Shown here one piece after another: positions 1 to 64,000 of a DNA stretch of 64,000 nt. This DNA comes from Methanoplanus endosymbiosus. Lineage in GTDB: Archaea > Halobacteriota > Methanomicrobia > Methanomicrobiales > Methanomicrobiaceae. The translations under genes were made by a program, and so were the position numbers. Each line of letters begins with the position of its first letter. Positions within the stretch are counted from its first letter, which is position 1. The stretch is from contig NZ_CP096115.1 of NCBI RefSeq assembly GCF_024662215.1, positions 2,356,001 through 2,420,000 of the forward strand. The letters run 5' to 3'. The notes under the pieces are model-generated. The model was not told where the DNA came from. It saw nothing but the letters and a program-made list of their open reading frames with translations, and ran no database searches.

Positions 1-2
1 TG

Positions 3-590
3 CTGCCTGCTTCCTTTACTGCATATGAATATATCCGGGGTGCACTCTCCGCATTTGAGGGTTGTTATGACTGCGGGCAGGATGAATTTTCAATAGGTGT
101 CTGCCGGATGGAGCTGCCCTTTACACGTGCGGACGGTTTTGGTGATCTTGGTATTCAGACTCTTGTTGTTGAGACTGCCGGTCAGAGGACTGCATATGTG
201 CTGTTTGACGGTAATAATATTCATCAGGGTGTCAGGGAGAAGATCAGGGCTGAGGTTTTAAGATATGTTGATGAGTGTGAGTTAATGACGAGTGATTCAC
301 ATGTGGTCAATACAATGAGCGGAAAGAATCCTGTCGGGCTTAGAGTTCCTCCTGAGGATATTATTCCGTATGTTATTGATTCGGTTAAGACTGCGGTTAA
401 GGATCTCTCGCCTGCGACTGCCGCGGCCTCTACCGGGTGGTGTGAGGGTGTTGTGGTATTTGGCTCACAGAGGATTTCACAGCTTGCAAGTACTGTCAAT
501 GCAATGCTCACCTATGTCGCGCCCCTCGGTGTTGCAATACTTGGTGTTGCGCTTGTTTTTTCGGTGATTGCGTATCTGATTCTGCTGTGA
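3..590 (+). CDS. DUF2070 family membrane protein, C-terminal part (5' truncated by window edge)
   Basis: The reading frame is already open at the window edge, so only the last ~195 codons of the gene are present. The fragment contains a soluble stretch with the motif TSDSHVVN followed by GKNPVG and VPPEDIIPYV, then ends in a strongly hydrophobic segment (about the last 28 residues). This resembles the C-terminal half of the archaeal DUF2070 family (COG3356), described as membrane proteins related to neutral-ceramidase-type lipid hydrolases. The His/Ser-containing motif is the likely active-site region by family analogy. The substrate is unknown. An ATG at 108 is internal, because coding similarity continues upstream of it without a stop. 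Confidence 0.7.
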   Translation: MPASFTAYEYIRGALSAFEGCYDCGQDEFSIGVCRMELPFTRADGFGDLGIQTLVVETAGQRTAYVLFDGNNIHQGVREKIRAEVLRYVDECELMTSDSHVVNTMSGKNPVGLRVPPEDIIPYVIDSVKTAVKDLSPATAAASTGWCEGVVVFGSQRISQLASTVNAMLTYVAPLGVAILGVALVFSVIAYLILL

Positions 591-812
591 GAATTATTAT
601 CATCTAATATTTTTTTGAAGAACTGGCCTTTTTTCCGGATTATTTTGGTATTTGTCAGTATATGTTTGTGTTTTGTGTGTTTTTTGCCGGAATTTTATAC
701 TGGCTTTTCTCTATGCGTGAGTCCTGGGAATTTTTGTTATGTTGTGGGTTTTATCCGGATTTTCGGGTACAATTGCATAAATGTTAATTTGATGGAGTTT
801 CATTTTATATGG

Positions 813-897
813 GCGAGGGTAGGTAAGCTTGGCCAAAACCGACGGACTTAAGATCCGTTCTCTCAGGAGTCCATGGGTTCGAATCCCATCCCTCGCA
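813..897 (+). tRNA. tRNA-Leu (anticodon UAA)
   Basis: A class II tRNA. The acceptor stem GCGAGGG (813-819) pairs with CCCTCGC (890-896), and A897 is the discriminator. The anticodon stem ACGGA/TCCGT encloses the loop CTTAAGA, giving anticodon TAA. A long variable arm is followed by the T arm ATGGG-TTCGAAT-CCCAT. The 3' CCA is not encoded and no intron is visible. Confidence 0.96.
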
Positions 898-1102
898 TTT
901 TTGTAGTCGGGTCTGAATCCGGCTGTTCTTTTTGTAATATTTAATCAATTTCTCTTTTTGGATAATGTTAATGCCATCTTTATTTTCCTTAGGTCCGGTA
1001 TAAGGAATCATTTTGTTTATTTGTAAATGGTTCTGATGTAGTTTTAAAAATTATTTCCCCATAAATAATTATATGTCATATTAATCAAAACATAAGGTAG
1101 AT

Positions 1103-1351
1103 ATGAAATTTAATATAATTATTGAAATAGATGAAGAAGGAGGGTATATTGCAGAATGCCCTGATTTACCGGGTTGTATTACTGAAGGTGATACTCAGGA
1201 TGAAGCTATCAGGAACTTGAATGAGGCTATCATTGGCTGCCTGAAATCAAGGCTGAAAAGTGCAATAAATAATATTAAATTTATCGAATCTGATGAAAAA
1301 TTAAATATCTCGCTTGACATATCTGAAAATACAGGTAGCAGTTATGCCTAA
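1103..1351 (+). CDS. hicB: HicB-type antitoxin
   Basis: An 82-residue protein with the typical HicB partial RNase-H-like fold signature: an N-terminal beta strand with acidic residues, GGYIAECPDLPGC, then TEGDTQDEAIRNLNEAI. HicB proteins bind and neutralise the HicA mRNA interferase and usually autoregulate the operon. The downstream hicA start lies 8 nt inside this gene's end, so the two are translationally coupled. No C-terminal DNA-binding domain is obvious in this short form. An AT-rich stretch (ataattatatg) about 35 nt upstream is a plausible TATA box. Confidence 0.85.
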   Translation: MKFNIIIEIDEEGGYIAECPDLPGCITEGDTQDEAIRNLNEAIIGCLKSRLKSAINNIKFIESDEKLNISLDISENTGSSYA

Positions 1352-1580
1352 ACTGCCACGCGCATCCGGTGAAAAACATATACATGCACTGAAAAAAGAT
1401 GGCTGGAAGATAAATCATATTGAGGGCAGTCGTTACATCCTCATAAAAGATGGCCTTAATGTTCATCTTTCAATACCTGTTCATTCCGGAAAAACAATGG
1501 GTCCGGGACTTCTTAAAAGGATAATTAATAAAGCAGGACTGACAACTGAAGAATACTGTAAGCTTTTCAATAATAAATAA
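1344..1580 (+). CDS. hicA: HicA-type toxin (mRNA interferase fold), catalytic His apparently replaced
   Basis: A 78-residue protein starting at ATG 1344, with AGGT about 9 nt upstream. It carries the HicA dsRBD-like pattern: LPRASGEKHIHALKKDGW, GSRYILIKDG, VHLSIPVHSG, then GPGLLKRIINKAGLTTEEY. HicA toxins cleave mRNA using a His in the conserved G-S-H motif; here that position reads G-S-R. This could mean weak or lost toxicity or a different alignment of the nearby His in NVHLSIPVH. The order antitoxin-then-toxin is the less common but known hicBA arrangement. A longer in-frame start at 1314 overlaps hicB more and has no better ribosome site. Confidence 0.82.
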   Translation: MPKLPRASGEKHIHALKKDGWKINHIEGSRYILIKDGLNVHLSIPVHSGKTMGPGLLKRIINKAGLTTEEYCKLFNNK

Positions 1581-2122
1581 CAGGATTTCAGAATCTATTT
1601 TAAAATCCAGCCGGATGTACCAATTAAATTTATGTTTCATTTGTGTTTGCTTTCGTTTTTTTCCAGACATTGTTGGATGCTTTGAGGAAAGTCTCCTGTG
1701 CATGTCTTTAGAGGTTACTTTTTACCGAATTCGGAAGTTCTGTTATGAATTTGTATGGTCTGGTTTTGATTTTTGTATGTGGGTTTGCCGGTGGTATGCT
1801 GAATTGGTAATTGTGGATTAATATTCTGATCGTTTTGTGAAGTCTGAGAATGTGTCGTGTATCATTTAGTGCTGTAAAAATGAGTATTTTAAATTAATAT
1901 GCGGGCTATACCAATTAATTAGTAATATTTTCAGGAGTTATTGTCAGAATATTTTGGACATTGATTGCTAAATATATGAGTTATTTCAAAGATAATTGCT
2001 GAAATCAGAAATAGCCTCATAAATGAGGGATGTTATATATTAATCAGGAAGAGTTTGATATAATTTGGTAGATTTGCCAAATTTAATTTAAATATATTGT
2101 GGTTTATTGGTGGAGTAATAAT
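1581..2122. other. Non-coding AT-rich spacer with promoter for the dehydrogenase gene
   Basis: No convincing gene is seen: the open frames here are short and carry no recognisable motif. Close to its end, TTTAAATATA (about 2086-2096) is a plausible archaeal TATA box and GGTGGAG (2109-2115) the ribosome site for the gene starting at 2123. Confidence 0.5.
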
Positions 2123-3247
2123 ATGGATGTCGGAGTAATTGGTGCGGGGGCGATGGGCAGGAATCATGCCCGTGTGTATTCTGAACTTAAAAAGGTTGAC
2201 AGCCTTTATATTTATGATACGGATGAGAAGGCTGCCGGAGAGGTTGCTTCTAAGAATGAGGGTATTGCCACATCATCGCTGGATGAACTCCTGGGAAAGG
2301 TTGATGCCGTAAGTCTCTGTGTTCCCACACCCTACCATTTTGACGTTGCAAAGGAGATATTCAGTGCTGACGTGGGCACTGATGTCTTAATCGAAAAACC
2401 GATATGCCATAACTCTGAGGCTGCAAGGGAGCTTATCAGTCTTATTCCGGGTCATGGTAATAGTGACGGTGATGATAGCATTTGTGGCAATTATTATCGC
2501 AACAGTGATAATGATGATTGCAGCATTAACGATACTGGTAATCTTAGAGGTCCGGTAGTCGGCGTGGGTCATATCGAGAGGTTTAACCCAATCATAAAAG
2601 AGATCAAAGAGATAATCAGGGACCCTCTTTATGTTGAAATCAAGAGGCATAATCCGGCTTCAGCAAGGGTTACGGGAAGTTCTGTGGTAGAGGACCTGAT
2701 GATCCATGATATTGACATAGTCCTGCACTCACTCTTTGGCCAGCCTGACAGAATTGAGGCCTTCGGGACTTTTGATGTCTGTTCTCTGATGATGCAGTAT
2801 GACAGTGGTCATAATCTGCAGAGTGCACAGGTTGGTGGTATGCAGAGTATGCAAGGTATCCGGGGAGGTATGCAAGGGGTGCATGAGCAGGATGATGCCT
2901 ATACCTATCCTCTGCATAATACTCCGGTTTATCTTTCTGCAAGCCGGAAGTCTTCAAGGAAAATAAGGACAATCCACATTGAAGAAGAGGAATTCACGTT
3001 ACAGGGTGATTTCATGACGCAGGAGCTGTACATCTACTGGAAGCCTGAGAATTACCAGATTGAGGCTGAGAGGTATTATCAGGAGAACATCATTGAGAAA
3101 GTTATGGTAGGAAAGATTGAGCCTTTAAAGACGGAGCTGAGTCTTTTCCTTGAGTGCTCAGAGAAGAGGAAGCCTTTCCCGGTAACGCCTGAGGAGGGCC
3201 TTGGTAATCTCTTGTTTGCCGAGAAGGTTAATCGTGTAATATCCTGA
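2123..3247 (+). CDS. Gfo/Idh/MocA family NAD(P)-dependent sugar dehydrogenase with two low-complexity insertions
   Basis: The N-terminal Rossmann motif is GVIGAGAMGRNHARVY, followed by the family motif EKPI and by GHIERFNP and a DLMIHDIDIVLH segment, as in Gfo/Idh/MocA oxidoreductases. Archaeal relatives oxidise UDP-amino sugars at C3 on the way to 3-amino sugars for surface glycans, which fits the glycan genes downstream. I chose ATG 2123 because GGTGGAG lies at the right distance; a GTG at 2099 has none. The protein is about 374 residues, longer than the usual ~320, because of a D/N/S-rich insert (encoded about 2450-2550) before GHIERFNP and a Met-Gln-Gly-rich insert (about 2800-2925). Substrate specificity cannot be read from the sequence. 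Confidence 0.75.
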   Translation: MDVGVIGAGAMGRNHARVYSELKKVDSLYIYDTDEKAAGEVASKNEGIATSSLDELLGKVDAVSLCVPTPYHFDVAKEIFSADVGTDVLIEKPICHNSEAARELISLIPGHGNSDGDDSICGNYYRNSDNDDCSINDTGNLRGPVVGVGHIERFNPIIKEIKEIIRDPLYVEIKRHNPASARVTGSSVVEDLMIHDIDIVLHSLFGQPDRIEAFGTFDVCSLMMQYDSGHNLQSAQVGGMQSMQGIRGGMQGVHEQDDAYTYPLHNTPVYLSASRKSSRKIRTIHIEEEEFTLQGDFMTQELYIYWKPENYQIEAERYYQENIIEKVMVGKIEPLKTELSLFLECSEKRKPFPVTPEEGLGNLLFAEKVNRVIS

Positions 3248-3481
3248 GTTCCGGAAAATAGAGTGTGTTTGTTTCATAAATTTAAAGGGAAAATATAATA
3301 CTAATTTACTGGTGGATGATTGTCTGCTTAAATGCAATACTTTGATGAATGGATGGTTATTATCCTAAGTTTGACACTTGAGGCAAATAAATTTGACTTT
3401 TCTCCAATTTTCTGAAATTCCATGACGCACACATTTTGTAATTTCCATAACAACAAAAGAACCAGTCCGGGCACAGAAGGG

Positions 3482-3628
3482 ATGCCAGCCCATCCTGTCA
3501 CTGCCGGAGCAGTTGTTACGAAGGATGTACCTCCTTATGCAATTGTGGGGGGAGTCCCTGCTAAAATAATTGGGGAAAGAAACAGGGATTTAAAATACGA
3601 ATTGAGCGAATATGTACCATTTGTATAG
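3482..3628 (+). pseudogene. C-terminal remnant of a hexapeptide-repeat acetyltransferase
   Basis: The frame reads [18 protein letters not shown] followed by [21 protein letters not shown], which is the classic C-terminal end of left-handed beta-helix (LbH) acyltransferases. The hexapeptide repeats that should precede it are missing, and the upstream 230 bases after the dehydrogenase gene show no matching frame. I read this as a decayed N-acetyltransferase gene. In sugar pathways such an enzyme often follows a Gfo/Idh dehydrogenase and an aminotransferase (WlbA/WlbB-like), so a pathway here has probably been lost or trimmed. Confidence 0.7.
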
Positions 3629-3699
3629 TCTAGATCTAATTTATTGTAATGGTATAAATTTGAAAATGTCCGAATGTGGGATATATTTGTGGAGGAAAA

Positions 3700-4698
3700 A
3701 TGCCATTTTATTGCAGTAATCCAAAAATAACCATTATTACACCAAGTTTTAACCAGGGAGAATTTATTGAAGAGACAATATTATCAGTCTTAAATCAGAA
3801 TTATCCAAATTTGGAGTATATTATCATTGATGGTGGCTCAACCGATTCAAGTGTGGATATTATAAAGAAATATGGAAAAAAACTTGAATACTGGGTTAGT
3901 GAACCGGATGGTGGTCAGACTGATGCAATAAAAAAAGGATGTAATATGGCAACAGGAGACATCATTGGTTATCTGAATTCAGATGATCTTTACTACCCAA
4001 ACTCTTTAATGGAGGTAGCTGATTATTTCAGAAAGAATCCAGACATTGTCATGGTATATGGCGATGCTCTCCACATAAATCGTGAAGGATCTTTGATGTC
4101 AGTAATTCATACTGGTCAGATAGATCTTCAAAATTATTTGTCTAATCTGTTTTATATCCCCCAGCCTGCGGTTTTTTTCCGGACTTGTGTCTTTGATGAA
4201 ATTGGCTATTTTGACATTTCATATCATCTTGCAATGGATAAGGAGTATTGGACACGAATAATGGTTAATTACAAAATTGGTTATCTTCCTAAAATTCTTG
4301 CAAAATTGCGTATATATGATGAGGCAAAAAGCAGTTCTGAGAAATATAAGTATCTTGCTGAACACCTTAGAATTCTGGACTGGTTTTTTACTAATATTGG
4401 AAATTTTATCCATCAAAAAGATAATCTAAAGCAGATTGAAATAAATAAAGAGGTAATTTATGGTTCAATCTATTTTTCAGGTGGAATGGAGTATTTAAAA
4501 ATTCGAAATTTTAAACTTGCATTTGGAAATATAGTAAAAGGTCTCTCTTTAAACCCAAGACAGATATTTCTGCTTTCATTATACTGGTCGATTTTTGTCG
4601 CAATATTTGGGCAAAATATTTCATCAAAAGTTCAGAAAATCTCTAGATCCTATCGCAATTCTAAAGATCCTTTATTTAATATTGTTGGAGATAAGTGA
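3700..4698 (+). CDS. Family 2 glycosyltransferase
   Basis: A 332-residue cytosolic GT-A glycosyltransferase. The N-terminus ITIITPSFNQGEFIEETI is the nucleotide-sugar-binding strand. IIDGGSTDSS and EPDGGQTDAI follow, and GYLNSDDLYYP supplies the DXD-like metal site. The start is ATG 3700 behind GGAGG (3691-3695); an upstream GTG at 3676 would include that ribosome site in the coding region. It transfers a sugar from an NDP donor, probably onto a lipid-linked oligosaccharide given the neighbours. Donor and acceptor are unknown. Confidence 0.85.
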   Translation: MPFYCSNPKITIITPSFNQGEFIEETILSVLNQNYPNLEYIIIDGGSTDSSVDIIKKYGKKLEYWVSEPDGGQTDAIKKGCNMATGDIIGYLNSDDLYYPNSLMEVADYFRKNPDIVMVYGDALHINREGSLMSVIHTGQIDLQNYLSNLFYIPQPAVFFRTCVFDEIGYFDISYHLAMDKEYWTRIMVNYKIGYLPKILAKLRIYDEAKSSSEKYKYLAEHLRILDWFFTNIGNFIHQKDNLKQIEINKEVIYGSIYFSGGMEYLKIRNFKLAFGNIVKGLSLNPRQIFLLSLYWSIFVAIFGQNISSKVQKISRSYRNSKDPLFNIVGDK

Positions 4699-4734
4699 AT
4701 GTTATTTTAAGTTGTGGGAAGTAATATTTTTCAT

Positions 4735-5050
4735 TTAATCATTAAGTGTTTCGAGATATGCATTCATGGTTTCTTTTGCACATTTTTCCCAGCTGAATTG
4801 TTTTGCTCTCTCAAGACCCTTTAGGGCATAATCATTTCTGTAATTATCATCATTAAGTATCTCAGACATAGCTTCTGCTAATAATGCAGGATTGTTGGGA
4901 TTGATTTGTAATCCAGCATTTCCTACTACTTCTGGCAGAGAAGATATATTGGATGTAATTACCGGACAGCCGCATGCCATAGCTTCCAATGGGGGCAGAC
5001 CAAATCCCTCGTATTTAGAAGGATAAACAAAAAGATCTGCACAGTTATAA
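4735..5050 (-). pseudogene. GT4 glycosyltransferase, C-terminal fragment (split by IS)
   Basis: This is the 3' part of a family 4 glycosyltransferase gene: [20 protein letters not shown] with the donor-binding E-x7-E region, then [19 protein letters not shown]. It is the continuation of the fragment at 6826-7616. Joining base 6826 to base 5050 (removing the element plus one copy of the TTATAA duplication) gives a single frame of 369 codons including the stop. The gene is therefore interrupted only by the insertion and not otherwise decayed. Confidence 0.9.
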
Positions 5051-6819
5051 CCTGGATTCCCGCCCACTCATAACGATGTGGGTGGTGTCACCCCCAGGTC
5101 CCGGTACAGCTGCTCCTGTTTATCGAGTATCTCACCCACTCTGAGAGATTTTCCTGGTTGTTCAAAACACTCGATGACATCCAGTTTGTCCAACATACCA
5201 GGCAATGTGTAATTCCTGAAAAGGTTATGATCCTGCATCTGCTTTTTGAGATAAGATAAGTAGATCAGTGCCACAAACTGCACAAACAGTTTCCCATCAA
5301 GGCTCTGTTCTGAAGAAACGAGTGTACGGCGCATATTCAGGCGTTCTTTGAGATTTCCAAAGGCCTTTTCAACCACATCTTTGTTGCGGTAGAGTTCAAG
5401 AGCAGTTACTGCATCCATCTTTTCATTAGTAATCAGAGCAAAAAACCCAAAATATCGCTTGGCTTTGATGACATTTTCATCAATAATCTGTGCCTTTGTT
5501 CCTCTCTTGGGTGTTGTTTTGGTAATGAAGTACTGCTTGTAAAGTTTAGCGTGTCCTGGAACACGCTCTCCTGACTCCAGTTCCTTTTTTAGTGCGATTA
5601 GCTTTCGGTCGAAGTTTTTCTCATCTTCGGCTGCCTGGTCAATATTGTAGAAATAGTGGATGTAAAGACGGCGTGATTCCTGAAGAGTATCTCCTTTGTA
5701 AGGACGCTCTTTTGTATAATTCCAGGTGGTCCGGACAGTCTGGTAATACAGTTCGTAATTCTCACTGTAACGTTCAAAGCTCCTAAAAGTGTCATAGACT
5801 GCATCAAGTTCTCCATAGACAAATTTCAGAGACATTCTGACACCTGCAAGGAACTTCACGTGATTCTTAAACAGGTTGTTGATATTGACCTCACTGTAAA
5901 AGCCCCGGTCAAGAACCAGTTTAACTCTTGAGTGATCAAGAATATCCAGCTCTTCAAGCAGGCGTGTAATGGTCTTTGAATCCGGGATATTACCTGCGAG
6001 TTTTCTGTAATAGAAAGGGAGATTGGACTCCTGTCCAAAGACCAGAGCAAGATTCAGCTGTGCCAGTTTGTCGTGCTCCTTGTTGCGACCATACTGTACC
6101 TGCCTGAGGGTTTCTGAATAGCTGGACAGAGATGTTGTATCATAAGCCCAGAATTCATTATCCATCCTTCTCTTTCCCTGAAGTCTGAAGAACTGTAGTT
6201 TATTTGCCTCGGTAATGCTGGAAAACAGTTCACTACTGCGTTGTGAGGTGATGTCTTTGCCATAAGGATGCTTATGCAGGAGTCCCCACTTCTCAAAACG
6301 GTATAGCGGAGTGCTGTCTTCAAGGATTAAATAGTACACAACGGATAAGATTTGCTCATATGTGTCGGGGAAACACTGTTTCAGATCCTGAATGAGACCT
6401 AATTTCTCACCAATAGCATCCAGTAGATATGTGGCTCCGTAGAATGAACGATGTGCTTCCTCAACCCTCTTTGTATTACGTTTCACAGGCGGATTACCTT
6501 CTTTTTTCTTCCTGTTGCGTCCATCGGTGGGGACTATTTTACCTGTCTCTTTGTCTACACGCCCAATAAGGGTACGTTTGGCACGTGACTGTTTCTTTTC
6601 CTTGTCCCAGTATGATACAGAGCGGTAAGCATAGGTTATCCCGGATCTTTTGTCTGTTTGGTGAACTATTGCGACCATGTAAACACCTAATCGTTATGTG
6701 TGTTATTTAACACATAACGATTATAAAACTATCGGTTTGATCTTGGGGAGTATTTTGGAATATTAAGAAAAATGTGGAGTTAGATTTCAGAGTGGGTTAT
6801 GTGTTTCCGGGAATGCAGG
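5051..6819 (-). mobile_element. IS1634-like insertion sequence inside a glycosyltransferase gene
   Basis: The element is about 1769 bp. Its ends are imperfect inverted repeats: CCTGGATTCCCG at 5051-5062 and the complement of CCTGCATTCCCG at 6808-6819 (11 of 12 match). It is flanked by a direct repeat TTATAA (5045-5050 and 6820-6825, possibly GTTATAA). It encodes one transposase on the minus strand. A 14-bp perfect inverted repeat (6688-6701 with 6710-6723, 8-nt loop) lies just upstream of the transposase start and may be a transposase-binding or translation-limiting structure. The intact ends, clean duplication and full-length transposase suggest a recent insertion. Confidence 0.88.
5068..6678 (-). 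CDS. IS1634/IS4-type DDE transposase
   Basis: A 536-residue protein with a basic N-terminus (SYWDKEKKQSRAKRTLIGRV) and the features of IS1634-group transposases: an EFWAYDTTSLSSYS segment with the first Asp, VKLVLDRGFYSE with the second Asp, and a C-terminal Y...KDVVEKAFGNLKERL block containing the catalytic Glu. It catalyses cut-and-paste movement of the surrounding element. It is full length with no internal stop, so it may be active. Confidence 0.88.
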   Translation of the reverse strand: MVAIVHQTDKRSGITYAYRSVSYWDKEKKQSRAKRTLIGRVDKETGKIVPTDGRNRKKKEGNPPVKRNTKRVEEAHRSFYGATYLLDAIGEKLGLIQDLKQCFPDTYEQILSVVYYLILEDSTPLYRFEKWGLLHKHPYGKDITSQRSSELFSSITEANKLQFFRLQGKRRMDNEFWAYDTTSLSSYSETLRQVQYGRNKEHDKLAQLNLALVFGQESNLPFYYRKLAGNIPDSKTITRLLEELDILDHSRVKLVLDRGFYSEVNINNLFKNHVKFLAGVRMSLKFVYGELDAVYDTFRSFERYSENYELYYQTVRTTWNYTKERPYKGDTLQESRRLYIHYFYNIDQAAEDEKNFDRKLIALKKELESGERVPGHAKLYKQYFITKTTPKRGTKAQIIDENVIKAKRYFGFFALITNEKMDAVTALELYRNKDVVEKAFGNLKERLNMRRTLVSSEQSLDGKLFVQFVALIYLSYLKKQMQDHNLFRNYTLPGMLDKLDVIECFEQPGKSLRVGEILDKQEQLYRDLGVTPPTSL

Positions 6820-6825
6820 TTATAA

Positions 6826-7616
6826 AGGCCTGGAAGATCTGCATATGGAATATAGTCGGTAAAGATAATAGATTTATGCAGATTTTTCTTTTGAATATAT
6901 TCAAATATTTCCTTATATTTCCAACCTTTCTTACCGACTATAACCAACTTGTAATTAATATTCTTATTAATTATAATTTCGAATGCTTTTATGAGAGCAA
7001 ATATATTTTTTCTTGGTTCAAGAGTGCCCACGTAAAGAATAAATGGATAATTTAGGTTATATTTATCTGCAATTGTCTGTTTATCCTCTTTATTTAATGG
7101 TTTAAAAATGCTATCAGCAGCTTCATAAATGACTGTGATTTTATCTTCTGGTAGATTAAAATATTTGATAAGTTCATATTTTGTATGTTTTGAAACTGCA
7201 ATTATCTTATCTGCTGTCTTTAGTGTTTTAGGGAATAAGACCTTATGAAGGAGAACACGACTCATAGTATGGGTTTCCGGGTTAGTAAATACAGAGATGT
7301 CATGAACCGTGAGAATATACTTTTGTTTAAATTTGAAAAATGTGGGGGTCTGTGTAGGATTATGTACAATATCAATGTCAGATTTTCTGATTTTTCTTGT
7401 AACATAGGGGTACCAGGAATAAGTTTTTACTATGGGAAAGTAATTTGGAATAATTAAATCCTGAAATGGAGGAAAGGCAGTTTTATTGTGGTTTATAAGG
7501 TATATGCTGTCTTTTTTTGGTACAACATTCTTCAGGTCATTAATCAGATTTTTTGTGTAATTACCTATTCCGGTTGATGGTGTATTTAAAGTCTCTGCAA
7601 TGATGCCTATTTTCAT
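6826..7616 (-). pseudogene. GT4 glycosyltransferase, N-terminal fragment (split by IS)
   Basis: This is the 5' part of the split gene. It starts MKIGIIAETLNTPSTGIGNY (typical GT4 N-terminal strand and loop) and includes VHDISVFTNPE, TADKIIAVSKHTKYEL, and YVGTLEPRKNI at the start of the donor-binding domain. The frame runs through YADLPGLYN and then enters the insertion element, where it reads about 12 foreign codons to a stop. The restored protein would be 368 residues, normal for a family 4 retaining glycosyltransferase. As it stands the donor-binding Glu pair is lost and the protein should be inactive. Confidence 0.9.
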
Positions 7617-7663
7617 ATTAATATCCTGGTATGTTTACTGTCTAAAAGTATTGTGATTGAAAG

Positions 7664-8680
7664 CTACAATAATTTCTGATAAATTAATTTGTACTCCATT
7701 GCCATTTTATCCAGAGTAAACTTTTTAGTAATACAATTTTGGTTGTATTCAGACATATCTTCCATAAGTTTCTCATCGTCAAAAATTGTTTTGATTTTTG
7801 ATACAAAATCATCAATATTGTCCATTTCGCAAAGAAAACCCCCTTTTCCATCGACAATCAGCTCAGGCAAAGCTGAACCATTGGTAGTAATCACTGGTTT
7901 ACCACAGGCCATTGCTTCAGCTACAGTAAGTCCAAATCCCTCGAGACGTGAAGGGAAAATAAGAGCGTCACAAAAATTGTATAAGATAACAAGTTTCTCC
8001 AAGCTGACTTTTCCAACGCAGATTATTTTTTTATTTCCGGAAAATAATCCTTCACGCAGTCCGGCGGTCATTAAAAGAACATAAGAGTCATCAAGACGAT
8101 CCATTATCTTAGGCAACAGGTCTGCACCTTTCCTGTTACTTGGATTTCCGGCAAACAACAACACTTTCTCATTTCCTCTAAGTCCCAGCTGTTTATAGAA
8201 GGCTTCACGATTAATTTCAATCGGTCTGAAAATATTTTGATCTACACCATTATAGATGACCTGTGCATCAGAATACCCAAAAGTCTTCTCAAGCATTTTT
8301 TTTGTATATTCGCTGACACATGTTACTTTGTCCGCTGCATTGAGGCTTATTTTTTCATATTTATAAATTAATTTGTGAAATCTCTTTTGTCTTGCCGTCT
8401 TCATTGGTTCAAATGATGGATCATGAACAACATGGTGCTCTGTTAAAACAAGAGGATTCTCTCCCTTAAAAGCAAAGCCGTTCCATGTATTGCCATGAAT
8501 AATTGTTCCGTAATCCTCTTTTTTATTTGTAAACCTAGCAAGATATGGCAGGTATCCAACATAATCAGGAAAGTATGAGAGATTTGTTTCTATGCCTTGT
8601 CTTTTTAATTCAGATGCAAGTGATTCTGTCCATACATCAACTCCGGAATAACCCCTGACCTGCTTAAAGACAACTTTCAT
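7664..8680 (-). CDS. Family 4 glycosyltransferase
   Basis: A 338-residue GT-B glycosyltransferase. N-terminal acceptor domain: GYSGVDVWTESLASELKRQG, TEHHVVHDP. Linker: AADKVTCVSEYTKKML and VIYNGVDQNIFRP. C-terminal donor domain: LLFAGNPSNRKGADLLPKI and the E-x7-E motif in SRLEGFGLTVAEAMACGKPV. It would retain the anomeric configuration of an NDP-sugar. Its start overlaps the stop of the gene at 8677-9960 by 4 nt (ATGA), so the two are co-translated. Confidence 0.88.
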   Translation of the reverse strand: MKVVFKQVRGYSGVDVWTESLASELKRQGIETNLSYFPDYVGYLPYLARFTNKKEDYGTIIHGNTWNGFAFKGENPLVLTEHHVVHDPSFEPMKTARQKRFHKLIYKYEKISLNAADKVTCVSEYTKKMLEKTFGYSDAQVIYNGVDQNIFRPIEINREAFYKQLGLRGNEKVLLFAGNPSNRKGADLLPKIMDRLDDSYVLLMTAGLREGLFSGNKKIICVGKVSLEKLVILYNFCDALIFPSRLEGFGLTVAEAMACGKPVITTNGSALPELIVDGKGGFLCEMDNIDDFVSKIKTIFDDEKLMEDMSEYNQNCITKKFTLDKMAMEYKLIYQKLL

Positions 8681-9960
8681 GATTCAACCAGTTTTCTGTA
8701 TATTTCTTCATTCTTTTTTAGGATGATATCCCAGGAAAAGTTTTCCTTAACGGTAGTATATCCATTTGTAATAAACTTCTCTCTAAGTTCATTATTATCA
8801 AGGATAATTTTTATCTTCCCTGCAATAGCTTCCGGATCTTTTTCCGGAACTAAAAAACCATTCCGGCCGTCTTTGATAATATCCGGAATTCCTCCGACAT
8901 TGCTCCCAATAACAGGAGTTTTACAGGCCATGGCCTCCAGGAGAACAACTCCAAGACCTTCGGTCTGCCCATTCAGGTTAACTGAAGGAAGCACAAAAAC
9001 ATCTGAGAATTTATAATATTCAATTGCTAATTCATGAGATATGAAGCCTTTAAATACAACTTTTTCTGATAATTTAAGTTTCTGCACTAATTGTTCAAGT
9101 CTTTCTTTTTCAGGCCCTATTCCTGCAATAATTATAATTATTTCTGGGAAGGCTTTGGTTAAATATATTATAGACTGGATTAAATATTCGGTACCTTTTA
9201 AGCCAATCAGCCGACCAATACTTAGTATAACTGGTTTAGAACCCTTTGGCAAATAACTTAAATCATTATACTCTGAATATTGTTGAATATTTTCCCTGTG
9301 AATCAGAATATTTTTTTTGTCATTCTGGATATTTTCTATATTGGGATCAAATTTTGTCAAATCAACGCCCATCGGAATGATTTTGCATTTGCTCTCTGCT
9401 TGGGGGCATATTGACAATAATTTTTCTTTAGTATAACTGCTGTTTGCAATTACTATATCTGAATATTTTACAATAAATCCGGCAACCTTAATCAGGAATT
9501 TTGATTTTGATATTGTATTTATATCACTTCCATGAATATTTGCAACATGCTTAACTCCAATTAATTTTTTGCATATAGCACCTGCAAGACCCTGGGGGAG
9601 AAGCCAATGGGTGTGGATAATCTGTATTTTTTTATCCTTGCATAATTTCAGGGCAGATAATACTTCAGATATTAAAAATAAAGGAACCTGTATCTTTGCG
9701 AGATGATCTGTATGAAAATTCCCTGCAATTCCGGAGCCATATGCAAGTCTCTGCAATGATGGAATGAAATATCTGAACCTGTGAATTTCAACCCCGTCAA
9801 AAAAATCAATTCTTCTGCATTTATGGCAATGGGGTGTAAGTGAATATATAGTATATTGATCTTTATCAAGCCTTTTTGGAATTTCATGCAAAAACCAGCC
9901 CATGGTTTCATTATGAACTCTGGGATAATTGCTTGAAATAATCAATATTTTAATTGTCAT
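8677..9960 (-). CDS. Family 4 glycosyltransferase
   Basis: A 427-residue GT4 enzyme. It has IQIIHTHWLLPQGLAG and NIHGSDINT in the acceptor domain, PMGVDLTKFDPN at the hinge, then ILSIGRLIGLKGTEYLIQS and EGLGVVLLEAMACKTPVIGS with the E-x7-E donor site. It is the first gene of a minus-strand transcription unit running 9960 to 4735. The ~245 bp upstream is AT-rich and probably holds divergent promoters for this unit and the ATP-grasp gene. The sugar specificity is unknown. Confidence 0.88.
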   Translation of the reverse strand: MTIKILIISSNYPRVHNETMGWFLHEIPKRLDKDQYTIYSLTPHCHKCRRIDFFDGVEIHRFRYFIPSLQRLAYGSGIAGNFHTDHLAKIQVPLFLISEVLSALKLCKDKKIQIIHTHWLLPQGLAGAICKKLIGVKHVANIHGSDINTISKSKFLIKVAGFIVKYSDIVIANSSYTKEKLLSICPQAESKCKIIPMGVDLTKFDPNIENIQNDKKNILIHRENIQQYSEYNDLSYLPKGSKPVILSIGRLIGLKGTEYLIQSIIYLTKAFPEIIIIIAGIGPEKERLEQLVQKLKLSEKVVFKGFISHELAIEYYKFSDVFVLPSVNLNGQTEGLGVVLLEAMACKTPVIGSNVGGIPDIIKDGRNGFLVPEKDPEAIAGKIKIILDNNELREKFITNGYTTVKENFSWDIILKKNEEIYRKLVES

Positions 9961-10205
9961 GTTATCTTCATAAAATATAGAATTTCTTTCTTAAATCAAA
10001 AATATGTGGTGTTATTTATGGTCTCTTTCAATTTATACTGGATTAAATGATATTTTGTATTAATCATTTTTTGGTAATTATGTACCATGGACAACATATG
10101 TGTGTATAAATGTATGCTGTGTCGATTAATGGATAGTAAATTAATATTTTTTTGAAACTGTACTACAATTAATTATCTATCTTTTAGATAATAAATAATA
10201 ACTAA

Positions 10206-11354
10206 GTGACTGCCCTGATTACATCTTCAAACAGTTTAAAGGCTCTTACAGTTATCCGGAGTTTAGGAAAAAAAGGAGTAAATGTAATGTCGGCTGAAAA
10301 AAAGAGCGGTTCCCTTGGTTCTTATTCCAAATACTCCGGGAATAATATTACTTATCCTGATCCTGCTATTAAAGAACAGGATTTTGTAAAGAAGTTAATA
10401 TCTGAATTGAAAAAAAATCATATTGATGTTTTGCTCCCAGTTCATTCGGAAGATACTTATGTAGTTACAAAATATCTCGATAAATTCCGTGAGCATACAG
10501 CTGTTCCTTTTATGGATTATAAGACCATTGATTCCGTAAATAATAAGAGTATTTTCTTAAAAAATGCGTATGATATGGGATTTCCTGTTCCGAAAACTTA
10601 TCATCCTGATGATTTAGAATCATTGAGGAAAATTTCCAAAGAGATTGATTATCCGGCTGTAATAAAACTCAGAAAATCGTCAAGCAGTATTGGTTTGTCG
10701 TATGCTAAAAGTCCTGAAGAATTAATACAAACATTTAAAGATACAATTACTAAATTTAATCTGAATAATAAGAATTATCCAATTATTCAGGAATATGTCA
10801 AAGGAGATGGCTATGGGGTATCACTTCTATTCAACCATGGTGATCTACGCGCTTTTTTTACCCATAAAAGATTAAGAGAATATCCAATTTCCGGAGGACC
10901 CAGTACCTGTCGAGTAAGCGTCAGAAACTCTGGGATGGAGAAAATTGCAGTTGATCTGCTCAAAAGCTATAACTGGCATGGTATAGCCATGGTTGAATTT
11001 AAACTAACAGAGGAGGGTAAGCCCGTTATAATGGAAGTAAATCCAAGATTCTGGGGTTCAGTAAATCAGGCAGTATTATCCGGAGTAGATTTTCCTTATC
11101 TGTTATATAGGATGTCAGTAGATGGAGATGTAAATCCAGTAATGAGTTATAAAACAGGAATTAAAACCAGAAATGCATTTATTGATATAATTGCCATCTT
11201 CCAGGAAATAAAGAGTACAAAAAATCCTGCCTTAATTAAAGAGTTTTTGACCTGCCCCTTCACTGATGATGTTTTGTCTCTGGATGATCCAATGCCTACA
11301 CTAAACTTTATCAAAATGGGCTTAAAAGAGTTATATTGTAGCAGATATCATTAG
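10206..11354 (+). CDS. ATP-grasp carboxylate-amine/thiol ligase
   Basis: A 382-residue protein starting at GTG 10206. N-terminal pre-ATP-grasp Rossmann part: ALITSSNSLKALTVIRSLG and IDVLLPVHSEDTYVV. The ATP-grasp core follows: YPAVIKLRKSSSSIGLSYA, the IIQEYVKGDGYGVSLLF lid, and KPVIMEVNPRFWGS with the metal-binding E and N. Such enzymes join a carboxylate to an amine through an acyl-phosphate. The lone plus-strand gene lies between minus-strand glycan genes and its end overlaps the convergent PHP gene by 4 nt. An attractive role is acylating a sugar amine with an amino acid, but this is inference from context. Confidence 0.75.
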   Translation: MTALITSSNSLKALTVIRSLGKKGVNVMSAEKKSGSLGSYSKYSGNNITYPDPAIKEQDFVKKLISELKKNHIDVLLPVHSEDTYVVTKYLDKFREHTAVPFMDYKTIDSVNNKSIFLKNAYDMGFPVPKTYHPDDLESLRKISKEIDYPAVIKLRKSSSSIGLSYAKSPEELIQTFKDTITKFNLNNKNYPIIQEYVKGDGYGVSLLFNHGDLRAFFTHKRLREYPISGGPSTCRVSVRNSGMEKIAVDLLKSYNWHGIAMVEFKLTEEGKPVIMEVNPRFWGSVNQAVLSGVDFPYLLYRMSVDGDVNPVMSYKTGIKTRNAFIDIIAIFQEIKSTKNPALIKEFLTCPFTDDVLSLDDPMPTLNFIKMGLKELYCSRYH

Positions 11355-12013
11355 CGCAGGCTATTCCATTTTTTGATGGCATAACTCGTTAACATAGCAG
11401 ACTTTTGAATATAATGCGGAAAACAGGTTGATTCATTGCAAATATTGATATCTTTTCCTCTGAGTAAGAGATCTTTTATATACGCTTCGTCAAATCTGAA
11501 TTCGACTGAAAATTCAGAATATAATCTGCCAATCTCAAAGGAAAAATGCGCATCTGAACCGGAAACGACTGTTTTATTCAGTTTATCAGCAAGAACCAAT
11601 GCTTTATAATTTAATTCATATGATGTACGCCCGTTAATCCCTTCGATAATGTCTACTGATTTAAGAGCTATGTCATCTGGAAATTTTTTTCTTCTATATG
11701 GATGAGGAAGTAATGCAACACCTCCCTGTCCATGGATTTCATCAACAACTTCTCCGAAAATATTGGATTTAATTTCATCGGTTAAGAATAGGCCAATCAA
11801 ATCGCCACACTCGGTTGAGATTTCAGAGCCAACTATTACCAGGATTTTATCCTGTGATATCTTCCTGCACTCAATTCCACCTTTTATGGTATCATGATCA
11901 GTTATTGCAATAACATTGAGGAAATTCTTTTCAGCTTGTTTCAAAATTTTTTCAGGGGGGAGCAATGAATCATTAGAATATTTGCTATGGATGTGCAGAT
12001 CAAATTTAATCAT
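11351..12013 (-). CDS. PHP-domain metal-dependent phosphoesterase
   Basis: A 220-residue protein. It starts MIKFDLHIHSKYSNDS (metal-binding HxH), continues with AITDHDT and GSEIST, then LLPHPYRRKK and SGSDAH, which are the four PHP metal motifs. PHP enzymes hydrolyse phosphate monoesters or diesters using two or three metal ions. Its ATG directly follows the deacetylase stop codon, so these two are one operon. In a glycan locus it could recycle a sugar or nucleotide phosphate, but no substrate can be assigned. Confidence 0.8.
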   Translation of the reverse strand: MIKFDLHIHSKYSNDSLLPPEKILKQAEKNFLNVIAITDHDTIKGGIECRKISQDKILVIVGSEISTECGDLIGLFLTDEIKSNIFGEVVDEIHGQGGVALLPHPYRRKKFPDDIALKSVDIIEGINGRTSYELNYKALVLADKLNKTVVSGSDAHFSFEIGRLYSEFSVEFRFDEAYIKDLLLRGKDINICNESTCFPHYIQKSAMLTSYAIKKWNSLR

Positions 12014-12808
12014 TTATGATTTCCTGGCAACTTTGATGCATTTTTTCCCGGAATTAAATACTGAATCAGTAACTTTTGAAATAAATAAACTTCTAATATT
12101 ATATGCCCATCTTTCAGGATGAACAGTTAAGTAAACATCTGAATCAAAATTATTTTGCAGGTATGAAATAAGATTGTCTGTGGATTTAAGCGAATCCTTA
12201 TTTCTGAATTCCTGATAAGTCCCTGATAAATTATCTCTCAATGAATTCCTGCCATTCCAGTTTCTTCCTGTATCTGAAAAGTACCTGACGTTAGATATTG
12301 ATAGATATGCATCTCCAATAACTCCATAATTCTTATAATCATACTTGTCCCAGAGATTCCGGTTATCATAAGGCGATAGGGGACTTCCGTGCATACAGAT
12401 TGTTTTGATATCGCATATCTCCCTGAAGGCATTCAGCTCTTCCTCAAATAATGTTATTGCTTTATTATAATCTCCTCTTGTTTTACTCAGGGTTTCATAA
12501 TGATATCCTACTTCATGACCAAGATTTTTAATTTTTATAATTTGATCTTTTTTGAATGTATAAGGGTATCTGAAATAATATGAAGAACGAATTCCCAGTT
12601 TGTGCTCGATATCTGCCATTTTAAGCGCACTTTTAACATTTCTGTCAACGTCATGTCTAAGAATACAGATTTTTTCGTCTGATAGTAAGTTTCTATTTTG
12701 GGAATTCTGATAATTTGTTACGTATTCAAAAAGAGTAATGATTGAATAATTCTTTTTTAAGGCCAAACATAGTTCACTATATTTTTTGAGGGTAAAATCA
12801 TGGGCCAT
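12014..12808 (-). CDS. Polysaccharide deacetylase-like (NodB/CE4-type) protein
   Basis: A 264-residue protein with the CE4-like pattern: ICILRHDVDR (catalytic/metal Asp with an adjacent His), YYFRYPYTFKKDQI, GHEVGYHYET (metal His) and ICMHGSPLSPYDNRN, ending with VYLTVHPERW. The RHDVD form is the variant found in polysaccharide-locus deacetylases. It would remove an N-acetyl group from a glycan or lipid-linked sugar. It has no signal peptide, so it probably acts in the cytoplasm before export. It abuts the PHP gene without a gap. Confidence 0.72.
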   Translation of the reverse strand: MAHDFTLKKYSELCLALKKNYSIITLFEYVTNYQNSQNRNLLSDEKICILRHDVDRNVKSALKMADIEHKLGIRSSYYFRYPYTFKKDQIIKIKNLGHEVGYHYETLSKTRGDYNKAITLFEEELNAFREICDIKTICMHGSPLSPYDNRNLWDKYDYKNYGVIGDAYLSISNVRYFSDTGRNWNGRNSLRDNLSGTYQEFRNKDSLKSTDNLISYLQNNFDSDVYLTVHPERWAYNIRSLFISKVTDSVFNSGKKCIKVARKS

Positions 12809-12861
12809 ATTTCATTCCGTATTTTAAATTAATCTGATTTAGAATTTAATTGTTGTGGAAT

Positions 12862-13815
12862 TTAGTACCATCCACCTGTTCTCTCCTGCTGCATGTCAAA
12901 AAGCATTGCAAAGAGAACAAACATCATTCCAAGCATGAATACAAGAAGCGCCAGACCACCATGAACAAAGAGTACATTATTCATAAGTATAAACTTTTCA
13001 TACAGGCTTACAAGTCCTCCAAGGAATCCAAGAATAGTAAATACAGAACCGAAGAAATAAAAGAATACCAGAGGATGAAAACTCATCAGAACATATTTAT
13101 TCTTCATCCTCCACAAAAATCCGGAGAAGAGTAGCCATGACACTTTTACAATGTAAGAACTGTATTTAATACCCGATTTTTCAAGCCCGTACCTCGCAGG
13201 ATGCGGTACATTGATCACCCTGAAACCAAAGACATTCAGTTTAATCAGAAGGTCATTGCAGTAGCCATATCTGGTATATATCTGTGAAAGTGGTATCGTC
13301 TCGAGCGCCCTCTTTGATATTGCAGTATAACCATTCTGTGGGTCCATCATCTGCCAGTATCCGGATGCAATCTTTGTCAGAAGTGTCAGTGTTGCATTCC
13401 CGGCAAACCTCCACCTGCTCATATTGGCCCTGAATTTTTCATTGATGAGCCTGTTTCCTACAGTATAATCTGCTCTCTCAGTTACGATTGGGTTTAATAA
13501 TTCCGGCAGAAATGTTGGATCCATCTGGTTGTCTCCGGCCATAACGGCAATAATGTCCATATCATCTGCAAGCGCGGCTTTATATCCGGTTATAATCGAA
13601 GCTCCCACTCCTGAATTGGTTTCGTGCCGGATGTTTAATATCCTTGAATCCTTTTGAGCACTCTCATCAATACACTCTGCTGTATTATCTGTAGAGCAGT
13701 CATCGACCACATAAATCCGGTCAACAAACTCCGGCATAGTTTCAAGCGTAGGGCCAATTAATAATTCCTCGTTGTATGCCGGAACAACAACTCCGATTTT
13801 TCTTTCTTTATACAT
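12862..13815 (-). CDS. Membrane-anchored family 2 glycosyltransferase (dolichyl-phosphate sugar synthase-like)
   Basis: A 317-residue protein. The GT-A domain covers residues 1-~225: IGVVVPAYNEELLIGPTLE, VVDDCSTDNTAE, SGVGASIITGYKAA, MAGDNQMDP (DXD-type metal site) and MDPQNGYTAISKRAL, the Q-N-G-Y-T box of DPM/DPG-synthase-like enzymes. Two C-terminal transmembrane segments follow (HPLVFFYFFGSVFTILGF and GGLALLVFMLGMMFVLFAM). It probably charges dolichyl phosphate or extends a lipid-linked glycan at the membrane. It has its own upstream spacer and looks monocistronic or first in the unit that continues to the deacetylase. Confidence 0.85.
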   Translation of the reverse strand: MYKERKIGVVVPAYNEELLIGPTLETMPEFVDRIYVVDDCSTDNTAECIDESAQKDSRILNIRHETNSGVGASIITGYKAALADDMDIIAVMAGDNQMDPTFLPELLNPIVTERADYTVGNRLINEKFRANMSRWRFAGNATLTLLTKIASGYWQMMDPQNGYTAISKRALETIPLSQIYTRYGYCNDLLIKLNVFGFRVINVPHPARYGLEKSGIKYSSYIVKVSWLLFSGFLWRMKNKYVLMSFHPLVFFYFFGSVFTILGFLGGLVSLYEKFILMNNVLFVHGGLALLVFMLGMMFVLFAMLFDMQQERTGGWY

Positions 13816-14514
13816 ATCTCTGGACTTATTTCCTTTGGTTCTGTTATATAATGTAATGATAGCGGGTTTATATATGTGTCCGTTCTGTGATTCATCATAT
13901 TTCTGAGATTTATTTTATCCTTGACTCTTATTTATTGGTTCTATGTTCTGTACTTTATTTTTGTGCTGCTGATATTAATTATAGGCCAGTTCTGACTAAG
14001 TCTAATGCCGGATATATCTTATGTAACTTTAGTGAGTATTTGTAATAATAATACCATTTTGACAATATCTCGCTTAATCAGATGCCCTCTTGCTCAATGA
14101 AACAACTTATCACCTCCTCACATAAGCAGATATTTGCGATGGGCGGGCGGGTGACTTCTTACCTTTGGCGCATCTGGTCTTTTTTTCTATATCTCTGTAT
14201 TTTGTTTATTATTTGGAAATTAAAGTCTAGATCGGTTTTTATGAAACCTGGGTTCATTTCATAATCAGGAATTTATATTTGCGATTTTGCGGTAATTCAT
14301 ATTGTCTCGCAGGAGGTATTATATATTGGTTGGCTATTGATTTACCGTAGGGATTATTTCAGCTTGCGTATGATCTGCGGGTGTCCCGCTGACTTGCCAT
14401 TTGTGGAAATATGGTTTCTTAAATTTCCTTTAGGTCGAAATATTATTTCCCAACATTTGTTTTATTATGTTGATCACGTAAATTTCGGCTCACTATTTTT
14501 TTGTTCAATGAAAT
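13816..14514. other. Long non-coding spacer upstream of the archaellum operon
   Basis: About 700 bases without a credible gene. A 60-codon open frame at 14082-14264 has no motif and no ribosome site. Bases ~14097-14160 (TGAAACA, TCACCT, GCAGATATTTGC, GGGTGACTTCTT) look like a possibly decayed copy of the structured repeat described elsewhere in this window, but the first hairpin is incomplete. The remaining sequence is AT-rich. Confidence 0.45.
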
Positions 14515-14607
14515 AAGTTTTTATGCTATGCCGTAATTAATAACTATTGATAGATATTGGAGGGATCCAATAGTCTCTCGAAATGGAATTATAATGGAGG
14601 AATAGTA
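14515..14607 (+). promoter_or_regulatory. Archaellin promoter and 5' leader with hairpin
   Basis: AAGTTTTTATGC (14515-14526) is a plausible TATA box, placing the transcript start near 14550. The leader then contains a 7-bp hairpin (TATTGGA 14555-14561, loop GGGA, TCCAATA 14566-14572) and the ribosome site GGAGG (14596-14600) before ATG 14608. A highly expressed archaellin gene with a structured leader is plausible, but transcript ends were not measured. Confidence 0.5.
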
Positions 14608-15204
14608 ATGTTAAAAATAAGAAATGATGAAGCATTTACCGGTCTTGAGGCCGCAATTGTGCTTATCGCATTCGTTGTCGTCGCCGCAGTATTCTCATAT
14701 GTAGTGCTCGGCGCCGGTTTCTTCACAACCCAGAAATCACAGGAAGTTGTGTATACGAGTGTCGATCAGGCAAGTTCAAGTATCGAGATAATGGGTGATG
14801 TGTATGGTATTTCAGAAACTACTGAAAAAGGTATAGATACCGTTCGTTTTACTGTAGGACTCACTGCTGGCGGTTCACCTGTTGATTTCTCAGATTCAAC
14901 TATGTCATTTACTACAAAGACGGAGGTCACAAGTCTTGGTAATCCCAGTAGTACAGTAAGTACAACACTGCCTACAGAAGAGGGTGATTGGAAAGTACTT
15001 ACTGTTAATAACCGTGACTCTGATAAAGATCCAAGTAGTTTGATGCTTGAAGGTAGGGAACAGTTTGTTCTTGGTATAAGGCTTCCTTCTAAAGTAACTG
15101 CAAATAATGACTTTATTCTCAGTATTCGTCCTGCTGTAGGTACTGCATATTCAATTGACAGAACTGTGCCTGAGAGGGTAAAAGCTGTTAATGCTCTTTA
15201 TTAA
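14608..15204 (+). CDS. flaB: Archaellin (major archaellum filament protein) 1
   Basis: A 198-residue pre-archaellin (ArlB family). The class III signal is MLKIRNDEAFTG, with expected FlaK/PibD cleavage after Gly-12. The hydrophobic assembly helix LEAAIVLIAFVVVAAVFSYV and the conserved GAGFFTTQKSQEVVY follow. The C-terminal beta domain is Thr/Ser-rich and ends VKAVNALY. The subunit polymerises into the archaellum filament outside the cell. GGAGG lies 7 nt upstream of ATG 14608; the longer frame from 14557 overlaps the leader hairpin and would mask the signal. The only N-x-S/T in the protein is NPS, which is not usable because of the proline. Confidence 0.95.
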   Translation: MLKIRNDEAFTGLEAAIVLIAFVVVAAVFSYVVLGAGFFTTQKSQEVVYTSVDQASSSIEIMGDVYGISETTEKGIDTVRFTVGLTAGGSPVDFSDSTMSFTTKTEVTSLGNPSSTVSTTLPTEEGDWKVLTVNNRDSDKDPSSLMLEGREQFVLGIRLPSKVTANNDFILSIRPAVGTAYSIDRTVPERVKAVNALY

Positions 15205-15215
15205 AGGTGATGTAA

Positions 15216-15860
15216 ATGATGAAAAAAATAATAAAATCAGATGAAGGTTTTACCGGTCTTGAGGCTGCAATTGTTCTGATTGCATTCGTCGTAGTCGCTG
15301 CAGTATTCTCATATGTGGTTCTCGGTGCTGGTTTCTTCACAACCCAGAAGTCACAGGAAGTTGTCTATTCCAGTGTTGATATGGCATCTTCAAGTATGGA
15401 AGTATTAGGTGATGTTTATGGAATATCTGCTGATACTTCAACGACTAATAAAAGGATAAATGCTGTTCAGTTTATTCTTGGTTTGACCGCAGGTGGTACT
15501 CCTGTAGATCTTGCGAAAACTACTCTTGTATTTCAGAATGACAGAACAATTAAAGATTTAACCAGGCTTGGTCAAATTACCAGTACTTCCACGAATGTTG
15601 TTAGTGATAAAAGTTCTATTACTGCACTTAAATGGGGTATTATTGAAATAAACAATGCAGATGGTGATGGTGGTGCATTACTCGAAAACCAGAAGCAGTT
15701 TACCATTTATGCTCACATTAGTGATGGTCATTCGTCTGAAGATGAGAGAATTGTAGCGAATGAAAATTTCAACCTTGAAATTAAACCATCTGTTGGAGCA
15801 TCATACGGAATTAAAAGGACTGCTCCGGCTGAAGTAAAAGCTGTAAATGTTCTTTATTAA
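15216..15860 (+). CDS. flaB: Archaellin 2
   Basis: A 214-residue archaellin whose leader MMKKIIKSDEGFTG and helix region match archaellin 1 exactly from FTGLEAAI through KSQEVVY, while the surface beta domain differs strongly. It lies 11 nt after archaellin 1 with AGGTGAT as ribosome site, so the two are co-transcribed. It ends VKAVNVLY. No N-x-S/T sequon is present. The near-identical helices and divergent outer domains are expected if both subunits share one filament core but expose different surfaces. Confidence 0.95.
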   Translation: MMKKIIKSDEGFTGLEAAIVLIAFVVVAAVFSYVVLGAGFFTTQKSQEVVYSSVDMASSSMEVLGDVYGISADTSTTNKRINAVQFILGLTAGGTPVDLAKTTLVFQNDRTIKDLTRLGQITSTSTNVVSDKSSITALKWGIIEINNADGDGGALLENQKQFTIYAHISDGHSSEDERIVANENFNLEIKPSVGASYGIKRTAPAEVKAVNVLY

Positions 15861-15905
15861 TCCTCTCAGGATTAATAAATAATAAATAACCAATTACTTT
15901 TTTTT
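15855..15905 (+). terminator. Hairpin plus T-run after the archaellin genes (terminator or attenuator)
   Basis: A perfect 10-bp stem (TATTAATCCT 15855-15864 with AGGATTAATA 15868-15877, 3-nt loop) overlaps the stop codon of archaellin 2. An eight-T run follows at 15898-15905. It probably ends or attenuates most archaellin transcripts before the less abundant motor genes. Confidence 0.6.
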
Positions 15906-15957
15906 AAAATTAAGTTTAATTTCTTAGTAGTTATCATTTCAATATTTAGAGGTATTT

Positions 15958-17961
15958 ATGTCAAAACGAAAATCAAAATTGGTTGTCGGAAATAATATTA
16001 ATCTATCTGAAAAGGATGTCAAGAAATTGGCTGATAATGTCAAAAAATTAGATGGTGATATGGGAGAATTGGATGTAAATACTAAAGTAAACAATTCTGA
16101 TAAAACGTTTTTTGGCAGAATCTCAGATTTTCTTAATCAGAATATTGTTGTAATTATTGTATTTTTCCTGTCACTTTTCTTCATTATGTCTTTTTCAAAT
16201 CCTGCTATTTTCATTAATGATGAATGGATTACAGTAAATCAGTTAAATCAGCTTGATGCAGGACAGCAGTTGATAGTGAATGAAGGAAAATATGGGACAT
16301 ATCTGAATGGAACTCCTGGGGCTTACTTTGATTCCAAAGATAACCTTCTTGGCTACACTTTAATGCTCCCAATCCTCTCCCTTCCGGCACTAAAACTCTT
16401 CAGCCTCTTTGGTGAACAATTCAGGTTTTTCATAGTTCTGCTCTGGAGTTTAATACCAATTGCAATGGTATTTCTGGTCGAGAAATACAGGCAAAAATGG
16501 CTCAGGGTAGGTGAACTGTCTCTAAAATGGCCGTTGATAATTACAGCATTTGCATTTATGCTCCTGAATATACTGCTCTATTATCCATTCAAATTTGGAA
16601 CGTGGGATTCACCGCAGGAAGTTGCGGCAGTTGTATTTACTAATCACATTTTCTTTGCACTTACAGCGGTGGCAATATTTCTCATCTGCCGATATATGTT
16701 TAAAAATGACTGGTACTCAGTATTTGGAACAATTGCCTGCATGTCCTGCTCATCATATATGTTCTGGGCAGCTAATTGCAAGGATCATATGATTACCATT
16801 GCATTCACAGCATTTGTTATACTCTTTATGGTTAGATATATAAAATCGGAAAAGGGAATAGATGCATTCTGTGCATTCTTCTTCATGGGTATGCTCGCCT
16901 GGGCACGCCCGGAGGTGGGTGCGGCGGTATTTGTGTTCTCGCTGATATACTATCTTGGATATAATCTCTACAAAAAAGAGAACCGCTCTGAATTCTTCAG
17001 GCTGAAGATATTTGCACCTATGTTCACAGTTCTCGGTGCAGTTCCGTTCTTCATAAATAATCTCTACGTCACCGGAAACCCGCTTGTACCGACTTTTTAC
17101 GTATATCTCCAGAAGCATCTCTCAGCAGTGGATGGCAATGGGAATGTAATCGGAAGCAATATTGTCAATAATGTTTCTTATTCAGTCCCGGCACCATCAG
17201 GTGGAATTGACAGTTTTGTAAATATCGTCCAGAATCAGATGGGATTTCAGGTTAATACAATTGTCTATGATATATTTGGAGTTCTTCTAAGGCCTGAATC
17301 CGGCAACGTCGGTGTTGGTATTGTCTGCCCGCTTCTGTTTATTGGGATTGTGATTCTTCCGGTGTTATACTTCAGGAATAAGTCCATATTCTCAGATACG
17401 GACATATCGCTCATAATATTCCTCCTTTTTGCAGTAGCGGCAATATGGGCAGCCTACTTCAATCAGATATATGGCATGAATCACAGCCACGGTGTAATCC
17501 CGGACATCCGTTACATGACTCCGGCATACATCCCAATGGGACTTCTTGGTATATTTGGTGTATTTTCGGTTTTCCACAAAAACAGAAATACTGAAACTAT
17601 CAATGAGAGGAAAACTGCTCTTACAATGATTACATCTGCCCTTACCATAGTTCCGGCTATAATCCTTGCAATGATTTTCATCCAGCCATATGGCGGAGCG
17701 TATGCAGGATATACTACCTTCTTCATGCAGCTTGTCTATCTTATGGTGGTCGTAACCATAATTGTCTTCATCCTGGTGGAATTAAAAAAGATATCAGTGA
17801 ACTGGTTTATTGTATCAGTAGTACTGCTCGTATCAATTCCTCTTGCGTGGCAGTTTGTGATGCTCTTTTTATATTCAACCGTAAAATTCAATGGATATTC
17901 ATTCTGGATCCCGTTTGTGGAAAATCTCTATGACAACTTTATCATTGTCCATGATGTTTAA
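15958..17961 (+). CDS. Multi-spanning GT-C-like membrane glycosyltransferase in the archaellum operon
   Basis: A 667-residue protein. The cytosolic N-terminus (residues 1-~60) is charged and lysine-rich. About ten or more hydrophobic segments follow. After the first membrane helix (about 62-80) the outer loop contains N-D-E-W (D88/E89), the position of the catalytic acidic pair in GT-C enzymes of the PMT/ArnT type. WARPEVGAAVF and NNLYVTGNPLVPTF resemble other GT-C signatures. The AglB motif WWDxG is absent, so this is not the N-oligosaccharyltransferase. It sits 97 nt behind archaellin 2 with AGAGGT as ribosome site, suggesting it modifies archaellins or S-layer protein from a lipid-linked sugar. 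The function is inferred. Confidence 0.6.
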   Translation: MSKRKSKLVVGNNINLSEKDVKKLADNVKKLDGDMGELDVNTKVNNSDKTFFGRISDFLNQNIVVIIVFFLSLFFIMSFSNPAIFINDEWITVNQLNQLDAGQQLIVNEGKYGTYLNGTPGAYFDSKDNLLGYTLMLPILSLPALKLFSLFGEQFRFFIVLLWSLIPIAMVFLVEKYRQKWLRVGELSLKWPLIITAFAFMLLNILLYYPFKFGTWDSPQEVAAVVFTNHIFFALTAVAIFLICRYMFKNDWYSVFGTIACMSCSSYMFWAANCKDHMITIAFTAFVILFMVRYIKSEKGIDAFCAFFFMGMLAWARPEVGAAVFVFSLIYYLGYNLYKKENRSEFFRLKIFAPMFTVLGAVPFFINNLYVTGNPLVPTFYVYLQKHLSAVDGNGNVIGSNIVNNVSYSVPAPSGGIDSFVNIVQNQMGFQVNTIVYDIFGVLLRPESGNVGVGIVCPLLFIGIVILPVLYFRNKSIFSDTDISLIIFLLFAVAAIWAAYFNQIYGMNHSHGVIPDIRYMTPAYIPMGLLGIFGVFSVFHKNRNTETINERKTALTMITSALTIVPAIILAMIFIQPYGGAYAGYTTFFMQLVYLMVVVTIIVFILVELKKISVNWFIVSVVLLVSIPLAWQFVMLFLYSTVKFNGYSFWIPFVENLYDNFIIVHDV

Positions 17962-18228
17962 TATCTATAATATATCTATCCTTTTTTCCGACTTGAAAAC
18001 AATGTTATATTCAGAAAATAAATGGTTTCAATAATGACTAAGTGCACTACTGTACAACCATAAAGTCAATCTTATCGCCTGACCGGCATCTCATGTGAGA
18101 AATTATCTCGATATTAATCATTAATTATACTCTGATTATTTCTCTGTCCAAGAAAATTATCTTATATTATTTCCTCCGGCCACTAACAATAAAGCTTTAA
18201 ACCATAATAGAAAAATATATTCCTTAGC

Positions 18229-19041
18229 ATGGCAGTTAACCAGTCGCAGGTAGATCACATTCTAAACACAGCCTCGGCGGATGATCCTGAAGTAAAACTA
18301 CAAAATCTCCAGGATGAGGTTGACCTCCTTAAAAAATCTGTAAAGAAGTTATTAATAGATTTAAGAGAGAGAATGAACGAGCTTGACAACCCCTTCATTC
18401 TCAGCAATTACTCTCAGAGTGCAATAGAAAGCCCCCCAAGGCAGAACGAACTCCCGGCAGCAGAAGAGGAAATCCCGGAAGAGACCCTCCCGGCAATCCC
18501 TGGTGACGAATTAGTCAGTCCTGCCAGACTTCCGGATAAAAATCTTACAGATTCCCTCTCAGCATCACTAAAAGATGATGATCTCCTCGCGGCACTGCAC
18601 AGGCAGATAGATGACATTAAGCGGAATGCACCGGAAGTTTCAGAACAGGCAAAGGAGAAGCCGAAACTTCAGAAACTTCACGGAATATTTGAGTGGACTG
18701 CCCGCATGGTCAAAAAGTACGGCCATGACAGAATGGAAATAATGATGGAGTCGTACCGCTCAATGGGCTATGTCTCAGATGAATACTGTTCACAGATCAA
18801 AGACATTGCCCGCCTCATGCCGCAGTCAATAGGTGAATACCACGAGATCGGTTCTGAAGAATTTGTAGCCGAACTATACGTCTTAAACAGAATATTATAT
18901 CCTGATGATTCATCCCTTGACAGAGAGATGATAGATGTCATGATGGACAACAAGAGCATTGAAGATCTCGTGAAAACCAAAGGCCGGTCGAAGGAAGAGG
19001 CAATTGAAGAGGACTGGATTGATATGCTTGAAGAGATTTAA
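18229..19041 (+). CDS. flaCE: Archaellum protein FlaC/FlaD/FlaE-type fusion
   Basis: A 270-residue cytosolic protein. Residues ~20-55 form a coiled coil ending LLIDLRERMNELDNPF, the FlaC-like signature. A Pro/Glu-rich linker leads to the FlaD/E domain (about 155-255): LHGIFEWTARMVKKYGHDR, VSDEYCSQIKDIARLMP and ELYVLNRILYP. In Euryarchaeota these proteins form the cytosolic ring around the motor and receive the chemotaxis signal through CheF. A 267-bp spacer precedes the gene; CTTATATTATT near 18161 and AGCTTTAAACC near 18192 are possible TATA boxes, so the motor genes may have their own promoter. Confidence 0.85.
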   Translation: MAVNQSQVDHILNTASADDPEVKLQNLQDEVDLLKKSVKKLLIDLRERMNELDNPFILSNYSQSAIESPPRQNELPAAEEEIPEETLPAIPGDELVSPARLPDKNLTDSLSASLKDDDLLAALHRQIDDIKRNAPEVSEQAKEKPKLQKLHGIFEWTARMVKKYGHDRMEIMMESYRSMGYVSDEYCSQIKDIARLMPQSIGEYHEIGSEEFVAELYVLNRILYPDDSSLDREMIDVMMDNKSIEDLVKTKGRSKEEAIEEDWIDMLEEI

Positions 19042-19083
19042 TATATCCGGATACATTAGTACCTGTATCTTCCGGTAGAGATA

Positions 19084-19584
19084 ATGTCAAGCGAAACCTT
19101 TGCCACTGCAATATTTCTGATAACAGCAATAGTAGCTGCGGCAGTGCTTGTCAATGCATTCTTTCCGGTAATCTATCAGGCAACATCAACATTCAGTGAC
19201 TCCTCACAGTCGGCAGATGAACGTATGCGAACCGAAATTAAGATAATCAATACATTTGGCGTAAATCCGACCGCTAAAATCTGGATAAAAAATATCGGTT
19301 CTGCAAGAGTGGCCAAATCAAACCTTGATATGTCAGATGTGTTTTTTGGAGAGGAGGGTGATTATGATATCCTCATATTTAATTCGGACGGAACACCTGC
19401 CGATGGTGAATGGAGCTATTCAGTTATCGAAACAACAGAGAACAACTACTGGGACCAGAGGGAAACCCTGGAAATAGAGATCAATTCTGCTTCAATTCCT
19501 GCCGGTGAAGGCAATTATCTCTACTTTCAGCTGGCCCTTCCAAACGGTGTAACAGTCTCCCGGACATATACCACCAGCGGGTAG
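19084..19584 (+). CDS. flaG: Archaellum stator protein FlaG (ArlG)-like
   Basis: A 166-residue protein with one N-terminal transmembrane helix (about residues 6-30, TAIFLITAIVAAAVLVNAFF) followed by an extracellular beta-sandwich domain with IKNIGSARV. FlaF and FlaG form a complex that anchors the rotating motor to the S-layer. The assignment to FlaG rather than FlaF rests on the order in related operons and the RMRTEIKIINTFG stretch; the two families are similar, so the names could be reversed. It is followed after 6 nt by a micro-ORF with a duplicated start region. Confidence 0.7.
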   Translation: MSSETFATAIFLITAIVAAAVLVNAFFPVIYQATSTFSDSSQSADERMRTEIKIINTFGVNPTAKIWIKNIGSARVAKSNLDMSDVFFGEEGDYDILIFNSDGTPADGEWSYSVIETTENNYWDQRETLEIEINSASIPAGEGNYLYFQLALPNGVTVSRTYTTSG

Positions 19585-19590
19585 ATAACA

Positions 19591-19656
19591 ATGGCAGATG
19601 TTTCACTTACTGCAGCGCCTTTGAGGCGATCTCTCATAAGATTACGGAGACGATAG
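19591..19656 (+). CDS. Possible 21-residue basic micropeptide between flaG and flaF
   Basis: The open frame encodes MADVSLTAAPLRRSLIRLRR plus one further Arg. Its junction with the preceding gene, TAGATAACAATGGCA, is repeated exactly at its own end where flaF starts, and the next codons (GTTTCACTTACTGCA versus GCTTCACTTATTGCA) also match. It therefore looks like a tandem duplication of the flaF start that has diverged into an Arg-rich tail. It may be translated by coupling or be only a duplication scar. Confidence 0.4.
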   Translation: MADVSLTAAPLRRSLIRLRRR

Positions 19657-19662
19657 ATAACA

Positions 19663-20127
19663 ATGGCAAGCGCTTCACTTATTGCAACTGCATTTGCTCT
19701 GATAATGCTGATAATTACTGCCTATTTCCTTGTAGGAGTAGTGCTTACCACAGCCCAGATCGTATCATATGCCCAGACAGATCAGGTGAACCAGCAGGAA
19801 TTACGGCTGAGGACATCACTCTCAATAAATTCAGCCAATATTTCGGAAGGAAATCTCACAATGGAGATTGAAAATACCGGCAGCACAATAATTGAAGATT
19901 TTGATTACATTGACATGTACACAGTCAATTCAAGTACAAACCCTCCAATATACTACTCCATGGGCGCGGGCAGCTGGAGTATTGTCACCATAAATCCGGA
20001 TATAATCAACCCCGGCCTTCTTGACCCGGATGAAGTGATGCAGGTAAACATAACATACACCGGCGATGCTCCCATATGGGCAAAAATGGCAACGCCAAAC
20101 GGGATTTCAGTGTCAGCATACATATAA
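19663..20127 (+). CDS. flaF: Archaellum stator protein FlaF (ArlF)-like
   Basis: A 154-residue protein with one N-terminal membrane helix (IATAFALIMLIITAYFLVGVV) and an extracellular beta domain containing LTMEIENTGSTIIEDFDYID, the typical ArlF/ArlG sandwich pattern. With the protein at 19084 it should form the S-layer-contacting stator. It starts at ATG 19663. The stop lies 13 nt before the flaH start. FlaF/FlaG naming is tentative as explained for the upstream gene. Confidence 0.7.
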   Translation: MASASLIATAFALIMLIITAYFLVGVVLTTAQIVSYAQTDQVNQQELRLRTSLSINSANISEGNLTMEIENTGSTIIEDFDYIDMYTVNSSTNPPIYYSMGAGSWSIVTINPDIINPGLLDPDEVMQVNITYTGDAPIWAKMATPNGISVSAYI

Positions 20128-20140
20128 TGAGGTGGCAGAG

Positions 20141-20890
20141 ATGTTTGAAGATGAAGAAAGGGGATCACTTGGCGATATTATCGGAGGCAGTGACAGGCAG
20201 ATTCTCTCAACCGGAAATCCGGAGCTTGACAAGAAACTTGCCGATGGTCTGCCGCTTGAATCCCTGACCCTGATTGAAGGTGAAAATGATACAGGAAAGA
20301 GCGTGATAACCCAGCAGATCATCTGGGGTGCAATGAAAGCCAGTCTGAGCGTGGACCTCTACACCTCAGAGAACACCTCCAAAAGTTTCCTGAACCAGAT
20401 GAACTCCATGAGCCTTGACATATCTGACTATTATGCCTGGGGTTACCTGAGGATATATCCTATGCACACAATCGGGTTTGAATGGGGTGAGGAAGAGATG
20501 CAGGGAGTACTTAAGAGAATTATCCACAAAATCCAGAGCAGTGATGCAGATGTCATAGTCATTGATTCACTGACCCTCCTGACTGAGTCCACGTCCCAGA
20601 CAGATCTCCTTGCATTCTTAACAAACTGCAAAAATCTTGTTGACCATGGAAAGACAATCCTGATCACCCTGCATACGTATGCCTTTGAAGAGGATACACT
20701 TGTAAGAATCAGGTCTATCTGTGATGCGCACCTGTTCATGAAAAAAGCCCTTGTGGGGGATAAGTATGTCATGGTTATGGAAGTTATTAAAGTCAGGGGT
20801 GCGAGAAAAACCACAGGAAATGTTGTATCGTTTGAAGTTCACCCCGGATATGGAATGAAGATAATTCCGATGTCAGTTGCAAGAGTATAA
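20141..20890 (+). CDS. flaH: Archaellum motor ATP-binding protein FlaH (ArlH)
   Basis: A 249-residue RecA-like protein. Walker A is GENDTGKS (residues 47-54) and Walker B is DVIVIDSLTLL. The remainder follows the KaiC-like core, ending VSFEVHPGYGMKIIP. FlaH binds ATP and docks beneath FlaI as the regulator of archaellum assembly and rotation. I chose ATG 20141 because GAGGTG (20129-20134) lies 6 nt upstream; the frame is open further upstream into flaF, and a GTG at 20132 overlaps the ribosome site. Confidence 0.93.
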   Translation: MFEDEERGSLGDIIGGSDRQILSTGNPELDKKLADGLPLESLTLIEGENDTGKSVITQQIIWGAMKASLSVDLYTSENTSKSFLNQMNSMSLDISDYYAWGYLRIYPMHTIGFEWGEEEMQGVLKRIIHKIQSSDADVIVIDSLTLLTESTSQTDLLAFLTNCKNLVDHGKTILITLHTYAFEEDTLVRIRSICDAHLFMKKALVGDKYVMVMEVIKVRGARKTTGNVVSFEVHPGYGMKIIPMSVARV

Positions 20891-20897
20891 GGCATAC

Positions 20898-20972
20898 ATG
20901 AAAATAATATGCAAAGGACGGATCTGGAAACCGGAGACGGAGCAGGCATATAATGCATATATGTGGAGGTAA
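20898..20972 (+). CDS. Possible 24-residue micro-ORF between flaH and flaI
   Basis: The frame ATG 20898 to TAA 20972 fills almost the whole flaH-flaI gap and encodes MKIICKGRIWKPETEQAYNA plus YMWR. The flaI ribosome site GGAGG is contained in its last codons, so translation of this frame could couple flaI to flaH. There is no recognisable family, and it may be chance. Confidence 0.25.
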   Translation: MKIICKGRIWKPETEQAYNAYMWR

Positions 20973-20975
20973 TAC

Positions 20976-22838
20976 ATGAGTTCACTGAGTGCAAATATTA
21001 ACCTTCCATTCAAACCGGAAGAAGTGGATGAGGATGATGACATCTATTCAGATTACGAATCATCAGCACTCTACCGGATGCTTCCTGCCAATGCGAAGGA
21101 ATATGTTGCACAGAGTCCACACCTCCTTGAATATCTCCAGATATTTCCTGTAAATTTATTCGGCATCCCGCTCTTCTTCTCAGAACTAAAAAGAGAACTG
21201 AAGGGGATGGACAACCCGAATATCATCTATCCTGTGGATGAATTCACTTTTATTCATATATTTGCAGATCAGGATGATGTACGAAATTATTACATCCCAA
21301 TTGAACCCTCTTTTATGCATTCAGTTGCCGAAGCAATGCCTCTCATTGAAAAGAAACTGGTTGATATAGTTGATGTCTTAGAAGAGGATCCTGTCACAGA
21401 GGAAGAGAGAATAGAGGTATTAACGAGGGTGCTTAAGGAAGTTACCTACATCAAATCTCCGGATGAAAACCTCTCTGCACTGACAGGCGGCGCTCATGGT
21501 GAAGCAGAAAGCCTTAAAGATAAGCTAATCGGATTTTTGAATAAAGACTTTTCATCCAAAGATGACATGGTTTCTCTTCTCAAAAGTAAAATTCCGGTAA
21601 CATCAGACGGAAAGATAATTCTTTCACTTGCTGAGTACCGTTCAATAGAATACCTGATGATAAGGGACAAGATCCAGATGGGTATATTAAAACCATTTCT
21701 TTCTGACCCTTATATTGAGGATATCACCTGTGATGGTGTCGGCCCTATATTTATAGAACATAAAATATTTAACGGGCTTAAATCTGCTGTTGAATTCAAG
21801 TTTTCTGAGGAAATTGATGATTTTGTTATTAAGATGGCAGAGAGGATAAAAAGGCCGATCACCTACAGAAACCCCATCGTTGATGCCACACTTCCGGATG
21901 GCTCACGTATCAATATCGTCTATGGTACTGAAGTATCAAAGCATGGCAGTAATTTTACCATACGTAAATTCTCAGAAGAACCTGCAAGTATTGTTCAGTT
22001 AATTGACTGGAAGACGACTGATTACATGGTTGCCGGCTATCTCTGGATCTGCATTGAATTTGGGATGTCCCTCTTCATGAGCGGAGAGACTGCCAGCGGG
22101 AAGACGACAAGCCTGAACGCCCTTACCACCTTCATTGCGCCAGAATCCAAGATTGTAACAATTGAGGATACTCCTGAGCTTACGGTCCCGCATAAAAACT
22201 GGACCAGAGAAGTCTCCAAAGGAAAAGGAAAGGGCGAAGGGGCAAGCGGTGAGGTTACAATGTTTGACCTTCTGCGTGCAGCTCTTCGTCAGAGGCCTAA
22301 TTACATCCTCGTCGGTGAGATTCGTGGTTCAGAAGGAGCTGTCGCTTTTGGTGCGATGCAGACCGGCCACCCTGTCATGAGCACTTTCCACGCTTCATCG
22401 GTTGAAAAGCTCATACAGCGTCTCTGCAGTGAACCGATAAGCATCCCTATGACGCATGTTGATAATCTTAATCTCGTTATTATTCAGAGTGCAGTCAGAA
22501 GATCTGATGGCAGTATGGTAAGGAGAATGCTGAGCGTAAACGAACTTGTGGGTTATGATCCTGAATCCGGTGGTTTCTCCTTTGTCTCAATGTTTATCTG
22601 GAACCCGGTAACGGATGAGTTTGAGTTTCCCGGAAAAGGCAGCAGTTATCTCCTTGAAAATAAGATTGCAACTCTTCTTGGAATTCCGGACAACAAAAAA
22701 TCGGATATGTATTTTGAGGTTGAGAAGAGGGCAAGAATTCTTCAGAGACTAAATAAGGCGGGCTACACCAGATTCTGGGACCTTTATCATATGATGACAA
22801 AGGTAAAGAAGCAGGGATTAATTAAAATCGAGGTATAG
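20976..22838 (+). CDS. flaI: Archaellum assembly and rotation ATPase FlaI (ArlI)
   Basis: A 620-residue type II/IV secretion-like ATPase. The N-terminal domain includes YPVDEFTFIHIFADQ. The C-terminal ATPase has GSRINIVYGTEVSKHGSNFT, Walker A SGETASGKTT (about residues 368-377), the Asp box TIEDTPEL, Walker B-type ILVGEIRGSEG and the His box QTGHPVMSTFHASS. It is the hexameric motor that powers both archaellin assembly and rotation. GGAGG lies 8 nt before ATG 20976. FlaJ follows after 8 nt. Confidence 0.96.
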   Translation: MSSLSANINLPFKPEEVDEDDDIYSDYESSALYRMLPANAKEYVAQSPHLLEYLQIFPVNLFGIPLFFSELKRELKGMDNPNIIYPVDEFTFIHIFADQDDVRNYYIPIEPSFMHSVAEAMPLIEKKLVDIVDVLEEDPVTEEERIEVLTRVLKEVTYIKSPDENLSALTGGAHGEAESLKDKLIGFLNKDFSSKDDMVSLLKSKIPVTSDGKIILSLAEYRSIEYLMIRDKIQMGILKPFLSDPYIEDITCDGVGPIFIEHKIFNGLKSAVEFKFSEEIDDFVIKMAERIKRPITYRNPIVDATLPDGSRINIVYGTEVSKHGSNFTIRKFSEEPASIVQLIDWKTTDYMVAGYLWICIEFGMSLFMSGETASGKTTSLNALTTFIAPESKIVTIEDTPELTVPHKNWTREVSKGKGKGEGASGEVTMFDLLRAALRQRPNYILVGEIRGSEGAVAFGAMQTGHPVMSTFHASSVEKLIQRLCSEPISIPMTHVDNLNLVIIQSAVRRSDGSMVRRMLSVNELVGYDPESGGFSFVSMFIWNPVTDEFEFPGKGSSYLLENKIATLLGIPDNKKSDMYFEVEKRARILQRLNKAGYTRFWDLYHMMTKVKKQGLIKIEV

Positions 22839-22846
22839 CCGGCATT

Positions 22847-24445
22847 ATGTTTGAAGATCTCTTTGCGAGCCTTAAGGAGAAGAACGGAGGCAACTTACCT
22901 TTTGAGGATACGATAAAGGAGATTAAAAAGAAGATCTCCGATATTGATGACAACAAGAGGATGAGTAATGACCTTCTCTTTATGGTTACATACATGGCCT
23001 CAATTACCCATGCAAATGTCTCCAGGCCTGAAATATTCGGATATACTTCCGAGAGGAAGGAGTACATCTCAACAAGGGCCATAAAGAGGGTTGAATGCTT
23101 TGTAAAAAGATGGAATTACAGCTATGCCGAAAGCCTCAGGCTGGTTGCGGAGAGGGTCAGAAATGAAATTCTTGAAAGCTTATTAAACCGTTTTGGAAAC
23201 TCCATTGAGTCCGGAGTTCCGGATGAGGAGTTTCTCCGCTCAGAACTTGCCACAATCAGAAATGTGTACAGAAATAGTTTTGAGCAGGGCATTGAGATGC
23301 TTAAAAAATGGGGCGATGCTTATATTGCCCTTATGCTCTCAGCAACAGTTGTAAGCATAATTATCATGATTTCGGTGGCTATTTATGCCCCGGATAATCT
23401 TGAATCAACCCTTAACTCCTCCTATTTTCTGACTGTCGGTGTCTCTGCCTTTGGTATTATCACCATGTACAAATCTATTCCTGACGACCAGAAATGTCAT
23501 GGACTTGAAGGTATGGGTAGTTATGAGCAGCAGATGATTGCCAGGCTTGAGAGGGTAATAGTCCCTATGGCTCTGGTTGCAGGAATTATACTCTATATTC
23601 TGGGTATAAATTTTGGCCTTATCTGCATGCTTGTCGGGATAATGCTTGCACCTCTTGGATATCTTGGATGGATCGATGATTCAAATATTATCTCAAGGGA
23701 TGAGGATTTCACGACATTTATCAGGGGTCTTGGATCAATTATGGGTGGTATGGGGCTTACTGTTGGGCCGGCACTTGCCAGTGTTGACCGGAAATCCATC
23801 CATGTACTTGGCCCTTTTATTGATGCAGTGTACTCGAAGATGAATATCGGTCTTGATGAGACTCTGGTGTGGCGTAAATTTATCATGGAGACCGGAAGCA
23901 ATCTTATTTATAAATATCTCGGAATTTTCAGGGATTCTATCAATCTTGGTGCCGGTGCAAACGAGGTGGCATATATTGTAAGCGGCTCTATGCTTGAACA
24001 GACCCTCCTGAGGCAGAAGAGGGAGATGCTCGCAACCGGATTTATTGTACTCCTGATTCCTATGCATGTGGCTATGATCGGAATTTTTGCCTTTTTGTAC
24101 AATATCCTGATAACCATGTCACACGCCATAAGTTCAGTTCTTGAGACATTTCAGGAAACATCTGCGGCACTCAGTTCAAGTACATCATCTGTCGGAGGAA
24201 GCATGGCAGGTTCAATAAATATCTTTACAAATTTTCCGGAGGACAAGATGCAGACCTTCATCATTATCAGCATCATGATTGTGACGGTTTCAAACATCCT
24301 TGCCGGAAAAATCGTTAAAGGCGGCCACCGTTATATGTATTATTTTTTCGGTAGTGTTTTATTGACTCTTACAGGAATTATGTACATAGCAGCACCGATT
24401 ATAGTTGAGATGCTCTTTACAATACCGGGATTTGAGGCAATATAG
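22847..24445 (+). CDS. flaJ: Archaellum membrane platform protein FlaJ (ArlJ)
   Basis: A 532-residue polytopic membrane protein of the TadC/GspF-type family. Cytosolic segments SRPEIFGYTSERKEYISTR and ARLERVIVPMALVAG are interspersed with about seven to nine hydrophobic helices. It forms the platform on which the FlaI hexamer acts. The stop codon is directly followed by the ATG of the next gene (24446), so that gene belongs to the same operon. Confidence 0.95.
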   Translation: MFEDLFASLKEKNGGNLPFEDTIKEIKKKISDIDDNKRMSNDLLFMVTYMASITHANVSRPEIFGYTSERKEYISTRAIKRVECFVKRWNYSYAESLRLVAERVRNEILESLLNRFGNSIESGVPDEEFLRSELATIRNVYRNSFEQGIEMLKKWGDAYIALMLSATVVSIIIMISVAIYAPDNLESTLNSSYFLTVGVSAFGIITMYKSIPDDQKCHGLEGMGSYEQQMIARLERVIVPMALVAGIILYILGINFGLICMLVGIMLAPLGYLGWIDDSNIISRDEDFTTFIRGLGSIMGGMGLTVGPALASVDRKSIHVLGPFIDAVYSKMNIGLDETLVWRKFIMETGSNLIYKYLGIFRDSINLGAGANEVAYIVSGSMLEQTLLRQKREMLATGFIVLLIPMHVAMIGIFAFLYNILITMSHAISSVLETFQETSAALSSSTSSVGGSMAGSINIFTNFPEDKMQTFIIISIMIVTVSNILAGKIVKGGHRYMYYFFGSVLLTLTGIMYIAAPIIVEMLFTIPGFEAI

Positions 24446-25517
24446 ATGGCAGGTATGAGTGACAGCAGAAGAAGAATGATAATGATGCTGACCATTATCT
24501 TTGCCGGGTCAGCATTAACTTTTATTGACTTAAGTCCCCTCCTGGTTCTGGTTATAGCCGTGGTTATGGGCATTGTGATGCTCTTTGCACTCGGAATGGT
24601 GACCTTTGGGGAGATTAAGTCCGGTTTTAAGGCATTTGGACAGAGAATAAGGCATCCTCTCTCTTCCGGTAAGAAGAAGGGTGATAAAAAATCCGGAAGG
24701 GAAAAATCTCCTGATGAGCCAAAGAAGGATAAAGGGAAGAAAGGCGGTTTATTCTCCGGAAAAGAAAAAGGAGAGAAGGAATCTAAAGTTCCTTTTGCCG
24801 GCTTAATTGCAAAACTTCCATTCGGCAAAAAAAAGGGCAGTGAAGATAAAAAGAAGACTGTTCCTGATGATAAAGGCAAAAGTGAATCTACGGGCCTTTT
24901 TGCAGGATTTGGCGGATTATTTTCATCCCTGAAATCCGGAAAGAAGTCCAAAAATGATAAGACAAAGAAGATAGACGAACTTCTGGATCAGACTGTAAAT
25001 GATGTGGTTCCCTCTGCTCCCAGGACTAAAGAGGAGATTTCAGAAGATGAGTCCTCAGCTGATAAATCGGAATCAGATGAGGATGAGGATGACTTTTCAG
25101 ATTTTGACAGCCTTGATCTTGGAATAGAGGATGATTCGGATGAAGAGTTTGACTCATCTGCCGTAGGTGGTATGATTGGGGCAGAAGAGGAAATTCCTGA
25201 GTCAACCATTGCGGAGATTCTTGCAAAAGAGGGAATTGATCTTGAAATTGAGGATGATGAATTTTCCGGCATATCTGATCTTCAGGACGAAACTGCATCC
25301 ACAGAAGATATTTCAGATGAATTTTCCGGGGCTGAAGAGATCTCCGGTCTTGATGAAGACATCTCCGGTCTTGAGTTTGAAGGCGGGGATGATTTTGATG
25401 AACTGGATGATCTCGACGATCTCGATCTCGATGAAATTGAGATCGATGAGGAAGATGAATTTGAACCTGAAGAAGAGATAAGCGTAGAGCTTGGTGATGA
25501 ATCCGGAGATCAGTACT
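24446..25517 (+). pseudogene. Membrane-anchored acidic protein between flaJ and cheF, N-terminal fragment (split by IS)
   Basis: I do not recognise a named family. Residues ~10-52 form two membrane helices (MIMMLTIIFAGSALTFIDL and LLVLVIAVVMGIVMLFALGM). A lysine-rich cytosolic region with repeated SGKKK/GKKK blocks follows, and then a strongly acidic tract (EISGLDEDISGLE, DELDDLDDLDLDE). The frame reaches the insertion element near base 25517 and ends in it at 25561. The remainder of the gene is at 27247-27639; together they would make about 487 residues. Position between the motor platform FlaJ and the adaptor CheF suggests a link between archaellum and chemotaxis, but no function is shown. 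Confidence 0.7.
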
Positions 25518-27240
25518 TTAAACTTAGACGATCATTAATATGTTTAAACCTACAATATTAAATTCAAAATACTCTCTTAAATTACCTAAATCGCAGTATT
25601 GGCCCTAAATTCTCCGTTTTTTTGCACCGAGGTCACAAGGCACGTTTTGTAAACCTATTTTGATTAACATCACTCATCCCCATTTAGGCCTCATTACATT
25701 CTTCCATTTCTCATCGAGATCAATCTGAAAAGAGTATCTTTGAATTGAAATTGTGTTGTTTCCAGTGAAAAAGTTACAAAATTATAGATAGCTACCGCTA
25801 AATCGGTCGCAGCTGCATATTCCGTTCATTGAGATGTCAGAATGTCAGCTTATAGCAATTTCATCAATCCTTAATATACGAAAATGAGTCATACTTTCTT
25901 CAAATATGATGGCAAGATAATGATTTAAGGGGAATTTGTCCCTGTATATTACTTTTGGTCCTCTCTGAATCTTTGCAAATCGCTTCCATTTTGTTAAAAC
26001 CCAAAAATTCTGAATTATGCATGCAATTAGATAATAAAAAAATCTCACCACATGATCCTTGGTGGATGTTCTTACTTTGAATTTATTATTAATGACATAT
26101 GTTGATTCAATGGCAAATCTATGCCTGTATCGCTCACTAATTGATTGTGGGGAAGTATTAATTTTGTACACAACAAAAGCACGATGAAGAGCACCTTTTT
26201 TACCCTTTTTACCTTTCATGTAAATGACACGATCAACAATTTTCACCTTACATTTTAGCTTATTCTTCGATTTGGCGTTTATAACATATTCAAATGATTT
26301 TGATTTCTTTCCCTTCAGCTGCCTTTTGAGTTCATCACTGTTCTTCTTAACAGGCACTATGTGAGGAATTTCAGATTCCTTAAGGTAACTGAAGATTTCA
26401 GCAGAGTAAAACTCACGGTCAAGCATCAGAGATTTGATCTTGAATCCATATCCATAAATTAAATCAACACAATTCTTTATTGCGGTGAGGTTAGTGGAAT
26501 CTCTAAACAAAGGAATAACCTGAAGTATAAGGTGCTTATCCATATTTACAACCGAGAATGTCAGGTATCCAACAAAATAATTTGTCGATGCCTTTCTTTT
26601 TCCACCTACAATTGGAGATTTAGGATTTTTTTTATCCTTTTTCCCATAATATGGAATTAGCGTTATATCAATTGCAAAATCATACTTCTGACCTTTCTTA
26701 AGGATTCCTTTTCCCGCTTTTAAAAGCATTTTTGGAGTATTTAGTGTCAATTCCTCCATATTAAGGCCATGAAGTTTTTTTAGACAAGTCGTATGGGACG
26801 GTAGTCCTTCCGTCATTTTTGCAAAACCGGATATTGAGTTATTAGAACATGCCGTAGCGATAGCTCCCCGAATCAACGTTAGACTATCATAGTTTCTGCC
26901 ACCTGTTAAGGTTACATTCCCCTCAACAAGAGCGCATATCGGTTCAAGGTTTCCAAGCTTATTTTCTTTATTAAGCTCTGATTTGCCTATATTTTGACAA
27001 TTATTTGCCATATGAGGGGTTTTTGAGAGTATATAAACCCCACCATAAATCAGGCGTACGTCAAAAAAATAAGGTAAATTCGGGCTAAATTCTAAAAGAA
27101 TTTGGCGATATTGGGGTAAACGCGCAGTATTACGCGCAGTAGTCCATGTGGTTTGTCATTAAAATAGAGAAGTACTTAACTTTCTCAAGTTGGGCAGAAA
27201 TACTCTGAGCAAAAAATGGGGTTTTTCAGGAAATGTTTAA
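25518..27240 (-). mobile_element. ISH3-like insertion element (outer borders uncertain, possibly nested)
   Basis: The inserted DNA separates two halves of one gene and carries a transposase on the minus strand. The outermost signal is a perfect 12-bp inverted repeat, AGTACTTTAAAC at 25512-25523 and GTTTAAAGTACT at 27235-27246, whose outer AGTACT could be the target duplication. Inside it, CGCAGTATT occurs directly repeated at 25592-25600 and 27123-27131, so a ~1.5 kb element may sit inside a ~190-bp small repeat. Long non-coding arms (283 and 229 bp) flank the transposase gene. Simple removal at AGTACT does not restore the frame. Confidence 0.65.
25845..27011 (-). CDS. ISH3-family transposase
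   Basis: A 388-residue DDE transposase. The core includes DFAIDITLIPYYG (first Asp), IKSLMLDREFYSAEIF (second Asp) and a C-terminal RYRHRFAIESTYVINNKF with the catalytic Glu, followed by TSTKDHVVRFFYYLIACI, a hallmark of ISH3-like archaeal transposases. The gene is full length without internal stops. It is oriented opposite to the interrupted operon. The start is ATG 27011; TATATAAACC about 30 nt upstream is a plausible TATA box. Confidence 0.85.
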   Translation of the reverse strand: MANNCQNIGKSELNKENKLGNLEPICALVEGNVTLTGGRNYDSLTLIRGAIATACSNNSISGFAKMTEGLPSHTTCLKKLHGLNMEELTLNTPKMLLKAGKGILKKGQKYDFAIDITLIPYYGKKDKKNPKSPIVGGKRKASTNYFVGYLTFSVVNMDKHLILQVIPLFRDSTNLTAIKNCVDLIYGYGFKIKSLMLDREFYSAEIFSYLKESEIPHIVPVKKNSDELKRQLKGKKSKSFEYVINAKSKNKLKCKVKIVDRVIYMKGKKGKKGALHRAFVVYKINTSPQSISERYRHRFAIESTYVINNKFKVRTSTKDHVVRFFYYLIACIIQNFWVLTKWKRFAKIQRGPKVIYRDKFPLNHYLAIIFEESMTHFRILRIDEIAIS

Positions 27241-27246
27241 AGTACT

Positions 27247-27639
27247 GGAGATGGTGATTCTGTTTCTCCGGATATGTCTGATGAAGAAGAGGACATATTT
27301 GCCGCACCCCCAAAAGAGTGGGAGCAGGGCAGTTTTGGGCTGATGTCACAGGATTCGGAGGATGAGGAGTCCTTCACTGCTTCATTTGAAAGCGGTGGTG
27401 ATGATGGTGATCTCTTTGCAATGCTCAAGTCAGATACCCAAAAGGCAGTAAATATTCAGGAGACCAGTCTTATCAGGGATATGAAAGATGTCCGGGTGTC
27501 AAGTGAGGAGCTTATCGAAGGACTTGAGTCATTGATGTTTTCCCTGGGAGGAGAGATCGAAAAGACAAATAGAGCAGGGAATAAAGAGAATAAAGAAGAG
27601 TTGTCTGCGGTGCTAAACCAGGGGTCAGAAGAAGAATGA
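27247..27639 (+). pseudogene. Acidic protein between flaJ and cheF, C-terminal fragment (split by IS)
   Basis: The frame is open from 27241 and continues the composition of the fragment upstream of the element: GDGDSVSPDMSDEEEDIF, then PKEWEQGSFGLM, and a helical end with LIRDMKDVRVSSEELIEGLE. An internal ATG at 27274 could allow a truncated product. Its stop overlaps the cheF start (ATGA), so translation of this remnant may still feed cheF. Confidence 0.65.
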
Positions 27640-28430
27640 AACAGGTGCCTGTAAAAATTGAATATGGGAATGGCTGGCATGCAATAAAGATCGGAATCTC
27701 CGAAAATGCTATCTCTTTTCCTGAACCGATAGGTAAAGAGATAAAGATCAAGGAAATAGATGATGTTGAAGAAAAAAGGAATATACTTATATTAAACACA
27801 AAGTCAGGAAATTCCTATAAAATTGCATCTATTCCAAAAGTTCTTCATATCCTGAAAAGAACTGTGATTATGGGCTGTACAGCGTACAGGCTTGTTGCAT
27901 ATTTTATGTCTCCGGCCGTAAGAGGCGGAGTTATGATAAGTTCTGCCAAATGGGATAAAGGTGCTATTGCAGTACTTAAGACATCTATCTGGTTTGTGGG
28001 TCGCGATAAGCAGCTCTCTATTCCTCTTGATGAAGTGTCAGGCATTGAAATTACAAAGAGGGAGGTTCAGGGAAAAGAGAGTGATGTTATACACATTGAC
28101 CATATTGAGAACGGTGAGGTTGTAACCAGTTTTATTTTATGCCCTCTTACGACCCTGGAAATATTATATAATTATCTGAAGGATACAACCAAGGATCTCG
28201 ATGTTTCAGCAGGTGAACTGGACTCTGTCTCAGGCCAGGTGGCTATGCTTGTGTATAGTGGAATGGATTCACATGCAATAGAGAAGATGGTGAATATCAG
28301 CCACAAACAGCTTGAATCGGTCTATGATAAACTGATCGAGAAGCAGATTGTTGATGTTGTACTTACAAGACGTGAGGTGAAACTGACTACCAAGGGAGTC
28401 AGGTTTGTGAATGAATCTGTTAAAACCTGA
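27636..28430 (+). CDS. cheF: Archaeal taxis adaptor CheF
   Basis: A 264-residue cytosolic protein of the DUF439/CheF family. The N-terminal two thirds are beta-rich (VKIEYGNGWHAIKIGISENA, IWFVGRDKQLSIPLDEVSG). The C-terminal third is a winged-helix-like part (GMDSHAIEKMVNISHKQLE, TRREVKLTTKGVRFV). In halophilic archaea CheF binds CheY, CheD and the FlaCE ring and is required for switching. The start overlaps the preceding gene by 4 nt, and a 222-bp gap separates it from cheY. Expression may be reduced by the upstream insertion element. Confidence 0.88.
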   Translation: MKQVPVKIEYGNGWHAIKIGISENAISFPEPIGKEIKIKEIDDVEEKRNILILNTKSGNSYKIASIPKVLHILKRTVIMGCTAYRLVAYFMSPAVRGGVMISSAKWDKGAIAVLKTSIWFVGRDKQLSIPLDEVSGIEITKREVQGKESDVIHIDHIENGEVVTSFILCPLTTLEILYNYLKDTTKDLDVSAGELDSVSGQVAMLVYSGMDSHAIEKMVNISHKQLESVYDKLIEKQIVDVVLTRREVKLTTKGVRFVNESVKT

Positions 28431-28652
28431 TTTTTTCTCTTTTAAAAAATCCGGATATTAACTGTCACCCCGGTTATTTTAAATATATTGTTTCTGTAGT
28501 GTTATATGCAATTGTTTATCTGTATCGCTGCCGAGAAATAATCTTTCCTTATTTTGTATTTTATTTCTTATATCTTCACCTTTGTACTGGCTGTTTTTCA
28601 TGACATTCGATACTCTTAATACCGATTGTAAGAGAATATTAAACGATTAACA

Positions 28653-29015
28653 ATGGGAAGAATTCTTGTCGTGGACGATACGATGTTTATGAGAACATTA
28701 TTAAAAAATATTCTTTTTTCAGGATCTCATGATATTGTAGGTGAGGCAGAAAACGGTGAGGAGGCCGTTGCTAAGTATAAGTCGCTGAAACCGGATCTTG
28801 TCACTATGGATGTCGTTATGCCCAAGATGAATGGAATTGAGGCTTTAAAGGCAATAATGGCAGAAGATCCAGGTGCCCGTGTCGTTATGTGCACTGCTGT
28901 CGGCCAGGAGCAGATGGTAAAGCTCGCCATAAAAACCGGTGCCAAGGGTTATATTGTAAAACCATTCCAGGCTCCAAAAGTTCTTGAAGAAGTAAATAAT
29001 GTGCTAAGTTCCTGA
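28653..29015 (+). CDS. cheY: Chemotaxis response regulator CheY
   Basis: A 120-residue single receiver domain. The acidic pocket is D8/D9, the phosphorylated Asp is D53 in TMDVVMP, the switch Thr is T81 in MCTAVGQ and the conserved Lys is K103 in VKPF. Phospho-CheY carries the signal from CheA to the archaellum motor through CheF. It is preceded by a 222-bp spacer that probably holds a che promoter; no clear TATA box could be fixed. cheB follows after 4 nt. Confidence 0.95.
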
Positions 29016-29019
29016 TTAT

Positions 29020-30042
29020 ATGATTAGAGTCCTTGTAATTGATGATTCCGTATTCATGCGTACAGTCTTATTAGACCTTTTAAAGCATGATTCCTCTATA
29101 GAGGTTGTAGGCACAGCAGAGGACGGGAAGGAGGCCCTCAAAAAGATTGAGGATCTGTCTCCTGATGTCATTACCCTTGATATTCAGATGCCGGTTATGA
29201 ACGGTATAGAGGTTCTGGAAGAGCTTTCCTCTTATGAAAACCCGCCCAAAATACTGATGCTCAGTACCCTTACGTCAAGGGATGCAGAGCTGACAAAAAA
29301 AGGGCTTGATCTGGGAGCCGATGACTTCATGCTAAAGCCAAAGAATCTTGGAAAGGTCAGGGGCATTGAGCAGGAATTAATTACTAAAATAAAACATCTG
29401 ATAACAATTCCTCCGGTCAGAAACAAACCTGTATCAAGGGGAATTCCGGCTGACAATATAGTACTTATCGGATCATCAGCGGGTGGCCCTCCAATGCTGG
29501 ATTCCCTTGTCTCCTCATTAAAAGGTGACCTTAATGCGGCGGTTGTGATTACCCAGCATATGCCCGGAGGCTTTACAGCATCACTTGCAGAGAGGCTCAA
29601 CAGGATCTCACAGCTCAATGTCAAGGAATCTGAGAATGGGGACATCCTGCATATCGGGAAGGTATATGTCTCAAAGGGTGGCTACCATACAATAATTTCT
29701 GCAAATCCGGATCACAGCGGCAGGATGAGTGGAAAGATTACACATTCAAAATCCCCTCCTGTACATGCGGTCCGGCCGGCTGTTGACAAAACCTTTGCCT
29801 CTGCGGCAAAGGTCTTTGGCTCAAGGACAGTCTCTGTTATACTCAGTGGTATGGGAAGTGACGGCGGAGAGGGCATGTCAGTCTTAAAAGAGAGCGGCGG
29901 CAGAACTGTTGTTGTAAAAGAGGAAGACTGCCTTGTTTACGGTATGGCAAGATCTGCACTTGAGAGGGACTGCGTTGACAGGGTTCTGCCTCTAAAATCA
30001 ATACCACGCGAAATAATGAAATCAGTTGCCGCTCTGGAGTAA
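29020..30042 (+). CDS. cheB: Chemotaxis protein-glutamate methylesterase CheB
   Basis: A 340-residue protein. The receiver domain is residues 1-~120, with the phosphorylated Asp at D54 in LDIQMP. A linker leads to the methylesterase domain (about 145-340). The catalytic triad is the Ser in GSSAGGPP (about residue 152-153), the His in VVITQHMPGGFT (about 178) and the Asp in GMGSDGGEGM (about 282). It removes methyl groups from, and deamidates, chemoreceptors during adaptation. It lies between cheY and cheA in the usual archaeal order. Confidence 0.95.
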   Translation: MIRVLVIDDSVFMRTVLLDLLKHDSSIEVVGTAEDGKEALKKIEDLSPDVITLDIQMPVMNGIEVLEELSSYENPPKILMLSTLTSRDAELTKKGLDLGADDFMLKPKNLGKVRGIEQELITKIKHLITIPPVRNKPVSRGIPADNIVLIGSSAGGPPMLDSLVSSLKGDLNAAVVITQHMPGGFTASLAERLNRISQLNVKESENGDILHIGKVYVSKGGYHTIISANPDHSGRMSGKITHSKSPPVHAVRPAVDKTFASAAKVFGSRTVSVILSGMGSDGGEGMSVLKESGGRTVVVKEEDCLVYGMARSALERDCVDRVLPLKSIPREIMKSVAALE

Positions 30043-30047
30043 TAATT

Positions 30048-32528
30048 ATGACAGATGAAGAATCCTACAGAAAACTTTTTGTTGCAGAATCTCTTGAAAA
30101 TCATGAGACTATAGTAAATAATATTCTTATTCTGGAAGAGGGTTCTGACGATACTGCAATAGATGAAATTTTCCGTTCTGCACATACTCTTAAGGGTATG
30201 TCTGCATCAATGGGATACTCTGAAATGGAACATCTCTGCCACAAAATGGAGGATGTCTTTCACTGTATAAGGTCCGGAGCTGTTGATATCTCCCCCGAAC
30301 TCACTGATCTGCTTTTAGCATGTACTGACAGTATTGAGGAGATGATTGATGATGTTGAAAACGGCGGCGATACATCCACTTTTTCAACAGGTGATTTCAT
30401 ATCACAACTTGAGGATATCGAGAGCAGTGCTGAATCATGCAAACCGGAAGGTGTTTCAGCCGTAGGTCAGGGTTCTTTCTCTTCGGAGATTGATGCAATC
30501 CTTAACTCTGCCGGCCCCGGAGATTCTGATAAATCCGGTGATGAACCAAAAACTCCTGAACCTTCAGGAGAAAATGATTCTCCTGATGAATTTGACTCAG
30601 ATCTTAAGGCAGATTATGATGAAGATTCATCCGTATCCAACAGGTACAGAATTGTTGCACGTCTGTCAGAAGACTGCAATATGATGGATGTCCGCTCGAT
30701 GATAATCCTTCAGAATCTTGAGGATCTCGGCAGAATTATCTCAAGCAAACCAACAGCCGAAGAGCTGGATGAAGGTGTATGTAGTGACATATTTGAGATA
30801 TGCATTGAGAGTGAGGACAGCGAAGAAGCGCTTTTAAGTGCGGCCAAAGTAACCGATGTCTCTGAAGTTGAGATATTTACCTCTGATAAGAACCCCGCAG
30901 CATCAAATCCGGTGTACAGGCTTGATATAATTATATCTCCTGAATGCACAATGAAGGACATCAGGGCAATGATAATCCTTCAGAACCTGGAGAAGGCAGG
31001 GGATATTATCTCTTCAAGGCCCACATATGAGGAGATCGATGCAGGCAGTATTGAGGATTTCTTCTCAGTCATAATAATGTCCGAAAAGCCCGGAGATGAC
31101 CTGATACGGTTATCGTCCGGGCCGGATACCGCATCTGTAAAACTCTTCCGGACAGAAGGAACAGATTACTCTTTAGATAATTCCGGCTGGATTTTCGTAT
31201 CCGAATCTCTATCCAAAACTCCGGAACAATCTAAAGAAGTCGTTTCTGGTAGTGAAGCTGCATCGGGCAGTGTACCGGATGCAGGCGGACCTGCTGAAGA
31301 GCCGGTAATGACTGATGTAACAGAGGATTCAAAGCCTGAACCGGATGTTAAAGTTCCGGATAAGAAAGAGAAGAACGGCAGGAAAAAGAAGGAAGTTAAA
31401 AATATCCGTGTTGATATCAGCCGCCTTGATCAGATGATGAATCTTGTTGAGGACCTTGTAATCAACGGCGGCCGCTTAAAGCAGATCTCAAAGGAGTATC
31501 AGATAAAAGAGATGGATGAAGCCCTGAGCATGGTCGGCAGGTCAATCTCAGATCTACAGAATCTGATGATGTATATCAGGATGATTCCTCTGAATCAGAT
31601 ATTCAACCGTTTTCCGAGGGTTGTAAGGGATGTGGCTCATCATGACGGAAAAGAGGTTGAGTTCATCATGACCGGCGGAGAGACTGAACTTGACCGCAGT
31701 GTCATTGACGGCCTTGGAGATCCTCTTCTTCATCTTATCAGGAACGGTGTCAACCACGGGATCGAAACTCCGGAGGAGAGGCTGAAAGCCGGAAAACCGG
31801 CAAAGGGTACTCTTACCCTGTCTGCCTGGCGTGATCAGGGCAATGTTATAATTGAGCTTGCTGATGACGGAGGCGGAATTCCGAGGGAGAAAGTCCTTAA
31901 AAAAGCAATAGAGAGAAACCTTATCTCACCTGAGGATGCAGAAGTGCTGCCTGATGAAGAAGTTCCCGGCTTTCTCTTTCAGGCAGGTTTTTCAACTGCG
32001 GAGCAGGTTACTGACATCAGTGGACGCGGTGTCGGCCTTGATGTTGTGAAGGGCGCAATAGAATCACTTAAAGGTTCGATAAAGGTCAGTTCAAAAGAGG
32101 GCAGGGGAACTTCATTCACACTTACGCTTCCGCCTACAATGGCTATTATTGAGGTTATGATGGTCAGAATCAATAAGAAGAGATGTGCCATACCAATAAA
32201 TGCCGTTGTCGAGGTTGCGAAGATTGATCCCAGAAGAATTAACAGAATCGGCAGCACTGAGGCAGTACTTTTAAGGGATGAGGTGCTCCAGATAAGCCGC
32301 CTTAATGAGATGTTTGGTGTATGCGAAGATAGTGGTATAGTGGTTATTGTTCAGAATCATGGCACAAAGTCATGCATACCTGTTGATGTTGTTGAAGGGC
32401 AGCAGGAAGTAGTTGTTAAGCCTGTAAGCAATGTAATAGGTAACTGTCCGGGCGTTGGCGGAATTACTATCCCCGGAGATGGTGATGTGGTGCCGATTCT
32501 GGACGTGAATACAATGATAATAATGTAA
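30048..32528 (+). CDS. cheA: Chemotaxis histidine kinase CheA with two tandem P2-like domains
   Basis: An 826-residue protein. The Hpt (P1) domain has phosphorylatable H46 in SAHTLKGM. Two homologous P2-like domains follow at about residues 198-275 (YRIVARLSED... RSMIILQNLEDLG) and 289-370 (YRLDIIISPE... RAMIILQNLEKAG). After a charged linker comes the dimerisation domain (about 450-510), then the HATPase (LIRNGVNHGIE, DDGGGIPREK, GRGVGLDVV, GRGTSFTLTLP) and a C-terminal CheW-like domain. It is the kinase that phosphorylates CheY and CheB. Single P2 domains are usual, so the duplication is a notable feature. Confidence 0.95.
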   Translation: MTDEESYRKLFVAESLENHETIVNNILILEEGSDDTAIDEIFRSAHTLKGMSASMGYSEMEHLCHKMEDVFHCIRSGAVDISPELTDLLLACTDSIEEMIDDVENGGDTSTFSTGDFISQLEDIESSAESCKPEGVSAVGQGSFSSEIDAILNSAGPGDSDKSGDEPKTPEPSGENDSPDEFDSDLKADYDEDSSVSNRYRIVARLSEDCNMMDVRSMIILQNLEDLGRIISSKPTAEELDEGVCSDIFEICIESEDSEEALLSAAKVTDVSEVEIFTSDKNPAASNPVYRLDIIISPECTMKDIRAMIILQNLEKAGDIISSRPTYEEIDAGSIEDFFSVIIMSEKPGDDLIRLSSGPDTASVKLFRTEGTDYSLDNSGWIFVSESLSKTPEQSKEVVSGSEAASGSVPDAGGPAEEPVMTDVTEDSKPEPDVKVPDKKEKNGRKKKEVKNIRVDISRLDQMMNLVEDLVINGGRLKQISKEYQIKEMDEALSMVGRSISDLQNLMMYIRMIPLNQIFNRFPRVVRDVAHHDGKEVEFIMTGGETELDRSVIDGLGDPLLHLIRNGVNHGIETPEERLKAGKPAKGTLTLSAWRDQGNVIIELADDGGGIPREKVLKKAIERNLISPEDAEVLPDEEVPGFLFQAGFSTAEQVTDISGRGVGLDVVKGAIESLKGSIKVSSKEGRGTSFTLTLPPTMAIIEVMMVRINKKRCAIPINAVVEVAKIDPRRINRIGSTEAVLLRDEVLQISRLNEMFGVCEDSGIVVIVQNHGTKSCIPVDVVEGQQEVVVKPVSNVIGNCPGVGGITIPGDGDVVPILDVNTMIIM

Positions 32529-32543
32529 TTTGGAGAGATATTA

Positions 32544-33158
32544 ATGCAGTTAACAGATAAACAGCTGGATGCAATGGCGGAACTTGGAAATATTGGTGCA
32601 TCACATGCGGCGACATCACTCTCAACAATGTTGATGTCGCAGATAGATATGACAGTGCCTGAGGCAATTATGGTTGATATTGCCAATATTTCCGATTATT
32701 TCGGAGATGAGATATCCGCACTGGTTGTATTTGAGATTCAGGGCGAACTGCATCCCGGGGGATATGTGGTGCTTCACCTGCCAAGGGAGTCAGCAATACG
32801 TCTTACAAATACCATGCTTGGTTCTACCGATATGGAACGTGAACTGAATGAAATGGATGAGAGTGCCCTTCTTGAGGTGGGCAATATCATGGTTTCACAG
32901 TTCCTGGATGCAACAGCTACGCTTCTTGGAATTGTAATGCTTCCTTCCCCTCCGGCAATTGCCATTGATATGGCGCATGCAGCTTTTGCAAGCATAGTTG
33001 CACAGATTGCTGTCGATATAGATGAGATCATTCTCTTCAGAACCGAGTTGAAATCCGGGATGCATGATATTCAGAGTACAATAGTGATGCTTCCGGATAC
33101 AAATACTCTCGATACCATCCTGAAATTACTGGATGAAGTGCTAAATCCACAGTTATAA
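32544..33158 (+). CDS. cheC: CheY-P phosphatase CheC
   Basis: A 204-residue protein with both CheC active-site motifs: MAELGNIGASHAA (E, N, and P further on in MTVPEA) and LLEVGNIMVSQF (E, N, then MLPSPP). CheC dephosphorylates CheY-P and interacts with CheD, which tunes its activity. The ribosome site GGAGAG precedes ATG 32544. It is followed by cheD after 17 nt, the conserved partner arrangement. Confidence 0.93.
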   Translation: MQLTDKQLDAMAELGNIGASHAATSLSTMLMSQIDMTVPEAIMVDIANISDYFGDEISALVVFEIQGELHPGGYVVLHLPRESAIRLTNTMLGSTDMERELNEMDESALLEVGNIMVSQFLDATATLLGIVMLPSPPAIAIDMAHAAFASIVAQIAVDIDEIILFRTELKSGMHDIQSTIVMLPDTNTLDTILKLLDEVLNPQL

Positions 33159-33175
33159 ATATCCAGGTTACAGTA

Positions 33176-33667
33176 ATGACCGAACCTCGTAAACCTGAGA
33201 TGAAGGGGCAGAATGTCGGTATTGGAGAATACTATACAGGTGATTTCGTAATGACCTCAATTGGTCTTGGATCGTGTGTAGCCTTAATTCTCCACGACAG
33301 AAGATGTAAGAAGGGAGCAGTAGCTCATGTCATGCTTCCGGAGAGCAACGGAAAGATGGAGAGACCCGGAAAGTTTGCCGATACAGCAGTGCCTGTTCTT
33401 TATGATGAACTGATTTCAGGCGGCAGCAATAAAAGGGATATTGTCGCAAAGATTGCCGGTGGTTCGAGCATGTTTAAGCATTTTAAAGGTAATCTTGATA
33501 TTGGTTCAAGAAATGTTGCGGCTGTAAAATCTGCTCTCGAAAAGTATCATATTCCATTGGTTGAGGAAGATACAGGCGGTACTGTCGGGAGATCAGTAAT
33601 TTATTATCCGGAAGATAACGGTAAGGTAATTATCCGAAAGGCAGATGGAAAATGCATAGAATTCTGA
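33176..33667 (+). CDS. cheD: Chemoreceptor glutamine deamidase CheD
   Basis: A 163-residue protein. The catalytic Cys lies in IGLGSCVALIL and the His in AVAHVMLPES; KIAGGSSMF and VEEDTGGTVGRSVIYYPEDN complete the family pattern. CheD deamidates glutamines on chemoreceptors and forms a complex with CheC. The last 16 nt overlap the next gene, tying the exported propeller protein to the che operon. Confidence 0.93.
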   Translation: MTEPRKPEMKGQNVGIGEYYTGDFVMTSIGLGSCVALILHDRRCKKGAVAHVMLPESNGKMERPGKFADTAVPVLYDELISGGSNKRDIVAKIAGGSSMFKHFKGNLDIGSRNVAAVKSALEKYHIPLVEEDTGGTVGRSVIYYPEDNGKVIIRKADGKCIEF

Positions 33668-34899
33668 GTTCCCGTTCTTTATTTTACTGCATAATTATCT
33701 TAATATTATTTTTATCTGCTTCACCCGTCTCCGGTGAAGTTATTCAGTTCTGGCCCGGTTCTGATTCTGTAAGTACTGCTGACATCAGAGGTATGGCTGA
33801 AGACAGTAATCAGGTTCTTTATTTTGCAACTTCAAACGGACTTTCTGTATACGATAAGGCTGAATGGGAAATATTCCATGCAGAAAGGGTGCACGGTGGA
33901 GGAAACTCTGAGTCGGTGCCGTATGAGGATTATATCACTGATGTAGAATTTGATTCATCCGGAAATCTCTGGCTTGGATATTCTGATGCACTTCAGATAT
34001 ATGACGGATACAGCCGGCCGGTAACAATTTCCGCTCAGGATAAGTTTTTCGTCAGAAATGATGTCAATAAACTTGAATCAGCCGGAGAGGCTATTTTTGT
34101 TTCAACCGGAAGTTCGGGTCTGTACAGGTATTATGACGGTGGGTGGTTATGGTTTCAGCCGTACTCTGTGTCAGGGCCTGATGCGAACTTCATCATTGAT
34201 ATGGCGGCTGATTACAGGGATAATTCTCTGTATATTGTCTCACAGTACAGCGGAGCTTTTTTCCTTAACAATTCAACCGGAATAGCTCCCCACTTTGAAA
34301 AGACTGATGCCCGTCGTCTTCCGATGGGCTGCGAAGATGTGGTCTCAAATCCTCTGGGCGGAGTAATATTTTTTAACAGTTCTGAAGCAGTTGTGTGCTA
34401 TGGAGGCGATGATGTCTATAATTATCTGGACCTTGGTATGCTGCCCTCCGGAGTAAGTAAGATTAATGACCTCGCAGTTCTTCATGACGGCAGGATCTCT
34501 GTCGCAACCGATTATGGCCTGGTTCTCCTCTATGACGGTGTCGTCGTGGATCATGTCACAAGGTCTGACGGCATTGCTGAGAATAATATAAAGAAAACTT
34601 TCCCGGATTCCTATGGGCGGGTCTGGTTTTCAACCAAGAGGACTGTGGGGTATTACTATTCGCCGATCTATACTGAAGTGTCATCGGCAGAACTGGTTCT
34701 TAACCGTGAGACTGATGCGGCACTGGCAGTGTCAGAGGAGAGAGATGTTTTTGTCAGTTCAGATGAATCAGACTCCGGAAATATGCCAAAAGGTTCAGAT
34801 ATGACAGATCCGGATGCTGTACGTATGCCGGAAACCAGTGATGTATATTCGGATAAGGGCATTATTGATATAATTATTGGGGTGTTATGGCCTTTTTAG
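33652..34899 (+). CDS. Exported beta-propeller protein (two-component-regulator propeller repeats) at the end of the che operon
   Basis: A 415-residue protein with an N-terminal signal peptide (LFYCIIILILFLSASPVSG) and several blade-like repeats: DIRGMAEDSNQVLYFATSNG, ITDVEFDSSGNLWLGYSD, NDLAVLHDGRISVATDYGLV and NIKKTFPDSYGRVWFSTK. These match the Reg_prop type found in the sensor part of hybrid kinases. The C-terminus has an acidic tail and a short hydrophobic end (GIIDIIIGVLWPF). ATG 33652 lies inside cheD, so it is translationally coupled. No signalling domain is attached. It may be a periplasm-like binding partner of receptors; this is inference. Confidence 0.65.
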   Translation: MHRILSSRSLFYCIIILILFLSASPVSGEVIQFWPGSDSVSTADIRGMAEDSNQVLYFATSNGLSVYDKAEWEIFHAERVHGGGNSESVPYEDYITDVEFDSSGNLWLGYSDALQIYDGYSRPVTISAQDKFFVRNDVNKLESAGEAIFVSTGSSGLYRYYDGGWLWFQPYSVSGPDANFIIDMAADYRDNSLYIVSQYSGAFFLNNSTGIAPHFEKTDARRLPMGCEDVVSNPLGGVIFFNSSEAVVCYGGDDVYNYLDLGMLPSGVSKINDLAVLHDGRISVATDYGLVLLYDGVVVDHVTRSDGIAENNIKKTFPDSYGRVWFSTKRTVGYYYSPIYTEVSSAELVLNRETDAALAVSEERDVFVSSDESDSGNMPKGSDMTDPDAVRMPETSDVYSDKGIIDIIIGVLWPF

Positions 34900-35110
34900 C
34901 CGGGATTTTGATTGATTAACCTGTATTTGTAATGGTGTTTCTGCCCCATTGGGCACAGTCGTGTTTTTCGGTGATATGATGTCTGAAGCAGACAATGTCG
35001 GCTTAGATCTGATGAAAAACTAATCTATGCTTAAAAATGAGTGGCCATCATCACTTTTTCAGATAGTGCCGACCAGTGTCCACTGCTGTATCAGGGGTCT
35101 GATGGTCTTT
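34900..35110. other. Non-coding spacer after the che operon
   Basis: No gene is seen. It contains a small hairpin TGCCC-catt-GGGCA near 34943-34956 and is followed by the structured repeat and the 3' end of the group II intron. Confidence 0.4.
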
Positions 35111-35174
35111 AAAATGGTCATTTATGAACCTGCGGGTTCACAGATGGCAGATGAAACAAATGTTTCATAGGAGA
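35111..35174 (-). repeat. Structured repeat, subtype A, copy 1
   Basis: Read on the minus strand it has hairpin 1 (ATGAAACA/TGTTTCAT), the linker CATCTGCCATCTGTG, hairpin 2 (TGTGAACC-CGCA-GGTTCATA) and the tail AATGACCATTTT. It matches the copy at 47298-47361 in 59 of 64 positions. The three differences in the arms of hairpin 2 keep base pairing. It lies just outside the 3' end of the group II intron, downstream of the TPR-like gene in the same orientation. Confidence 0.85.
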
Positions 35175-35234
35175 GTTGTGACTGTTGTATATTGTCGAAT
35201 AGGGAGGAAGTGTTACCACCTCCCCCCCTTCCAA

Positions 35235-35269
35235 GAACCAGTACTTGCAGCTTTCACCGCATACGGCTC
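35235..35269 (-). ncRNA. Group II intron domain V
   Basis: Minus-strand sequence GAGCCGTATGCGG-TGAAA-GCTGCAAGTACTGGTTC carries the catalytic AGC triad and a typical upper stem. The 3' strand reads GTACTGGTTC instead of the usual GTACGGTTC, so one extra U sits in the lower stem. This may weaken splicing. Confidence 0.85.
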
Positions 35270-35279
35270 ACGCATTCCA

Positions 35280-36761
35280 CTACCCGTTAGCGGGCGGCAG
35301 TGCAAAATAAGATAATTTAGTTTGGATCCATGGCGTTTGTCTTCTCATTCTCTCCTTTCTTTCGAGGAAATATTTCCTGTCAAGATAGGGATTAGCATTA
35401 AGCTTTGGGCAAGAATGTCTACGGATGGGAGCTTCCGAGAATTGTATTAACGTATTCTCTTCTGTTTTGAAAACCCATTTTCTTTTGCCTTCCACATGCC
35501 AATATTTACTTGCTACCCATTTGCGACCTTTGTTAGTGTGTCGACGTTTACCCCATTTCCAGGTTACTGTCCAGAGATAGTGATCTAATTTCTGGAAAGT
35601 TTCCTTGGCTGCATTATGACGATGATAATTTACCCAACCTCGTATGGTTGGATTTAATACCTTTATCAATTCCTCCTGAGACCATGCTCGGGCTTTTTTA
35701 ACTTTAGTCCTAATTTTATCAGTAATTGACTTGATTGATTTCTCCGATGGTTTAATGAGGAGTTTTCCTTTATATTTCCGGAAATTGTACCCCAAAAAGT
35801 CAAAGCCATTGTTGATATGAGTAATCAACGTTTTCTCTTCCGATAATTCCAGGCCTCTTATTGCGAGGAATTCTTTTATTATCTCCTTTGCTTCTTTTGC
35901 GATTTCCTCTGTAGGTGCAGTGACCAGAAAGTCATCTGCATAGCGAATAAAGTGAACTTTCATATTTTGGAATTGTTCATCAAGAATATGTTCAATTCCA
36001 TCGAGTGTCATATTCGCAAGAATTGGAGACACAAGGCCTCCTTGTGGAGTACCTTTATCTGTCGGAAAGAGAACATTATCAAAGACAAATCCCGATTTTA
36101 GGAACTGTGTAAGGATTGATTGATCCATAGGTATGTGTTCCTTAAGCCACACATGGTTAATATTATCAAAGCATCCCCGGATGTCTCCTTCCAGAATCCA
36201 TATGGATGATGTCTTTCTTCCTAAGCACGTAAATGCATATTCTGATGCATCCTGTGCTGATCTGAAAAGTCTAAATCCAAATGAACGTGGGTCTGCTGTT
36301 GTTTCTGCGATTGGTTGTAGGGCCAATCCATAGAGAGCCTGCATTGCCCGATCATACATGGATGGAATTGAGATTGGTCGCTTTGTTTTCTTACCAGGTT
36401 TAGGGATATAAATACGTCGTAATGGTTTTGCACAGTAATTTTTGTCTGTGAGGCTCAGAACTGCCTGCATCTTTGCAGATGCTGAGTTCCAGATTTCTCC
36501 GTCTATGCCGGGTGTACGCTTACCTTTGTTCTGTGTAACAATTCGTACAGCCAGCAATTTTGCTGATCTTGAATGAGTTAACAGGTAAGAAAGACGTTTC
36601 ACCAAATTCCAATTTTCTTCTTTTGTTGCCTTTGCAATCCGGATCTGTAGCCGGTTAACAGTGTCTCTTGTTTTGTCCCAGTCAATGGAGTTCCATTGCC
36701 GGGCAAGATCCCTGTCAGTATGTTTCTCGCAATTATGCGTCGTTGAATGACATACTTTCAT
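35280..36761 (-). CDS. ltrA: Group II intron reverse transcriptase/maturase, no HNH endonuclease
   Basis: About 493 residues. The RT domain contains GTPQGGLVSPILANM and the catalytic YADD in FIRYADDFLVTA. The maturase (X) domain follows: GFDFLGYNFRKY, KVKKARAWSQEELIKVLNP, RGWVNYHRHN. The C-terminus ends shortly after IRRHSCPKLNANPYLD, where an HNH endonuclease would normally start, so that domain is missing. It aids intron splicing and retrohoming. I prefer ATG 36761 because GGAAGG lies 7 nt upstream; an ATG at 36779 precedes that site. The protein has no internal stops. Confidence 0.92.
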   Translation of the reverse strand: MKVCHSTTHNCEKHTDRDLARQWNSIDWDKTRDTVNRLQIRIAKATKEENWNLVKRLSYLLTHSRSAKLLAVRIVTQNKGKRTPGIDGEIWNSASAKMQAVLSLTDKNYCAKPLRRIYIPKPGKKTKRPISIPSMYDRAMQALYGLALQPIAETTADPRSFGFRLFRSAQDASEYAFTCLGRKTSSIWILEGDIRGCFDNINHVWLKEHIPMDQSILTQFLKSGFVFDNVLFPTDKGTPQGGLVSPILANMTLDGIEHILDEQFQNMKVHFIRYADDFLVTAPTEEIAKEAKEIIKEFLAIRGLELSEEKTLITHINNGFDFLGYNFRKYKGKLLIKPSEKSIKSITDKIRTKVKKARAWSQEELIKVLNPTIRGWVNYHRHNAAKETFQKLDHYLWTVTWKWGKRRHTNKGRKWVASKYWHVEGKRKWVFKTEENTLIQFSEAPIRRHSCPKLNANPYLDRKYFLERKERMRRQTPWIQTKLSYFALPPANG

Positions 36762-37344
36762 AAGTTTACCTTCCTTCATTGCTTAGGAATACCTGTCCCA
36801 CGTCAGCACCCTTTCAGGTCGAGGCAACAACCCCTATCCTGCCCGTTACGGCAGGCCTTAGCTTTTTAGGACATCCTGTTCCGTCTATACCATTTGTCGG
36901 TCTCACGACTTCCATACCCAAATTGGGAGTATATACGGATTACCAAGTTCCATAACATAGATAATATAGATGCTTTAGGAGCCATCTTTAGGCCGGGAAC
37001 CATCTGTTCGTTTGTTATATTGTCAGCGTTTCCAACATAACCTGATTCCATACCATTTTGGTTCGGGCGTGTCAGTCTAAATACGCCTGTCTCAGTTTAC
37101 GACCCATACGATGATTCAGCGTTTGCTTCTCCATGGCATCCTTTCTCTGGCAGATTGATCAGGTTAGACTCCTGATTTTCTCCACGTTGTCCCACAGGCT
37201 TCACACAATTCCGTTACCAGAAATGCATGCTGCGGTAGAGATATCCCAAACGAAATGGATAGCTTTACGCAATCTATGTTACAGCTTTTCTTGTCGCACA
37301 CGCCTGAACTGAACACCTGTTCCGGTTAAGGCAGATTTACTGAA

Positions 37345-38544
37345 TTACTCCTGAATTTTTATGACCTGCATTGAATAACGGTCAAGCGAATCAAAGAAGA
37401 CGTTTTTTGCCGCTTTTTTTCTGTCATTGTCATCGGAGAAGATGTCCTTCATAAGATACTCAATAACTGCAAGGTAGAAATGCAGTGATTTAAATTTCTT
37501 TTTTATCAGTTTTAACTGCAAATCCGCTTCATTTTTCTCTTCTCTCATGATGTATATCGCAAGGTCATAGAGCTGAATTAAATAATGCGGTATCCCCTTT
37601 TCGAGTGCATCCTTCCTGTACTGGTTGTAGGTATTTTTGCTGTTTGAAAGCAGGGACAGTTTAATCCCGTAATATACAGGTTCAAGATTGTCCGGATTTT
37701 GCTGGATCATCTGCTTTACAATGCCTGAAGCACCCATTGCATCGCGTTTTTCCAGTTTGTAGTAGTAATATTCCCTCATGAAGTCAAGGTCATTGGTATA
37801 TTTTTCAATGGCATATGATAATAGGTCTGATCTCTTTATCTCATTGCCGTCATTCTTTGCCTTGGCAATTCCGATCTTTAAAAACCATCTCTCTGAGGGA
37901 AACCATTCCAGAGCTTTATTTATCATAAGCCAGAATGCCTGGTCCATGATCTCGGTATCTCTTATATCGATCTGTTTTAATCTGTTTATCTCCGGCTGTG
38001 CCCTTGCAAGTTCAAGCAGAATCTCCCTTGATGCAAGTTCATACTGTGATGGCCTTCCTGCCGGATCGTTTATATTTTTTGATGATTTCTCTTCATCTTC
38101 GGAGAGTGCATAATAGCAGAATGCGATGTATATTCCTATTCTCGCATCGTACTTCCAGAGGTCCCCAAAATAACTGATAGCTTCCCAGTATTTTCCGACA
38201 TCCATCAGTTTTATTCCGGAGAATACCTTTAGGGTTGATTTCTTTGTCTTTTTTCTCTTACAGCGGATTGCATTTCTTATAATCTTCTCAATAAACTCAG
38301 TTTTCTTTGCCTCTGCGCTCGATATCATTATCCTGTAGGCCACTGAATCTATAAAATCGTCATGGGTTGCATCATCAATGTCCGGAAAGGCATTTTCAAG
38401 TGCAGACATCACATGCCCAAAGAAAACAGGAAGGTTATTTGATATTTTTTCCGGATTGTTGTCAATGTAGAGGAAGAGATCTTTCTTTAGTGATTCAACT
38501 TTCTCATATCTGATAGCATCTGTAAGTTTCTCTCCCCTTGGCAT
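37345..38544 (-). CDS. TPR-like helical protein of unknown function
   Basis: A 399-residue protein without membrane segments. The N-terminal ~90 residues are charged helices. From about residue 105 the pattern suggests helical repeats, such as IKLMDVGKYWEAISYFGDLW, DQAFWLMINKALEWFPSERW, QNPDNLEPVYYGIKLSLLS and KSLHFYLAVIEYLM. These resemble tetratricopeptide-type scaffolds, but I do not recognise a named family. It is separated by 46 bp from ABCE1 and by about 45 bp from the group II intron. Confidence 0.6.
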   Translation of the reverse strand: MPRGEKLTDAIRYEKVESLKKDLFLYIDNNPEKISNNLPVFFGHVMSALENAFPDIDDATHDDFIDSVAYRIMISSAEAKKTEFIEKIIRNAIRCKRKKTKKSTLKVFSGIKLMDVGKYWEAISYFGDLWKYDARIGIYIAFCYYALSEDEEKSSKNINDPAGRPSQYELASREILLELARAQPEINRLKQIDIRDTEIMDQAFWLMINKALEWFPSERWFLKIGIAKAKNDGNEIKRSDLLSYAIEKYTNDLDFMREYYYYKLEKRDAMGASGIVKQMIQQNPDNLEPVYYGIKLSLLSNSKNTYNQYRKDALEKGIPHYLIQLYDLAIYIMREEKNEADLQLKLIKKKFKSLHFYLAVIEYLMKDIFSDDNDRKKAAKNVFFDSLDRYSMQVIKIQE

Positions 38545-38590
38545 AAATCAAAACCCTTTTCACTAAAAGTTTATTTTAACAGATAAAAAA

Positions 38591-40366
38591 TTATGTTTTT
38601 GAGATTTCTGCGTAATAATACTCGCCGGCTGACCTCTGCTCACGGTCAAGGTAACTTCCGGGCTTGTTTATTCTTGGCCTTCCGGATTTGTCACGCCTGA
38701 ATGTTACCTGCAATTCCTTCAGGAAGTGGTTCATTCCGTCTTTCATTGAGAAGGGGCCAAGTGCCCTGCCGTCAATGCCGGGGTTTCCGTCAAAGACTAA
38801 CAGGCGTTCACTGATCATATCAATGACATAGATGTCGTGGTCAATTACTAATACACCTGACTCTGTGCTCTCGGCATGGCGCTTCAGCACTCTTGCAAGT
38901 TTCACACGCTGCTCTACGTCAAGGTGTGCACTCGGTTCGTCAAGGATATATATGTCAGCTTCCTGTGAGAGGCAGAGTGCAATTGCAACCCTCTGTAGTT
39001 CTCCGCCGGAGAGCTGATCAACACTATTCTGGAGGAGCGGCTCAAGGGTCAGCGGCTCTAAGATCTCATGTTTATAGAAGTTGGAATCAAACTTGCTGGT
39101 AGCTTTCCTAAGAAGCATCTCCACAGAATCTGTTGAGTCTGTCTTTACATACTGAGGTTTGTATGATACTTTTACTGTCTCTGAAATCTCTCCGGAATCA
39201 GGTTTTTCAGCACCGGCAAGCAGTTTTGCAAAGGTACTCTTTCCTATACCATTTGCGCCCACAACTCCGAGTACTTCACCATGCCGGATATCTCCGCCAT
39301 TGATATTTAAGGTGAATTTGCCGTCATAACTCTTTTCCATTGCCGGAAATTTCATCAGAATCTCTCTTGGTGAGTCCCTTGTGTGTGACCTCGTCTCAAA
39401 GTCAACTGAGTACTGTCTGAATCTTACATTCTCCTCAGCAAGGAAACCTTCCAGATACTGGTTAATTCCGACCCTCACGCCCTTTGGCCTTGTGAGAATT
39501 CCAAATACGGATGGTTTACCATATCCTATGTGGATATTGTCAGCAAGCATGTCAAGTATCGCAAGGTCGTGCTCAACTATCATAACAGGTTTTTTCTCAG
39601 CAACTTCCCGTATGAGTTCCGCTGCCACCATTCTCTGATATATGTCAAGATAGGGAGTTATCTCATCAAGGAAGTAAAAATTTACATCCCTTGCGAGACA
39701 TGCCGTAAGGGCAACTCTCTGCAGTTCTCCGCCGGAGAGCTGGGCAATCTCCCTGTCAAGTATTGGGTCAAGTTTCAGCCTGTCTGTCAGGTGATCCATT
39801 ATGCCTCTCTCATCGGTGGATTTTAAGAGTTCGCTGACTTTTCCTTTGAATACTTTCGGGATAAAGTCAATGTACTGAGGTTTTACCGAGGCATTCACCT
39901 TTCCCTGTGATATGAGCTGAATATAGTCGAAGAGTTCAGTGCCTGCATAGTCGTCAAGGAATTTATCCCAGGTGGGTTCTTCATCAAAGGCTCCTCTGTT
40001 GGGGATTAGCTGACCTGACAGTATGCTTACAGCAGTACTCTTTCCTATACCATTGGCTCCGAGGATTCCCATGACCTTCCCCTCAGCCGGCATTGCCATA
40101 CCATAAAGGGCAAAACCATTCTGCCCGTATCTGTGTGTCGGGTGTTCAAGCTCTTCAGGAAGTGTAATTATATCTATAGCTTCAAAGGGGCATTTTTTAA
40201 CACATATTCCACACCCGACACAGAGTTCTTCGGATATTACTGCTTTGCCGTTTTCTCCGATAATTACTGTCTCATCGCCTGTTCTGACTCTTGGACAGTA
40301 CAATATACATTCCTGTCCGCATTTTATAGGGTGGCACCTGTCTTTATGTACAACGGCAATTCGCAT
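38591..40366 (-). CDS. abce1: Ribosome recycling ATPase ABCE1 (RNase L inhibitor homologue)
   Basis: About 591 residues. The N-terminal Fe-S domain has two 4-Cys sets (CHPIKCGQECILYCP and CVGCGICVKKCP). Two ABC domains follow, each with Walker A GANGIGKST and signature LSGGELQRVA; the second Walker B is ILDEPSAHLD, the first reads FLDEITPYLD. ABCE1 splits ribosomes after termination or Pelota-mediated rescue. ATG 40366 begins MRIAVVHKDRC; a TTG three codons upstream is less likely. It is encoded near Rqc2/NEMF and Pelota, its functional partners. Confidence 0.96.
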   Translation of the reverse strand: MRIAVVHKDRCHPIKCGQECILYCPRVRTGDETVIIGENGKAVISEELCVGCGICVKKCPFEAIDIITLPEELEHPTHRYGQNGFALYGMAMPAEGKVMGILGANGIGKSTAVSILSGQLIPNRGAFDEEPTWDKFLDDYAGTELFDYIQLISQGKVNASVKPQYIDFIPKVFKGKVSELLKSTDERGIMDHLTDRLKLDPILDREIAQLSGGELQRVALTACLARDVNFYFLDEITPYLDIYQRMVAAELIREVAEKKPVMIVEHDLAILDMLADNIHIGYGKPSVFGILTRPKGVRVGINQYLEGFLAEENVRFRQYSVDFETRSHTRDSPREILMKFPAMEKSYDGKFTLNINGGDIRHGEVLGVVGANGIGKSTFAKLLAGAEKPDSGEISETVKVSYKPQYVKTDSTDSVEMLLRKATSKFDSNFYKHEILEPLTLEPLLQNSVDQLSGGELQRVAIALCLSQEADIYILDEPSAHLDVEQRVKLARVLKRHAESTESGVLVIDHDIYVIDMISERLLVFDGNPGIDGRALGPFSMKDGMNHFLKELQVTFRRDKSGRPRINKPGSYLDREQRSAGEYYYAEISKT

Positions 40367-40404
40367 ATTAATCAACTTGTAAATTTTTTATGAAAAATGT
40401 ATTT

Positions 40405-40776
40405 TTAATTTATTGAGAGGAGAATTGTCCATGATATAAACCAGAAGGCAAATGCCATGAAACCCTGATAGAACCAGTCCTTTCCTCCAAGTTCAGAATA
40501 ATCAATCTTTAATGCCATAAAGGCATGCTTCTGAAATACTATTCCTGCAAGAAGCAAAAGCCAGCCGAGTATTGCTTTTGGTTCACCTGCGGGTGATACA
40601 GGGTCACCTATGAATATATATGACAATACTCCGGTTATGATTCCCATGAAACATCCGACGCAGGTCCTTATCATGCGCTGCTGATGAGAAGCAACCTTCT
40701 CTTCGGCACTTTTGCTGCTTATTTTCTCTGTTATTGGGTCTGCAGAAATCTCCTCACTCATATAAACATCAGTCAT
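40405..40776 (-). CDS. EMC6-like archaeal membrane protein
   Basis: About 123 residues after choosing ATG 40776; longer starts extend into the divergent NEMF gene. It has about three membrane helices: TCVGCFMGIITGVLSYIFI, LGWLLLLAGIVF, and KDWFYQGFMAFAFWFISWTI. The end motif resembles the archaeal EMC6-like family (DUF5379), linked to membrane-protein insertion. It lies 38 nt upstream of ABCE1 on the same strand and diverges from the NEMF gene with about 40 bp between starts, implying a shared promoter region. Confidence 0.72.
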   Translation of the reverse strand: MTDVYMSEEISADPITEKISSKSAEEKVASHQQRMIRTCVGCFMGIITGVLSYIFIGDPVSPAGEPKAILGWLLLLAGIVFQKHAFMALKIDYSELGGKDWFYQGFMAFAFWFISWTILLSIN

Positions 40777-40815
40777 TATTTTTTTGTCTTCAGACAATAT
40801 GTAGTTTGGTATATA

Positions 40816-42705
40816 ATGGCTGTTAAAAAAGGAATGAGCGGACTTGATCTCAAGGCTGTAATAAGCGAGCTGAATGATCTGATGCCGCTCTGGATTGGAA
40901 AGATATACCAATACAACCAGAATGCATTCGGATTCAGGCTTAACGGCGAGGAGAGGCAGAAATATAATTTCATTGCTGAGTCCGGAATCAGGGTTCATCT
41001 GACTGAAACACTTCCGAAATCACCGGAGAATCCTTCGGGGTATTCGATGTATCTCAGAAAATATCTCTCCGGCGGAAGAATACTTGAGATAAATCAGCCG
41101 GGAATCCAGAGGGTGCTTGATCTTACTATAGGTAAGAGTGAGAGCAGTTATCATCTCATCTTTGAATTTTTTGATGAGGGCAATGCAATACTCTGTGATT
41201 CTGAATATACGATTTTAAATGCGCTGAAGAGGCATAGGTTTAAGGATCGGGATATAATTGCGGGGGAGAAGTATGCTGTTACCGGAAAGGACATAACTGA
41301 CTTTGACGTGGAATCTGCCGGAGCCGTTCTCGCTGAATCGGATAGGGATATTGTAAGAACGCTTGCTTCTTCATTCATGCTTGGGGGAAAGTATGCAGAG
41401 GAGATCTGCCGGATCTCCGGCATTCCCAAAGAAAGTCCTGCACCTGAGGCTGACCCTGCACAAATACTTGCGGCGTTTGACACTTTATCTGAAAATCTTG
41501 ATTTAAGAAGAACTCCTGCCATCACAAAGAGTGGTTGCTGGCCGTTAATCTTTGAGGGCGAGATTCCGGACGATAAATTTGAGACCTACAACCAGGCACT
41601 GGACTCATATTTCGGCCTTTTGAAGATCTCTGAGGCTGAAGGGAAGAAAAAGCTTTCCAAGGCTGAAATTATCAGAAAAAGGCAGCAGGAAGCCATAGTT
41701 AAATTTGAGGAGAAAGTTGCCATTGCCAGTGATAAAGTTGAGATAATCTATGCAAATTACCAGACAATTGCAGATATAGTCAGGACCCTCTCAGATGCTT
41801 CAGAGAAGATGTCGTGGCAGGAGATTGAGAAGATACTGAAAAACGCCGATAATACAATGGCTAAGATGATAAAGCGGGTTTATCCTTCAGAGTCGGCTGT
41901 TGATATCCTCCTTGACGGAAAAACGATAAAACTCTATGCTGCTGAGAGTGTTGAGGGAAATGCCGGCAGGTACTACTCCGAGATTAAGAAGTTTAAGAAG
42001 AAGAAGGCCGGGGCACTCGTTGCTATGGAGAAATTTAAGCCACGGGAGAGGCCGGAGAAGAAGAGGACCGATATTAAATTCTTAAAGCCGAAGTGGTTTC
42101 ATAAATTCAGGTGGTTTTACACATCTGACGATGTCCTTGTCATCGGCGGGCGTGATGCCGGTACAAATGAGGATATTGTGAAGAAATATCTTGAGGGTAA
42201 GGATACCTTCTTCCATGCTGACATCCACGGCGGAAGTGCAGTGGCCGTAAAGGGTGAGACTGGTTGTATGGATGAGGCGGCAGTATTTGCAGTCTCCTAT
42301 TCCAATGCCTGGAAGTCCGGTTTTTACAGCGCTGATGTATATGCAGTGCCAAGGGATCAGGTGAGCAAGACTGCCGAGTCAGGTGAGTCATTAAAACGCG
42401 GTGCTTTTGTCATCAGAGGTGAGAGGAAATACTACAGAAATGTCTCACCCGGAATTTCAATCGGGCTTCAGACATCGCCGGAGTATGGTATTATTGGCGG
42501 GCCGTCTTCTGCCATTGAGAAGAGGAAAGGATATTTTGTGCGTATTCTCCCCGGCACGTACGAGCCGAATGATATCGCAAGGAAGATCCTTAAGGTCTTA
42601 AAGGAGAAGATTCCGGAGAGTGAACAGAAGAACCTGAAGAAGGTCTTAAACACCGAGAATATTGCGGCATTTGTCCCGCCCGGCGGGTCGGATATAGCGG
42701 AGTGA
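40816..42705 (+). CDS. rqcH: Rqc2/NEMF (NFACT) ribosome quality control protein
   Basis: 629 residues from ATG 40816. The N-terminal NFACT-N domain is residues 1-~270 (MSGLDLKAVISELNDLMPLW, NAFGFRLN). A long coiled coil covers about 280-400 (KAEIIRKRQQEAIVKFEEK). The NFACT-R domain covers about 425-560 (KPKWFHKFRWFYTSDDVLVI, GGRDAGTNEDIVKKYL, HADIHGGSA). These proteins bind stalled large subunits and recruit tRNA to add C-terminal tails to nascent chains. The aPelota gene follows after 4 nt, so rescue and quality control are co-expressed. An in-frame extension upstream to 40684 would overlap the divergent gene. Confidence 0.93.
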   Translation: MAVKKGMSGLDLKAVISELNDLMPLWIGKIYQYNQNAFGFRLNGEERQKYNFIAESGIRVHLTETLPKSPENPSGYSMYLRKYLSGGRILEINQPGIQRVLDLTIGKSESSYHLIFEFFDEGNAILCDSEYTILNALKRHRFKDRDIIAGEKYAVTGKDITDFDVESAGAVLAESDRDIVRTLASSFMLGGKYAEEICRISGIPKESPAPEADPAQILAAFDTLSENLDLRRTPAITKSGCWPLIFEGEIPDDKFETYNQALDSYFGLLKISEAEGKKKLSKAEIIRKRQQEAIVKFEEKVAIASDKVEIIYANYQTIADIVRTLSDASEKMSWQEIEKILKNADNTMAKMIKRVYPSESAVDILLDGKTIKLYAAESVEGNAGRYYSEIKKFKKKKAGALVAMEKFKPRERPEKKRTDIKFLKPKWFHKFRWFYTSDDVLVIGGRDAGTNEDIVKKYLEGKDTFFHADIHGGSAVAVKGETGCMDEAAVFAVSYSNAWKSGFYSADVYAVPRDQVSKTAESGESLKRGAFVIRGERKYYRNVSPGISIGLQTSPEYGIIGGPSSAIEKRKGYFVRILPGTYEPNDIARKILKVLKEKIPESEQKNLKKVLNTENIAAFVPPGGSDIAE

Positions 42706-42709
42706 TCAG

Positions 42710-43732
42710 TTGAAGTCTGAATTCTGCGGCCTTAAGAGAAATTTCGGGGAGATTAAACTCTTTCCGGAGACCCTTGACGACTTATGGCACTTAAAGCACC
42801 TGATAGCTCCGGGCGATCTCGTCTTTGCAACAACCTTCAGAAGTATTGACTCCGCCACTGACAAGGCACGGCCTGAGAAGACGGAGAAGAAGCCTGTGCG
42901 CCTTGGCATACGCATTGAGAAGGTTGAGTTCCATCAGAATTCCGGGCGGCTCAGAGCGGGCGGTTTGATTGAGCACGGCCCTGATACAGGCTTTCACCAT
43001 TCCTTAAATCTGGAATCCGGGCATGAAATTTCGGTGATAAAAAACTGGACTTCCTATGATCTCGAAAGAATTGACAGGGCGGTTAAGGCATCCTCACTTG
43101 GTCTTATTCATATTCTGACAGTCGAGGAGGGTGAGGCAGAACTCTTCAGGCTGAGGCAGTTTGGCCCTGAGCAGGTTACTGCAATTCTTGGCGGGTCAGG
43201 CAAGCGTGAGGGTCTTGACAGCCGGAAGGAATTTTTCCTTGAGGTGTACGGTTTTCTGTCAGCAATTACCGGGCCGGTTGTTGTTGCAGGGCCCGGTTTT
43301 GTCAAGGATGATTTCATCTCCTTTCTGAAGTCAAAGGATGCTGAGCTTGCTGAGAGGTGCATCACTGCCGAGACGAGGCGTATAGGCAGGGGTGCCGTGC
43401 AGGAGGTTATCGGGCTTGGCATCACAGGCCGGATAAATGAGGACATTCAGCTTGCAAGGGAGGTTAAGGCCGTTGATGAGCTGTTAAAGAGGATTTCTAC
43501 CGGAGGGGCCGTTGCGTACGGAGTATCTGAGGTCAGACAGGCTATTGACTACGGCGCTGTGGATGAGGTGCTTGTCTGCGACAGCCTGCTTCGGGACAAT
43601 AACATATCGGCACTTCTTGAAACTGCTGAAAATATGAGGGCGGGTATAGTTGTTCTCTCGACTGAGTTTGAACCCGGAAGCCGTCTTGAAGCGCTTGGCG
43701 GCATTGCGGCTCTTCTAAGATTTAAAATATGA
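42710..43732 (+). CDS. pelA: Pelota homologue (ribosome rescue factor aPelota)
   Basis: 340 residues starting at TTG 42710, with GGAGTGATC directly upstream. Three domains are seen: the N-terminal Sm-like domain (LWHLKHLIAPGDLVFATTFR), the central eRF1-like domain (LGLIHILTVEEGEAELF, VVVAGPGFVKDDF) and the C-terminal domain (AVAYGVSEVRQAIDYGAVDE, STEFEPGSRLEALGGIAALL). It lacks the GGQ motif, as expected for Pelota versus aRF1. It recognises stalled ribosomes with aEF1-alpha and hands them to ABCE1. Confidence 0.96.
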   Translation: MKSEFCGLKRNFGEIKLFPETLDDLWHLKHLIAPGDLVFATTFRSIDSATDKARPEKTEKKPVRLGIRIEKVEFHQNSGRLRAGGLIEHGPDTGFHHSLNLESGHEISVIKNWTSYDLERIDRAVKASSLGLIHILTVEEGEAELFRLRQFGPEQVTAILGGSGKREGLDSRKEFFLEVYGFLSAITGPVVVAGPGFVKDDFISFLKSKDAELAERCITAETRRIGRGAVQEVIGLGITGRINEDIQLAREVKAVDELLKRISTGGAVAYGVSEVRQAIDYGAVDEVLVCDSLLRDNNISALLETAENMRAGIVVLSTEFEPGSRLEALGGIAALLRFKI

Positions 43733-43857
43733 ATCACTTTTTTCGCCGGAATTTCTGATATTTCCGGTGTAAAACATACCCGATATTCACTCTGTTCATT
43801 CACGATAAAAATCGGAAAAACTCTGATCAATTTCCTTAGAAGAGAACTTTTTTTACG

Positions 43858-43877
43858 AAAAAACCATGTGGTTTTTT
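43858..43877. terminator. Bidirectional terminator between pelota and FKBP genes
   Basis: AAAAAACCA (43858-43866) and TGGTTTTTT (43869-43877) form a perfect inverted repeat that gives a T-run on both strands between two convergent genes. Confidence 0.65.
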
Positions 43878-43926
43878 GATAATTTGAATTTTGGTTTTAA
43901 AAAATATTTTTGCTGAAAATCCGGGT

Positions 43927-44691
43927 TTATTCTTCGGATGCTTCAGCTGTCTCTTCTTTAACTTCAGAAACTTCTGTTTCAGCTGCAACCTCTGTTGCCT
44001 CAGTTACTTCAGCAGTTTCTTCATTGTATATTTCTGGTTTCTTGAAGGACTCTTTGAGAATGACTTCCTCTACTCCTTCAACGTACTCAAAGATCTGGTA
44101 TATTGCTGATCCCTTGCCGTACATGTAATTCTTGTCATATGTGGTTCCGGGCGGGAGTATTACTGTAAGAATTCCGTCTGCAAGGTCCATCTCCATATCT
44201 TTTCCGCAGAAGAGTTTGAAGAGTGCTGCTGCCTGATCCTTTGGCTCTTCGATTACACTCTCGATTGTGTAATTGTAAGTGATCGTTTTTCCGGCGAGCA
44301 TGTGGTTGAAGTCAATCACTACGCGCTTTCCGACTACGTTTACAACAACTCCCTGTCTCTCTTCTGCCCGTACACGCATTCCGACTGTTGGTTTTTCCTT
44401 AAAGTCCTTTGTGAATGCTGAGCGGACGAGTTCCTGGTTTCTCTCTCCGTATGCTTTGTCAGGTGAGATTTCTATTGTGTACTCTGTTCCTGTCTCTTTG
44501 CCGATTAGATCTTCGTCAAGACCTGGGATGAGGTGGTTTCCGCCTACACGAACAACCATTGGCTCATAAATCTTCTCTTCTGAAAATGTTTTGTCTTCTT
44601 TTGCAACCTCTTCATAGGTTGTGTCAAAGATAATACCGTCGCTTTTGCCGGTATAACTGAGTCTGATGAAATCTCCTTCTTTGATTGTCAT
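43927..44691 (-). CDS. slyD: FKBP/SlyD-type peptidyl-prolyl isomerase
   Basis: About 254 residues from ATG 44691 (AGGTG upstream). The FKBP domain is residues 1-~85 and ~140-160: GDFIRLSYTGKSDGIIFDTT, GGNHLIPGLDEDLIG, YGERNQELV, and FNHMLAGKTITYNYTI. An IF (insert-in-flap) chaperone domain lies between. A C-terminal extension has a separate domain (MDLADGILTVILPPGTTYDK) and an acidic E/T/V-rich tail. It catalyses proline isomerisation and acts as a chaperone in the cytosol. The tail is unusual in length and composition. Confidence 0.9.
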   Translation of the reverse strand: MTIKEGDFIRLSYTGKSDGIIFDTTYEEVAKEDKTFSEEKIYEPMVVRVGGNHLIPGLDEDLIGKETGTEYTIEISPDKAYGERNQELVRSAFTKDFKEKPTVGMRVRAEERQGVVVNVVGKRVVIDFNHMLAGKTITYNYTIESVIEEPKDQAAALFKLFCGKDMEMDLADGILTVILPPGTTYDKNYMYGKGSAIYQIFEYVEGVEEVILKESFKKPEIYNEETAEVTEATEVAAETEVSEVKEETAEASEE

Positions 44692-44742
44692 TTTACACCT
44701 GTCTATATTTATTAGCAACCGTACCTAATATAAGGTGACATA

Positions 44743-45279
44743 ATGTTGTATGAGGTAGAGTCGAAAAACCGTGTGGAATCCATAGATGGCATTAAACAAA
44801 TTCTTGAGATGAACAATGCAGGATATCTCGGTGTCAGCATGCAGGATGATATGTATTACAATTCCCTGATAAGGGACTATGCTAAGACTGATGAAGCTCT
44901 CAGGATTAGAAATACAGGTGAATCTGCGGAACTGACATACAAAGGGCCGAAGGTTAAAACTGCGGGTGTGAAAGCAAGGGAGGAGTATAATGTCACCATC
45001 TCGTCTGCCGTGGATATGGAGAAGATACTCACGAGAACCGGATTTTTCATATCAAGGGGTGTTCAGAAGAGAAGGGAGGAGTACTCATTCATGGGCGCGA
45101 CTATTGCACTTGATATCGTTGAAGGGCTTGGACACTTTGTCGAGATAGAAATAATTTCGGAGGATAAGGACTCCGCTGCTTTGGAGATAAATAAAATCAA
45201 AGAATTTCTTGGAATTGACAGTGATAACATATCCACGTCATACCTTGAGATGATTATAAATAAAGAGGGTAATTTCTGA
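44743..45279 (+). CDS. cyaB: CYTH-domain protein (class IV adenylate cyclase/triphosphatase-like)
   Basis: A 178-residue CYTH fold. The N-terminal ExExK signature is EVESK, followed by DMYYNS, ALRIRNTGESAELTYKGP, REEYNVTI, KRREEYSF and ALDIVEGLGHFVEIE. Archaeal CYTH proteins of this group (CyaB family) may act as thiamine- or inorganic triphosphatases or make cAMP; the sequence does not decide. It is divergent from the FKBP gene with a 51-bp gap between starts and ends 31 bp before a structured repeat. Confidence 0.85.
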   Translation: MLYEVESKNRVESIDGIKQILEMNNAGYLGVSMQDDMYYNSLIRDYAKTDEALRIRNTGESAELTYKGPKVKTAGVKAREEYNVTISSAVDMEKILTRTGFFISRGVQKRREEYSFMGATIALDIVEGLGHFVEIEIISEDKDSAALEINKIKEFLGIDSDNISTSYLEMIINKEGNF

Positions 45280-45310
45280 ATATAGCCGGATATTTTTCAG
45301 TTATCTCCCG

Positions 45311-45394
45311 TGAAATATTCACATTCAATCACCTGAATGTTTCATCTGTTATCTGTGTGCAGGCAGAAATGCCGGTACATGGGTGACTTTTTTT
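45311..45394 (+). repeat. Structured repeat, subtype B, copy 1
   Basis: An 84-nt element: hairpin 1 (TGAAATATTCA/TGAATGTTTCA, 12-nt loop), linker TCTGTTATC, hairpin 2 (TGTGC-AG-GCA, GAAA tetraloop, TGC-CG-GTACA) and tail GGGTGAC plus seven T. It matches the copy at 60119-60202 in 78 of 84 positions. It sits between two convergent genes. Confidence 0.88.
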
Positions 45395-45418
45395 GCAGAA
45401 TATCTGCTTTTTTGTCCT

Positions 45419-46060
45419 TTAAAGGCTGTAGAGTTCAACCCTGATGTCTTTTGCATCCTCACCGAGTGTAATCATGGCGCATCTGCCGTCTGATGCAGGG
45501 CCTGGGTTTACAACGACGGTACCGTCAATCTCCTTAACGCCATGGTCATCATGGATATGCCCGCAGCATATCAGGTCATAATTTTTCATATGCTCTTTGA
45601 GAGCAGTACTTCCAACCGGATTTCCGCCTACATTATCCAGTGTACCAAAGGGCGGTGCGTGGGATATGAGAATATTGTGCACATTCTTTCTCATTCTCTT
45701 CTCGGCTGTAAAGAGAAGCTCCTCAATTTCCTCTTCCTGAAGTTCAAAGGGTGTGCAGAATGGTGTCGGGTTTGAACCTCCAAGGCCGACAAAAGTTATA
45801 TTGCCGATATCAAGTGCATTGCCGTGCATTGAGACAGCAGAAGAATCCTCCAGCTGCTCCAGGATGTCTTTCGGGTCGCAGTTTCCGGGAACTACAAAAC
45901 AGGGTACGTCAATTGATTCCAGCATGCCAATGGCCGGTTCTACAGGCCCCATCTCAGTCAGATCTCCTGAGATTAGGACAAAATCCGGGTCCAGTCCGAG
46001 GAATGCCTCCATCTTTCCGTAGTTGCCGTGCAGATCGGTCAATACGAGTATTTTCTTCAT
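45419..46060 (-). CDS. Calcineurin-like metallophosphoesterase
   Basis: A 213-residue protein with all five metal motifs: LTDLHGNYG (D, H), ISGDLTEMGP (D), PGNCD (N, D), LISHAPPFG (H) and CCGHIHDDHG (H x H). It belongs to the MJ0936/YfcE-like phosphodiesterases and would hydrolyse phosphodiesters or nucleotides in the cytosol. It is 9 nt downstream of a radical SAM gene on the same strand, forming a two-gene unit. The natural substrate is unknown. Confidence 0.87.
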   Translation of the reverse strand: MKKILVLTDLHGNYGKMEAFLGLDPDFVLISGDLTEMGPVEPAIGMLESIDVPCFVVPGNCDPKDILEQLEDSSAVSMHGNALDIGNITFVGLGGSNPTPFCTPFELQEEEIEELLFTAEKRMRKNVHNILISHAPPFGTLDNVGGNPVGSTALKEHMKNYDLICCGHIHDDHGVKEIDGTVVVNPGPASDGRCAMITLGEDAKDIRVELYSL

Positions 46061-46069
46061 ATTATCTGA

Positions 46070-47191
46070 TCATTTCTCCTGATTAAAAAACCTTGACCCG
46101 CTCTCACTCCAGTACCCGGTGACTTTGCCGTTGAGAGAGAGTTTTCCGAGTGTTTTGTTTACATCCGGAATCAGAGGCGCAGGGTTTTTGTATTCAAAGG
46201 GCGTTCCTGCAAGAGGGGTGAAGTAGTGTGAATGAACCTTGCCGTATCTGCATACCCATTTTATCTGTTCAAGTGTTAGTACCTGATCCTCCTTCTCTTC
46301 GCCCGGAAGGCCAATTATGTAGTCCACAACCGGAGTAAACCCAAATTCACGGCATAGTTCAACTGCTGATATAACATCTTCGGCAGTATGTCCCCTCCTT
46401 ATCTTCTTAAGCATTCTGTTGCTGCCCGACTGTGCGCCAAAATGGATCTTTTTATTGGAGCAGTAATCCGATATAAGTTCAAGAGACTTTTCTGTGACAA
46501 ATTCCGGTCTCACCTCGCTTGGGAATGTTCCGAGATAGACATTCTGGTCCTTCCTGAATGAAGATAGGAGTTTTTCCAGTTTTTCATAGTCAGGTGATGT
46601 GCCGGTTTTTGAACCGTACGCAAGTGAGTTCGGGCTGATAAACCTGACATCCCTGTACCCTGATGCAGCTTTAACAATACAGCCAATGCTCCTGTGCCTG
46701 ATGCTCTGCCCGAAGAGCCGTGGTGTCTGGCAGTAGGCGCAGCCATACGGACAGCCACGGCTTATCTCGACATAACCCTTAATCTTTGTAAAAGGTGGGT
46801 AGGCATCCGGAATTACACAGTAATCCTTCTCCCTGTAGCTGTCACCCGCTGCAACTCCTGCCGGCAGGGTTTTTGCCGGACTGTCGGGGTCAAGATACTT
46901 AAGCAGTGCCGGCAGGGAGTATTCTGCCTCTCCGACAACTACATAATCGGCAATCCCTGTGAATTTTTTATAGTCAGCACTCGGATGAGGGCCGCCGATG
47001 ATGGTTATGCAGTCCGCATCCCGGATTTCACCTGAAAAATGGTCTGCATTTACAGAGTTTAAGCTGTACAGTGTTATATCATCTTCAGGTTTTTCAACCG
47101 GAATCAGATCATAACCTGCCAGTTCGCAGGCAGCATACAGTGCGGCATATGAATTTCCGGCCCATTTTATATTTCTCCAGTTGATCTTCAT
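46070..47191 (-). CDS. B12-binding-domain radical SAM protein (MJ_1487-like family)
   Basis: A 373-residue protein. The N-terminal cobalamin-binding-like domain (ITIIGGPHPSADYKKF, VVVGEAEYSLPALLKYL) precedes a radical SAM domain with the cluster motif CPYGCAYC (C-x3-C-x2-C) and GAQSGSNRMLKKIRRGHTAE, VVDYIIGLPGEEKED. This arrangement matches the archaeal TIGR04013 family of unknown reaction. The enzyme would use SAM and a 4Fe-4S cluster for a radical reaction, perhaps methylation or methylthiolation. Pairing with a phosphoesterase is seen but unexplained. Confidence 0.8.
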   Translation of the reverse strand: MKINWRNIKWAGNSYAALYAACELAGYDLIPVEKPEDDITLYSLNSVNADHFSGEIRDADCITIIGGPHPSADYKKFTGIADYVVVGEAEYSLPALLKYLDPDSPAKTLPAGVAAGDSYREKDYCVIPDAYPPFTKIKGYVEISRGCPYGCAYCQTPRLFGQSIRHRSIGCIVKAASGYRDVRFISPNSLAYGSKTGTSPDYEKLEKLLSSFRKDQNVYLGTFPSEVRPEFVTEKSLELISDYCSNKKIHFGAQSGSNRMLKKIRRGHTAEDVISAVELCREFGFTPVVDYIIGLPGEEKEDQVLTLEQIKWVCRYGKVHSHYFTPLAGTPFEYKNPAPLIPDVNKTLGKLSLNGKVTGYWSESGSRFFNQEK

Positions 47192-47297
47192 AACTTAAGC
47201 CTGATTTTTCCGGAATTAAGGAACAATTCTGTTTTAATTCAGTTATATAATAATATTCTGCATTTGTCAGTAATTTCCGGCATCCGGCAGACAATAA

Positions 47298-47361
47298 TCT
47301 CCTATGAAACATTTGTTTCATCTGCCATCTATGAACCCGTAGGTTCGTGAATGACTATTTT
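47298..47361 (+). repeat. Structured repeat, subtype A, copy 2
   Basis: 64 nt with hairpin 1 (ATGAAACA/TGTTTCAT), linker CATCTGCCATCTATG, hairpin 2 (TATGAACC-CGTA-GGTTCGTG) and the tail AATGACTATTTT. It is 59/64 identical to the copy at 35111-35174, with all differences being transitions. It lies between two minus-strand radical SAM genes. Confidence 0.85.
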
Positions 47362-47404
47362 AAAACCGGACTTATAACCGGACTGTACAGATAATTCTGA
47401 TAAC

Positions 47405-48523
47405 TCACGGAATTATCTCACAGCCGTTGTACTTCTCATAGTCAAAATCCCCCTCAGATATTATACCCTTCTCTGTCAGCTCTTTTATCTCCGGAATTTT
47501 GCTCTCAATACATTCTTTGAGATGTCTTACCGAACTTTTTACAATCTCTCTTCCCTCCACTGGCCAGGGTTTTATTATATTGGAATAGAGGCATCTTCCG
47601 CCGCAGAAATCCTTTATGTCACAGTCTGTACAGTCCCCTTTTATCTCTGATTTAAGAATGTCAGCGGGGTCTGTATCATAGATATTTCCGCAGTAATAGT
47701 CCTCAAGCCCGGCCATACAGGGACATGGTGCAATATTTCCGTCCGTTAAAATGGCGTAATTGTATATGCCGGCTCCGCATCTGATTGGATTTACCTGATT
47801 ACCTTTCAGGATCTCCCCTGTTGTTGCAGCAAATGGGTACCACCTCATAAACTCGCCCTCTTTAAGTTTTCTGAGCCAGTAAGCGGTAAGTTTTGATATT
47901 CCCGGATTGTATGAATTGTCCATCCAGTCCTGAAATCCCGGTCTTAAACTGTAATCATACCAGAAATTTGCGTCAAGCTGCCAGTGGATGGAGTCAAACC
48001 TGAAGTTATCCTGGTTCTGAAGGTGAAGGACGGATTTGCAGATGTCTGTCCTTTCAGCAACCGTCATTCTTGCGATAATCTCTCCTTTAAATCCTCTCTC
48101 TCTTATATCCTTCAGATTTTCAGAGATCTTCCTGTACACTCCCCTGCCTCTGTATCCGTCTGTAGTCTCCTCATCGCCGTCTATTGATAGGAAGATGTAT
48201 GATATTTTACTTAAATACTCATCTTTCAGCCGGTCAAGAAAGATTCCGTTTGTATAAATCAGAAAAGATGAATTTTCTGCCCTGTCCATAATCTCTTCAA
48301 TCAGGTTTATCCTGAGAAGAGGCTCTCCTCCGTAGAAGAGAATACTGGCATTTTTGTCTTTGGACAGGAAATTACAGAGTGTCTCAATGCTGTATTCAAT
48401 TTCCGGCGGCGTATCTGACATTTTAAAACTGTCATAGTCGCTGTCCGGAACAATGAATGCCTTATCCCTGCAGTATGTGCAGCAGAGGTTACACTCATCA
48501 GTTAAAATAAGATGATAATACAA
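47405..48523 (-). CDS. Putative peptide-modifying radical SAM/SPASM enzyme (AF_1577-like)
   Basis: A 372-residue protein starting YYHLILTDECNLCCTYC, with the radical SAM motif C-x3-C-x2-C. SILFYGGEPLLRINLIEEI and FLIYTNGIFLDRL follow. The C-terminal SPASM-like region has CGAGIYNYAILTDGNIAPCP and CTDCDIKDFCGGRC, enough cysteines for auxiliary clusters. This fits the archaeal TIGR04084 family proposed to modify peptides. No short precursor-peptide gene is seen beside it, so the substrate may be a larger protein or lie elsewhere. Confidence 0.82.
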   Translation of the reverse strand: MYYHLILTDECNLCCTYCRDKAFIVPDSDYDSFKMSDTPPEIEYSIETLCNFLSKDKNASILFYGGEPLLRINLIEEIMDRAENSSFLIYTNGIFLDRLKDEYLSKISYIFLSIDGDEETTDGYRGRGVYRKISENLKDIRERGFKGEIIARMTVAERTDICKSVLHLQNQDNFRFDSIHWQLDANFWYDYSLRPGFQDWMDNSYNPGISKLTAYWLRKLKEGEFMRWYPFAATTGEILKGNQVNPIRCGAGIYNYAILTDGNIAPCPCMAGLEDYYCGNIYDTDPADILKSEIKGDCTDCDIKDFCGGRCLYSNIIKPWPVEGREIVKSSVRHLKECIESKIPEIKELTEKGIISEGDFDYEKYNGCEIIP

Positions 48524-48542
48524 GATAGCACCGCGAATTTTT

Positions 48543-48947
48543 TTACTCTTCGATAAAAATTATGCCTTTATCGCCGTCAACTTCTGCTGTCATGCCATCC
48601 TTTAGTACACTGATATCCTGTGAGGGTCTGTCCACCATCGGGATGTCGGCTATTATTGCACCTGTGGCAATTATCGTCTCTGCTTCGTTGTTTATGATTG
48701 CAGCCGGTGCTTTGCCATTTTTTTTCAGGGCATATACTATATATGATCCGACTGTGGAGCCTTTTCCGTAAGGGAAGATGAGCACTTTTCCGGCTATGGA
48801 CCTGCCTTCAATTGCATGCCCTTTCTCCATAACCACTCCTGTCTCCGGATCAACCCCTGACAGGAATGAAATCGGGTCTTTACTTACAATAATCTCGCCT
48901 TTAGCTTTCCCTTTGGAAATACCCCTGCACTGGATTGTAAAAGACAT
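48543..48947 (-). CDS. Phosphomevalonate dehydratase small subunit (aconitase X swivel domain, DUF126)
   Basis: A 134-residue single-domain protein: ITIQCRGISKGKAKGE-like start, then VMEKGHAIEGRSIAGKVLIF, the conserved GKGSTVGSYIVYAL and ADIPMVDRPSQDI. DUF126 proteins form the swivel subunit of the archaeal phosphomevalonate dehydratase, which makes trans-anhydromevalonate phosphate in the modified mevalonate pathway for isoprenoid lipids. The large DUF521 subunit is not in this window. The gene is 19 nt upstream of the radical SAM/SPASM gene, on the same strand. Confidence 0.88.
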   Translation of the reverse strand: MSFTIQCRGISKGKAKGEIIVSKDPISFLSGVDPETGVVMEKGHAIEGRSIAGKVLIFPYGKGSTVGSYIVYALKKNGKAPAAIINNEAETIIATGAIIADIPMVDRPSQDISVLKDGMTAEVDGDKGIIFIEE

Positions 48948-48985
48948 ATCTAATAAATGTTGTAAGATTAAGATATAAAGTAATC

Positions 48986-50158
48986 ATGGATGAATCAGTC
49001 TGCAACAATTCCGGAGATAATTTTTCAAAACCGGGACTACAGGAACTAAATGAACAGTTGCAGGATTTAAGGGTTAAGCTTGATATCCTCAACAGGGAGA
49101 TTAACAATCTCCAAAAGGAAAATACACTGCTGAAAAGGGAGAATGAGCAGTTAAAGCGCCCTCCCCTCTTTGTGGCAACTGTTATAGACATTCTTGACAG
49201 TGGTGAGGTTTATCTGCGCCAGCAGGGCAATAATCAGGAATATATTACGCAGGCCATTGATAGTCTAAATGGGCAGATAAAAGCCGGAATGAAGGTTGCT
49301 GTCAATAATGCGCTCTCTATTGTCAGGATTGTCGGCAATACCTTTGACACCCGCGTGCGTGTAATGGAGCTTGAAGAATCCCCGAATGTCAGTTTTGATA
49401 TGATCGGGGGACTCAGGAATGAGATTGAGGAAGTCAGGGAGGCGGTGGAATACCCACTGACGCGCCCTGAAGTCTTTGAGAAGATAGGTGTTGAACCTCC
49501 GAAGGGAATTTTACTGTTCGGGCCTCCCGGAACAGGTAAGACAATGATTGCAAAGGCTGTGGCAAACCGTGCCAATGCCACCTTTATACGGATGTCCGGC
49601 AGTGAACTTGTCCATAAATTCATAGGTGAGGGTGCCCAGATGGTCAGGGATCTCTTCTTACTTGCAAGGGAGAGGTCGCCATCCATTGTATTCATAGATG
49701 AAATTGACTCCATCGGAAGCATGAGAACCCAGGACGGGACTTCAGGAAGTGCTGAGGTGCAGAGGACACTTATGCAGCTTTTAGCCGAGATGGACGGGTT
49801 TGACAACCGTGGCAATGTCAGGATAATGGCAGCCACCAACAGAGTGGATATGCTTGACCCGGCACTCCTCCGCCCCGGACGTTTTGACAGGATTCTTGAG
49901 GTGTCACTTCCGGATGAGACCGCCAGATATGACATCTTAAAGATCCACTCATCCAGAATGAATGTAAATGATGTATCACTTGACAAACTGGTTGACCTGA
50001 CTGAGAATATGACCGGGGCTGAACTCCAGTCCATATGCCGTGAGGCAGGTATGAATGCTGTCAGGAACAATGCCGAATATGTAACATTTGATGACTTCAT
50101 CTATTCCATTGACAAGGTCACTAAGAAGACCGGTTCAACGGATATAATGTATATGTGA
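48986..50158 (+). CDS. pan: Proteasome-activating nucleotidase PAN, paralogue 1
   Basis: A 390-residue AAA ATPase. The N-terminal coiled coil covers about 15-55 (LNEQLQDLRVKLDILNREI), then an OB domain (PPLFVATVIDILDSGEVYL). The AAA module has Walker A GPPGTGKT (about 178-185), Walker B IVFIDEID and the second region of homology [20 protein letters not shown]. It unfolds substrates for the 20S proteasome. The C-terminus DIMYM ends in M-Y-M, a hydrophobic-Tyr-X (HbYX) motif that opens the proteasome gate. Confidence 0.94.
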   Translation: MDESVCNNSGDNFSKPGLQELNEQLQDLRVKLDILNREINNLQKENTLLKRENEQLKRPPLFVATVIDILDSGEVYLRQQGNNQEYITQAIDSLNGQIKAGMKVAVNNALSIVRIVGNTFDTRVRVMELEESPNVSFDMIGGLRNEIEEVREAVEYPLTRPEVFEKIGVEPPKGILLFGPPGTGKTMIAKAVANRANATFIRMSGSELVHKFIGEGAQMVRDLFLLARERSPSIVFIDEIDSIGSMRTQDGTSGSAEVQRTLMQLLAEMDGFDNRGNVRIMAATNRVDMLDPALLRPGRFDRILEVSLPDETARYDILKIHSSRMNVNDVSLDKLVDLTENMTGAELQSICREAGMNAVRNNAEYVTFDDFIYSIDKVTKKTGSTDIMYM

Positions 50159-50598
50159 TTGGAATGAATCTTCTGCTCATTCAGAAGGAGGGTATAGATC
50201 TTTATCAGACCCTTCTTGCATCAGAGACGAGCAGGGACATTCTCAGATTTTACCGGCCGGAACGGGTGGATTGCGGTGTTATTATCCCAAACTCCACTCT
50301 TGGCGGCTCTTTATCCTTATTAGCTGAGATCAGGTGGTATATCCGGCGCTATGTCGTCTCTGTTCTCTTTGAAGTATCTCCTGATATATACTGCTCTGAA
50401 ATTTTTGCAGGGGAGTTATATGGCAGAAATTTAAAGCTCAGTGATGCCAGTGAAAATGCAGGGCTTATAGGGATTAAGGACGGTTTTATCTATAGGAAAA
50501 TGAGGATGGAAACTAATTCCAAAAAAGAGGACTACCCTGATTTCTGTGGGGGCTGTGACCGCGTTCTTGAGGTCAGATACAGCAGATCAGAGGATTAG
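50155..50598 (+). CDS. Conserved-looking protein of unknown function between the two PAN genes
   Basis: A 147-residue protein, with a start at GTG 50155 overlapping the PAN stop (GTGA), or ATG 50164 (MNLLLIQKEG). I do not recognise the family. Visible features are an alpha/beta-type start, IIPNSTLGGSLSLLAEIRWY, and a C-terminal FCGGCDRV with a C-x2-C pair. No membrane helix is present. The 4-nt overlap makes it part of the PAN 1 transcript, so a role near the proteasome is possible but unproven. Confidence 0.6.
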   Translation: MIGMNLLLIQKEGIDLYQTLLASETSRDILRFYRPERVDCGVIIPNSTLGGSLSLLAEIRWYIRRYVVSVLFEVSPDIYCSEIFAGELYGRNLKLSDASENAGLIGIKDGFIYRKMRMETNSKKEDYPDFCGGCDRVLEVRYSRSED

Positions 50599-50647
50599 TT
50601 TTGGACTTTTCAGGCGGAAGATCGTCTGCATCGTCAGTTGCCGGATT

Positions 50648-51886
50648 TCAGGCAAACATCACTCCGTCATTGGTGCTCTTCATGTGGTTCTTTATCTCGC
50701 TTCCCACTTTATCTGTCGCCTGGATGAAATCGTCCATTCCCACATGATCCTTCTCATTTCTCAGAGCAAACATACCGGCTTCAGTGCATATGGCTCTCAG
50801 TTCTGAACCGTTCATCCCCTCTGTAAGTTTTGATATATTTTCAAGCGACAGTTTATTTGATATATTCATCCCGTCTGTATGAATTTTTAGGATTGAAAGC
50901 CTTCCTTCGTAGTCAGGCAGGGGTATCTCAATAATCCGGTCAAAACGTCCGGGACGGAGGAGTGCCGGGTCAAGTATGTCAATCCTGTTGGTTGCACCGA
51001 TAATTTTGACATCCCCTCTTGCCTCAAAGCCGTCAAGGTCAGCTAAGAGCTGCATGAGTGTTCTCTGGACTTCCCGGTCACCTGATGTTATTCCTTCTGT
51101 TCTGTGTGCGCCTACTGCGTCTATCTCATCTATGAATATTATTGACGGTGCTGATTTTCTTGCAAGTTCAAAAAGCTCCCTTACAAGCCTTGCGCCCTCT
51201 CCGATATATTTCTGGACCAGTTCAGAACCGACAACCCTCAGGAATTTTGCCTCGGTATGGTGTGCCACAGCCTTTGCAAGAAGGGTTTTTCCGGTCCCCG
51301 GAGGGCCGTACAGCAGCACACCTTTGGGCGGAGTAATTCCGATTCTGGCAAATATTTCCGGTTTTGTCAGAGGAAGTTCAACAGCTTCCCTAATCTCGGT
51401 TATCTGATATTCAAGTCCTCCCACGTCATCGTAGGTCTCCTCCGGAATATTACTTATTTCCATTCCATAGACCTGATTGTCAAAGGATTCCGGCAGAATA
51501 TCAACTATTGTTAATGACTGCTGGTTTAGTGTACATCGTACACCCTGTTTTAAGTCCTTACTGTCTATAAAACCAGATGCACGCACCATGAATTTAGGCC
51601 CTGCGCTTGACTGGACGACATATCTGTTGTCGCCCGCAATGTCGGTAATTGTGCCGATTATCAGCGGCGGGCTTCTTAATTTTTCGACCTCCCCTTTCAG
51701 TTTCCGGATCTCGCGTTCAAACCTGATCTTCTGCGTCTCAATAAAGCGCTTCTCTGACTCAAGCTGCCTTAATTCCTCGCGAATTTCAAGGTTTCTCTTC
51801 TCAAGACCGGAAATCCTGTCAAGAAGGTACCTTGTTACATCCTCCTCATTCAGTGATTCAGATTTTTTTGTCTGGCTGTCTGCCAT
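50648..51886 (-). CDS. pan: Proteasome-activating nucleotidase PAN, paralogue 2
   Basis: About 412 residues from ATG 51886 (GAGG 6 nt upstream). It has an N-terminal coiled coil (about 15-75), an OB domain ([19 protein letters not shown]) and an AAA module: Walker A GPPGTGKT, Walker [29 protein letters not shown]. It ends GVMFA, i.e. hydrophobic-Phe-X rather than the standard HbYX. Together with the paralogue at 48986 this gives two ATPases that could form separate or mixed rings on the 20S core. It is convergent with the 147-residue gene. Confidence 0.94.
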
Positions 51887-51942
51887 CCGTTTCCTCAAAT
51901 AGGTATATAGGTTTTGTTTGATATATAGATGTTTAGATTTTT

Positions 51943-52455
51943 ATGACAGAGTGTGAGGTTTGCGGAGAAACGATCCGGGGAAAACCCGTTCTCGTCCAGA
52001 TTGGCGGTGCCAGAATGCGTGTGTGCAGTAAATGCTCTAAGCTTGGCACAGTTCTGGAGAGGCCTGGTGCAGAAGCACTGGCAAAGCAGGCCGGCAAAAT
52101 TAAGTCTATAAGGCCGGGTGCTTCTTCAGGCACGTCAGCACCAAGGAGACGTCCCAGAGATGTCTTCGACATGATGGATGGTGATATTGTGGATGATTTC
52201 TCTTCAAGAGTCAGAGAGGGAAGGGAGGCGCTCGGCCTCTCTCAGAAGGAACTTGCCCTGAATATTAAAGAGAAGGAGGGCCTGATAAAGAAGATTGAGA
52301 AGGGAATGATTCCGGAAGACGGTGTCAGAAAGAAGATTGAGAATGCCCTTAATATTAAGCTCATTGAGTCCTCAGATACGGATGTCAGGTCTGAGAAATC
52401 CGGCCCTGTTACCCCGACTCTTGGCGATATGATGAAGCTTAAGAGATCAAAATAA
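51943..52455 (+). CDS. mbf1: Multiprotein bridging factor 1 homologue (archaeal MBF1)
   Basis: A 170-residue protein. The N-terminal zinc ribbon has CEVCGE and CSKCSK. A basic linker (SAPRRRPRD) leads to an XRE-type helix-turn-helix at about 85-145 ([36 protein letters not shown]). Archaeal MBF1 binds the small ribosomal subunit and influences translation or transcription. It starts at ATG 51943 directly after an AT-rich box and is followed by the triosephosphate isomerase gene after 14 nt. Confidence 0.92.
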
Positions 52456-52469
52456 GGGGGAAGGATATT

Positions 52470-53147
52470 ATGGCAAAGAGATTTCCTGAGATAATTATTA
52501 ATTTCAAGATCTATACTGAAGGATTTGGCAAAGCAGGACACAGCATTGCCAAAGCGGCTGAGATGGTGATGAATGAGACCGGAGTTATCATCGGTATTGC
52601 TCCGGGCTACATGGATCTCCACCCGATGTCAGTGCACTACTCCCTGCCTGTATATGCACAGCATATAGATCCTGTAAAACCCGGCGCGGGCACAGGTCAT
52701 ATACTTGCGGATGCTGTTGTCTCAGCCGGTGCATGCGGCACTCTAATCAACCATTCGGAAAAGAGGCTTACACTTGCTGATGTCTCGCTTGCTGTGGAGA
52801 TTGCAAAGTCTGTTCATCTTGAGACAATTGTCTGTACCAATGATGTATTTACAAGTGCTGCGGCAGCAGCGTTCTCTCCGGAATTCATTGCAATCGAGCC
52901 GCCTGAGCTGATAGGGTCAGGTGTTTCAGTATCGACAGCTGATCCCGGAATAATTAACAATTCTGTCTCTGCTGTAAAGAATATCAGCGGGGATACAAAG
53001 GTTCTTGCAGGTGCGGGCATCCATTCCGGAAACTGTGTTAAGACAGCTATGGAACTTGGTGCAGACGGAGTTCTGCTGGCATCCGGGGTTGTAAAGGCAA
53101 AGGACCCCTATGCAGTCCTCACCGATCTTGCAGGCGGGGTTATCTGA
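52470..53147 (+). CDS. tpiA: Triosephosphate isomerase
   Basis: A 225-residue archaeal-type TPI, shorter than the ~250 of bacteria. Substrate-binding Asn and Lys are in INFKIYTEG (K13). The catalytic His is in LINHSEKR and the catalytic Glu in [12 protein letters not shown], with the phosphate loop at GAGIHSGN and GVLLASG. It interconverts dihydroxyacetone phosphate and glyceraldehyde 3-phosphate in gluconeogenesis. GGGGGAAGGA precedes ATG 52470. It is co-directional with MBF1. Confidence 0.96.
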
Positions 53148-53193
53148 CCGGAATTTTAAAATAATTGTATTATATTCTTTTTTTAATGTTTTT

Positions 53194-53748
53194 TCATGGT
53201 CTCTTTGCTATAAGGTCATGCTTTGTAATGACACCTTTGACAGTGCCCTTTTCAAGGACAAGCACTGCGTGATGGCTGTGCAGAAGGTGCATAATGGTAT
53301 CCGGATCGGTTGAGGGGCCGACAACCGGGAAACAGTCCTCCATCAGGTCTTTAGCCAGGTGTTTTCCAATCTCCTTTATGCGCCCGTCTTCCATTGCATT
53401 GATGATGGCGGACTCAGATATGCAGCCTATCGGCACACCATTGTCAATTACCGGTAGTTGTGAGATCCCTTTATCTCCCATAATTGAGACCGCCTTTGCA
53501 AGACTTTCACCGGATTCAACAGATATGACCGGTGAAAACATCAGGTCAACTGCTGTGAGTGCTGACTTCTCTGCATCCTGAAGTACAGACAGAATCTTTC
53601 TGAGTGTGCTCACTCTCGGATCGACACTTCCGGATTCTATTCTGGCGATCATCGACTGGCTAAGCCCTGATTTGCGGGCAGTCTCTGACTGTGTCATGCC
53701 GAGTTTAACCCTTTTTTCCCTGATTTCCCCCGGTGTAGGAATTATCAT
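53194..53748 (-). CDS. HTH-XRE and CBS-domain transcriptional regulator
   Basis: A 184-residue protein. An XRE helix-turn-helix covers residues ~8-60 (REKRVKLGMTQSETARKSGL, SMIARIESG). Two CBS domains follow (LMFSPVISVESGESLAKAV and KDLMEDCFPVVGPSTDPDT). CBS pairs sense adenine nucleotides or SAM, so the regulator probably links DNA binding to energy or methyl status. The start codon is close to a TATA-like CATTATACC (about 25-32 nt upstream on its strand), implying a leaderless or nearly leaderless transcript. A perfect palindrome lies just upstream. Confidence 0.85.
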   Translation of the reverse strand: MIIPTPGEIREKRVKLGMTQSETARKSGLSQSMIARIESGSVDPRVSTLRKILSVLQDAEKSALTAVDLMFSPVISVESGESLAKAVSIMGDKGISQLPVIDNGVPIGCISESAIINAMEDGRIKEIGKHLAKDLMEDCFPVVGPSTDPDTIMHLLHSHHAVLVLEKGTVKGVITKHDLIAKRP

Positions 53749-53781
53749 GATTATTATTGTGGGTCATCATAGGGTATAATG

Positions 53782-53796
53782 ATTACTGTCAGTAAT
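53782..53796. promoter_or_regulatory. 15-bp perfect palindrome upstream of the HTH-CBS gene (candidate operator)
   Basis: ATTACTG-T-CAGTAAT lies 34-48 bp upstream of the HTH-CBS start, just beyond its TATA-like box. Its position and symmetry fit a site for a dimeric XRE regulator, perhaps for autoregulation. Confidence 0.5.
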
Positions 53797-53842
53797 TGTG
53801 ATCTGTTAAATGACAGCCATGAAAAAGTCTATAAAAGTGTGC

Positions 53843-54156
53843 GAGTGGGAGGAGTAAGCCCCATTATGTTTCTGCGGCATTCAGCTGTGCGCCGTACCCG
53901 GGACCAGTCCGAAAATACTGTTGATGTCCCTGTTCGGCTTGCTCCTGAAGGGATTCACCGTTCCATCGTTTCCCTCTCCCTCAAAGCGCCTCAGCAGTTT
54001 GTTCCTGCCTCATAAGCTAAGCAGAAGGCCGTATCGTTTCTGTGCCAGAGCCATGACTCTCGCCACCTGCACTTGCATGCAGCATCATTTCCGGTCGGAG
54101 TGGGGACTTTCCTCAGCAGTAAATAGATACTGCCGTCGGCCGCACTCTCCCTCTCT
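53843..54156 (-). ncRNA. rnpB: RNase P RNA (archaeal)
   Basis: On the minus strand the universal CR-I element GAGGAAAGTCC is at 54104-54114, with an AGAAACGATACGG region further on and the CR-V-like end GGGGCTTACTCC. The terminal helix P1 is formed by GAGAGGGAG (54147-54155) and CTCCCACTC (53843-53851) with one mismatch; I used it to set the ends. CTAAATATAT (54176-54186 complement) is a TATA box at the right distance. The RNA is the catalytic part of RNase P, which matures tRNA 5' ends. Confidence 0.9.
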
Positions 54157-54190
54157 TCTTATTATTACCTGCCACCAATATATTTAGGTA

Positions 54191-54760
54191 ATGGAACTGC
54201 TGGATGAGGATGAAGGAAAAACCGCACTCTGCATTGCAAGAAGTGTGATAAATGAAGTGGTGTCCGGAAAAAAAAGCACCTTTCCGGAGCTTACTCCGGT
54301 TTTTAATGATAAGCGCGGAGTTTTTGTAACCCTGAACAAATACGGAGATCTAAGGGGATGTATCGGCATTCCTTACCCTGTGATGCCACTTAAGGATGCG
54401 CTCAGGGAGGCCGCAGCTTCATCCGCAACAGCAGATCCACGTTTTGAAAGGTTAAAACCAGACGAGCTGAGTGAAGTTACGATAGATATTACAGTCCTTA
54501 CTCCGCCTGAGACCGTCTCCGGAGATCCGCTTAAAAGGCCGGAAAAGATAGAGGTCGGTAAGCATGGTCTGATAATTTCCGGATTTGGAAGAAGTGGTCT
54601 TCTTCTCCCACAGGTTGCGACTGAATATGAATGGGATGCAGAAGAATTTCTGGACCATACATGCCGGAAGGCTGGTTTTATTCCGGGATTCTGGAAGAAC
54701 CCGGAGATAGAACTGAAGAGATTTGAAGGACAGATATTTTCAGAAATCGGAGTGATTTAG
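54191..54760 (+). CDS. AMMECR1-domain protein
   Basis: A 189-residue protein with the invariant LRGCIG motif in GDLRGCIGIPYPVMPL, followed by FERLKPDELSEVTIDITVL and HGLIISGFGRSGLLLPQVA, all hallmarks of AMMECR1. The biochemical role is unsettled; archaeal members often neighbour RNA-modification or radical SAM genes. It is divergent from RNase P RNA (about 35 bp between ends) and its stop abuts the GTG of tgtA, so it is co-expressed with the archaeosine genes. Confidence 0.92.
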   Translation: MELLDEDEGKTALCIARSVINEVVSGKKSTFPELTPVFNDKRGVFVTLNKYGDLRGCIGIPYPVMPLKDALREAAASSATADPRFERLKPDELSEVTIDITVLTPPETVSGDPLKRPEKIEVGKHGLIISGFGRSGLLLPQVATEYEWDAEEFLDHTCRKAGFIPGFWKNPEIELKRFEGQIFSEIGVI

Positions 54761-56221
54761 GTGTCAATTAGTTTTGAGGTAATTCATAAGGATATAATGG
54801 GCAGGACCGGGAAACTGAAGGTTGGTGACAAGACAGCAAAGACACCACTCCTTCTTCCGGTGATAAACCCGCATATACAGATAATAAAACCTGAAGAGAT
54901 GGAAAAACTCGGAGTTGAGGCACTCATTACAAATGCCTACATCTTCAGCAAGAGCGAGGAGTTCAGGGAGAGGGCGCTTAAGGAGGGCCTGCATGAAATC
55001 CTGAACTTTTCAGGTATAATCATGACAGATTCCGGTGCTTTTCAGCAGTCTGTCTATGGTGATGTGAGCTTTACCAATACTGAGACTGTAAGGTTTCAGA
55101 GAGCTATTGGAAGTGAGATAATAGTCCCGATGGACATTGCGACATCACCTGACAGAGATCATGATGAGGCTGATGAGGAGCTGTCTGTGACAACCGAAAG
55201 GATACGTGAGGCTCTCACAGTCATTGACGACGGTCATCTTGCCGCGCCGGTTCAGGGCGGCATTCATGAGGATCTGAGGCTTAAAGCCGCAGAGTCTGTC
55301 CGTGATATGGGCGTTGTATTCTGCCCTGTCGGTGCGGTTGTGCCGCTGATGGAGAATTACCGTTACAGAGATCTGGTCCGTGTCGTTATGGCGGCAAAGG
55401 AGGGACTGTCACCGTCATCCTGTATCCATCTCTTCGGTGCCGGACATCCGTCCATGTTTGCACTTGCAACTGCAATGGGGTGTGATGTCTTTGACTCCGC
55501 TGCCTATGCCCTCTATGCCCGTGAGGGGCGTTACATGACTGCAAGGGGCAGTATGAAACTGGATGAACTGAACGAACTTCCATGCGCCTGTGATGTCTGC
55601 CGGAAACATACTGCGGCTGAACTGAAAAAATCACCTGACAGGGAGAAGCTCCTTGCGCTTCACAATCTCTATGTGACACTTGCGGAGATCTCAACGATCA
55701 GGCAGGCTATCCTTGACGGAACATTATGGGAGCTTGTGGATGAGAGATGCAGAGGCCATCCACGCCTGCTTGAAGGCTACCGCGAACTGTTAAAGTATAA
55801 AGAGAGGCTTGAGGAGTCGGATAATGCTGTCAAGAGGAGATTCTTCTACAGGGGTTCTGAGTCCTGTGAGAGAACCGAGGTGCTGAGATATCACAGAATG
55901 GTGAACCGGTTTGAAGCAGGGGATATATCCCTGATTAAGATCTCAGGCACTGTGCCTGCTGACCTCCCTCATTTTGATTCTGTATTTCTTTTCAGGCCAC
56001 CCTTCGGGCCGTACCCGCCTGAGCTGTCAGAGACGTTTCCTGTCGGGCAGGCTGAAGTTCCCGGATGGGACGATGATATGATGAAGTCCGGATTTAAAGG
56101 TCTGTATGAACTTATCAGATCAAACCCTGCGACCGAATTTTATATCTGCATGGACAGGGAATTTGAGAATATAGCAGCAGTTTGCCTGAAAGATTTTGAG
56201 GAGAGAATCAGATATGTTTGA
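54761..56221 (+). CDS. tgtA: Archaeal tRNA-guanine transglycosylase (arcTGT), catalytic protein
   Basis: A 486-residue protein. Active-site motifs are [12 protein letters not shown] (nucleophile region), [23 protein letters not shown] and [18 protein letters not shown]. The zinc site is CACDVCRKH with a later His. It exchanges G15 of archaeal tRNA for preQ0, the first step of archaeosine synthesis. It starts with GTG 54761, and its 3' end overlaps arcS by 8 nt. It is shorter than full arcTGT, and no C-terminal PUA domain is evident. Confidence 0.93.
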
Positions 56222-57857
56222 AGTTAAAATTAGGGATGGGCCGGCAAGAACCGGTATTTTTATCGAAGGTGAACTGAAATCAGAGACACCTCTTGTAGCA
56301 GATTCAGAATTTATAGGTAACCTGATTCCGGGACTTGAGAGATCCCGGCATTCAAATGTTCCATTATTTGCGGGAGCTGAATTTACTGAAAAGTATCTGA
56401 AAAACCCTGAAGGGGCAGTCTCTGTTCACCCTGCATCAGAAAATAAGGCGGAGTCCGGTGATGTGGTGCTGGTGTCAAACTGGCATACGGTCATCGAAAA
56501 TCCGGTTTACTGCGCCAGGTGGATTATGCAGATGAAGAGGAATAATCCCGGTGATACTCTCTGGTATGCACCTGCGTCTGCCCTGCCGTCAAATGCCGGC
56601 ACACTCATTGCCTCAGGTTTTGATCTCTTCGACTACACCGCAGTGGATCTGAAGGCAGTCAAAGGTATATTCTGCACATCTGACGGTGAATATCCTGCTG
56701 ATGAATGGATGAACTCTGGTGCATGTACCTGTGAGGGCTGCCGGACAGGTGATCTTAAACTGCATAACCGCCTTGCCCTTCAGGCTGAAATTTCGGTTGT
56801 GAAAAACCACATAAAAGCCGGAATCTTACGTGAACACCTTGAGAAGAGATGCAGGAATTCCGCATGGCAGGTCTCTCTCCTGAGGCTTTTTGACAGTGAA
56901 TATAAGTTTACTGAAGAGAGTATTCCGGTTGTAAGAAGCATAACTCTCTCTGCAAATTCCGGTGAATCCTTAAAGCGCCCTGAAGTAATCAGGTTTGAGA
57001 AGCGTGTCATTGAGAGATTTGTTCCGAAGAGGTCTGATGTGGCCGTTCTTCTGCCATGTTCGGCAAGAAAGCCCTATTCTCAGTCCCAGTCACATAAGAA
57101 ATTCCAGAATGCGATTCAGAACCGTGCCCATGAGATCATCATCACATCGCCTCTTGGCGTTGTGCCAAGAGAGCTTGAGAGGATCTACCCTGCCGGCCAT
57201 TATGATGTGCCGGTAACGGGCTACTGGGACGGGGAGGAGAGAAAGATAATCGGATCACTCATCGAGAGGTATTTTGCCAAAAACCATTATGACAGGATTA
57301 TTCTGCACCTTGACGGTGATGCACTTGATATTGCAAAGGAGTCGCTTGAAAGGCTTGGAATTGATTATGAGATAACTGTCGCTGAAGATCGCCCCACTTC
57401 ATACGATTCGCTTAAAAAACTTGATGAGGCACTATCGGGCTGTAGAAAGAAGAGGCCGGATATCATCTCCGGAACTATAAACTGGCAGTTTGGAAAGGAT
57501 GCCGATACCTCCGGACTTATTATCAAGGGAAGATTCGGACGCGAAAAAGTTCTGAAAGGAAAGACTCAGTTCTTCAGCATTGATAATGACACCGGTCTTT
57601 TCCGTCCTACATTCAACGGCTGGCAGCTTCTTGGCGGCATTTACCGGATCAGAATTGACAATTTCATTCCTCAGGGGGATATTCTCGCACCCGGAGTTAT
57701 ATCCTGTGATCCTGAGATCCGTCCCGGTGATGAGGTTTTAGTCTCCGGAGAGAGCGCCCTTGCAACCGGAAGAGCGGTTATGGGGCCGGCTGAGATGGAA
57801 AATTCCCGGCGCGGAGTTGCTGTCAGGGTGCGTAAGGTAAAGAAGCTAAGCGAATAA
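56214..57857 (+). CDS. arcS: Archaeosine synthase ArcS
   Basis: About 547 residues from ATG 56214 (GGAGAG upstream). It contains a TGT-like N-terminal domain with [10 protein letters not shown], then the diagnostic ArcS motif [14 protein letters not shown] carrying the essential Lys. The middle continues [17 protein letters not shown], and the C-terminus is a PUA domain ([19 protein letters not shown]). ArcS converts preQ0-15 in tRNA towards archaeosine, adding lysine that is cleaved by a radical SAM partner (RaSEA). No RaSEA gene is recognised in this window. Confidence 0.94.
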
Positions 57858-57893
57858 ATAATATACACAAATTTTTACTCCGGAGTGAATCTA

Positions 57894-58745
57894 TTGGGAT
57901 ATACAATTGAGAAGGCGACTGAGATCGCAGATAATATTTTTGAGTTCTGGATAAATGCGCCTCATGTTACGAAAAATGCGCAGGCAGGACAGTTTGTAGT
58001 AATAAGAATAAATGATTTGGGTGAGAGAATACCTCTTACAATTTCAGAGACTGACGGCAGTCTTGTAAGAATTGTCTTTATGGCAGTCGGAAAGACGACA
58101 ACATATCTCTCAACCCTTAAAGCCGGAGATGAGATCAGGGATATTGCAGGCCCTCTCGGGCATCCGAGTGAGATGGGCAGTTTTGGAAACTGTGTGGTAA
58201 TAGGCGGCGGAGTCGGTATTGCCTGCCTGCCTATTCTTGCAAGGGCGCTCAAAGCAGCTGGGAATAATGTTACGGGAATTATCGGTGCAAGAAATGAATC
58301 CCTTCTGCTCTTAAAGGACGAACTGGCAACTCACTGTGATGAACTTGTTGTCTGCACCGATGACGGCAGTTTTGGTTTCCACGGATTTCCGGCTGACATC
58401 CTCAAGAAGAAGCTTGGAGACGGTGAGAAGATTGACTGCGTATGGATAATCGGCCCCGGCATTATGATGAAGATCACATCAATGGCAACCATTCCGTACA
58501 AGGTCAGAACCTATGTCAGCCTCAATCCTATCATGGTGGACGGCACAGGCATGTGCGGTTCATGCCGTGTTACAGTCGGCGGTGAGACTAAATTTGCCTG
58601 TGTTGACGGTCCTGAATTTGATGCCCACCTTGTGGACTGGGATGAACTGATGGCCAGGCAGAGGACATACACTGATCAGGAGAGGGAGTCGCTTAAACTT
58701 TTCCGGGATCACCAGTGCTCATGCGGAGGAGACCACCATGAGTAA
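57894..58745 (+). CDS. nfnA: NfnA/SudB-like flavoprotein (dihydroorotate dehydrogenase electron transfer subunit type)
   Basis: About 283 residues. FAD/NAD(P) reductase fold: AGQFVVIRINDLGERIPLTI (FAD), then VIGGGVGIACLPILARAL (NAD(P)), and a C-terminal 2Fe-2S motif with CGSCRVTVGG and FACVDGPEF. With the gene at 58738 it forms the ferredoxin:NADP oxidoreductase type pair (NfnAB/SudAB) that moves electrons between ferredoxin and NAD(P)H. I prefer TTG 57894 because GGAGTGA is spaced correctly; the GTG at 57885 lies inside that ribosome site. Confidence 0.9.
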   Translation: MGYTIEKATEIADNIFEFWINAPHVTKNAQAGQFVVIRINDLGERIPLTISETDGSLVRIVFMAVGKTTTYLSTLKAGDEIRDIAGPLGHPSEMGSFGNCVVIGGGVGIACLPILARALKAAGNNVTGIIGARNESLLLLKDELATHCDELVVCTDDGSFGFHGFPADILKKKLGDGEKIDCVWIIGPGIMMKITSMATIPYKVRTYVSLNPIMVDGTGMCGSCRVTVGGETKFACVDGPEFDAHLVDWDELMARQRTYTDQERESLKLFRDHQCSCGGDHHE

Positions 58746-60087
58746 GAGATCAGGCGATGAGAGAATTGCTGATTTTAAAGAGGTCAATGAGGGTATCTCT
58801 GAGCAGAATGCCGTACTTGAAGCACTCAGGTGTATGGACTGTGTGCGTCCTCAGTGCACAAAGGGATGTCCGGTAAATATTGATATTCCTGCATTTATCA
58901 GGGCAATTGCTGAAGAGGATTTTAAAGGCGCTGCTGCGATTATAAAAAAGGACAATATGCTTCCTGCAATATGCGGAAGGGTATGTCCGCAGGAGAACCA
59001 GTGCGAGGGTCTCTGTGTTCTTGGCAATAAGGAGAAGCCTGTCAGAATAGGTGCACTTGAGAGATTTGTTGCTGACAGGGAGAGGAAAGCCGGAACTACT
59101 CTTCCGGAAATTATGCCGCCAACCGGAAAGAGGGTTGCAGTTGTCGGTTCAGGGCCTGCCGGAATTACGGCAGCAGCCGAACTTGCAAGGTACGGCCATT
59201 CTGTGACTGTTTTTGAATCCCTGCACGAGGCCGGCGGTGTGCTGACATATGGTATCCCTGAATTCCGCCTGCCAAAGGAGATTGTTAAGGCTGAGATCCA
59301 GCAGATTCTGGATATGGGTGTTGAACTGAAGCTCAATCACATCGCCGGAAGGACAGTATCTGTAGAGGAACTCCTGGAATTTGATGCAGTATTCCTCGGA
59401 ACCGGAGCAGGACTTCCTTCCTTCATGGGCATTGAGGGCGAGAATTTCAATGGTGTCTATTCTGCAAATGAATTCCTGACCCGTGTCAATCTCATGCATG
59501 CCAATGCCTTCCCGGAGTATGATACTCCGGTGATGAAGGGCAGCCGTGTTGCAGTTGTCGGCGGCGGAAATGTTGCAATGGACTCTGCAAGGGTATCAAG
59601 AAGGATGGGTGCGGAGGTATATCTCATCTATCGCAGGCGTGAGGAAGATCTTCCTGCAAGGGACGAAGAGGTACGCAATGCAGTTGAGGAGGGTGTTGAA
59701 TTTCTCTGCTGTGCAAACCCTGTGAAAATTCTCGGCGGGCCTGTCGTAACCGGTATTGAGTGCGTCAGAATGGAGATGTGCAAACCCGATGAGAGCGGAA
59801 GGCCATGCCCTGTTCCTCTGAAAGGTGATGATGCAGTGTTTACGCTTGATGTGGACGTTGTTATCGAAGCAATAGGGCAGAGTCCCAATCCACTGCTTGT
59901 ATCCCTTATAGAGGGGCTTGAGAGAGGCAGGAGGGGCAATGTGGTTGTGGATGGGTCCGGCCTTACATCAGTTGACAGGATCTATGCCGGCGGGGATATC
60001 GCCACCGGAGCGGCAACTGTCATTGAGGCGATGGGTACTGCCAGAAAAGCTGCACAAAGCATCAATGAGATGCTGATGAAAGAATAG
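58738..60087 (+). CDS. nfnB: NfnB/SudA-like flavoprotein (GltA-type NADPH oxidoreductase)
   Basis: A 449-residue homologue of the small subunit of glutamate synthase. The N-terminal Fe-S domain has CMDCVRPQCTKGCPVNIDIP and CGRVCPQENQCEGLC. Two Rossmann motifs follow: VAVVGSGPAGITAAAELARY (FAD) and VAVVGGGNVAMDSARVSRRM (NAD(P)). It ends with a conserved VYAGGDIATGAATV-like element. The start overlaps nfnA by 8 nt. The pair is known as sulfide dehydrogenase or Nfn in other organisms; in a methanogen it would balance NADPH and reduced ferredoxin. Confidence 0.93.
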   Translation: MSKRSGDERIADFKEVNEGISEQNAVLEALRCMDCVRPQCTKGCPVNIDIPAFIRAIAEEDFKGAAAIIKKDNMLPAICGRVCPQENQCEGLCVLGNKEKPVRIGALERFVADRERKAGTTLPEIMPPTGKRVAVVGSGPAGITAAAELARYGHSVTVFESLHEAGGVLTYGIPEFRLPKEIVKAEIQQILDMGVELKLNHIAGRTVSVEELLEFDAVFLGTGAGLPSFMGIEGENFNGVYSANEFLTRVNLMHANAFPEYDTPVMKGSRVAVVGGGNVAMDSARVSRRMGAEVYLIYRRREEDLPARDEEVRNAVEEGVEFLCCANPVKILGGPVVTGIECVRMEMCKPDESGRPCPVPLKGDDAVFTLDVDVVIEAIGQSPNPLLVSLIEGLERGRRGNVVVDGSGLTSVDRIYAGGDIATGAATVIEAMGTARKAAQSINEMLMKE

Positions 60088-60118
60088 GGTTATCCCAGTC
60101 TATTTTTTATTTTTCTCA

Positions 60119-60202
60119 TGAAACATTCACATTAAATCACCTGAATGTTTCATCTATTATCTGTGTGCAGGCAGAAATGCTGGCACATGAGTGACTTTTT
60201 TT
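60119..60202 (+). repeat. Structured repeat, subtype B, copy 2
   Basis: 84 nt: hairpin 1 (TGAAACATTCA/TGAATGTTTCA, 12-nt loop), linker TCTATTATC, hairpin 2 (TGTGC-AG-GCA, GAAA tetraloop, TGC-TG-GCACA), tail GAGTGAC and seven T. It differs from the copy at 45311-45394 at six positions. Stem changes keep pairing (U-G/C-G, G-U/G-C). It lies between two convergent genes. Confidence 0.88.
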
Positions 60203-60341
60203 ATTGAGTATTGCCAAAATAAATTCGTAAAAAAAGATTATTTCTGATGAGGAGATTATTTTTATCTCCCTTTAAATAAAGTATAGCCGGATGGGTTGTA
60301 TGAAATAAAATACTTTTAAATTTTTAAAATTATGTATTTAA

Positions 60342-61469
60342 TTATCCAAGCTCATCCCATGATGAATATCTTCTGTATATCAGAATGCCTGCCACACCAA
60401 TTATTACCACAGCAATAATTACAAATATTATCGTCAGACCGCCAAGGTCCGGAACAAAGCCTTTTGAAACCTCTGCATAGACTTCTTTTGCGGATGTCAG
60501 GGCTTCCTGTGACTTGCTTCTTGATGTCTCTGCAATGGTATATGCCTGAGCGTAGTTCTGGTCATTCATCAGTGACTTTGCAGAGTTCAGTGATGACTGT
60601 GCGGATTCAATCTTGGTCTCAATGTTGATGACGCGGGCATCATTTGTCATGGACCTGTTGACCTTAAAGTCAGTCAGATAGAAGTCAATGGCTGTAATTG
60701 AACTCTGTGCATCATCTATTGCCTTCTGTGCCCATGCACGGTTGAGTTCAACCTCAGCTTCATCAATAAGTTTGAGGGCATCATTTAACATTGTGTTTGC
60801 ATTGGAGTATGATGCAGTGACTGAAGCCTCATATTTGTCCTGAGCCTGGGTAAAGAGGTTCTGAGCACCTGTAACGTCCACACCGGAGTTCTGTTTGGTC
60901 TGGATCTGGTTTTCAAGGGTGTCAAGCTCTTCTTTGACAATGCCTCTCAGTTTTGAGATGTCTTCGGGATTTAAAATTGTCCTTTTAACAATACGATTGT
61001 CCTCATCCATACCTGGCACCAGTCCTCCGCTTGCATCGATCTGGCTGAGATCAAAGAATGTCTTTTCGCCGGTTGTCGGTACCTCCGGAATGTCAGCCTC
61101 AAGTCTGTACCGGACTGTAACTTCATTATCATCTGCCGGGTATTCCAGAATATATCCGGATATTATCAGGTTCTTCTTTGTTGACTCCTGCTCCTCTCCA
61201 TGGCCATTGATCAGAATTGTGTAATACCATTTTGGATCGTCAAGCTCAGTATATGCCTCAAGTGAATGAGCCTGAGGAAATGTTGAATCACTTGTACTTG
61301 AAAGTTTCACTTCCGCAGCTACCGAGATGCTGTCCCCCGGAGTATAGGCTGCCTGATCAGGCTTAAGGGTAATTACCGGTTCGTCAAAACTTACTGCTGC
61401 TGATGCTGCCGGCACTGAGATAATAAGTGCCAGTATAAGTGCCAGAAAAATAAAGATTTTTGTTCTCAT
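60342..61469 (-). CDS. Exported protein with C-terminal membrane anchor, co-encoded with CetZ
   Basis: About 375 residues from ATG 61469; upstream in-frame codons overlap cetZ. It has an N-terminal signal peptide (IFIFLALILALIISVPAASA), a beta-sandwich-like region (DQAAYTPGDSISVAAEVKLS, YTELDDPKWYYTILING) and a long helical region (about 200-330, SALNDALKLIDEAEVEL-type coils). It ends in one membrane helix (LTIIFVIIAVVIIGVAGILI) and the short cytosolic tail YRRYSSWDELG. The gene starts 7 nt after the CetZ stop. I do not recognise a family. Its topology suits an envelope protein acting with CetZ. Confidence 0.7.
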   Translation of the reverse strand: MRTKIFIFLALILALIISVPAASAAVSFDEPVITLKPDQAAYTPGDSISVAAEVKLSSTSDSTFPQAHSLEAYTELDDPKWYYTILINGHGEEQESTKKNLIISGYILEYPADDNEVTVRYRLEADIPEVPTTGEKTFFDLSQIDASGGLVPGMDEDNRIVKRTILNPEDISKLRGIVKEELDTLENQIQTKQNSGVDVTGAQNLFTQAQDKYEASVTASYSNANTMLNDALKLIDEAEVELNRAWAQKAIDDAQSSITAIDFYLTDFKVNRSMTNDARVINIETKIESAQSSLNSAKSLMNDQNYAQAYTIAETSRSKSQEALTSAKEVYAEVSKGFVPDLGGLTIIFVIIAVVIIGVAGILIYRRYSSWDELG

Positions 61470-61476
61470 ATAATCA

Positions 61477-62649
61477 TCACTCAAATAGCGGATCAACCGA
61501 GTCGTCATCAAACATGGTAACACGTCTCTCCTTTGATCTGATAACGTCCTCTTTTGTCTCCTTTGCAATCTCAAGAAGTTCGCGTATGCGTGGCGCGTCT
61601 CCGATAGATGCAAGGACAACCACTGCTGCAATTTTTGAACTCTCAAGCGGATAGTCACCACCACGGACCTCAACGCCCGCGATGTTCTCCTCAACCCATG
61701 ACTTGGACTTCTCAACACCTTTTCTGTCCATCTCATCAGAAGGTCCGGCTATGAGAACAAGCGCCCTTTCAGCGGTTGTATAGTCACACGGCAGAGTCAG
61801 GCGGCCAAGCATTGCTCTTCTGACAAGGCCGATGATCTTGGCGGATTTGTCCTCCCCTGTGAGTACTTCTTCGGCGTTATCCTTCTTCTTAACCGAAAAT
61901 CCACCCAGAAAGCCTTTCTTCTGCTTTGCGCTCTTGGTTACCTTCTCGCTGATTGCATATCCTATTGAACTGACTCCTCCGCCACGAAGTGTGTTGATGA
62001 TCTCACTTGAGTCAACAACCATCTCACCGACACCTGTCTTGCCGACTTCTCCGGCGCGGAACAGAACACCAAAACGTCTGACTATCTCATCATTGAGGCG
62101 TTCATATGCCATCCTTACGCTCTCTCCCTCGTTCTTCCAGGCGCTGTTATCAAAGATAAAAGTATTATCGGCCTCGTTGACAAGGGTTGAAAGACTTCTT
62201 GCTGCATTGTAGGAGTAAAGTCTGCCCTCTTCAGGAGCAGGGAGTATTCCTACTGCATATACAGGCTCACGGTAAATTCTCTTTAAGTGGCGGCAGAGTA
62301 CCGGAGTTCCTCCGGAGCCTGTACCGCCTCCAAGACCTGCAATTACAACGAATGCATCTATATCGTGGGTTCCTCTCGAATCAATTGTGTTGATAATGCT
62401 GTCAATCTCATCAGCAGTTATCTTTGCACCGGTGACATTATCAGTGCCTACACCGTGGCCCTTGACAACCGTCTGTCCGATAAGTATTCTGTCCTTGAGT
62501 TCGATATTTCTCAGGCCCATCAGATCTGTTCTTGCAGTATTTACTGCAATACCTCTGAAGCTTCTAACCGGGGCTTTTTTGTCCTGTTCGATGAACATAT
62601 CGACAATTTTGCCCCCGGCCTGGCCAAATCCTATGAAAAAGACTCTCAT
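61477..62649 (-). CDS. cetZ: CetZ-type tubulin/FtsZ superfamily GTPase
   Basis: A 390-residue protein. The N-terminal GTP-binding core starts FFIGFGQAGGKIVDMF, and the tubulin signature is GGGTGSG (residues 107-113). VGILPAPEEGRLYSYNAARS and the T7-loop region VVDSSEIINTLRGGGVSS follow. The form VDSSEIINTLRGGG is closer to CetZ than to FtsZ1/2. CetZ proteins polymerise and control cell shape and motility in haloarchaea; in methanogens the role is little studied. It is the first gene of an operon with an exported membrane protein. Confidence 0.9.
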   Translation of the reverse strand: MRVFFIGFGQAGGKIVDMFIEQDKKAPVRSFRGIAVNTARTDLMGLRNIELKDRILIGQTVVKGHGVGTDNVTGAKITADEIDSIINTIDSRGTHDIDAFVVIAGLGGGTGSGGTPVLCRHLKRIYREPVYAVGILPAPEEGRLYSYNAARSLSTLVNEADNTFIFDNSAWKNEGESVRMAYERLNDEIVRRFGVLFRAGEVGKTGVGEMVVDSSEIINTLRGGGVSSIGYAISEKVTKSAKQKKGFLGGFSVKKKDNAEEVLTGEDKSAKIIGLVRRAMLGRLTLPCDYTTAERALVLIAGPSDEMDRKGVEKSKSWVEENIAGVEVRGGDYPLESSKIAAVVVLASIGDAPRIRELLEIAKETKEDVIRSKERRVTMFDDDSVDPLFE

Positions 62650-62834
62650 TTATTATACACCATCCAGTGAGTGAAGATTATTCCTGTTTCCTTCTCTTCG
62701 GGATATAAAAATGTAGTACTCATAACTTCAAAAGCTTTCTTATGCGCCTCCGCCGGAAAATTAAATGTTTTGTTTTGAGCAATGGCGTAATAATGAAAAG
62801 GATAAAATCATTTTCAGTAAAAATATAGAACAGA

Positions 62835-64000
62835 ATGAATATCTGCATTATTGGAGGAGGACTTTCCGGGCTTTCTGCGGCATACATGCTGAAGGATTTT
62901 GCGGATATTGATATTTTTGAGAAAAATACAGTGCCCGGAGGGTGCCTCTCCTCATCACAGGCAGCAAACGGATATATTGAGGATTTTTATCACCACTGTT
63001 TTTCCGGGGATGAAAACCTCATTTCACTTATGGAAAAACTTGGCCTGAAGGGAGATCTCGAATGGCTTAAAGGCAGTACTGGTTATCTGATTGACGGTAC
63101 AATCCACCCGCTTACAACACCTCTTGACATTCTTAAATACCGGCATCTTTCATTATCTGATAAATTCAGGCTGGGTATGCTCACTCTCAGGGCAGGAAAG
63201 ATAAGTGCAGAAGATCTTGACAGCATTACTGCGAGGGAGTATATTGAAGAGAAATGCGGCAGATCTGTATATTCCGGTTTCTTTGAACCTCTGCTCAGGA
63301 GCAAATTCGGGGATATGTCAGATAAGGTCTCTGCGGCGTGGCTTATCTCAAGAATTGCCATCAGGTCTGATCGCGGAGTTGAGGGTGAGAGGCTTGGCTA
63401 TCTTAAAGGTGGATATGTAACACTGATAAAGAGGCTTACAGAAGAGATTAAGTCCTCAGGTAAGAGCTGTAATGTTTATACCGGAACATCTGTCAGTTCA
63501 TTGATGGAGAATACGTCCGGAGGGTGGACTGTAAACGGGAAGGACTATGGTGCTGTTGTATCAACTGTCAGTCCGGCAGAACTGAAGAGGATTGGCGGGC
63601 CTGATCTCGGTAATCTCCCGTATCAGGGTGCGGCATGTGTCACAATCGGAATGACGCGTGATGTTCTTGACGGCATATACTGGGTAAATGTCAGGGATAA
63701 AGCACCTTACGGTGCTGTAATCGGGCATACAAATTTTGTTGATAAGGATAGGTATGGGGAGCATATAGTGTACCTTGCCTCATACTTCTCAGAAAGACCT
63801 GCTCCTGAGATTAAGGATATTATGGTTGGGGATTTCTGCTCAAGGTTTGGCGTAAAGGACTCTGAGATTAACTGGTCTATTATAAAGACTGAACCATATG
63901 CCGGGCCTGTCTATGTTACCGGATATCACGATATGATCCCTGGAAATTCTTATGGCAGCCTCTATCCGGCAGGCATGTTTTCAGAATCAAATTACCCTGA
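62835..64000 (+). CDS. FAD-dependent amine-oxidase-like protein (protoporphyrinogen oxidase/UDP-galactopyranose mutase-like), truncated by window end
   Basis: 388 complete codons run to the window edge without a stop. It starts MNICIIGGGLSGLSAAYMLK, with the dinucleotide-binding GxGxxG-type loop, then FEKNTVPGGCLSSSQ and GYLKGGYVTLIKRLTEEI. The body YTGTSVSSLMENTSGGWTVN and VVSTVSPAELKRIGG fits NAD(P)/FAD flavoproteins of the PPOX/UGM/phytoene-desaturase-like superfamily. It binds FAD and probably oxidises or isomerises a small molecule or sugar nucleotide. The C-terminal FAD-contact motif is outside the window. The 185-bp gap to cetZ presumably holds divergent promoters. Confidence 0.75.
   Translation, partial: MNICIIGGGLSGLSAAYMLKDFADIDIFEKNTVPGGCLSSSQAANGYIEDFYHHCFSGDENLISLMEKLGLKGDLEWLKGSTGYLIDGTIHPLTTPLDILKYRHLSLSDKFRLGMLTLRAGKISAEDLDSITAREYIEEKCGRSVYSGFFEPLLRSKFGDMSDKVSAAWLISRIAIRSDRGVEGERLGYLKGGYVTLIKRLTEEIKSSGKSCNVYTGTSVSSLMENTSGGWTVNGKDYGAVVSTVSPAELKRIGGPDLGNLPYQGAACVTIGMTRDVLDGIYWVNVRDKAPYGAVIGHTNFVDKDRYGEHIVYLASYFSERPAPEIKDIMVGDFCSRFGVKDSEINWSIIKTEPYAGPVYVTGYHDMIPGNSYGSLYPAGMFSESNYP

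Follow-up and report, generated by a model that had tools for sequence, protein, structure and literature searches.

GT-C glycosyltransferases use polyprenyl-linked sugar donors, and three of their families provide the closest described systems for the enzyme reported here. ArnT (GT83; Cupriavidus metallidurans, 5f15) acts on lipid A with a polyprenyl-phosphate-sugar donor, AglB/STT3 (GT66) acts on secreted proteins including archaellins, and PMT/POMT (GT39) acts on Ser/Thr, again with a polyprenyl-phosphate sugar. GT-C motifs comprise a DxD, DD or DE in outer loop 1, soon after TM1, and a conserved R or K followed by a P (Rx4-14P) in one of the outer loops belonging to the C-terminal helix cluster (PMC6801728). 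Recent papers describe the archaeal O-glycosylation pathway or transferase as unknown, and the O-glycosyl transferase has been called "currently elusive" (PMC11607397). The open-licence literature that we searched contains no earlier identification of an archaeal protein O-glycosyltransferase and no paper linking the family reported here to archaella. The archaellum of Methanospirillum hungatei has been set against filaments without O-glycans (PMC11607397), and it is reported to carry six O-glycosylation sites together with two N-modified residues (PMC5517150). For S. acidocaldarius the literature is inconsistent, since its archaella are listed as O-glycosylated in one paper (PMC12488501), while another places the O-glycan on the thread only (PMC11607397).

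Results

An archaellin locus with a gene for a polytopic membrane protein

We analysed a 64,000-nucleotide stretch (the window) of the closed 3.16-Mb genome of a Methanomicrobiales methanogen. The window contains two tandem archaellin genes, each with an Arch_flagellin domain and a class III signal peptide (Pfam, NCBIfam). A 667-codon gene in the same orientation begins 97 bp downstream of the second; after a further 267 bp come flaD/E and the remaining archaellum operon (Table 1). A sigma-70-type promoter scan gave hits at chance level, and the sigma-70 consensus is uninformative for an archaeon.

Table 1 Features of the archaellin locus and its surroundings (window positions)
Feature	Position	Strand	Evidence and remarks
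ATP-grasp ligase	10206..11354	+	Pfam PF02655 and PF15632
Polysaccharide-deacetylase-like protein	12014..12808	-	Putative name; no above-cut-off Pfam match
GT2, polyprenyl-phosphate-sugar-synthase-like (AglJ-like); proposed donor maker	12862..13815	-	Pfam PF00535, 2e-25; two C-terminal membrane helices
Archaellin 1	14608..15204	+	198 aa from ATG; Pfam PF01917 (Arch_flagellin), 125 bits; class III signal peptide MLKIRNDEA/FTGLEA...
Archaellin 2	15216..15860	+	214 aa; Pfam PF01917 (Arch_flagellin), 112 bits
GT-C gene, proposed archaellin O-glycosyltransferase	15958..17961	+	667 aa, polytopic; AlphaFold2, Foldseek, conservation
ArlD/E (FlaD/E) archaellum protein	18229..19041	+	Pfam PF04659
ArlG (FlaG) archaellum stator; control	19084..19584	+	NCBIfam NF052591, 9e-9, sub-cut-off; no sequon
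ArlF (FlaF); control	19663..20127	+	Four sequons kept

The first-pass annotation had held that neither archaellin carries a usable N-x-S/T sequon, and our count agrees: there is none in either protein, and one NPS in the first. Shuffling of the globular domains gives zero-sequon probabilities of 0.18 for archaellin 1 and 0.11 for archaellin 2, so the absence is unremarkable in the window archaellins alone and, on sequence comparison, is significant only across relatives. Judged by its genes, the host genome can N-glycosylate; it encodes a single AglB with WWDYG, away from the window locus. Among its other archaellins, two carry one and two sequons and two carry none. Because other archaellins and ArlF have sequons, their lack is specific to certain filament subunits.

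The 667-residue protein adopts a predicted GT-C fold

To place the 667-residue protein, for which the first-pass annotation had proposed a comparison of its predicted structure with GT-C folds, we built an AlphaFold2 model from a 26-sequence alignment (mean pLDDT 76.9, pTM 0.83) and compared it with the PDB by Foldseek. The best 20 matches are all GT-C enzymes (ArnT, PglB, AftA, OST STT3, Emb, DPY19 and Pmt4), with ArnT first at an E value of 2e-4, and the proposed fold is thus borne out. The match probabilities are 0.90-1.00 but the TM-scores are low, at 0.21-0.38; the model therefore matches the GT-C superfamily and no single family. Sequence searches of PDB chains, with the single protein and with a profile, returned no GT-C match; the fold comparison alone gave one. 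The model helices together with the positive-inside rule point to 15 membrane helices in a 1-8-6 topology.

Specifically, D88-E89 lies directly after TM1 (helix 63-84) in the first external loop, where it had been placed beforehand, with D88 unchanged among 27 homologues and E89 conserved to at least 90%. The other GT-C-like motifs claimed earlier find their counterpart in R518 and P526 (Rx7P), invariant and nearly invariant, respectively, in the outer loop between helices 11 and 12. Both positions are those of the DxD/DE and Rx4-14P motifs of GT-C enzymes, and the predicted 1-8-6 topology agrees with the same description (PMC6801728). The alignments, mapped on the predicted topology, suggest an outer-face set of invariant residues consisting of D88, KDH275-277, R317xE319, N367, P515-D516-x-R518-Y519 and W650. 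A motif scan found neither WWD nor WxDxG anywhere in the protein, confirming that the AglB WWDxG motif is absent. Since the predicted fold and the motif positions agree, membership of the GT-C superfamily is supported.

At the level of families, the protein matches nothing in Pfam and thus neither STT3 nor PMT. NCBIfam NF047440 (LA_3751/LA_3752 putative glycosyltransferase) is reached at 1e-11, below threshold, with 44.2 bits against a curated cut-off of 200 and about a third of the model covered. Each of the 26 aligned family sequences matches this model in part (best 5e-13), far under the cut-off, and 6 of the 26 match PMT_2 weakly. These searches do not support membership of GT66, GT39 or the NF047440 family. 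The earlier label "PMT/ArnT-like" therefore holds for the fold and not for family membership.

ArnT, the best fold match, carries an acidic site in periplasmic loop 1 as does the window enzyme, for which a polyprenyl-phosphate-sugar donor is likewise proposed. The two are 15% identical with no sequence-family match, and they differ in helix count and in the conserved motifs KDH, WARPE, NNxxxTGNPL and PDIRY. AglB/STT3 shares the fold, the external-loop acidic site, the 1-8-n helix plan and, as proposed here, the acceptor class, whereas the window enzyme has no WWDxG, no STT3/AglB_core match and no C-terminal globular domain, and its putative acceptors are sequon-free. PMT/POMT shares the fold, the DE of loop 1 and the R...P of a late outer loop. 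Its acceptor and donor are those that we propose for the window enzyme, which differs from it in having no MIR domain and no PMT match in Pfam.

The gene accompanies archaellin genes in four families

With an alignment as query, 56 of 199 Methanomicrobiales genomes yielded homologues; a single-protein query against the genome contigs gave none. In 27 genomes of four families, host included, the GT-C gene lies within ~2.5 kb of archaellin genes. These comprise Methanoculleus and relatives, Methanoregula, Methanospirillum, the window's genus and one genome of another family. The linkage occurs in both relative orientations, either inside the archaellum operon or beside archaellins elsewhere. In one more genome (G106), the GT-C gene and the archaellins each stand at a contig end, on two different contigs. 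Another clade, formed by Methanofollis homologues and second Methanoculleus copies, is located away from archaellins.

Archaellins next to the gene have lost sequons

We compared archaellins from 28 gene-bearing genomes (the 27 linked ones and G106) with those from 44 gene-free genomes, a non-random set taken from the strongest archaellin matches with a few additions and chosen blind to sequons. With the gene, 51 of 61 archaellins are sequon-free, and 13 sequons are seen against ~70 expected from globular-domain shuffling. Without it, only 4 of 87 are sequon-free (205 seen, 129 expected). Genome means differ at p 5e-11 (Mann-Whitney, ancestry ignored). The four families containing both states (f1, f4, f5 and f6) all show fewer sequons with the gene: 0 versus 1-4 in f1, 0-1 versus 1-5 in f6, and 0 versus 1-4 in f5 with the exception of G177; in the Methanoculleus family the values are mostly 0-1 versus 1-6. 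On the archaellin tree, seven independent supported pairs gave 3-5 concordant, 0 opposed and 2-4 tied outcomes (sign test p 0.06-0.25).

The control proteins are not depleted, with mean sequons of 2.5 with the gene and 1.7 without for ArlF, and 0.7 and 0.5 for ArlG. An STT3-family gene (AglB) is still present in all gene-bearing genomes; this, together with the sequons retained in ArlF, led us to reject AglB loss as the cause. Low Asn content was likewise rejected, as it is controlled by the within-protein shuffling. Sequons appear to be selected against where the GT-C gene is present. Three genomes depart from the pattern: Methanoculleus G050 has the gene and archaellins with 4 and 1 sequons, G038 has sequon-free archaellins and no GT-C gene, and the Methanospirillum-like G177 has sequon-free archaellins followed by an AglB-like gene instead of the GT-C gene.

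The window archaellins had also been described as rich in Thr/Ser. This is true of archaellin 1, where they make up 25% of the globular part, yet it does not separate the two groups: mean Ser/Thr content is 18.4% with the gene and 18.1% without (p = 0.39), and we discarded it as evidence. Individual Ser/Thr columns vary in frequency between gene-bearing and other archaellins, as at positions 61 (0.59 versus 0.35) and 161 (0.76 versus 0.50; reference numbering), differences too small to name sites.

Methanospirillum hungatei carries a homologue beside its archaellin gene

Across 103 compared residues, a gene of genome G155 encodes exactly the archaellin sequence of PDB 5tfy (100% identity), and we therefore take G155 as M. 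hungatei. A GT-C homologue lies ~1.4 kb downstream of this archaellin gene on the same strand, with an opposite-strand TPR-protein gene in between, and the archaellin has no sequon. The homologue retains DEW, KDH, WARPE, PDMRY and NGYPFW. Its identity with the window protein is ~32% and its clade is a separate Methanospirillum one, so it is at most a putative strict ortholog. M. hungatei also has five STT3-family matches, in a genus rich in STT3 paralogues, and such proteins could also act on the archaellin. The species, the only one for which the literature gives O-glycan sites, combines the candidate gene with a solved filament reported to be O-glycosylated.

A GT2 gene as candidate donor synthase

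The GT2 gene of the locus matches TIGR04182 (AglJ) at 1e-17, below the cut-off. Of the sampled genomes, 14 of 15 with a linked GT-C gene have a close homologue, as do 5 of 17 without (p 3e-4). This homologue adjoins the GT-C gene in many Methanoculleus loci; in Methanospirillum the distance is 22-29 kb. Because GT-C enzymes draw on polyprenyl-linked donors, a relay from GT2 to GT-C enzyme would be the natural mechanism.

Discussion

We propose, with a probability of roughly 0.7, that the 667-residue protein belongs to a new GT-C family and is an O-glycosyltransferase dedicated to archaellins, having replaced AglB on the filament. The first-pass annotation had suggested such a dedicated O-linking enzyme, and the GT-C fold, the linkage to archaellins, the archaellin-specific sequon loss, the retention of AglB and the M. 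hungatei homologue support it. The Ser/Thr part of that suggestion we infer, along with the donor lipid, the sugar, the sites and the transfer of a mono- or oligosaccharide. In the proposed sequence of events, the GT2 enzyme would make a polyprenyl-phosphate sugar, plausibly the donor, which would be flipped across the membrane. The archaellin precursor would enter the membrane and expose its globular domain on the outside, and the GT-C enzyme, through the D88-E89 site of its external loop, would transfer the sugar to archaellin Ser/Thr before assembly. The sugar-bearing archaellin would then be processed and assembled. By taking over from AglB-type N-glycosylation on the filament, the enzyme would leave sequons no longer kept.

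An unlikely alternative gives the GT-C enzyme a part in building the glycan: as ALG enzymes do, or AglS of Haloferax, a terminal-sugar transferase, it would add a sugar to a lipid- or protein-linked glycan whose attachment to archaellin falls to another enzyme. Several GT-C enzymes are known in this role, GT4 genes lie upstream (6780-9960), and STT3 paralogues abound in Methanospirillum. However, this scheme needs a further enzyme to attach the glycan, and gene-bearing archaellins mostly have no AglB-needed sequons, although AglB and the ArlF sequons are kept.

There is also a slim chance that the archaellins are unglycosylated and that the enzyme modifies another surface molecule, S-layer or exopolysaccharide, the adjacency reflecting a shared surface-gene island. 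The glycan genes around the locus and the related non-adjacent clade would fit. Against this, archaellin is the closest neighbour that the loci of 27 genomes have in common while surroundings and orientation vary, the non-adjacent homologues, taken together, are not accompanied by sequon loss (19 seen, 18 expected), and M. hungatei archaella are reported to be glycosylated.

Modification at non-canonical Asn, with the GT-C enzyme acting there or unrelated to it, appears marginally more remote. The two N-modified residues reported for the sequon-free M. hungatei archaellin (PMC5517150), and the AglB-like gene following the G177 archaellins, speak for it, whereas the same structure has the six O-sites, and the window protein has neither WWDxG nor an STT3 match. 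C-mannosylation of Trp, suggested by DPY19 among the structural matches, is hardly credible, since each window archaellin has one Trp and the WxxW acceptor of DPY19 is impossible there.

Extending the dedicated O-glycosyltransferase reading, we think it probable, with somewhat less confidence, that the family is an archaeal protein O-glycosyltransferase, that Methanomicrobiales archaella have switched repeatedly between N- and O-glycosylation with sequons purged as the enzyme is present, and that it is the source of the O-glycans seen by cryo-EM in M. hungatei. This would provide a specific candidate gene family for the archaeal O-glycosyl transferase, together with a candidate synthase for its donor, and points to a possible evolutionary exchange of the entire glycosylation system of a motility filament. 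Genomes with and without the gene, even within Methanoculleus, offer a natural comparison.

Two further genes of the locus are possible glycan modifiers of the same island. Relatives of the deacetylase-like gene adjoin the GT-C gene at four loci (L040, L042, L130 and L133), and at L130 so does a 48% identical relative of the ATP-grasp ligase.

Genomes with sequon-free archaellins that lack the GT-C gene, and further archaellin copies elsewhere

Two genomes carry archaellins without N-x-S/T sequons and lack a GT-C homologue. In the Methanospirillum-like genome G177, two such archaellins are followed directly by an AglB-like gene of 800 aa, which matches the Pfam families STT3 and AglB_core, as if an oligosaccharyltransferase paralogue were in place of the GT-C enzyme. 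No obvious substitute glycosyltransferase was seen near the archaellins of the other genome, G038 (L164/L223).

The window's own genome encodes four additional archaellin-like genes elsewhere, half of them (2/4) with sequons and half without. The third archaellin-like copy of M. hungatei is interrupted by an in-frame TAG.

Outlying GT-C homologues and putative mobile elements

A GT-C homologue with 41% identity (L069) is encoded on a contig labelled as a Bacillus sp. MAG, where its neighbour genes are of archaeal type; the contig is probably archaeal and misbinned. C-terminal pieces (residues about 430–658) of the GT-C paralogue not adjacent to archaellin genes occur in several Methanoculleus genomes, in runs of short open frames spanning several kb, which may be either a cassette array or decayed tandem copies.

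Upstream of the window archaellins, the glycan gene island seems to have been struck by an insertion. The GT4 gene adjoining the transposase-like ORF encodes 278 aa and appears truncated. Downstream of the archaellum operon, another transposase-like ORF and a reverse transcriptase of the group II intron type flank the chemotaxis genes.

Locations of the features described
Feature	Location
Transposase-like ORF	window 5068-6678
Neighbouring GT4 gene	window 6780-7616
Second transposase-like ORF	window 25845-27011
Group II intron-type reverse transcriptase	window 35280-36779
Two archaellins and AglB-like gene, G177	L219 (G177:C146) 8518-12115
Extra archaellin-like genes, window's genome	L003/L006 (C1:1308563-1309692), L004, L005
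Third archaellin-like copy, M. hungatei	L148 (G155:C1:1412093-1412362)
GT-C paralogue fragment runs	L056, L059; loci in G060/G087/G105/G111/G117
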